From the NCBI GenBank assembly GCA_025057415.1, contig JANWXI010000007.1, forward strand, positions 1 to 36,557: a stretch of 36,557 nucleotides of DNA, written 5' to 3'. The stretch's first letter is position 1, and the number at the start of each line of letters is the position of its first letter. The notes beneath the pieces were generated by a model. That model was given only the letters and a program-made list of their open reading frames with translations, was not told the DNA's origin and did not search any database. The position numbers and the translations under genes are program-made. The stretch comes from Chitinophagales bacterium. Its GTDB lineage: Bacteria; Bacteroidota; Bacteroidia; Chitinophagales; LD1. Shown piece by piece: positions 1 to 36,557 of this stretch.

Positions 1-401
1 GTACTATCTATATCTAAAGTGAAATTGTCGAAGTGAAGATTCTTAAAAAACCACCGGTATAATCCGGTAAATACTTTCTGATTGATAGCTTGATTAAACT
101 TGTTAAAGAAACGCTGAAAGGCCTTGTGCCCCGCCATTCTTTTAAATCCCCATAACTGCCGCATCACTTCGTCCTGACGAGTTACTTCCAGATGTTCAAA
201 CCTGTTTGCGCCACACCATACGCCGGTCATGAACTGTTTGATAAGCAGCAAAGGGGAATAACCCCTGTTGCTACCTTGTTCGGGTAACTCCAACGATTCG
301 ATACATTCATCAAACCGCATTTTTTCAAGCATTTTAATCATCATAACCATGCCTGCCCATGGAGAGATTTCTTTATCCGTAAACTCAATTTTGAAGTCCA
401 T
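1..401 (-). CDS. IS1380-like transposase, N-terminal part (continues beyond the left window edge)
   Basis: Manual translation of the reverse strand from ATG at 401: MDFKIEFTDKEISPWAGMVMMIKMLEKMRFDECIESLELPEQGSNRGYSPLLLIKQFMTGVWCGANRFEHLEVTRQDEVMRQLWGFKRMAGHKAFQRFFNKFNQAINQKVFTGLYRWFFKNLHFDNFTLDIDS. Open to the edge, ending at a 'LDIDS' motif typical of the first catalytic Asp of IS4/IS1380 DDE transposases. Not in the ORF track because it is truncated. Confidence 0.8.
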   Translation of the reverse strand, partial: MDFKIEFTDKEISPWAGMVMMIKMLEKMRFDECIESLELPEQGSNRGYSPLLLIKQFMTGVWCGANRFEHLEVTRQDEVMRQLWGFKRMAGHKAFQRFFNKFNQAINQKVFTGLYRWFFKNLHFDNFTLDIDS

Positions 402-609
402 CTTGTTGTAAGATTTTCTTACGTAAAATACGACAAATTTAACAGAGCACGATGCGTTGTATCCTATTAGTTTTCAACATCTTGTATCAGATAATCTCTA
501 ATGACGGTCATTAGAAATTTGTACCGAATGACAATTTTGGGATAATTAGGATAGCTATCTAAGGTTCTGAACGATGTGGGCGATATGGCAGTTTCAGCAC
601 GCCTCAGTT

Positions 610-762
610 GGGTGAGGGATGCGTAGGGCGCGAGCGGAGCGAAGCGGCCGCGCCCGCACATTTGAAAAATCTAAAAAATTTTCGGGCGCGGCGGGAGCGA
701 AAGCGTACCCCGGAGCAAGCCCGACCCCGCTGCCTTGCATTGCCTGGCAGCGGGGGCACCCC
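610..762 (+). repeat. GC-rich structured intergenic repeat, copy A
   Basis: GGGTGAGGGATGCG...hairpin 1 (gccgcgcccg 647-656 / cgggcgcggc 683-692)...AGCCCGACCCCGCTGC...hairpin 2 (ccccgctgcc 725-734 / ggcagcgggg 746-755)...GGGGGCACCCC. Same block order as the reverse complement of 30643-30777. Confidence 0.8.
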
Positions 763-1202
763 ATAACCTTTAAATAAGCGTTTAGCTACCTTAATAAATT
801 TACATTTCATAAATATCCCGAATAATGGGAATGTATCTCATGAAATGGGATGGTGCGGTACTCTGATGTTTTTAGCAGTTTTGTTTGCCGGGTTAATCTA
901 CTTGAACACTATGTATTGGGTGGTTGGTATACATGCGGAGTTTTGTGTGCCTGTTTAAATTGCAAAATACGATTAGTATCTGTTTGAATTATCACATTTT
1001 GTGAGTTAAAAATAAACCTGATACGCCAAACAATTTTCTTACACACCTTGTTCAAGGAACATAATTTATCCACATGGCTGCTTTTTCTGTCTTAAACGGA
1101 AACCGTGAATGTGGTGTAAACCATTGGGGCGCAAGGCTTATATCTTATTTTTTGTATTTTTTCCAAATACCAAACGCTCGTTCAAAAATTATCTTACTTT
1201 TT

Positions 1203-1233
1203 TTGGATAATTACCTATCGGCACTCATATTTG
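1203..1233 (+). promoter_or_regulatory. Candidate Bacteroidota-type promoter for the act/cox operon
   Basis: TTG (1203-1205), 20-nt spacer, CATATTTG (1226-1233), one mismatch to TAnnTTTG. About 40 nt upstream of the preferred actA start at 1272. Confidence 0.35.
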
Positions 1234-1271
1234 CGCCGCATTTTTACAATTCCATGACAATTTGTTTCAGG

Positions 1272-2549
1272 ATGACTTCACCTCACCGCCCGTGTATCCG
1301 TACCCTTTTCGCACTTAAGTTTATACCCGTTATATTTTTCATGTTGAGCGCCTTTAACGCTACTGCTGAGATTGACAAAGCTAAGTGGAACGAGGGTAAG
1401 GCGCTTTTTAAAAGCAACTGTGCTGCTTGTCATAATCCAAAAGTTGATGGTACCGGTCCAGCTTTAATGGGAGTAACAGCCCGATGGGAGGCAGCGGGTG
1501 AATTCAAGGGAAAAACAGGAAAACAATGGCTCTACGTTTGGATAAAAAACTGGAATGATCCCGTCAATGCCGGTTACAAATACGCTATGGACATGGCAAA
1601 CAGCCGCCCCTCTGCCATGAACGTATTTGCTACATTGAAAGATGAGGATATTGACAAGATGCTCCTTTATGTTGAAAACCCTGACTTTGGAGCAGCTCCT
1701 GATGTGACAAAAATCTCAACCCCAGCCGGGGGTGAGCCACCCAAAGAGAGTGGATCTAACACCACTTTACTGATTTTTGCTCTTTTTCTGGTAGTTCTAG
1801 TAGCCATACTTATCGGCATCACCAATAAACTGGACCGTCTTGTTGCCGAGAAAAACGGAGAGGTGGTTCAGGAAAGTAAAATACCCTTCTGGAAAAGACC
1901 CAAGTGGATTACGGCTTTTGTACTGATAGGCATTGTATTAGTTGGCTACGCAGCAGTGGACTGGGGTACGCACCTCGGGCGCCAGCAAGGATATCAACCC
2001 ACACAACCTATCAAATTTTCTCATGCCCTACATGCCGGTACACATAAAATTGAGTGCCAATATTGCCACGGAAGTGCCTATAAGGGTAAACATGCCAATA
2101 TTCCTTCGGTGAATACATGCATGAATTGTCATAAAAACATTCAGAAAGGGCCCAAATATGGTACTGAGGAAATAGCTAAAATTTACGAAGCCGTGGGATG
2201 GGATTCAAAATCACAAACCTACTCCAAGACGCCAAAACCCATTGAGTGGGTGCGTATTCATAACCTACCCGATCATGTGTATTTCAATCATGCCCAACAC
2301 GTAAATGTCGGTAAAGTTCAATGCCAAACCTGCCACGGACCCATCGAAACCATGGAGGAGGTTTACCAATACTCACCGCTTTCGATGGGATGGTGTATCA
2401 ACTGCCACCGTCAAACCGAAGTGCAGTTCGCCTCCAATAACTATTACTCTGCCTATGAAAAAATCCACGAGGATCTGAAAAACAAAAAATTGAGCAAAGT
2501 AACCGTAGAGACAATAGGCGGTACAGAGTGCCAGCGTTGTCATTATTAA
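1272..2549 (+). CDS. actA: Alternative complex III subunit ActA, multiheme c-type cytochrome with an extra N-terminal monoheme domain
   Basis: Six CXXCH motifs (CAACH, CQYCH, CMNCH, CQTCH, CINCH, CQRCH). Signal peptide, then class-I-like cytochrome c domain, TM segment and pentaheme region. Start moved from 1074 to 1272 (or 1254) because the signal peptide begins there. Confidence 0.88.
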   Translation: MTSPHRPCIRTLFALKFIPVIFFMLSAFNATAEIDKAKWNEGKALFKSNCAACHNPKVDGTGPALMGVTARWEAAGEFKGKTGKQWLYVWIKNWNDPVNAGYKYAMDMANSRPSAMNVFATLKDEDIDKMLLYVENPDFGAAPDVTKISTPAGGEPPKESGSNTTLLIFALFLVVLVAILIGITNKLDRLVAEKNGEVVQESKIPFWKRPKWITAFVLIGIVLVGYAAVDWGTHLGRQQGYQPTQPIKFSHALHAGTHKIECQYCHGSAYKGKHANIPSVNTCMNCHKNIQKGPKYGTEEIAKIYEAVGWDSKSQTYSKTPKPIEWVRIHNLPDHVYFNHAQHVNVGKVQCQTCHGPIETMEEVYQYSPLSMGWCINCHRQTEVQFASNNYYSAYEKIHEDLKNKKLSKVTVETIGGTECQRCHY

Positions 2550-2579
2550 TACTTATACAAACCACCTCAATCCACATAA

Positions 2580-5500
2580 ATGAAAGCATACTGGAAAGGA
2601 ATAGAAGAGAAAGAGCAACTGGAAGGATTTACAGCTTCGGCTGATAAGGAATTCAGCGAGGAATTACCCGCCCTTCATTCTATAACCGAGCCGATTATTA
2701 ACGGCAAATCCAGCCGCAAGGATTTCCTGAAAATGCTTGGTTACAGCACCACAGCGGCTGTAATTGCGGCAAGTTGCGAAATGCCCGTGCGCAAGAGCAT
2801 CCCATATGTGTGGCGTCCGGAAGAAATTACACCGGGTATTCCCAATTTCTACGCAACTACGATGTGGCAGGGTGGAGAATATAATGCAGTTTTAGTTAAA
2901 ACCCGCGAAGGCCGCCCAATCAAAATAGAAGGCAAGAAAGATGCCCGCATCAGTAAAGGAGGAACCAGCGCCCGCGCACAGGCCAGTGTGTTGAGCTTAT
3001 ACGACGGGGCGCGTTACAAAAATCCTTTACGAAACTCAGGAAGTAGTAAACCTGAAAATATTACCTGGGAAAAAGCCGACAAAGAAATAGGGGATAAGCT
3101 AAGCTCTATCTCAGGCAAAATCGTCCTCTTTTCATCTACCATCATTTCGCCTTCTCTCTTATCACTCATCAATATATATGGTAGTAAGCTGGGTGGGAAA
3201 TTTGAGCATTTGATATACGATGCTATTTCTTACTCCGGCATCTTAGATGCCAACCAGAAAAGTTTTGGAAAGCGCTCTATCCCCTCATATAATTTTGGAG
3301 CAGCGAAAGTTATCGTAGGTATTGGTGCCGATTTTTTAGGTACATGGCTCTCTCCGGTAGAATTCAGCGCTGACTACGCCACTACCCGCAAGGTTAAGGG
3401 CTCTAAGTCAACAATGAGCCGCCACATACAAATAGAAAGTGTACCCACTATTACCGGCTTTAAGGCCGATACGCGTATTGTGGTAAAGCCATCCGATGAA
3501 CTAAATGCGGTTGTTGACTTGTACAACGTAATTGTTGCCGGCGGCTCAGCCAAAAATCCTAAAATAGCTAAGGTGGCTGAGGAATTATCTGCTGCCGCTG
3601 GTAACTCGCTCGTAGTTTGTGGCTCTAATGATGTGAACGTACAACTGCTGGTTAATGCCATTAATGCCAAGCTGGGTAACTACGGAAATACTATTTCCTG
3701 GAGTCGTACTATCAACACCAAGCAGGGCTCGGACGAGTCAATTACCAAACTGGTAAACGGTATAAACGATGGTAGCATAGGTGCGGTTCTCATCTACGAT
3801 GCTAACCCTGTTTACAACGCTCCTATACCGGGTGTTGCTGATGCGCTCAAGAAAGTATTTACCGTATCTTTTGCTAATCGGGTTGATGAAACCTCGATGA
3901 TATGCAACTATGTGCTCCCCGACAATCACTGGCTCGAAAGCTGGGGCGATGCGGAGGCAAAATCAGGCATTCTCAACACCATTCAACCCACCATTTCAAA
4001 ATTATTTGATACCCGGCCGTTTGCCGAAACACTCATGAAATGGAGTGGTATAAACGGTACGTATTACGATTATTTGCAAAACTACTGGCAAACCAATTAT
4101 TACAGTAAGCAAAATACTTATAACAGTTTCTGGGCATTTTGGGATAATGTGGTGCACGATGGAGAATTCGAATTTCCCGCAAGCGGTACTGCCAGTTACA
4201 ATCCTGCTGGTGAAACAGATGCTCTTGGAGCTGTTAGTGCCTATGCCTCATCGCTTGGCGAGTTGCAGGTAAAATTTTATGAAACAGTTGCCATTGGTGA
4301 TGGATACTGGGCTGACAACCCTTTTTTACAGGAGTTGCCTGACCCCGTTTCAAAGGTAACCTGGGACAACTACATCATCGTAAGCCCTAAATTTTACAAC
4401 GACAACGGCTATAATATTGACCCACATTTTAAAGAAAAGCGCCATGCTGTGGCTAAGCTAACCGTTAATGGTAAAACTGTAGAATTACCGGTAGTAGCTG
4501 TGCCCGGTACTGCCGAAAATACGCTGGGTGTTGCTCTTGGCTATGGACGCTCTGCCACCGAATACAATGAACTGAAAGTAGGTAAGAATGTATATCCCAT
4601 GCTTTCGTTCACAGGTAAAAACTATACCAACATCGCGAAAGCATCGCTAATAAAAACTGAAGATACCGCACAGCTTGCCATAACGCAAACACACTTCAAC
4701 ATTACACTTAAAGATCTGGGGGGTATTAAAACGCGTAAAATTGTAAAAGAAACCACCCTCCCAGAGTACATCGAAAGTGAGTTACAAGGGAAAAAATTCT
4801 GTGCCGGTAACGAGGACCGAGAGCACATTATGGAAGAGCTCGTAACTCTTTATTACGAACACGATAAGCCCGGCCACCATTGGACAATGGTAATTGACCT
4901 AAACTCATGCACAGGGTGTGGTGCTTGTGTAGTGGCTTGCAACATTGAGAACAACATACCGGTTGTGGGTAAAGACCAGGTTATTCGCGCCCGCGAAATG
5001 CACTGGCTGAGGATCGATCGCTATTTTACCGGAGAAATGGAAAACCCCGATGTAGTGTTGCAACCGATGTTATGTCAACACTGCGACAACGCTCCATGTG
5101 AAAACGTATGTCCTGTTGCCGCCACCAATCACAGCAGTGAGGGTCTTAATCAAATGGCGTACAACCGCTGTATCGGTACCCGTTATTGTGCCAATAACTG
5201 CCCTTACAAAGTGCGCAGGTTCAACTGGTACGATTATCAGGCAGCCGATGCATTTGATGCCCGCTGGCATACCTCTAACGATTGGCCCCTCAGCGAAGCA
5301 ACCTTAGCGCAACATGAGCCGTTGGCGCGCATGGTTCTCAACCCCGATGTTACGGTTCGCTCCCGTGGTGTGATGGAAAAATGTTCTTTCTGTGTTCAAC
5401 GCCTTCAGGTTGCGAAACTTGAAGCGAAAAAAGAAGGGCGCAGATTAGCCGATGGAGAGGCAACCACGGCCTGCCAAACCGCATGCGCTACCGGCTGTAT

Positions 5501-5681
5501 CACCTTTGGCGACCGCAACGATAAATCCAGCAAGGTGTACGAAGCATTTAATGACTCCAGAGCTTTTGGAGTAGTTGAGGAAATACACACCATGCCGAAT
5601 GTGCTGTACCTTACGCAAGTACGTAACCGTTCCGAGAAAAAGAAATATGAAAGGCTCGACTATTTCGGGCAGCAAGTTTGA
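2580..5681 (+). CDS. actB: Alternative complex III iron-sulfur subunit ActB (MopB-like domain plus ferredoxin-like domain)
   Basis: Tat-like N-terminus (SSRKDFLKMLGYSTTAAVIAASC), MopB-like region and four Cys clusters in the C-terminal part (CTGCGACVVAC, CQHCDNAPCENVCP, CIGTRYCANNCPYKVRRFN, CSFCVQR...CQTACATGC). Confidence 0.93.
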   Translation: MKAYWKGIEEKEQLEGFTASADKEFSEELPALHSITEPIINGKSSRKDFLKMLGYSTTAAVIAASCEMPVRKSIPYVWRPEEITPGIPNFYATTMWQGGEYNAVLVKTREGRPIKIEGKKDARISKGGTSARAQASVLSLYDGARYKNPLRNSGSSKPENITWEKADKEIGDKLSSISGKIVLFSSTIISPSLLSLINIYGSKLGGKFEHLIYDAISYSGILDANQKSFGKRSIPSYNFGAAKVIVGIGADFLGTWLSPVEFSADYATTRKVKGSKSTMSRHIQIESVPTITGFKADTRIVVKPSDELNAVVDLYNVIVAGGSAKNPKIAKVAEELSAAAGNSLVVCGSNDVNVQLLVNAINAKLGNYGNTISWSRTINTKQGSDESITKLVNGINDGSIGAVLIYDANPVYNAPIPGVADALKKVFTVSFANRVDETSMICNYVLPDNHWLESWGDAEAKSGILNTIQPTISKLFDTRPFAETLMKWSGINGTYYDYLQNYWQTNYYSKQNTYNSFWAFWDNVVHDGEFEFPASGTASYNPAGETDALGAVSAYASSLGELQVKFYETVAIGDGYWADNPFLQELPDPVSKVTWDNYIIVSPKFYNDNGYNIDPHFKEKRHAVAKLTVNGKTVELPVVAVPGTAENTLGVALGYGRSATEYNELKVGKNVYPMLSFTGKNYTNIAKASLIKTEDTAQLAITQTHFNITLKDLGGIKTRKIVKETTLPEYIESELQGKKFCAGNEDREHIMEELVTLYYEHDKPGHHWTMVIDLNSCTGCGACVVACNIENNIPVVGKDQVIRAREMHWLRIDRYFTGEMENPDVVLQPMLCQHCDNAPCENVCPVAATNHSSEGLNQMAYNRCIGTRYCANNCPYKVRRFNWYDYQAADAFDARWHTSNDWPLSEATLAQHEPLARMVLNPDVTVRSRGVMEKCSFCVQRLQVAKLEAKKEGRRLADGEATTACQTACATGCITFGDRNDKSSKVYEAFNDSRAFGVVEEIHTMPNVLYLTQVRNRSEKKKYERLDYFGQQV

Positions 5682-5774
5682 TAATCAGAGCGGCAGATAA
5701 CAGAAGTTATTTGCCACTACCATTGAAACAGCGTTCTTTTTAATAATATAAACTAAAAAACTACAAAACATAAA

Positions 5775-7208
5775 ATGCACGCATACGAATCTGAATTTCG
5801 GGAGCCGCTAATCAACGGGATGGATAAAAATTACACCAAGATCACCGATGATCTGGTGGCGCCAACAGAGCGCAATTCGCCCACCTGGTGGATTGCCACG
5901 TTAATTACCGGAGCCGGCACTTTGTACTTTGTCTTCTGTTTGTTCTGGACGGTGTGGTTTGGTATCGGTACCTGGGGGCTTAACAAAACCATCGGCTGGG
6001 CTTGGGACATTACCAACTTTGTGTGGTGGATCGGTATCGGACACGCCGGAACCCTCATCTCTGCCATTTTGTTGCTCTTTCGCCAGCGGTATCGCACCGG
6101 TATTAACCGCGCTGCAGAGGCCATGACCATCTTTGCAGTTATCTGTGCCGGTATGTTCCCGGTATTTCACATGGGTCGAGTGTGGGATGCCCCGTTCATT
6201 TTTCCGCTACCCAACACTCGCGGACCGCTCTGGGTAAACTTCAACTCTCCTCTTTTATGGGATGTATTTGCGATTTCTACTTACTTCTCAGTTTCTGTGC
6301 TTTTCTGGTACTCTGGGCTTATGCCTGATTTTGCAACCATCCGTGACCGTTCAAAAGGAAAACTTCGCAGATGGATTTACAATATTCTGGCATTTGGCTG
6401 GCAAGGTACTGCCAAACAATGGCAACGTTTTGAGTCGCTCGCTCTGGTACTTGCCGGCTTATCAACCCCGCTGGTACTTTCTGTACACACTATCGTATCG
6501 TTTGACTTCGCTACATCGGTTATACCCGGATGGCACACTACTATCTTCCCTCCATATTTTGTGGCTGGAGCCATCTTCTCGGGATTTGCCATGGTAGAGA
6601 CCCTCATGCTGATTACCCGAAAAGTATTTAAGTTAGAAGATTACATCACTATTAACCATATTGAGTCGATGAACAAAATTATTGTGCTTACGGGCTCAAT
6701 TGTGGGTATTGCTTACATAACCGAAATGATTATTGCCTGGTACTCGGGTTACCTGTATGAGCAATTTGCTTTTTATAACCGTGCTCTCGGCAAGTATTTT
6801 TGGGCATATGCGTGGATGATGGGCTGCAATGTTATATCACCTCAGTTATATTGGTTTAAGAGCATGCGCAGGAACGTTTACGTAACTTTCATACTTTCCA
6901 TTTTCGTGAATATCGGTATGTGGTTTGAGCGCTTTGTGATTATCGTTACTTCGCTTGCCGATGATTTTCTGGTGAGTAGTTGGGCGTATTTTTCACCAAC
7001 TTGGGTGGATTGGGGAATTTATGTGGGGTCTCTTTCTTTGTTCCTGTTCTTGTTTTTGTTGTTTGCCCGCTTCTTCCCCGTAATTGCGATTGCCGAAGTG
7101 AAGTCCATCTTCCGTACATCGTCTGAAGTGGCCAAAGCCGAGCGTGCCAAAGCGGAAGGCGCTACACACGGCGGCTTTATTTTACGGGGGGCATTTAATA
7201 AAGATTAA
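5775..7208 (+). CDS. actC: Alternative complex III membrane subunit ActC (NrfD/PsrC family)
   Basis: Multi-TM NrfD-like protein in act gene order (GWAWDITNFVWWIGIGHAGTLISAILLLFRQ). Confidence 0.93.
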   Translation: MHAYESEFREPLINGMDKNYTKITDDLVAPTERNSPTWWIATLITGAGTLYFVFCLFWTVWFGIGTWGLNKTIGWAWDITNFVWWIGIGHAGTLISAILLLFRQRYRTGINRAAEAMTIFAVICAGMFPVFHMGRVWDAPFIFPLPNTRGPLWVNFNSPLLWDVFAISTYFSVSVLFWYSGLMPDFATIRDRSKGKLRRWIYNILAFGWQGTAKQWQRFESLALVLAGLSTPLVLSVHTIVSFDFATSVIPGWHTTIFPPYFVAGAIFSGFAMVETLMLITRKVFKLEDYITINHIESMNKIIVLTGSIVGIAYITEMIIAWYSGYLYEQFAFYNRALGKYFWAYAWMMGCNVISPQLYWFKSMRRNVYVTFILSIFVNIGMWFERFVIIVTSLADDFLVSSWAYFSPTWVDWGIYVGSLSLFLFLFLLFARFFPVIAIAEVKSIFRTSSEVAKAERAKAEGATHGGFILRGAFNKD

Positions 7209-7233
7209 TTTGAATATAAAATAAACATCATAT

Positions 7234-7788
7234 ATGGCTGAAACGACACTTCCGAATAAATTTGTGGTGGGCTTGTGGGACCACGAAGAGGTGTATCTGC
7301 ATGCCGTGGAACACATCCGCCATAAAGGCATTGAAATATACGACAGCTTAACGCCTTTCCCGGTTCACGGGTTAGAAGATGCACTCGGGCTCAAAGAAAC
7401 ACGCCTGCACACGGCGGGTTTCATGTTTGGCGCCACAGGTGCAACGTTGGCTTTGTCTTTCATGACCTGGGTGATGACCACTAACTACCCCATCAATTTT
7501 GGAGGTAAACCTTATTGGCCGGTTCCTTCATTTATACCTATAACTTTTGAAATGACGGTATTGTTTGCTGCCTGGGGCATGACCCTTACGTATTTAGTGC
7601 GCAACAAATTATGGCCGGGCCGTGTACCGCGTATTTATGATAAACGCACGACTGACGACAGATTTGCCCTTGTATTCAACGCTGAAAACTTGAATGAAGC
7701 GCAAATTGCAGAGCTGAAGGAAGTATGCCGGAAGGAAGGAGCCGTAGAAGTTAAAGACAGAGTTTTTACCCCTGATGAACAACTTTAA
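7234..7788 (+). CDS. actD: Alternative complex III subunit ActD (DUF3341)
   Basis: Two TM segments, PINFGGKPYWPVPSFIPITFEMTVLFAA motif, position in act order. Confidence 0.92.
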   Translation: MAETTLPNKFVVGLWDHEEVYLHAVEHIRHKGIEIYDSLTPFPVHGLEDALGLKETRLHTAGFMFGATGATLALSFMTWVMTTNYPINFGGKPYWPVPSFIPITFEMTVLFAAWGMTLTYLVRNKLWPGRVPRIYDKRTTDDRFALVFNAENLNEAQIAELKEVCRKEGAVEVKDRVFTPDEQL

Positions 7789-7811
7789 AAACTGAAACAT
7801 ACGTTATACCA

Positions 7812-8504
7812 ATGAAAAAACAATTCATACAGATTTTTCCTATCGCGTTGATAGCCGCTGCATGGCTGGTATCATGCAGTCGGGCGGGGAAAGATGAGAC
7901 AGGCGCCATTTACATGCCTGACATGACATACAGCAATGCTTATGAAACATATGCAGAGAGTAACATACCAACACCTGAAGGTTATGCAATGAGTGCCCGT
8001 AAACCTGTGCCGGGTACTATTCCCTACGGATATATCCCTAACGACCCCAAAATCAAGACCAACTCGGCATACCTGCTTAGTTATGTGGCAAAAAATCATT
8101 TCACCTTTTCGCCCGATAAATGGCAACAGGAGTATGATTATGCTGCAGCCAACATGCAAAATCCATTGGAGCCAACTGAGCAAAATTTAGCCGAAGGAAA
8201 ACGTCTTTATGAAATTAACTGCAAAGTATGCCATGGAGAAAAAGGCGAGGGTAACGGTCAGATTGTAGAGCTTCCCGGCGGCGGGGATGGCCCCTATACG
8301 GCAAGACCACCCGCATACTCTGCCCGCCTGAAAGAAATCAAGGATGGTCACATGTTTTACAGCATCAGCTACGGTAAAGGCATGATGGGCGGGTACGGTT
8401 TTCAACTGACGGTGAACGAGCGCTGGCAACTTATTCATTACATTAAAAAATTAGCAGGCATTGAGCCGGTAGCTGCCAATGTTACAAATGTTACAGTAAA
8501 ATAA
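7812..8504 (+). CDS. actE: Alternative complex III monoheme cytochrome c lipoprotein ActE
   Basis: Lipobox-like AAWLVSCS, one CKVCH heme motif, MMGGYG region, position in act order. Confidence 0.9.
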   Translation: MKKQFIQIFPIALIAAAWLVSCSRAGKDETGAIYMPDMTYSNAYETYAESNIPTPEGYAMSARKPVPGTIPYGYIPNDPKIKTNSAYLLSYVAKNHFTFSPDKWQQEYDYAAANMQNPLEPTEQNLAEGKRLYEINCKVCHGEKGEGNGQIVELPGGGDGPYTARPPAYSARLKEIKDGHMFYSISYGKGMMGGYGFQLTVNERWQLIHYIKKLAGIEPVAANVTNVTVK

Positions 8505-8536
8505 TATTTTCTCTCACCAAATTTATACCGCAATAA

Positions 8537-9985
8537 ATGGGATCTCATCAAACAACCACAGTAACTACAAACGAAAAATTTGAGTTTACAGCTGGTATCC
8601 GCAAAGCACTCCACATAATGATGGGTGTTGGAATTGTCGGGCTACTTCTTGTTTACATTTTTAATCCCGAAAACGGGCATGCACGCTTTTGGAGTAATAT
8701 ACTGTTGAATACATATTATTTTACCGGCATATCGCTGTTCGGGCTGTTTATTGTAGCTGCTGCACAGTTAGCTTATGGCGGTTGGCATACGCTCATTAAA
8801 CGCGTTCTCATTTCTATGGGGGCGTTTTCTATGATAGGCGGCTTTTTGCTGCTATTTACACTTATTACTGGCTTACTCGGTTGGCACAACTTATACGACC
8901 ACGTAAAACATATACTGCACGATCATCACAATGAAAAATACACCAACAAGCATATCTTCTTTAACCCTCCGTTTTGGGTGGCTCGTGTTTTGATATATGC
9001 AATCGCTTGGGCGGCATTGTCGTATGCATTTGATAAGTTTTTTGGCGAGAAGAATCAAATCGACCCGAAAGTTTACAAACAGTCAAAATTGCTATCCGCT
9101 TTGTTTATTGTGGTATTTGCGGTCACGGAGTCATTTGTTAGTTGGGATATGGTGATGAGCTTAGACCCCCACTGGTACTCCACGTTGTTTGGCTGGTACA
9201 ATTTTGCCAGTTACGGGTGTGCCGGATGGGCTATGTCTATCCTGTTGGTTATTTTCTTAAAGTCAAGGGGATACCTGCAAGCAGTAAACGAAAATCATAT
9301 ACACGATTTGGGGAAGTTCCTGTTTGGTTTCTCTATATTTTGGACTTACCTGTGGTTTTCGCAGTTCATGCTGCAGTGGTACGGTAACATACCCGAAGAC
9401 ACGAATTTCTGGGTTAAACGCTTTAATACCGGTTATTTTAAATTCACCATATTCTTATCGCTGATCATCAACTTTTTGTTTCCGCTGTTGTTTTTGATTA
9501 AGCGCAGTGCAAAGCGCAATTTTAAAATGATAGGTTTTGGCGCTGCTCTGTTATTTTTTGGTCATTATATTGACTTTTTCAACTATACGGCATTTGAGCC
9601 GGTAGTGCGCGAAGCCACTCATGACAGTCATCACGGAGGCGGACACTCGTCCGTTTCGCAGCGGTTCACTCTTTTAGCCGAAGTTCACGGTGAACACAAC
9701 GCTCCCGCAGAAAAAGCTCCAACCTCTGATGTTCCTTCGCATGCAGATGTTCATCTGCAAAACACTGCGGCTCCTGCTCATGCACCAAAACATGAGTCAC
9801 ATGGCTCCCATAGTCATGCTACAGCACATTTCGCTACAATCGGCCTGGGCGAATTGATGATTTTTGCGGGCTTTTTGGGCTTATTCTTGTATTTCTGCTT
9901 CAGCCGGCTGAGCAAGCGAAACCTGATTGTGGAAAACGACCCCTATCTGGAAGAGTGTAAACGTTTAACTGTTACATGGGCATAA
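8537..9985 (+). CDS. actF: Alternative complex III membrane subunit ActF, with a His-rich insertion
   Basis: Multi-TM protein similar to ActC, in act order. His-rich low-complexity stretch (HDSHHGGGHSS...HAPKHESHGSHSHATAHF) before the last TM. Confidence 0.9.
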   Translation: MGSHQTTTVTTNEKFEFTAGIRKALHIMMGVGIVGLLLVYIFNPENGHARFWSNILLNTYYFTGISLFGLFIVAAAQLAYGGWHTLIKRVLISMGAFSMIGGFLLLFTLITGLLGWHNLYDHVKHILHDHHNEKYTNKHIFFNPPFWVARVLIYAIAWAALSYAFDKFFGEKNQIDPKVYKQSKLLSALFIVVFAVTESFVSWDMVMSLDPHWYSTLFGWYNFASYGCAGWAMSILLVIFLKSRGYLQAVNENHIHDLGKFLFGFSIFWTYLWFSQFMLQWYGNIPEDTNFWVKRFNTGYFKFTIFLSLIINFLFPLLFLIKRSAKRNFKMIGFGAALLFFGHYIDFFNYTAFEPVVREATHDSHHGGGHSSVSQRFTLLAEVHGEHNAPAEKAPTSDVPSHADVHLQNTAAPAHAPKHESHGSHSHATAHFATIGLGELMIFAGFLGLFLYFCFSRLSKRNLIVENDPYLEECKRLTVTWA

Positions 9986-10010
9986 TTGTTAATTTAAAAA
10001 TATTTTAAAT

Positions 10011-11096
10011 ATGACAGTCCTACTGAGTTTTATAATACTGGTGTTACTTTTTGTGGTATTGGTGCTGGTGGCCAAAGCCAGTGAAATTTCGGCTGAGTTG
10101 AAAGGCAAGTTTGATTACATACAACAAAGCCGGCTTAATGGTTACCTCCTCATTGGCTTCCTGGTATTGATGTTTGCTGGCTCAGCTTTCGCGTACAAAG
10201 AGTTAGCCCCCGTGATGTTGCCTAAATCTGCTTCGCTGCATGGTATTGCTACAGACCGTTTATTCAACATTACTACCATAATTACCGTAGCTGTCTTTTG
10301 TGTTACTCAGGCAGCACTTTTCTACTTCGCCTACCGCTACAACGAAAGTTTCGGTCACAAGGCATATTTTTATCCGCATAATAATACCCTGGAGGTGGTG
10401 TGGACCGTAATACCCGCAGTGGTGTTAACTTTCCTAATCGCTTTCGGGATGTATGAATGGTTTAAGATTTTTAATGTGGAAGCCCGCGACAAAAATGCTC
10501 TGGTAGTAGAGGTTACAGCCAAGCAATTCAATTGGATTATCCGTTACCCCGGTCAAGATAACAAGTTTGGTAAAAGGGTTATTGATAAGGAACATATCAG
10601 CCCTACCAACGAGTTGGGTATTGATTGGACCGACAAAGGAAGTCACGATGATTTCATGGCTGACAAACTTTACTTGGTAAAAGACCGCCCGGTGTTAGTT
10701 AAAATAGGAGCTCTGGACGTGCTGCACAGTTTTTACCTACCTCACTTCCGCGTAAAGATGGATGCTGTACCGGGAATACCTACTGAGTTTTACTTTGTAC
10801 CCACTATGACCACCGAAGAAATGCGTCAATACCTCAGCACACAGCCCTGGTGGCAAACCATAAATCCTGAAACCGGAGAGCCCCGCTGGAAAACCTTTAA
10901 ATACGAACTCGCCTGCGCTGAACTGTGCGGCAAAAGTCACTACGGTATGCAAAAAGAGGTAGTAGTAGTAACTCAACGTGAATATGATGAGTGGCTTAAA
11001 AACCAAACTCCAGTTTACAGTACAATGACCCCTAAAGAAGCACCTGCATCTCCTCAGCCAGCAGAACCTGTTAAAACTGCTATGTTAACCCGGTAA
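10011..11096 (+). CDS. coxB: Cytochrome c oxidase subunit II
   Basis: TM hairpin and CuA-site motif CAELCGKSHYGM. No CXXCH, so no fused cytochrome c domain. Confidence 0.93.
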   Translation: MTVLLSFIILVLLFVVLVLVAKASEISAELKGKFDYIQQSRLNGYLLIGFLVLMFAGSAFAYKELAPVMLPKSASLHGIATDRLFNITTIITVAVFCVTQAALFYFAYRYNESFGHKAYFYPHNNTLEVVWTVIPAVVLTFLIAFGMYEWFKIFNVEARDKNALVVEVTAKQFNWIIRYPGQDNKFGKRVIDKEHISPTNELGIDWTDKGSHDDFMADKLYLVKDRPVLVKIGALDVLHSFYLPHFRVKMDAVPGIPTEFYFVPTMTTEEMRQYLSTQPWWQTINPETGEPRWKTFKYELACAELCGKSHYGMQKEVVVVTQREYDEWLKNQTPVYSTMTPKEAPASPQPAEPVKTAMLTR

Positions 11097-11123
11097 TATT
11101 TGATAACCTATAAATCTGTAACT

Positions 11124-12962
11124 ATGCAAACCGCGCAAACTCTTGAACATGTACAAACCGAACATCATGCACATGTACATGGACATGACACGCACCATCA
11201 CGAAGAGTCCTTCCTGACCAAGTACATTTTTAGCCAGGACCACAAAATGATATCCAAGCAGTTCCTCATCACGGGAATGTTTTGGGGGGTGGTAGGCGGA
11301 TTGCTTTCTGTACTCTTTCGCCTTCAACTCGGATGGCCAAACGAAACTTTCCCTTTTCTGGAAACGTTTTTGGGTAAATGGGCCGAGGGGGGTAAAATTA
11401 CCAATGAATTCTATTACGCGCTGGTGACCATGCACGGTACCATCCTTGTATTTTTTGTGCTCACCGGTGGTCTTAGCGGTACATTTGCCAATCTCCTAAT
11501 TCCATACCAGGTGGGTGCGCGGGATATGGCATCGCCATTCATCAATATGCTTTCTTATTGGTTCTTTTTTGCCGCCAGCGTGGTGCTGTTGTTTTCGTTT
11601 TTTATTCAAACCGGTCCGGCATCGGGAGGTTGGACAGCTTACCCGCCTCTTAACGGACTTCGCGATACGGGTGTAAACCTCGGCTCCGGACTTGGCTTTG
11701 ATTTGTGGATTTTAGGCATGTCACTTTTTATCGTATCTGCACTTCTTGCCGGGCTTAACTACGTAGCCACCGTACTAAATTTACGCACCAAAGGTATGAG
11801 TATGTGGCGTATGCCGCTGACAGTTTGGGCGCTTATGTTCACGGCTGTCATAGGAATACTCTCTTTTCCTGCTTTATTAGCCGGTTGTCTGTTGCTGGAA
11901 TTTGACCGCCTGCTCGATACCAGCTTTTATCTTAATAATATTGTCATCAACGGTGAACTACTCGGCTACAAAGGTGGTTCTCCTATTCTGTTTCAACACC
12001 TCTTTTGGTTCTTAGGCCACCCAGAGGTTTACATTATCATACTTCCGGCAATGGGTCTTGTATCAGAAGTGCTATCCGTACACAGCCGTAAACCCATATT
12101 TGGTTACAAAGCGATGGTGCTTTCCATCATCGCCATTTTAGTGCTTTCATTTATCGTTTGGGCACACCACATGTTTGTAACCGGCATGAACCCGAACCTG
12201 GGCGCCATCTTTACATTGTTTACGCTTTTAATTGCAATCCCCTCTGCAATTAAAACTTTTAACTGGATTGGTACTTTATGGAAAGGCAGTATTCGTTTGT
12301 CAACCGCTGCACTTTTCGCCATTGGATTTGTATCGATGTTTATTACAGGTGGTTTAACTGGTATCTTTCTCGGAAACTCTGCTGTTGACATCCAACTGCA
12401 CGATACCATGTTTGTTGTTGCACACTTTCACATAGTGATGGGAGTAGCTGCGTTTTTCGGTATGTTCGCAGGTGTTTATCATTGGTTTCCTAGATTATAT
12501 GGAAGGTTTATGAATGAAACATTGGGACAAATTCACTTTTACATTACACTAATTGGCGGTTATGCCATATTTTTTCCAATGCACTTTATGACCGGTTTGC
12601 CCCGCAGGTACTATACGTATGCCAACTTTGAAACGTTCAATAACTTCAATCACCTGGCTGCCTTTATCAGTGTTGCAGCTATAATAGTTTTCCTGGGGCA
12701 GCTCTTGTTTGTGGTTAACTTCTTCTACAGCATATTCAAAGGTCGCAAGGTAAAAGGTGAAAAGGCAAACGATGGTTATGAATACGCTAACCCCTGGAAC
12801 GCAACCACATTAGAGTGGACCGCTCCTGTTGAACGAATACATGGCAATTGGCCCGGTGAAATTCCTACCGTACACCGTTGGCCATACGACTATGGCGCCA
12901 ATGGCAGAGAGTTTATTCCGCAAACTGAGCCGCTAAAACCCGGCGAGGTGTCGCACCACTAA
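11124..12962 (+). CDS. coxA: Cytochrome c oxidase subunit I
   Basis: GHPEVYIIILPAMG, WAHHMFVTGMNP and HDTMFVVAHFHIVMG motifs. Track start is 11100; ATG at 11124 (MQTAQTLEH) looks better. His-rich N-terminus. Confidence 0.95.
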   Translation: MQTAQTLEHVQTEHHAHVHGHDTHHHEESFLTKYIFSQDHKMISKQFLITGMFWGVVGGLLSVLFRLQLGWPNETFPFLETFLGKWAEGGKITNEFYYALVTMHGTILVFFVLTGGLSGTFANLLIPYQVGARDMASPFINMLSYWFFFAASVVLLFSFFIQTGPASGGWTAYPPLNGLRDTGVNLGSGLGFDLWILGMSLFIVSALLAGLNYVATVLNLRTKGMSMWRMPLTVWALMFTAVIGILSFPALLAGCLLLEFDRLLDTSFYLNNIVINGELLGYKGGSPILFQHLFWFLGHPEVYIIILPAMGLVSEVLSVHSRKPIFGYKAMVLSIIAILVLSFIVWAHHMFVTGMNPNLGAIFTLFTLLIAIPSAIKTFNWIGTLWKGSIRLSTAALFAIGFVSMFITGGLTGIFLGNSAVDIQLHDTMFVVAHFHIVMGVAAFFGMFAGVYHWFPRLYGRFMNETLGQIHFYITLIGGYAIFFPMHFMTGLPRRYYTYANFETFNNFNHLAAFISVAAIIVFLGQLLFVVNFFYSIFKGRKVKGEKANDGYEYANPWNATTLEWTAPVERIHGNWPGEIPTVHRWPYDYGANGREFIPQTEPLKPGEVSHH

Positions 12963-12980
12963 AAATAAAATGCACTGTAA

Positions 12981-13874
12981 ATGTCTGTTAATACCATAGC
13001 CACAAGCCGCAGTTACCTCTCCGCTAAGGTGAGTGATTATGCCATGCTCACAAAATTCCGGTTGAGTGTACTGGTGGTTTTTTCGGCTGTGGTAGGGTAT
13101 TTATTTGCCGTAAACGGTACCGTGAGTTGGGCATCGGTGCTATGGCTTACCTTGGGCGGAGCGCTTGTTACAGGAGCATCTAACGCACTCAATCAAATAT
13201 TAGAACGCGATATTGACAGATTAATGACCCGTACCTCGCAGCGCCCATTACCGGCAAATCGCATGACGGTGACGGAAGCCATACTAATAGCCGGCGCTCT
13301 GGGTGTTTCAGGTATTTTATTAATAACCATCCATTTTAACGCTTTAGCAGGTGTACTTTCGGCACTATCGCTCATCAGTTATGCGTTTCTGTACACACCG
13401 CTTAAACGTGTACATCCTATAGCTGTATTTGTAGGTGCTATACCTGGCGCTTTGCCACCTATGATTGGCTACGTGTGTGCAGCAGGCACCATTGATTTTG
13501 CAGCCGTATTGCTTTTCACCATACAATTTGTTTGGCAGTTTCCCCACTTTTGGAGCATTGCCTGGGTTCAATTCGATGATTATCTGAAAGCCGGCATTAT
13601 GCTCCTGCCCAGCGCAGAAGGCCGCAGCAAGGCAAGCGCTATGCAGATAGTGGTTTATAGCGCCTTACTACTCGTAATCTCAACATTGCCATACATGTTA
13701 GGAATGGTGGGATTTTGGTCAAACTTTGCAATACTGTTAACGGGTTTCTGCATGTTTTATCTCGCATTAAAGCATCATAAAAATTGTGACATAACTACCG
13801 CTCGTGCCGTGATGTTCGGTTCTTTTGCTTATCTACCCCTAACGCAACTTGCTATGCTTTTCGGTAAACTGTAA
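12981..13874 (+). CDS. ctaB: Protoheme IX farnesyltransferase (heme O synthase)
   Basis: UbiA-family motif NALNQILERDIDRLMTRTSQRPLP and multiple TMs, within the oxidase cluster. Confidence 0.93.
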   Translation: MSVNTIATSRSYLSAKVSDYAMLTKFRLSVLVVFSAVVGYLFAVNGTVSWASVLWLTLGGALVTGASNALNQILERDIDRLMTRTSQRPLPANRMTVTEAILIAGALGVSGILLITIHFNALAGVLSALSLISYAFLYTPLKRVHPIAVFVGAIPGALPPMIGYVCAAGTIDFAAVLLFTIQFVWQFPHFWSIAWVQFDDYLKAGIMLLPSAEGRSKASAMQIVVYSALLLVISTLPYMLGMVGFWSNFAILLTGFCMFYLALKHHKNCDITTARAVMFGSFAYLPLTQLAMLFGKL

Positions 13875-13887
13875 AAATTGAGGAAAT

Positions 13888-14514
13888 ATGGATGTGTTTG
13901 TTCCCGATAAAAAATATCTGAAAGAAAAAACCGAGTACACCGGTATTCATCCGCAAAAATTTGCATTGTGGCTGGGCATGGCATCTATGGCTATGTTTTT
14001 TGCCGCGCTCACCAGCGCATTGCTGGTTAAGAAAGGCGATTACCAAACCTGGGAAAACTTTCGCTTACCATGGATTTTTGCACTCAGCACAGTTGCTGTT
14101 ATTACCGTAAGCATCCTTATGCACTTCTCGCTGCGTAGCTATCGCAACGGAAAATTTCAAAGTTTTCGTTTCTTACTGGCAGCCGCATTTGCGATGGGGG
14201 TAGTGTTTCTCATTCTGCAATACGCCGGTTGGAAAATACTCACCGCCATGGGAATGCCTATCACCGGTAATATTTCCGGACAGTTTGTTTATGTAATTTC
14301 CGCAGCGCACGGTCTGCACATTGTAGCAGGGTTAATTGTAACGCTTTTCTTTCTGGTGAATGCTTTTCGTACCCGTAACGATCCTCTCTTTGAATTGCGC
14401 AACATCATCAACCCCAAGCGCCTGCTCAATATGGAAATGCTCACATCTTTCTGGCACTTCATAGACGGAGTTTGGGTATATTTGTATATATTTTTTTTGC
14501 TAAATTATCACTAA
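13888..14514 (+). CDS. Cytochrome c oxidase subunit III-like protein (first copy)
   Basis: COX3-family features: SAAHGLHIVAGLI, EMLTSFWHFIDGVWVYLYIFF. Confidence 0.88.
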   Translation: MDVFVPDKKYLKEKTEYTGIHPQKFALWLGMASMAMFFAALTSALLVKKGDYQTWENFRLPWIFALSTVAVITVSILMHFSLRSYRNGKFQSFRFLLAAAFAMGVVFLILQYAGWKILTAMGMPITGNISGQFVYVISAAHGLHIVAGLIVTLFFLVNAFRTRNDPLFELRNIINPKRLLNMEMLTSFWHFIDGVWVYLYIFFLLNYH

Positions 14515-14538
14515 CCCTTAAAGCTAAACCTTTACGAA

Positions 14539-15231
14539 ATGACGCAAGCAGCCGTACAACACGCACACGATGAGCCGGTATCTGTAAAAGAGCTGTGGAG
14601 CGGCGGACGCTCACCGTTCAAAATCAGCTACGGCAAAATCATGATGTGGTACTTTTTGATTTCTGATACATTCACGTTTGCCTCTTTCCTGATTGCTTAC
14701 GCAGCCCTTCGCTTTGCTCAGGCAGATCAATGGCCAAACCCCGCTGAGGTTTTCTCTTCTATCCCTATTGACATTTTTCACGGTGTGAAGGCGCCTCTGG
14801 TGTTTGTATCATTCATGACATTTCTCCTTATTGTCAGTTCATGGACTATGGTGCGCGCTGTGCAGGAGGGGTACCGCATGAATAAATACGGCGTGATAAA
14901 ATACCTGATACCGACTATATTTTGCGGCATCCTGTTTATCTATTGCCAATATCTGGAGTGGACGCACCTGATTCACGAAGGTATGACCCCAACCACAGCC
15001 ACACCTGTTACCAAAATCACCAACTTCGGGCAGTTGTTTTTCGTTATAACCGGATTTCACGGTATGCACGTGTTTGGTGGGGTGGTATTAAATACCTGGT
15101 TAGCTATTGCCACAGCCAATGGACGCTTTGAGCGGGTGGGGCACTATGAAATGGTTGAGAAAATTGGGCTTTACTGGCACTTTGTGGATCTCGTTTGGGT
15201 GTATGTGTTCCTTTGTTTTTACCTCTTATAA
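14539..15231 (+). CDS. Cytochrome c oxidase subunit III (second copy)
   Basis: COX3-family features: ITGFHGMHVFGGVV, KIGLYWHFVDLVWVYVF. Confidence 0.9.
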   Translation: MTQAAVQHAHDEPVSVKELWSGGRSPFKISYGKIMMWYFLISDTFTFASFLIAYAALRFAQADQWPNPAEVFSSIPIDIFHGVKAPLVFVSFMTFLLIVSSWTMVRAVQEGYRMNKYGVIKYLIPTIFCGILFIYCQYLEWTHLIHEGMTPTTATPVTKITNFGQLFFVITGFHGMHVFGGVVLNTWLAIATANGRFERVGHYEMVEKIGLYWHFVDLVWVYVFLCFYLL

Positions 15232-15260
15232 ATTGTAACATTCACATAAATAATTACACT

Positions 15261-15635
15261 ATGAACTTTGAAGTTCCCACCGAAGGTCACCTGCACTGGA
15301 CAGAGCAGGAGTACAATGAAGGTAAAAAATCAGTACTCAAAACCATCATCATTCTCGCCATTGTAACTGTGGTAGAAGTTGGCGCTGCCATGATATACGA
15401 CAAGATATATCCCAATGGCGGTGGACCCAAATTACTCCTTAACCTGTTTATGGCAGTGATGAGTGTGGTTAAAGTGGTTTATATTATGGGTATTTTCATG
15501 CACGTGAAACACGAAACCGGTTGGTTTAAGCGCACCATATTGTTGCCTTTCTTGTTTTTGGTGTGGGCTATCATTGCCTTTGCCGTGGATGGCGGCTCCT
15601 GGAACGCGATGCGTCAACTATTAAACGCATTTTGA
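15261..15635 (+). CDS. Cytochrome c oxidase subunit IV family protein
   Basis: Small three-TM protein (MNFEVPTEGHLHWTEQEYNEGKKSV...MGIFMHVKHE) after subunit III. Start moved from 15195 to 15261, past the upstream stop. Confidence 0.85.
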   Translation: MNFEVPTEGHLHWTEQEYNEGKKSVLKTIIILAIVTVVEVGAAMIYDKIYPNGGGPKLLLNLFMAVMSVVKVVYIMGIFMHVKHETGWFKRTILLPFLFLVWAIIAFAVDGGSWNAMRQLLNAF

Positions 15636-15662
15636 TTTTGTAGTCATACAATCAGATTCGCC

Positions 15663-15696
15663 CGGCATGCAGCATATTTGCATGCCGTTTTTTTTT
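15663..15696 (+). terminator. Predicted Rho-independent terminator of the respiratory operon
   Basis: CGGCATGC (15663-15670), loop, GCATGCCG (15680-15687), then nine T (15688-15696). Confidence 0.85.
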
Positions 15697-15711
15697 AAAA
15701 ATACGATTAAC

Positions 15712-16071
15712 ATGAGCCAAATTAAACGATACTCCGAGATACGCTTTAAAGTAGGTCTGGATGAGAATAACTACCCGGTGGATATAAAATGGAGCGCTTC
15801 TGACACCGAAGACCAACAACTGCGCGACTGCAAGTGCATTATGCTGAGTATGTGGGATACGCTGCAAAAACAAACCATGCGCATTGACCTTTGGACCAAC
15901 CAACTCAGCACCGATGAAATGCACGCACATTACTTTCAATCGTTACTAAGCATGACCGAGGCATACGTGCGGGCAACAGGCAACCCGATGGTCATGGAGG
16001 AGATGAAGAACTTTGTTAACACCTTAGCCCGTAAAACGGCAGATTGGGAAGATGGGCAAAACCTGCCGTAA
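15712..16071 (+). CDS. gldC: Gliding motility protein GldC
   Basis: MSQIKRYSEIRFKVGLDENNYPVDIKWSASD...CKCIMLSMWD matches recalled GldC. Track start 15667 lies inside the terminator, so ATG 15712 is preferred. Confidence 0.85.
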   Translation: MSQIKRYSEIRFKVGLDENNYPVDIKWSASDTEDQQLRDCKCIMLSMWDTLQKQTMRIDLWTNQLSTDEMHAHYFQSLLSMTEAYVRATGNPMVMEEMKNFVNTLARKTADWEDGQNLP

Positions 16072-16246
16072 TTATTAGCCGGGTAACCCCGCATCACTAT
16101 AGCCCTATTACCGCTTAGTTAATTGTACTGCTCCTGCCTTTTAGTATTTAAGCCGGTTACCGGTTATTAACATCGGGCAGGTTTCATTTGAATGAATTAT
16201 GAAAATTTTGCAGGTAAATATTTACTTAGCATTAAAATATCGCTCT

Positions 16247-18400
16247 ATGAGAGTTTGTACGCTTATTATGACAGGTACAATTATCTCGTTTATTAGGGCA
16301 CAAACGCCAATAAGTTTTACCCTGAGCGATGTGCCCGTGCCTCCCTCGCAACAACGCATTGCGATTGACACCCTGCCGCTTCCGCCGGTGAACTACGGCA
16401 ATCCTGGACCCAACCAGATTTACGACTTCAGCAATCTGACCCTATACCGCTACGATACCGTAGAGTATCGCAACCCTACTTCATCGCAGCTCTCCACATG
16501 CCCCCAAGCCGATGCTGCTACTACTCTTGATGGTATTAATTTTTTACTTACCAACACTACAACCAATAAACTGATTTTGGAGGGTTTTGAAGGGCAGGTG
16601 GTTCCAGGAAATACAATTGCAGCAGAGTATAGCACTAAACCCGATATTTATCAGTTACCGATGAATTACGGCACGAATTTCAGTGGAAGTTTTTACCTGC
16701 AAAAAACATTTTCCGGTTCACAGGTGGGGCAGCCGTCTGTGCATCAGGTTCGTTTTACTATTTCTGGCACTTACACCGATACGGTGGATGGCTGGGGCGC
16801 TGTGAAGACGCCACTGGGTACTTACAAGTGCCTGCGCAACAAGCGCATAGAGAATACTACTACACAAATTGAAGTAAAAGTGTTTTCATTTTCACCCTGG
16901 AGTACGGTATCTAACAATACTAACACCACCCTTCGATACACCTACCTTACTAAAGAAACCAAAGGCAGCGCGGTATCATTCGATTACGACTCGCTCGGTA
17001 ATCTGCGCACAGTTTCATGGAGTATGATACCGCCCAATGCTCCGGTTGCAAACTTTAACTGGGTTAATACCAGCGGCGGTTTGGTGAATTTCACCGATGC
17101 CAGCGATAATTATCCCACAGCATGGTCATGGAACTTTGGCGATGGTTCTCCGGTATCAACACAACAAAACCCATCGCATGTATATACATCAAACGGAAAC
17201 TACAATGTATGCCTTACGGCTACAAATGCCGGCGGCAGTCACACGACTTGTAAAATTATCAATGTAACCAACATAACGCCAGTTAACAACAAACCCATTG
17301 CTAATGATGACAACTATACGGATACTGCGGGGCAAACCAACATTTTTCATGTGGCCTTCAATGATGTTGACCCCGATGGCAACACACTTTGCGTAACGAG
17401 TGTATGGGGGGCAGGTGGCGCCTCCGTAATCAGTTGCAACAGCATACAACTCACAACGCCTCCCGGGTTGGGCGTTACGGTGGTTTTGCAATATGTTGTA
17501 TGCGATAACGGCTCCCCTGTTTTATGCGATACAGGTACGGTAACCATCACACTATTACCGTCTAATCTTGCACCGAATGCGGTAAATGATCAGTTCACCG
17601 TGCAGCAGGGAACAAGCGCCAATCTGAATCTGCTGAGTAACGATACGGATCCCAACGGCAACGCGCTTTGCCTTGATACCGTGTGGGGCTCGCCCTATGC
17701 CCAGCTTATTGGCGGCAACTGTACGCAAGTAAAATTTATGCATCAGAAGTGTTTTAATGGCTCAGAGACATTCTGGTACCGGGTGTGTGATAACGGAAAC
17801 CCTGCGCTTTGCGACACGGGACAAGTAACCGTTAATGTTACTCCTGACAGCGCTTACATTTCCGTAGCATCCTTCGGACCTCTGGGTAGCGCTAACATTA
17901 TCGGTAACTGTGACTCTGTTAAAATTACGCATTCATCATCCGGTTATACCCAATTATTATGGAAGGTTACCGACTTTGCAGCCGGCGGTAGCACGTCTGT
18001 TTACACAACACCCACCTTAATGCTGAATACCAGTAGCCCCATCAACCTACAAGTATGTCTCGTGGTAAGCAACACATGTAACAGCGATACGCTGTGTCAC
18101 ACTCTGCAGGAAACCTGTGTAGGAATGCCGGATCTCACCAATATTTCAGGAGTAGTGGTTTACCCGAATCCTGCTTTTACGCACGTTACGATTGACTGGC
18201 GGGCGGGGACATGGGATGAAACTCCCAAAAAGATTACAGTTTATAATTCGCTTGGCGCGAAGGTTTATACCATCCCCGCAGGTTTAGCGGATAAGCATAC
18301 AATTGAGGTTGTAAGCTGGCCGGCCGGTGTATATCATATAGCAGCGGAGATGAGTAGTAGTAGAATGCACATTGCCAGATTTTTCAAATTGGCGCAGTAG
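16247..18400 (+). CDS. Secreted protein with PKD domain, two Cys-containing Ig/cadherin-like domains and a T9SS type A sorting domain
   Basis: PKD motif (AWSWNFGDGSPVSTQQNPSHVY), tandem NDxDPDGN-type domains, C-terminal VVYPNPAFTHVTIDW...GVYHIAAEMSSSRMHIARFFKL. Confidence 0.85.
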   Translation: MRVCTLIMTGTIISFIRAQTPISFTLSDVPVPPSQQRIAIDTLPLPPVNYGNPGPNQIYDFSNLTLYRYDTVEYRNPTSSQLSTCPQADAATTLDGINFLLTNTTTNKLILEGFEGQVVPGNTIAAEYSTKPDIYQLPMNYGTNFSGSFYLQKTFSGSQVGQPSVHQVRFTISGTYTDTVDGWGAVKTPLGTYKCLRNKRIENTTTQIEVKVFSFSPWSTVSNNTNTTLRYTYLTKETKGSAVSFDYDSLGNLRTVSWSMIPPNAPVANFNWVNTSGGLVNFTDASDNYPTAWSWNFGDGSPVSTQQNPSHVYTSNGNYNVCLTATNAGGSHTTCKIINVTNITPVNNKPIANDDNYTDTAGQTNIFHVAFNDVDPDGNTLCVTSVWGAGGASVISCNSIQLTTPPGLGVTVVLQYVVCDNGSPVLCDTGTVTITLLPSNLAPNAVNDQFTVQQGTSANLNLLSNDTDPNGNALCLDTVWGSPYAQLIGGNCTQVKFMHQKCFNGSETFWYRVCDNGNPALCDTGQVTVNVTPDSAYISVASFGPLGSANIIGNCDSVKITHSSSGYTQLLWKVTDFAAGGSTSVYTTPTLMLNTSSPINLQVCLVVSNTCNSDTLCHTLQETCVGMPDLTNISGVVVYPNPAFTHVTIDWRAGTWDETPKKITVYNSLGAKVYTIPAGLADKHTIEVVSWPAGVYHIAAEMSSSRMHIARFFKLAQ

Positions 18401-18401
18401 T

Positions 18402-19028
18402 ATGGTAAAGCCGTCCTGTGCGGATGATTACTTTTTAAACGGATGTGGGCGTTGCCCGAAAGGTGGCACTCCCGATTGTAAGGTAAATCTTTGGAAAAAA
18501 CCATTAGCTGCTCTGCGGAATTTGCTGCTACAGTGTGGTTTGCACGAAACCGTCAAGTGGGGACATCCCTGCTACACCCATGCGGGCAAAAACATAGCCC
18601 TGCTCGCTTCTTTTAATGACCATTGTACCTTAAGTTTTTTCAAAGGACATCTACTTCAAGATAAATTTGGGATGCTGCAAAAGCCCGGCAAAAATACCCG
18701 GTATGCCTCCGTGATAAATTTCAAAAATGAGCAGGACGTGGTTCTGAAATCAGCCCAAGTATGCTATTATATTCAGGAGGCAATAGCGCTGGAAATGAAA
18801 GGGGAAAAGACAGTAATAACGGGAGATGACCATCTGGCTATACCCAAAGAACTTATTGAAATATTGAATAGCAATCAGGAGGTGAAAGATGCTTTTTACC
18901 AACTTACACCCGGGCGCCGCAGAGGGTATATTCTGTATTTTTCAGCGCCTGTAAAAAGTGCAACTAAGGTAAAGCGGATACAAAAATGTATCCCAAAAAT
19001 ACTCAGCTTGAAGGGCTTATATGATTAG
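18402..19028 (+). CDS. YdeI/DUF1801-like protein with an N-terminal Cys cluster
   Basis: NGCGRCPKGGTPDCKV N-terminus, ETVKWGHPCYTHAGKNIALLASFNDHCTLSFFKG core. Start reset from 18372 to 18402, just after the upstream stop. Confidence 0.75.
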   Translation: MVKPSCADDYFLNGCGRCPKGGTPDCKVNLWKKPLAALRNLLLQCGLHETVKWGHPCYTHAGKNIALLASFNDHCTLSFFKGHLLQDKFGMLQKPGKNTRYASVINFKNEQDVVLKSAQVCYYIQEAIALEMKGEKTVITGDDHLAIPKELIEILNSNQEVKDAFYQLTPGRRRGYILYFSAPVKSATKVKRIQKCIPKILSLKGLYD

Positions 19029-19353
19029 TATTACTGAAAAAAGTATTAGAGTAACAGTATATTTAAAAATTCATAATTGCTTAAATATCACTGTATTATA
19101 CGTTATACATTAAAGCTATTTTTCTCTAAAGCTCACAATGAAAACTTATTTTATTTAAATAGCATATTGTTTACTTAATAATTCATTGAAGATGGGTGTA
19201 ATAAGGCAGCTAAAATCTGTTTTTCTGTCATTCTTAATTACAGAAAAACATATGGTATCCGTGTATGGTAGGGTCACAGGCATAATGTAACTGTTCCCAA
19301 AATGAAACTTTTCGTAAATACCTGCGTAAATGCTTGTATAAAAAATGCAGGTT

Positions 19354-20565
19354 ATGAAAGCGAACGTTGCCACCCCAATCACAATCGCAGCCATAGTAGT
19401 GTTTATGAGCGCTTGTAACAAGGAGCATGAATTACTTAATAACAATGAATTCTTCCGTAAGGATGAAAGTGCCACCCAAGTAATTGATTATAACAGCATA
19501 AATACCGATATGGTATGGGAAGATCGCGTAAACGGCGTGGACTATACCGTAAAATCAAACCTGGTATTAAACGCGCGGCTCACTATAAAACCTGGTGTTA
19601 CGGTAATGTTTGAAGACGGGGCAGGCATTCAGGTAAATGAAGAAGGTGCAATAACTGCAATAGGTGAGGATGCGAACCGTATATTGTTTACCTCTAAAAG
19701 CGGCAAACGCGGCGCCTGGAAAGGCATTACTGTATTAAGCAACAGCCCGATGAATGTCTTTTCATTTTGCAAAATTGAGCATGGCGGCGGTAATAACAGT
19801 TTCGGGTCTGCTAACCTTATTATTGGTTCGGGCGATAACAGCGCTATGGCAGAGGTAAGTCACAGCGAAATTACTGCCAGCAAAACTGCAGGCATTCTAC
19901 TGTCCAAAGGTTCTAAATTGCATGGCTTTGTACACAACATCATCCACACCAATACTACTTTTCCGCTCACAATGAGTTTTTCTGATGTATTTGCCATTGA
20001 AAGCAGCAACAGATTTTCCAACAACGGAATGGAATTTATAGAACTCTCTGAAAACGGCCGTATGATAACCGAGCCGGTTGCCCTACCCAAATGCCAGGAG
20101 CCGTATTTAGTAAGTGGCGAAATCAACATCGGTAACGAATTGAAAATTGCCCCGGGTGTTAAAATATATATGAATACAAACTCCGGTATTACGATTGACG
20201 GGAAAAGAGGAAACGGCTCCTTTTACGCAGTGGGTCAGCCCAACCAACCCATTCAGATAGCTGCCATCTACAATAGCGCTGGTGTGTGGGGCGCTATTAA
20301 GTTCAAGTCATCTTACTCAGATAACAACCGCATTGAATACTGCCATATCAGCGGTGGCGGCCTCACTACTTACGGCAACGAAGGCATGATAAGTGTAATA
20401 AACCCCGAAGGCGGTATGAGCAACATCACGGTACGCAACAGCACCATTATGAACAGCGCTGCTATCGGCATTTACATTCAAAGCGCCAATTCGGAGTACA
20501 ATAGCGATATTACCACTGCCAATCAGTTTATTAACTGCGCCAAAGGAAATATCCACATTGAATAA
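19354..20565 (+). CDS. Lipoprotein with right-handed parallel beta-helix-like repeats
   Basis: MKANVATPITIAAIVVFMSACNKEH lipobox. Repeated short strands such as GVTVMFEDGAGIQVNEEGAITAIGE and ITVRNSTIMNSAAIGIYI. Confidence 0.75.
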   Translation: MKANVATPITIAAIVVFMSACNKEHELLNNNEFFRKDESATQVIDYNSINTDMVWEDRVNGVDYTVKSNLVLNARLTIKPGVTVMFEDGAGIQVNEEGAITAIGEDANRILFTSKSGKRGAWKGITVLSNSPMNVFSFCKIEHGGGNNSFGSANLIIGSGDNSAMAEVSHSEITASKTAGILLSKGSKLHGFVHNIIHTNTTFPLTMSFSDVFAIESSNRFSNNGMEFIELSENGRMITEPVALPKCQEPYLVSGEINIGNELKIAPGVKIYMNTNSGITIDGKRGNGSFYAVGQPNQPIQIAAIYNSAGVWGAIKFKSSYSDNNRIEYCHISGGGLTTYGNEGMISVINPEGGMSNITVRNSTIMNSAAIGIYIQSANSEYNSDITTANQFINCAKGNIHIE

Positions 20566-20586
20566 AAGCGTATTAAATTATTTGTG

Positions 20587-20619
20587 AAAACACCCTGCAT
20601 AACAGGGTGTTTTCTTTTT
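20587..20619 (+). terminator. Predicted intrinsic terminator after the beta-helix lipoprotein
   Basis: AAAACACCCTG-CATAA-CAGGGTGTTTTCTTTTT. Confidence 0.8.
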
Positions 20620-20682
20620 ACAGTAATGGTTTAAAGTGTAATGAACTTGCAGCTTTGCCTATTTGCGTATTTTCACCCTTAA

Positions 20683-21210
20683 ATGAGAGTTTATCTGATT
20701 GGTTTTATGGGGGCAGGTAAAACCACCCTCGGTCAGGAACTGGCGCGTAAATTAAATGTTTCGTTTTGCGATACGGACTTGCTTGTATGCCGTGACACGG
20801 GTTATGAAAGTATCAGCGATTTAATTGCAAGCCGGGGCATGGATTTTTTTCGGTTGGCCGAACGCGATGCGCTGCGCAAAACCGGTCGGGATTGCGGTGT
20901 AGTTGCTACCGGGGGCGGCACACCCTGTTACTTTGACAACCTCGAATGGATGCTGCAAAGTGGTGTGGTGGTATATGTGTGTATGGATGTTGATGCGTTA
21001 TTTCTGCGCCTGAGCAATACCAACTTAGCTACCCGCCCACTCCTGGCAGGGAAAAATGAAAACGAATTAAGAATGTATATATATGACACACTCGCTGCGC
21101 GTGAACAATACTACCTGCGGGCACACATTACTTACGAACCCCTCCGCGAAACTTTGGATCACTTAATTTACAAAATAAATCACTTTCATTTGTCGCACAT
21201 TCCTTCCTGA
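20683..21210 (+). CDS. aroK: Shikimate kinase
   Basis: Walker A GFMGAGKTTLG, FCDTDLL, FRLAERDALR, VVATGGGTPC. Confidence 0.93.
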   Translation: MRVYLIGFMGAGKTTLGQELARKLNVSFCDTDLLVCRDTGYESISDLIASRGMDFFRLAERDALRKTGRDCGVVATGGGTPCYFDNLEWMLQSGVVVYVCMDVDALFLRLSNTNLATRPLLAGKNENELRMYIYDTLAAREQYYLRAHITYEPLRETLDHLIYKINHFHLSHIPS

Positions 21211-21243
21211 CAACGCTTAACCATCCATTAAACATCAAATACC

Positions 21244-21663
21244 ATGTATGTGTATGAACACACCCTGCGTGTACGCTATGGTGATACTGACCAAATGGGA
21301 TACGTTTATTATGGTAAATACGCATATTACTACGAACAAGCCAGAGCCGAGAGCATCCGGGCCCTCGGCATCACCTATAAACAACTGGAGCAAAGCGGCA
21401 CCATGATGCCCATTACCCGTATGAATATCCGGTATATTTATCCTGCCCAGTATGATGATTTGTTGACGATACGGGTTACAATCCCCGAGTTGCCGGGCCG
21501 CCTTATTACGTTTCGTTACGAGATATATAATGAAAACAAGCGCCTGATTAACGAAGGCGAGAACCAATTGATATTCTTGGATGCTGCTACCCGAAAACCC
21601 AAGCGCGCGCCGGATGAATTAATAAAAAAGTTATTGCCGTATTTTGCAGGTGATGTTCCATAA
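21244..21663 (+). CDS. Acyl-CoA thioesterase, YbgC/4-hydroxybenzoyl-CoA thioesterase-like hotdog protein
   Basis: RVRYGDTDQMGYVYYGKYAYYYEQARAE motif. Confidence 0.88.
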   Translation: MYVYEHTLRVRYGDTDQMGYVYYGKYAYYYEQARAESIRALGITYKQLEQSGTMMPITRMNIRYIYPAQYDDLLTIRVTIPELPGRLITFRYEIYNENKRLINEGENQLIFLDAATRKPKRAPDELIKKLLPYFAGDVP

Positions 21664-21742
21664 AAGCACTTGTAACCATAATAGCAATCTAATAACTATG
21701 ACAGGTGGCAAAGTGCGCTTTTTCAAAAGATCAAGTTTTGAT

Positions 21743-22948
21743 TTACTGATGAACCTCTTTAAACGGATTGCGATACAAATATGCGGGCGGTTTCAGGCGA
21801 GAAGAAAGAGGTTTTATGATACAATAATTTATCAACGGATGGCGGTGTTTCAGGTAGCCGTGCATGGGAACAGGTGTTGCGCCTATCGTGCTTTTTATTT
21901 CAGGCGCCGTACGCCCGAAATGTAAACGTTTCACCCCCAGCGAAATGCCGAGGTTAACCATATCGTACATCATGCGTTGATAAAGATGTAAAGCACGGGC
22001 TAAATTATGTTGCATACCGGTATAGTGAATTTCTAATCTGCCTGCTGTATGTATAGCGGTAATAAAACCGATGAGGTCTTGGTGTAAGTAATACGTGTAA
22101 ACTTTGTATCGGTTACCAAGTATTTTTTTGTGTTCAAGAAAAAAATTAGGGGATACGCGCGCCAATGAAAAACGGCTTTTGTCCATAACTTGTGTATATA
22201 GCGCATAAAGCTGGTGTTGTAAATCGCGTATCATAAGCTCATCAGCATCACGCATCATTACACCTGCTTCACGACAAATTGTATAAACCCGCTTTGCTCT
22301 AACGCGGTATTTAGAGCTTAACGATGCGAGGTAATCATCAAAGCTTTTCCATTCTGCATGCATATCCATAGTCATATCGCTTTCGATGTGGATGAGGTGG
22401 TATTGCTGCAGAAGAGTAAGGTCATCGAATTTATTACTCTCACTGTAAATATCACCCAATAAAACAGCATCTGCTGACTTTTGATACATGATTTCGTTTA
22501 TAGCCCTGTTCAGGATTTGGGTGCGCTTTACGACATCGGGTGAGTTGGCAAAGTAACATCCATCTTCTCCGGTCATAAACACATTGCCGCACACAAGCAA
22601 TCTTGCACGCAGTTGACGTAACACTCCGGCCGTAACGGCACTACTGAGAGTAGAAAAATTACGGGGTATATACGGGGTGAGTTGTTTACCCGAAAAGTTA
22701 ACAATTTGAAAGTAAATGCATCCTACTAACTCATCGCGTTCATAGACAGTTACGTACCGGAATTTCATGGCATGAGCGTGCAGTTTTTCTAACATATTGA
22801 GGTAGGCATGCTGCATCAGAGTATGCTCACGGGGTATCAAACTTTTCCAAACTCCTTCATCAATTTGTGAAATGGAGTTGTAAACTTTTACGCTTAAATC
22901 AATGCTTCTTGAATGGCATAAAGAGGGACACGCAAGAGAAATGGACAT
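21743..22948 (-). CDS. FemAB/GNAT-like acyltransferase-fold protein
   Basis: 401 aa. N-terminal region VWKSLIPREHTLMQHAYLNMLEK and C-terminal GNAT-like IGFITAIHTAGRLEIHYTGMQHN...LHFGRTAPEIKSTIGA. Confidence 0.6.
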   Translation of the reverse strand: MSISLACPSLCHSRSIDLSVKVYNSISQIDEGVWKSLIPREHTLMQHAYLNMLEKLHAHAMKFRYVTVYERDELVGCIYFQIVNFSGKQLTPYIPRNFSTLSSAVTAGVLRQLRARLLVCGNVFMTGEDGCYFANSPDVVKRTQILNRAINEIMYQKSADAVLLGDIYSESNKFDDLTLLQQYHLIHIESDMTMDMHAEWKSFDDYLASLSSKYRVRAKRVYTICREAGVMMRDADELMIRDLQHQLYALYTQVMDKSRFSLARVSPNFFLEHKKILGNRYKVYTYYLHQDLIGFITAIHTAGRLEIHYTGMQHNLARALHLYQRMMYDMVNLGISLGVKRLHFGRTAPEIKSTIGATPVPMHGYLKHRHPLINYCIIKPLSSRLKPPAYLYRNPFKEVHQ

Positions 22949-23358
22949 AAAGGTTTATTCTGCCGTTAAATCTATGAAAGTTTCAATAGCAATAGTGATA
23001 TGAACTTTTCCGAAATGTAACAGCCAAAACGTATAGATTGTTTAAGTAGGTGATTACATTTATTTATGTGAATCTGTTGATTATTGCCTCGTGAAGAGAG
23101 AAAATCTTTTAATACAAAGTGTTTAGAAGAGCTTGTATATCAGGTAGTACAGGATGTCATATCATTATTGATAAATCAGGTTAGATGCATTACCACATAA
23201 ATCGGGAATATATTTCTTTATACGTACCATGTTTATGAGTGAATAAATTTTACTACTGTCATGTTATCTAAAACTGACGCACACATAACCCACGTGATTA
23301 TATAGTGGTGCAAATATTCAAAAAGTATAAATTCGCTAACCTGTTAAACCCTAACCCT

Positions 23359-24657
23359 ATGACGAAACAGCGACACTACTACTACATTTCCGGTAAAAGT
23401 GAAAACGGACAGCTTGAATACACCAAGCGTATAATTTACTGTGACGATCGTTTTGAGGACGACTTAGTAATGCTTGCCTTCCCTATATCCCTCATGAAAG
23501 ACATCAGCAGCATTTTGAAAAATTTTAAGTTGCGCGATGATGCAGAATTTTTTTACAGCGAGTGTCGCGAAATTGTAAGCGTACCTGAAAAACATGTTAA
23601 CGAAAAAGGAGAGGGGAAGCTCACCTTTCAGAGCTATTTTCACCGTTTTCCTGACTCTGTATCGCATTTTTTTGATGATGCCATTGTAGTAGTGGTGCTG
23701 CATCCACACGGACGTTTCAACGATGAGGGACTGCAGGACTACAACATGATTGGTTACATACATGCTAATATCATCTCGTTTAAAAATGCCGATGATGAAG
23801 TACTGCAAGGTTACTATTACAACGTGCTGCGCATGAGCGAAGCCACTGTAAACGGAGAAGCCATATACCGCAGAAAACGCATTTTTACGACTGTTTTCAG
23901 CGTTTTGCTGGATATAGTTATTATCAATGACGTACACTTTGTATATGCAAACATGGGCCGCGAAAACCAGAGTATTCTGGATGCTTTGAAGATGAACAGT
24001 AAGCGCACCGGTAAATTATATGAAACGTTTCCGATGCGTAATAACACACACGTAAATTTGCTTCTCGGCCGCAAGAAACACGCCGCCGCACTTACTGACA
24101 TTTCACACAATGAAGAATTACTGCGTGCATACTATGCCATGATACACGAAACCCGGCAAAACTATGTTTACTATCAGCTTCATAATGAGCGATTGTTTTT
24201 TAATATGGTAAACCGGATACTCGGCTCATCGCCTAATTCGCGGTTTTATGCGCTGCTTGACAATGCGGGAAAAATTGATGCAGCCGGCTTCTTTGTGTGT
24301 TGGGCTGACTATATGTATCTTAAACTGCAAAATCCGAAAGGGCTGTTTAAGGTAATTGACCAATTAAAAATTACCGATAAACTTTTGTACGCCACTCTGT
24401 TTACCGGCAAGCCCGAGCATGTTAAAAAACTGATACAAGGGGCAGCTTATTTATACCGTAAGGAACACGGCATACAGCTCACAGTATTGAATGCACACGA
24501 TGGAGACCCCTACAGCGAGCTGAAAAAGAGCGTGATTTACGATCCTTTCGTGTATTTTACCATTTATGACCGCGCTGAAATGTACGAAAAAATGAAAAAC
24601 AGAAGCAAAGATGAAAAGGGAAATGTGCGCATATTTATTGAAACACCGATGTTGTAG
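23359..24657 (+). CDS. Uncharacterised protein (432 aa)
   Basis: Long ORF, preferred start at 23359 (MTKQRHYYYISGK). No family recognised with confidence. Confidence 0.7.
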   Translation: MTKQRHYYYISGKSENGQLEYTKRIIYCDDRFEDDLVMLAFPISLMKDISSILKNFKLRDDAEFFYSECREIVSVPEKHVNEKGEGKLTFQSYFHRFPDSVSHFFDDAIVVVVLHPHGRFNDEGLQDYNMIGYIHANIISFKNADDEVLQGYYYNVLRMSEATVNGEAIYRRKRIFTTVFSVLLDIVIINDVHFVYANMGRENQSILDALKMNSKRTGKLYETFPMRNNTHVNLLLGRKKHAAALTDISHNEELLRAYYAMIHETRQNYVYYQLHNERLFFNMVNRILGSSPNSRFYALLDNAGKIDAAGFFVCWADYMYLKLQNPKGLFKVIDQLKITDKLLYATLFTGKPEHVKKLIQGAAYLYRKEHGIQLTVLNAHDGDPYSELKKSVIYDPFVYFTIYDRAEMYEKMKNRSKDEKGNVRIFIETPML

Positions 24658-24662
24658 GGGGC

Positions 24663-24691
24663 TTGACAAGGCGCTATCGGTGTAGTATATT
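24663..24691 (+). promoter_or_regulatory. Candidate promoter for the FeoA-domain gene
   Basis: TTGACA (24663-24668), 17-nt spacer, TATATT (24686-24691), 20 nt before ATG at 24712. Confidence 0.4.
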
Positions 24692-24711
24692 GGGGCAAAA
24701 CCCACTACAAT

Positions 24712-24957
24712 ATGAGGCCGCTCAGTCAACTAAAACCCGGAGAAAAAGCGTTAATCATTGATGTAAGTAACCGCCTGGTAGCGCGCAAATTATCGCGCGA
24801 AGGTCTTTCACCTGGCGACATTGTAACGGTTAAAGAGAACGACCCACAATCTCAAACATTACTTATTGATGTCAATAACAGTACGTATCGTCTTTTTACT
24901 CCTATTGCCGATACAATATTTATCCACAAAATAAATATCCCGCTCTGCTTTAATTAA
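24712..24957 (+). CDS. FeoA-domain protein
   Basis: MRPLSQLKPGEKALIIDVSNRLVARKLSREGLSPGDIVTVKENDPQSQTLLIDVNNSTYRL fits the FeoA/SH3-like pattern. Confidence 0.75.
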   Translation: MRPLSQLKPGEKALIIDVSNRLVARKLSREGLSPGDIVTVKENDPQSQTLLIDVNNSTYRLFTPIADTIFIHKINIPLCFN

Positions 24958-25065
24958 AAAATTTTCCCCCTGCAGTCAAGAAATGCTGCCTGGTAGGTAT
25001 GTGCGGGCATACCTGCGTTAACCCGACAACAATTTTATATTCGCGGGCTTTAACGCTAACCCGGC

Positions 25066-26304
25066 ATGTTACAACTCATTAACGACCGTTACTTCATAGG
25101 CGGAGTTCCTGTTTTGGAACTTTGCAAACAGTATGACACCCCGCTGTACGTATATGACACAGGGGTGATGTTAAAACAATACGAAAACCTGTGTCAGGCA
25201 TTCAGCGGAATAAATACCCGCATCAAGTTTGCCTGCAAGGCACTTAACAATATAAACGTTCTGCGTTTTTTTAAAAAAACAGGCGCCGGTCTTGATACCG
25301 TTTCTATACAAGAGGTTTGGCTGGGATTGAAAGCAGGATTTGCCCCGCAGGATATTATTTACACGCCCAATTGTGTTTCACTTGAAGAAATAGAACTTGC
25401 AGTTAAAGAGGGTGTACAAATCAATATTGACAATATTTCTATACTGGAACAATTCGGGCATAAATACGGCAGCAGTATCCCTGTTTGCATACGCATCAAT
25501 CCGCATGTAATGGCCGGCGGCAATATCAATATCTCCACGGGCCATATTGACTCAAAATTCGGTATCAGCATATACCAGTTACGCCATGTGGAGCGTATCG
25601 TGAAAAGCGAGAATATACGCGTAAACGGTTTGCACATGCATACCGGCAGCGATATTTTGGATGTAGAGGTATTCCTGCGCGGCGCTGAAATCATGTACGA
25701 AACGGCCGCTCATTTTCCCGATTTGGAATTTATTGACTTTGGCAGCGGTTTTAAAGTAGCTTACAAACCTGATGATTACAGTACCGATGTGACCGAACTC
25801 GGGCAGCGCCTTACCGAGTCATTCAGGGAATTTTGCCGCGGTTATGGCCGAGAACTGGAATTGTGGTTTGAGCCCGGAAAATACCTGGTGAGTGCAGCAG
25901 GTACGTTTTTGGCTAAAGTAAATGTGATAAAACAGACCACAGCCACCGTATTTGTAGGGGTTGATAGCGGCTTAAATCATCTCATACGCCCTATGTTTTA
26001 CAACGCTTATCATCACATGGTTAATGTTTCTAACCCCGGCGGTAAACAGCGTATCTATACGGTGGTGGGCTACATCTGCGAAACCGACACTTTTGGTTGG
26101 GACAGAAAACTAAGCGAGGTAAGCGAAGGCGATGTCATCGCTTTTCAAAACGCAGGCGCTTACGGTTTTACGATGAGCTCTAACTACAATTCGCGTTTTC
26201 GCCCGGCCGAGGTGCTCGTACATAACGGAAATCACTACCTGATACGCCGCCGCGAAACAATGGATGACCTATTGCGCAATCAAATTGAAATAGCAGACAT
26301 TTAA
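25066..26304 (+). CDS. lysA: Diaminopimelate decarboxylase
   Basis: PLP-dependent type III fold motifs: IKFACKALNN, HMHTGSDI, FEPGKYLVSAAG, YICETDTFGWDR, FQNAGAYGFTMSSNYN. Confidence 0.9.
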   Translation: MLQLINDRYFIGGVPVLELCKQYDTPLYVYDTGVMLKQYENLCQAFSGINTRIKFACKALNNINVLRFFKKTGAGLDTVSIQEVWLGLKAGFAPQDIIYTPNCVSLEEIELAVKEGVQINIDNISILEQFGHKYGSSIPVCIRINPHVMAGGNINISTGHIDSKFGISIYQLRHVERIVKSENIRVNGLHMHTGSDILDVEVFLRGAEIMYETAAHFPDLEFIDFGSGFKVAYKPDDYSTDVTELGQRLTESFREFCRGYGRELELWFEPGKYLVSAAGTFLAKVNVIKQTTATVFVGVDSGLNHLIRPMFYNAYHHMVNVSNPGGKQRIYTVVGYICETDTFGWDRKLSEVSEGDVIAFQNAGAYGFTMSSNYNSRFRPAEVLVHNGNHYLIRRRETMDDLLRNQIEIADI

Positions 26305-26368
26305 TGGCGTAATTTTACGCCACTGCCAAAGTATCTTATATACGAAAACGCAAGGTAAGCCAGAATTC

Positions 26369-27046
26369 TTATTGCGCTGCAGCTTCTGTTTTCTCAAAAT
26401 CAAACATCTTCTCTTCTTCTGTTCCTACTATTTTCTCAAATGCAACATAAACAGCAATGGCTGAAACAGGCAAAGTTACCAACATGCCTATACCTAACAA
26501 TAGTAATCCTGCTATGTTCAAAAGGAGTAATAAGATTGCAAAAATAAAAAATGAGAACCATTCCTTGCTTATTAGTTTACGGCTACGTTCCAGATTATTC
26601 CAGAAACTACCCTCGTGGTAAAAATAGGTTATGTAAGGCGCAAAAACATAAGCAATGGATAAATATATACCGGGAATTATAAGTAATAAAAACCCTATTA
26701 AAATCATTATTAGCATTAAAAAGTTAACAAAAAACAGGTCGCCTAATCTTTTAAACCCGCCAAAAAAATCACTGAATGAATGTGCCTCGCCAAAATATAT
26801 CTTGCGGGAAACGATTGCAAAACCAAAGCTGAGCGCCGGGGAAATTACAAAGGAAATTAAACTGCCAATAAAGGGTATAAGCCCTAATACAACACTGATT
26901 ACAATATAAAGTAATGTAAAACCCACAAAACCTCCGATGTCTTTTTTAAAGATTTGAAAACCCTCCTTAATGTATTCGGTAGAGGTGAGAGAGTAGCCAC
27001 TTTGGGTAAGAGCAACTATTTTGTCGTTTTTAGTAGTAATGTTCAT
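26369..27046 (-). CDS. Polytopic membrane protein of unknown function
   Basis: 225 aa with several hydrophobic helices (GFVGFTLLYIVISVVLGLIPFIGSLISFVISPALSFG). Acidic cytosolic-looking tail. Confidence 0.7.
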   Translation of the reverse strand: MNITTKNDKIVALTQSGYSLTSTEYIKEGFQIFKKDIGGFVGFTLLYIVISVVLGLIPFIGSLISFVISPALSFGFAIVSRKIYFGEAHSFSDFFGGFKRLGDLFFVNFLMLIMILIGFLLLIIPGIYLSIAYVFAPYITYFYHEGSFWNNLERSRKLISKEWFSFFIFAILLLLLNIAGLLLLGIGMLVTLPVSAIAVYVAFEKIVGTEEEKMFDFEKTEAAAQ

Positions 27047-27123
27047 GGCGATAGGGGTTTGGTTTTTAATAAGTGTAAAGTTAATTGTACCGGGTTTATG
27101 TAAAAATCAAGTTATTAACATTA

Positions 27124-27939
27124 TCAGTATTGTTCGTGTTCGTTAGGGAAATTTCCGGTTTTCACATCCTCTACGTATTGTTTTACAGCATTTCGTACTG
27201 CTTCGGCTAAATTTAAATATCTACGGAGAAAACGTGGGGTAAATTCTGTTGTGATGCCGAGCATATCATGCGATACCAGTACCTGTCCGTCCACACTGCC
27301 ACCTGCTCCTATGCCAATCACCGGAATAGCAATGCTTTTAGTTACTTCGGCTGCGAGCAAAGCGGGTATTTTCTCTAGTACAATGGCGAAGCAACCGATT
27401 TTTTCCAAAAGCATCGCATCCTCTTTCAGTTTACGTGCCTCTGCCTCCTCTTTTGCCCTTACGGTGTAAGTACCGAATTTGTAAATGCTTTGCGGGGTAA
27501 GTCCCAGGTGACCCATCACCGGTATGCCGGCAGTAAGAATACGCTCAATACTTTCGCGAATTTCTGCTCCGCCTTCCAGTTTTACGGCATGTGCTCCCGC
27601 TTCCTTCATAATGCGAATGGCGCTCTCGAGCGCCAAACGCGAATTCCCCTGGTAATATCCGAAGGGCAGGTCCACCACCACCAGCGCGCGTTTCACGGCG
27701 CGCACCACACTGCTGGCGTGATAAATCATTTGATCAAGGGTAATGGGCAGGGTAGTTTCGTGGCCTGCCATCACATTACTGGCGCTATCTCCAACTAATA
27801 TTACATCTACGCCGCCTGCATCAATAAGCTTGGCCATAGAGTAATCGTAAGCCGTGAGCATAGATATTTTCACGCCCGCCTCTTTCCATTCCTGCAGGGT
27901 GTGGGTGGTCACCCGTTTTACATCCTTATTTACCGACAT
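27124..27939 (-). CDS. panB: 3-methyl-2-oxobutanoate hydroxymethyltransferase
   Basis: [51 protein letters not shown] and [12 protein letters not shown]. Confidence 0.95.
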
Positions 27940-27976
27940 GAAATGTTGTTATTTGTATATGTAATATTTGTAATGT

Positions 27977-28627
27977 TTATGGGTGGTGCCGGCTCCATGC
28001 TTCTGGGTCCTTGTACCAACCCATCAACGGCTCTACTTCATTGTGTTTAATGTAGTCCAGTTTTGCGGCAACATCCAGCAGGGTAGCAAAGTCGCATAGG
28101 GTGAAGAAAGGACAAGCGGCTTCGGCAAATGCTTTTTCGGCAGCCGGAAACCCATACGTAAATACTGCCCCGAGCCCAATTACTTCGGCACCCGCTTCGC
28201 GTAGTGCTGACACCGCTTTTAAGGAGCTGCCCCCGGTTGAAATCAAATCCTCAATCACCAATACTCTCTTACCCGGCCCCAGTTCACCCTCTATTTGATT
28301 GGTCATGCCGTGGGTCTTGGGTTTTTCCCGTACATATACGAAAGGTTTGTTGAGCACATCGGCTGCCAGCACACCGTGCGGAATGCCCGCTGTGGCAACT
28401 CCGGCTATTACCTCAGTTTGCCGGTATTCTTCGCTGATTATATCGGCCATAGATGTCTTGATAAAATTTCTTACACGCGGGTGCGATAGCGTTTTACGGT
28501 TATCGCAATAAATAGGACTTTTGAGGCCGCTTGCCCACGTGAACGGCTCTTCGGGGCGGAGCACCACCGCTTTTATCTCAAGCAGGTATTCGGCAACTTC
28601 GCGGGCTACTACATTATTGTAAATCAT
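27977..28627 (-). CDS. pyrE: Orotate phosphoribosyltransferase
   Basis: WASGLKSPIYCDNRKTLSHPRVR and PRPP-binding motif VLVIEDLISTGGSSL. Confidence 0.94.
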   Translation of the reverse strand: MIYNNVVAREVAEYLLEIKAVVLRPEEPFTWASGLKSPIYCDNRKTLSHPRVRNFIKTSMADIISEEYRQTEVIAGVATAGIPHGVLAADVLNKPFVYVREKPKTHGMTNQIEGELGPGKRVLVIEDLISTGGSSLKAVSALREAGAEVIGLGAVFTYGFPAAEKAFAEAACPFFTLCDFATLLDVAAKLDYIKHNEVEPLMGWYKDPEAWSRHHP

Positions 28628-28716
28628 TTTGCGTACTACATTTACGGGGCGTGTACAATGATTACAAAATATACTCGGGCAATTCCCATTTGCTCATCAC
28701 GCGAAATGCAGAGCAA

Positions 28717-29277
28717 ATGAAAAATAAATTTTATCAAATATTACAAAATCAGGCACAAATAGACGATTTTTTGAAAAATCCTCAAGCCCTGTTCACCGGG
28801 CTGGAAGAACAGCCCCTTCTGATATGGCATGAGCGCCCGGGCGAAATTATTTGCCGCCTGCTCGATATGGCAGAGGTAATAAATGCAGCCGGCGGTATTG
28901 TTACCAATGAGCGTGGCGAAATTCTGATGATATACCGCAAAGGTTTTTGGGATTTGCCCAAAGGCAAATTAGAGCTAAGCGAAACGCCCGAACAAGGCGC
29001 CGCCCGCGAAGTAGAAGAAGAAACGGGGGTAACAGTGAGCGAAGTATCGCATCCGTCGCGCGTTACTTACCACGCGTACATCCTGGACGATAAGCCACAC
29101 ATTAAGCACACGGACTGGTTTATGATGCGCGCTGCCCCCGGTAGTCACCCTCTCAATGCCCAATCATCTGAAGGTATCACCGATGTTCGTTGGGTAAAAC
29201 CTGCAGACCTGCCTGAAATCCTCCCGCTGGCATATCCCATGATAGCGGACATACTCCGCGTATTGCACGGCACGTAA
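28717..29277 (+). CDS. NUDIX hydrolase
   Basis: Nudix box GKLELSETPEQGAAREVEEETGV. Preferred start at 28717 (MKNKFYQIL). Confidence 0.9.
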   Translation: MKNKFYQILQNQAQIDDFLKNPQALFTGLEEQPLLIWHERPGEIICRLLDMAEVINAAGGIVTNERGEILMIYRKGFWDLPKGKLELSETPEQGAAREVEEETGVTVSEVSHPSRVTYHAYILDDKPHIKHTDWFMMRAAPGSHPLNAQSSEGITDVRWVKPADLPEILPLAYPMIADILRVLHGT

Positions 29278-29327
29278 AACTTTCCGGCGCTTTGCCCATT
29301 GCCTTAAACCTCGTTACTTCGCCACGC

Positions 29328-30554
29328 ATGAACAAACGCAAAATCTTCAACGACCCCGTACATGGCTTCATCACCATCCCCCATGAACTAATCTTTGATG
29401 TAATAGAACACCCGTACTTTCAGCGCCTGCGCAGAATAAAACAACTTGGACTAACCGATTATGTGTATCCGGGCGCCATACATACCCGTTTTCATCATGC
29501 ACTGGGCGCTTTTCACCTGATGCGCAAGGCCATCTCTATACTAAAAATCAAAGGCGTAAAAATTAGTCCCGATGAAGAGCTTGCCGCATGCATCGCCATC
29601 TTGCTGCACGACATCGGCCACGGCCCGTTTAGCCATGCCCTAGAGCACACCCTCTTACAGGGTGTACGCCACGAGGATATTTCGCGCGTTTACATCCATC
29701 GCCTAAACGAACATTTTAAAGGCAAACTCCGTCTTGCTATCGAAATATTTGAAGGCCGCTACCGTAAAAAATTCCTGCATCAGCTCGTCTCGTCACAACT
29801 GGACGTGGACCGGCTCGACTACCTCACGCGCGACTCCTTCTTTACAGGTGTAAACGAGGGCTCCATCGCTACCGAGCGCATCATTGAGATGATGAACGTT
29901 CACAATGACGAAATCGTGATTGACCAAAAAGGCATTTACAGTATTGAGAGTTTTATCGTTTCGCGCCGGTTAATGTACTGGCAGGTCTATTTGCACAAAA
30001 CTGTGCTGTGTGTAGAAATGATGCTCGTAAAGGCATTAGAGCGCGCTAAAGAACTGATGCGCCGTGGCGAAAAATTAGGCGGCTCTCCTGCCTTACTGTA
30101 TTTTTTACAAAACAAAGTACGCCTCAAAGATTTCACCAAAAATCCGGCGCTGCTCGAATACCACGCCCAACTGGATGATGTGGATGTTATCTCCGGTCTT
30201 AAACATTGGCTCAATGCACCCGACAAAATACTGCGTATGCTATGTCAGGCAGTGCTCCACCGCAAGCTTTTCAAAATTGAAATCAGCAACCGCGCTTTCA
30301 GTTACGCAAAAATCCGCAAACTCAACCAAGCGGCCATGAAAAAATATCAAATCACCGAAGCCGAAAGCGCCTACCTTGTATTCTCTGATGCCACCGTAAA
30401 CCACGCCTACAACCCCAACGAAAACCGCATCAACATCCTGATGAACAACGGAGAGGTGATAGACATAGCCCTGGCGAGCGACCAACTCAACATATCGGTG
30501 CTGAGCGTACCTGTAACCAAGTACTACGTTTTTTACCCCAAACGATTGGTGTAA
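29328..30554 (+). CDS. HD-domain phosphohydrolase (dNTPase/SAMHD1-like)
   Basis: KIFNDPVHGFITIPHELIFDVIEHPYFQRLRRIKQLG...THRFHH-like IHTRFHHALGAFHL, LLHDIGHGPFSHALEH. Confidence 0.88.
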   Translation: MNKRKIFNDPVHGFITIPHELIFDVIEHPYFQRLRRIKQLGLTDYVYPGAIHTRFHHALGAFHLMRKAISILKIKGVKISPDEELAACIAILLHDIGHGPFSHALEHTLLQGVRHEDISRVYIHRLNEHFKGKLRLAIEIFEGRYRKKFLHQLVSSQLDVDRLDYLTRDSFFTGVNEGSIATERIIEMMNVHNDEIVIDQKGIYSIESFIVSRRLMYWQVYLHKTVLCVEMMLVKALERAKELMRRGEKLGGSPALLYFLQNKVRLKDFTKNPALLEYHAQLDDVDVISGLKHWLNAPDKILRMLCQAVLHRKLFKIEISNRAFSYAKIRKLNQAAMKKYQITEAESAYLVFSDATVNHAYNPNENRINILMNNGEVIDIALASDQLNISVLSVPVTKYYVFYPKRLV

Positions 30555-30642
30555 ACACCTCGCCGTTACAAAGTGCACACCGGCTTAAGTGAGTATAAAC
30601 ATATTGTAAAATATACAAATACTATATTATTTTAATATTTTT

Positions 30643-30777
30643 GGGGGTGCCCCCGCTGTGGCGCGCTCATTCCTCTCGCGCCGCAGCGGGGTCGGGCTGA
30701 CCCGCTCCAAGTCCTCGCCGCGCCCGCGCTTTGGGCGCGGGCGCGGGCTGCGGGCTTTCCGCTCGCATCCCTCACCC
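30643..30777 (-). repeat. GC-rich structured intergenic repeat, copy B (inverted relative to copy A)
   Basis: Reverse complement reads GGGTGAGGGATGCGAGCGGAAAGCCCGC...GCGCGGCGAGGACTTGGAGCGGGTCAGCCCGACCCCGCTGC...CAGCGGGGGCACCCCC. Stems: 30651-30665/30677-30691 (15 bp with one T/G wobble) and 30718-30729/30735-30746 (12 bp perfect). Confidence 0.8.
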
Positions 30778-31158
30778 GGCATGAGCGTTAGTAAATCACT
30801 TTGTTAATACACAGCTTACATGCCCGTGATACAAAAAAATCTTTACCAATACATCAGAAACTTTTTATAAATTCCTTAATCCCTCCCGAAGCATCCGGTC
30901 CACCAAAAAATCGCCTCTTTGTGGGTGGTGATTTACCCCTTTATCATTACGCTTCTCTCCGATAGATTTATATACAACTTCAATTTCAATTAAACCGGTA
31001 TTTTGGGTAAAAGATTCATACTTTTAACAAATCTTTCTTCCCTTTAAACCGCATCATATATGTTAAAAAATATATATCAGGTATTGACGTAACGTCTTAA
31101 ATGCTTTATATTGTACTAATGAATAAACACATCATTACTGTAAATATATAATTTTGGT

Positions 31159-32955
31159 ATGACTACAGATGCTGTAATGACCCTCGAAGAGCTGATACGC
31201 ACGGCAGAGCATTATATTGATTTGCGTAAACCAGAGGCATTCCCGTTGGTGCTCAACGCCATTGAACAAGCCGAGCAGAGTAATGATACTTATCACTTTT
31301 TGTATGCCCGCTACACGCTGGGCATGTACTATTGCCTGGTGGAAAATGATTATGACAAAGCGTTAGATACCGGTAATGATATATTCAATAAGTTACCGCA
31401 GGAATACTATGATAAACTTGGCTACAAAGTTTGCATATTACTTGGTAATGTACATCAACTCAAAGGTGAAATTGACATATCACACGACTACTACATACGG
31501 GGAATGAAAATCCTTGAAAGTAAAAAAGAACTGAACAATAAAGAAAAACTGTTTCTCGCTTCGTTTTATTACAACACTGCCCTGCTGTTTAACCAGTCGG
31601 CATTCAACATTAACACAGAGGAGTACATCTTAAAAGCCATAGAATTATACACCGAAACCAACAGCAAATCAAAATTATCAAAGTGCTTAATTGCATACAA
31701 CAACATATTAAATGCTCGCGGTGAGCACACACAAGCGCTCAAAAATTTAGAACGCTCCCTGGAAATTGAAACCGAACTCAATGATGCCTACGGCATAGCG
31801 CTGGTTAAAGCCAACATCGGTTCAACCTACCTATACCTGCAGCAACCCGACAAGGCATACGTCATGCTCATGGAGGCATTGAGTTACTATGAAACCAACG
31901 AAAAAGATTACGAAACGGGAATGGTTCTGCTGAGCATCAGCGATGTATATTCCCAGAAAAAAATGTTCCGTGAAGCTGTTACGGAACTCAAACGCGCAGA
32001 GGTTTTATTTCATAAACTGAACAACAAACGGGAACTAACAACCTGCTACTTAAACTTAGCCAACGCCTTATCTGCTCTTGGTAATTTTGAAGAAGCATTT
32101 CACTATCAGAAAAAATATACAGGACTGTTGGAAGAATTTTTTGACACAGACAAAACCAACGCTATTATCAGAGCCAAAAAACAATTTGAGTCAGAGCAAA
32201 AAGAAAAAGAAGCAGCCCTGCTGCGCGAAAAAAACGAAGAGATTAACCGGTATGCACACCAACTGGAGGTGAGTAATAACGAGCTGAAACAATTTGCGCA
32301 TGTCGCCTCGCACGATCTCAAAGAGCCCCTGAGGATGATTTATTCATTCCTGCATCTGCTCAAGAAGAGTTTAGATGGAAATCTTTCTGAACAGCAGGAG
32401 CAGTTTTTACACTTTGCCATGGATGGCGCTACGCGCATGGAGAAACTGATTGTAAACCTCTTGCGTTTGGCAAAAGTTGACGCTAACGTGCTGCTTGAAA
32501 AAGTGAATCTGAACTCGGTGATGGAAGAAGTAAAACTCAATTTGACCCAACTGCTGGCTGATAAAAACGGCCGGGTGGTATTCCATAACCTACCCGAGGT
32601 ACAGGCAGATCGCACTCAGATGTTGTTACTTTTTCAAAACCTCACTTCAAACGGTATAAAATACAACCAGTCCGATAGTCCGGTAGTGAATGTAAACTGT
32701 ACCTATGCAGACGAATATTTTGAAATCAGTGTCAAAGACAACGGTATCGGCATCCCAGCCCAGCATCGCGATAAAGTGTTCAACATATTTCAGCGCCTGC
32801 ACCACGATGATAAAAAGTACGAAGGCACGGGGATCGGTCTTGCCCTATGCAAAAAAATTGTAGATAAGATGAACGGAGACATCCGTATTGCAGAATCGGG
32901 CGAGGCGGGCACTACTTTTGTGATAAGGTTCCCTAAAAATCTGTTGCTTAGCTAA
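31159..32955 (+). CDS. Sensor histidine kinase with N-terminal TPR repeats and no evident TM segment
   Basis: TPR-like helices, coiled coil, HisKA FAHVASHDLKEPLRMI, HATPase_c motifs NGIKYN, DNGIGIP and GTGIGLALCKKIV. Confidence 0.88.
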   Translation: MTTDAVMTLEELIRTAEHYIDLRKPEAFPLVLNAIEQAEQSNDTYHFLYARYTLGMYYCLVENDYDKALDTGNDIFNKLPQEYYDKLGYKVCILLGNVHQLKGEIDISHDYYIRGMKILESKKELNNKEKLFLASFYYNTALLFNQSAFNINTEEYILKAIELYTETNSKSKLSKCLIAYNNILNARGEHTQALKNLERSLEIETELNDAYGIALVKANIGSTYLYLQQPDKAYVMLMEALSYYETNEKDYETGMVLLSISDVYSQKKMFREAVTELKRAEVLFHKLNNKRELTTCYLNLANALSALGNFEEAFHYQKKYTGLLEEFFDTDKTNAIIRAKKQFESEQKEKEAALLREKNEEINRYAHQLEVSNNELKQFAHVASHDLKEPLRMIYSFLHLLKKSLDGNLSEQQEQFLHFAMDGATRMEKLIVNLLRLAKVDANVLLEKVNLNSVMEEVKLNLTQLLADKNGRVVFHNLPEVQADRTQMLLLFQNLTSNGIKYNQSDSPVVNVNCTYADEYFEISVKDNGIGIPAQHRDKVFNIFQRLHHDDKKYEGTGIGLALCKKIVDKMNGDIRIAESGEAGTTFVIRFPKNLLLS

Positions 32956-33000
32956 TCTACCGCACAGCGAGATGCGCACCAAAGTAATGTAAGGCAAGGC

Positions 33001-34077
33001 TTAAAACGCGAAATTTCCTTCTTTGAGTTTTTCGGCTTGCTCGGCTACTGCCAGCGCATCTATCATTTCGCCAATGTCGCCATTCATGAATGCGTCTAAA
33101 TTGTAAATGCTGAGGTTTATGCGGTGGTCGGTTACGCGCCCCTGCGGGTAGTTGTAAGTGCGTATTTTGGCAGAGCGGTCACCGGTACTTACGAGAGTTT
33201 TTCTGCGGGCCGCTATTTCTTCTTCGTGTTTTCGCACTGCTGCTTCATAGATTTTTGTTTTGAGCATTTTAAGCGCCATTTCGCGGTTTTTATGCTGGCT
33301 GCGTTCCTGTTGACAAGTTACTACGGTACCGGTAGGGATGTGAGTGAGGCGCACAGCGCTCTCGGTACGGTTTACGTGTTGCCCGCCGGCACCCGATGCG
33401 CGAAAAACATCCATTACAATATCGCTCTCGTTGATTTGTACATCTACTTCATCGGCTTCGGGCAGTACGGCAACTGTTACGGCAGAGGTATGTACCCGGC
33501 CCTTGGCTTCTGTTTCGGGAACACGCTGCACCCTGTGTACACCACTCTCAAATTTTAGTTTTCCATAAACGTTTTCGCCCTTTATCTCCAGTACGATTTC
33601 TTTAAATCCGCCTACGGTTCCCTCGTTGGCATCTACGATGGACACCTGCCATCCCAAACTTTCGCAGTAGCGGGTGTACATGCGCGCCAGGTCACCGGCA
33701 AATAAACTTGCCTCATCACCGCCCGTGCCGGCCCGTATCTCAAGCAGCACATCTTTTTCATCTTCGGGCTCTTTAGGCACCAGCAGTTGTTTCAGTTCAT
33801 TTTCCAGCCGCTCCTTATCACTTTCAAGTTGAACCAGGTCGGTTTTTGCCAGCTCGCGAAACTCTTCGTCTTTTTCGTTTTCAAGAATTTGTTTGTTGTT
33901 CTCAATATTAGCCAGCACAATTTTGTATTCATCATACACTTTGACGATTTTCTCTAATTCCTTGTACTCTTTGTTGAGCTGGGTAAAGCGTTTTATGTCA
34001 GCCACCGTAGCCGGGTCGCTGAGCATTTTGCCTACTTCCGCAAAACGTCCTTTCAGATTTTCAAGTTGCGAAAACAC
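33001..34077 (-). CDS. prfA: Peptide chain release factor 1
   Basis: GGQ motif ([24 protein letters not shown]) and RF1-type PxT tripeptide in [16 protein letters not shown]. Confidence 0.95.
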
Positions 34078-34173
34078 TCTCTGTATTTTTGAAGGCGCGA
34101 ATTTAGGTAAATGACCGACAGTTTATTGACGTTTTCCGGCTCAGAGGTTTATATTTGCTTCAAACTAACGCTT

Positions 34174-34665
34174 ATGTTATCATTCACCTTAGCTCTGTTG
34201 GCGCTCGCTGCGGGCGTTTACCTGCTTATTAAGATACAACGCGAATACCTGGGACTGCCCTTTAAGATATTGGGGTGGTTGGTCGTTATATTATCGGTAG
34301 GCAGCATGGCTATAACAGCTTACAACGGGCTGTGTTGTTGCACTAAGGGAAACAAGTCATGCGGCAATAATGATACTTGCTGTGCGGCATCGGGCGCTTC
34401 GTGTAGGAAAACCTGTGGCGGTGGAGAGGAGCCGCACGGTGCCATGACCTGGCATTGTGAGGAAGTAAATGACAGTTGTTTAATCAGCCGCGAAACCTGC
34501 GTAAAGATAATGGGTGAGGCCGCCTGCGACTCCATTATACGCCAGCGCGGTCGCTGCATTTTGAGTAAAGAGGAGTGTAAGGCGGGTATTTGTAAAGGCA
34601 GCCGGGGTAACTGCGCTCATGGCAAAAGCAAATGTTGCAAAGGCGAAACCACCCCGCATCCGTAA
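34174..34665 (+). CDS. Small membrane protein with an 18-Cys C-terminal domain, function unknown
   Basis: Two hydrophobic helices (LSFTLALLALAAGVYLLI, LGWLVVILSVGSMAITAY), then a Cys-rich tail (LCCCTKGNKSCGNNDTCCAASGASCRKTC...KCC). Preferred start at 34174. Confidence 0.65.
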   Translation: MLSFTLALLALAAGVYLLIKIQREYLGLPFKILGWLVVILSVGSMAITAYNGLCCCTKGNKSCGNNDTCCAASGASCRKTCGGGEEPHGAMTWHCEEVNDSCLISRETCVKIMGEAACDSIIRQRGRCILSKEECKAGICKGSRGNCAHGKSKCCKGETTPHP

Positions 34666-34683
34666 AACCCAACCTCACATCAC

Positions 34684-35682
34684 ATGCCGTTCAATCGCGA
34701 TGCGTACATCCGCTACCGGCTTATTGATGAGCGGCTGCGTAAAAAGCCCGCTCCCACCTTTGAGGCGCTGTATGACTATGTATGCGATAAACTCGGAAAA
34801 TCCATCGGCAGGCGTACTTTGCAGTTAGACATTCAGGAAATGCGCTATAACCAGGCGCTCGGATTTCAGGCGCCTATCGTGTATAATGCCATGGATAAAA
34901 CATACCGTTATGCAGATGAAAACTACTCTATACATAACCTGCCGGTATCTGCCGATGAGCTGCACGGGATTGACTTTGCCATCAGCGTTTTAGATCAGTT
35001 TAAACACCTGCCCGCCATCAAAGAGTTTGAAGAAGCAATTAAACGAATAGCCACCACCGTGCGCTTTAATAAAGAGGTGAGAGGCGAAGCCGATTATATT
35101 CAATTTGAACGTCAATATGCGATTAGCGGCATAGAGTATGTAGAGCCGATTGTCAAAGCCATTCGGGAGCGGCGGGTGATACAGTTTGACTATCTTAAAC
35201 ACGGCAGCAGGCGTTCTGACTTTACGCTGCTGGAGCCGTACATCATCAAAGAGAGCAAAAACTTTTGGTACGTAATAGGCAGGAGGGTCAACAAGCCCGA
35301 AAAAAGCATACGGACGTTTGCGCTGGATCGCATGAGTAACCTCAAACTTACGGAAGATGCTTTTGAGGAGCAGCCCATTGATAAAAAAAGTTTATTTTCT
35401 AATGTGGTAGGCATCACCATTGGTACCGGTAAGCCAGAGAATATAGTGCTTCGTTTTTCGCCCCTTCAGGGCAAATACATCAAGACCGTACCCATACATG
35501 CTTCGCAAAAAATACTGCGCGAAAATGAGGAGTATTTGGAAGTGGGATTACATGTGGTCATTAACCCGGAGTTGAAAATGCAACTGCTTAGCTACGGACA
35601 GAATGTAAAAGTCATAAAGCCCAGGCGACTGGCCGATGATATTAAAAACGAGGCACAGCAGGTGTTGAAGTTATATAAATAA
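34684..35682 (+). CDS. WYL-domain transcriptional regulator
   Basis: N-terminal HTH (GRRTLQLDIQEM) and WYL-type region (RERRVIQFDYLK...LEPYIIKESKNFWYVIGR...IRTFALDRMSNLKLTE). Confidence 0.88.
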   Translation: MPFNRDAYIRYRLIDERLRKKPAPTFEALYDYVCDKLGKSIGRRTLQLDIQEMRYNQALGFQAPIVYNAMDKTYRYADENYSIHNLPVSADELHGIDFAISVLDQFKHLPAIKEFEEAIKRIATTVRFNKEVRGEADYIQFERQYAISGIEYVEPIVKAIRERRVIQFDYLKHGSRRSDFTLLEPYIIKESKNFWYVIGRRVNKPEKSIRTFALDRMSNLKLTEDAFEEQPIDKKSLFSNVVGITIGTGKPENIVLRFSPLQGKYIKTVPIHASQKILRENEEYLEVGLHVVINPELKMQLLSYGQNVKVIKPRRLADDIKNEAQQVLKLYK

Positions 35683-35690
35683 ACGGCTGT

Positions 35691-36137
35691 TTACTTTAGG
35701 GAGATGCCGACCTGTTGCAGTTTACCTGCCTCAAACCAGCATGACAAAATGTAATTGTCAATTTCGTACTCGCAATAGCCGGAGTTGTAGCTTACGAGTG
35801 GTTTGCCGAGCAGGGCTTTTACCTGGCTGCTGAACATGCCGAAGCGTAGGTTTTTGGGAAGTTTGCCGGTAAAATTGCCGTACACGGCGCTGGAGGCATA
35901 AAGGTGAATTTCGTAGAGAACGCCTTTACTGAGGATGAGTTCAATGCCTTCGTTGCTCAGGTAGTGGTTTTCGTTTGCCATCTGGCAGCGGTAGCCGGCT
36001 TTCAGTTCTTTAAGTTCCGGGCTTTGAGCTTCTTTGCCCAGGAATGTGAAGAGCAGGTCGCCATCGTATTTTGCCTGCGAGAATGAGGATACGGTGAACC
36101 AAAGGGGGAGTACCAGGTGTAATAATTTGATGTACAT
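35691..36137 (-). CDS. Small secreted protein of unknown function
   Basis: Signal peptide-like MYIKLLHLVLPLWFTVSSFSQA; LPKNLRFGMFSSQVKALLGKP resembles a motif seen in BamE-like folds. Confidence 0.55.
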   Translation of the reverse strand: MYIKLLHLVLPLWFTVSSFSQAKYDGDLLFTFLGKEAQSPELKELKAGYRCQMANENHYLSNEGIELILSKGVLYEIHLYASSAVYGNFTGKLPKNLRFGMFSSQVKALLGKPLVSYNSGYCEYEIDNYILSCWFEAGKLQQVGISLK

Positions 36138-36413
36138 AAAATTTTGCGAAAGTAAATATATAATTATTTTTTTGAATTATTTACCAAAATCGTGCCGATA
36201 GTAAAGGGGCGCTATGTAATGTGTGCTATGGGCTATGTGATTATAGATTGGAAAACATATGATAATAACGAGTTGATATGAGGTGAGTGTTGATTTTTTT
36301 TTTGACCGTTGCATGCGGTAAGCTTGCAGGATGTGGGGGCATAGGGGGTTGGAGTGGGTTGTGAAGAGGATGGCCGGGTTGGTATTTCGCAGCCAGGGTT
36401 TTATGTGGATTTT

Positions 36414-36536
36414 CTGCGAGCCGCCGCAGGCGGCTCGCAGGGGGTTGCTGTGGGGATGGGTAGGATGAAATTTACGGGGCGGGCGCCCCAGGGGCGCCGC
36501 CCCCAAAATAACCACAAAAAAATAAAATTTTTTGTG
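36414..36536. repeat. Cluster of intergenic inverted repeats
   Basis: CTGCGAGCCGCC-gca-GGCGGCTCGCAG (36414-36440); GC palindrome around GGGCGCCCCAGGGGCGCC (~36476-36504); CACAAAAAA-ataaaa-TTTTTTGTG (36513-36536). Confidence 0.7.
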
Positions 36537-36557
36537 TTAAAAGAATTTAAGAGAAAA

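Follow-up and report, generated by a model that had tools for sequence, protein, structure and literature searches.

The window, by which we mean the whole 36,557-nucleotide stretch of a Chitinophagales genome analysed here (contig JANWXI010000007.1, forward strand), contains two copies of a GC-rich structured element, A and B, with GC contents of 67% and 78% against 44% for the window. Downstream of copy A, at 1074-9985, lies a run of genes encoding a multihaem cytochrome c and molybdopterin/Fe-S proteins that resembles an alternative complex III operon; a T9SS sorting domain is also encoded in the window and, together with the distribution of the element, supports placing the host in the Bacteroidota. 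Copy B lies about 90 bp beyond the stop codon of the open reading frame at 29292-30554. The parts of the two copies are as follows.

610..762, plus strand: copy A, whole element, variant I, 153 nt (covariance model R1, 59.9 bits, E 6e-11)
610..614, plus strand: copy A, 5' strand of stem P1, GGGTG; partner at 757-761; P1 covaries among relatives
616..618, plus strand: copy A, 5' strand of stem P2, GGG; partner CCC at 720-722; helix 2 of the relatives' alignment
647..692, plus strand: copy A, hairpin 1 of arm 1, with an AT-rich loop; 647-656 pairs with 683-692
709..724, plus strand: copy A, conserved 3' side of arm 1 and GA linker, ending in ...AAGCCCGA; from comparison of copies
725..755, plus strand: copy A, hairpin P5; 725-734 pairs with 746-755
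757..761, plus strand: copy A, 3' strand of P1, CACCC; from P1 covariation among relatives
30644..30777, minus strand: copy B, whole element, variant II, 134 nt (R1, 104.8 bits; copy B is among the sequences on which R1 was trained)
30773..30777, minus strand: copy B, 5' strand of P1, GGGTG on the minus strand; from the sequence
30645..30649, minus strand: copy B, 3' strand of P1, CACCC on the minus strand; from the sequence

A first-pass annotation, made from the letters of the window, had described A and B as copies of a dispersed repeat with two covarying hairpins. Its coordinates for copy A are exact and those for copy B are borne out, position 30643 being countable as the last C. The blocks that it reported as common to both copies, GGGTGAGGGATGCG, AGCCCGACCCCGCTGC and GGGGGCACCCC, match exactly, and it had measured the hairpins correctly: the stem of hairpin 1 has 10 bp in copy A and 12 bp in copy B, and that of hairpin 2 (P5) has 10 bp in copy A against 15 bp, with a single G-T pair, in copy B. 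It overlooked the P1 stem (GGGTG/CACCC), which unites both of its "boundary blocks" in one fold, as well as the existence of three internal variants and the link to the Rfam family Flavo-1.

We determined how often the element occurs in the host genome (3.22 Mb) using its 15-base core, AGCCCGACCCCGCTG. Allowing at most one mismatch, the core was found at 130 + 98 = 228 places, while the reversed control pattern was found at none in the same genome. At about 145 bp each, the copies would make up approximately 1% of the genome, as estimated from the core count and the copy lengths. Sixty full-length copies were read for anatomy. All copies retain, with few changes, the terminal sequences GGGTGAGGGATGCG and GGGG(G)CACCCC together with the block AGCCCGACCCCGCTG, and the interior comes in three forms: variant I, that of copy A, is about 150-185 nt long (AGGGCGCGAGCGCAGCGAAGCGGCCGCGCCC...GGGCGCGGCGGGAGCG.CAGCGTACCCCGTAGC); variant II, that of copy B, is about 117-134 nt long (GAGCGGAAAGCCCGC...GAGGACTTGGAGCGGGTC); and variant III is about 126-138 nt long and has a short arm. 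The copies are mainly intergenic. The base before the element is nearly always a pyrimidine, and the 3' flank is A/T-rich. Contigs often start or stop inside a copy, since repeats break short-read assembly. The extreme GC content in an AT-rich setting and the numerous contigs that end in a copy could suggest that the likeness among copies is only an effect of base composition or of assembly. This explanation is already refuted for practical purposes: the core occurs at 228 places against none for the control, unpaired motifs are conserved exactly, the element is also present in named genome assemblies and in genomes that consist of one contig, and contig ends are what a repeat is expected to produce. 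At two copies (L072 and L079) the left flanks contain N runs and slippage-like G/C stretches, which are probably assembly damage at the repeat. Some copies terminate longer, diverged composite repeats that contain other GC-rich palindromes, for example GCGGGTCGCCCGCC...GGCGGGCGACCCGC; such left flanks (L006, L008, L071, L075 and L083) reach at most about 450 bp beyond the 5' end of the element, and two kinds recur.

The fold is a three-way junction in which P1 closes two arms, arm 1 and hairpin P5. Arm 1 is long and imperfect, with P2 (GGG/CCC), purine-rich internal loops and a variable hairpin; P5 is CCCCGCTG/CAGCGGGG with a variable tip. Hairpin 1 is kept in variant I copies, some of which carry G-C to C-G double changes, and the P5 stem is kept among copies while its tip varies. 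When copies were folded singly, many gave the three-way junction and others paired the GC-rich arm in alternative ways. In an alignment of 55 own-genome rows, four of which are weak antisense matches, 97.9% of cells pair, and 60 cells are changed on both sides, compared with 10.1 in shuffles; when the partner strand was slid, pairing fell to 47-56%. Among relatives, 35 distinct sequences pair in 95.1% of cells and show double-sided changes in 31 of 33 pairs, and none of 500 shuffles matched any of these measures. There, GGGTG/CACCC of P1 is replaced by GCGTG/CACGC and other forms, and AAG/CTT of P3 by AAT/ATT. The alignments were fitted to the model and the effect sizes are therefore upper estimates. 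These results indicate that the structure of the element is under selection, as had been argued from copies A and B, both in its own genome and in other Bacteroidota. Of the outcomes that the first-pass annotation had listed as counting against its reading (few copies, no covariation, mere GC bias), none occurred.

Strong covariation in the genome and in relatives is what a structured non-coding RNA would display, whether a multi-copy RNA family or a set of RNA-level regulatory elements. Two further observations point the same way: the modelled strand has 19 G-U against 7 A-C pairs, a slight excess in an alignment fitted to that very strand, and in 30 of 34 relatives the fold of the element strand is more stable than that of the complementary strand. 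The same covariation, however, is expected of structured single-stranded DNA, and hundreds of copies in a single genome, in mixed orientation to genes, speak against an RNA. We consider an RNA identity unlikely, and we favour a REP-like mobile DNA.

The position of the copies relative to genes bears on what they may do. Genes were called by a simple ORF rule, and 47 copies had a neighbour on each side. The two neighbours ran opposite to the element in 18 cases, diverged in 14, converged in 8 and ran in the direction of the element in 7. REPs of E. coli can act as a transcription barrier or as a 3' mRNA stabiliser, and the present element could likewise have spread as DNA and have been retained for such a host use near gene ends. 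Indeed, when the gene on the 3' side is directed towards the element, the distance to its stop codon is mostly no more than about 90 bp; copy B, with the open reading frame at 29292-30554, is a case of this. Only 26 of the 47 copies are so arranged, however, and the 14 copies between divergent genes do not fit; retention for host use appears still less likely than an RNA. The flanks of the element show no target-site duplication beyond that found in shuffles. This weighs against the element being a MITE of a DDE-transposase insertion sequence, as do its inverted ends, GGGTG/CACCC, which are only 5 bp long, and its conserved interior, which is unlike MITE filler. A MITE would be short, dispersed and bounded by inverted ends, as the element is, but we regard this origin as improbable. 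The first-pass annotation had proposed "an ncRNA or a REP/MITE-like mobile element"; the REP-like part of that proposal is the one we retain, while a MITE in the strict sense does not agree with the short ends and the lack of target duplication.

Seventeen other species of the genus lack the exact core almost entirely, so the high-copy variant is specific to this lineage and its spread recent. Relatives elsewhere in the Bacteroidota, which the first-pass annotation had mentioned in general terms, were recovered both by covariance models and by a pattern scan. R1, built from six variant II copies of the host genome and three relatives, detected the element in 88 of the 299 genomes from the order, with a ceiling of just 11 scored candidates in each, and R3, a model built from relatives, found it in 53 of 297 genomes of a phylum sample, within and beyond the class of the window. 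The pattern scan of named genomes gave at least 120 matches. Among the 80 listed, nearly all are from Bacteroidota, including Flavobacterium, Algibacter, Lutibacter, Pedobacter, Mucilaginibacter, Ohtaekwangia, Chryseolinea, Rufibacter, Niabella, Tannerellaceae and a Bacteroides fragilis plasmid; two of those listed are MAGs labelled Spirochaetales. Relatives usually begin GCGTGAGGGAT and finish GGGCACGCC, a typical one being GCGTGAGGGATAGNAGCGGAAAGCCC...GAGGACTTGNAGCGGATAGCCCGACCC...GGGCACGCC(C/A), of at least 83 nt. A sequence-only model made from seven own-genome copies alone recovered 19 of 27 relative loci, with a best E of 8e-10. The homology is thus independent of the training of R1 on relatives, and we conclude from these profile matches that the phylum-wide relatives are homologous to the window element. 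One genome (G056, L048-L053) has a much larger relative, CAAGGGATAGGAGTGG...GGATAGCCCGACCCCGCAG, with long additional arms and the core at 14 or more places.

Some of these relatives belong to a family already in Rfam. Four of them (L105, L108, L037 and L123) scored 62.4, 60.4, 54.6 and 53.7 bits against Flavo-1 (RF01705), whose gathering cut-off is 42 bits, and eight more scored 26-36 bits. The same relatives are matched by the own-copy models and by RF01705, which have the core motif and the arm-1 pairing in common. RF01705 itself finds nothing in the window and nothing in the host genome, and copies A and B gave no match to it under E limits of 1 and of 10. Other Rfam families gave chance matches only. 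The element and Flavo-1 share the core GGGAT-G-AGCGGAAA ... TTG-AGCG ... AGCCCGA, arm 1, a confinement to Bacteroidota and a dispersal in many copies; in two genomes RF01705 matches at least 67 (G019) and at least 84 (G030) places, 87 candidates having been scored in each. They differ in that the Rfam model covers arm 1 only, without the P1 and P5 stems seen here, and in that the window variant is GC-rich, has a rebuilt arm 1 and is missed by RF01705. The canonical relatives are Flavo-1, and the window element is a diverged Flavo-1 relative that lies below the Rfam membership score. What is new is the GC-rich, high-copy variant; the poorly understood Flavo-1 family was known already. Rfam classes Flavo-1 as an sRNA ("Gene; sRNA"), whereas we treat the element as DNA. 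The RNA explanation gains from the description of Flavo-1 as a likely, non-cis-regulatory RNA of Bacteroidetes by Weinberg et al. 2010 (PMC2864571), and loses from the transcriptome of F. psychrophilum, in which Flavo-1 matches show no consistent transcription (PMC9723704).

If the element is mobile DNA, the enzyme that moves it is probably a Y1 transposase. RAYTs of subclass 2.6, from Bacteroidetes, are reported to have atypical flanking structures that lack GT[AG]G and that have further copies elsewhere in the genome (PMC6006769). Of the 299 genomes from the order, 148 encode proteins that match a 2.6-like profile (VIM.NHVH ... YIHNNP). In element-bearing genomes, 9 of 55 2.6-like loci had elements within 2 kb, 12 elements in total, and most loci were unflanked; 14 more 2.6-like loci, mostly in genomes without R1 matches, had none, and neither did any of 36 class 1.2 Y1 control loci in element-bearing genomes. 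Two class 1.2 loci that were not picked for nearness (L140 and L304) do have elements, so that the contrast in frequency with 2.6 is modest. We had also considered that the element might regularly flank class 1.2 TnpA genes; the counts of 1/30, 0/16 among unselected loci and the 0/36 just given ruled this out. Conversely, among 149 loci picked for the element, named and order-level, one had a Y1 gene within 2.5 kb. An association between element and Y1 genes at the genome level (odds ratio about 4) is confounded by shared ancestry and was set aside. In a RAYT tree the element-flanked genes fall in five places, and no single RAYT clade thus owns the element.

Where element and gene do lie together, their orientation follows a rule. 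All 12 elements near 2.6-like genes point their 5' end at the gene, upstream copies lying 158-871 bp away on the opposite strand and downstream copies 153-1469 bp away on the same strand. The same orientation is seen in all five cases that involve class 1.2 genes (L154, L155, L157, L158 and L304), four of which were noticed while scanning lists and chosen for nearness, not for orientation. The overall count is 17 of 17 in ten lineages; copies within G019 and within G104/G114 are non-independent, the matches L372 and L381 are weak, and counting each lineage once gives p ~0.002 by our own arithmetic.

We think it somewhat probable, on the combined evidence, that the element is a non-autonomous, REP-like structured DNA repeat, about 120-185 bp in length, which a Y1 transposase moves in trans in the form of a folded single strand. 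The folded strand would be exposed as single-stranded DNA, for example on the lagging-strand template, this intermediate being, like the enzyme, a probable one. A RAYT-type Y1/HUH transposase of subclass 2.6, perhaps also of 1.2, would recognise the folded strand and copy or move the element in trans. Only copies that still fold would be moved, and we propose that pairing is for this reason kept despite drift of the stem sequences. A burst specific to the lineage would then have given rise to the more than 200 copies of the host genome. Like REP/REPIN elements, the element is high in copy number, mainly intergenic and imperfectly palindromic, and in some relatives it flanks RAYT 2.6 genes (RAYT group 5 of Bacteroidetes, PMC6006769) as inverted copies. 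It is REP-like in its working, but lacks the classical size and foot: it measures 80-185 nt against 21-65 nt for REPs, begins GGGTG or GCGTG without a GT[AG]G 5' foot, and forms a three-way junction. By general description it also resembles ERIC and BOX elements, which are about 100-150 bp long, imperfectly palindromic and intergenic, with fixed ends and variable middles; no relation in sequence or fold is claimed.

A broader reading, which we put at a little under even chances, makes Flavo-1 the core arm of a DNA repeat that folds as a three-way junction, occurs throughout the phylum and is spread in single-stranded form by Y1 transposases of subclass 2.6 and class 1.2; the host would carry a rebuilt, runaway variant of this repeat. 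An unexplained and widely annotated Rfam "sRNA" would thereby gain full boundaries (P1 and P5) and an alternative identity as mobile DNA, and the Bacteroidota Y1 transposases whose structures were called atypical (2.6) or absent (class 1.2) would gain a proposed substrate. Surveys that count Flavo-1 matches as RNA genes would need correction.

In the host genome no RAYT gene is flanked by the element. Its one intact RAYT-like gene (G000:C122, L424:9262-9953; 204 aa, NHIH ... YIHQNP) lies between other palindromes, GTCTGACC, which occur at only three places in the genome. With an E limit of 1, the only sign of PF01797 in the host is a broken remnant of an IS200-type TnpA with several stops (G000:C116:15789-16104, L087). 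The enzyme that served the element in this host may have been lost, may have diverged past the reach of the search or may lie in the unassembled part of the genome. In another genome (G069, L157:3501-4121), a GC-rich tandem repeat with the in-frame reading GYKHATPSGSGV or GDTNMRPLRGRV separates the element from a class 1.2 Y1 transposase gene.
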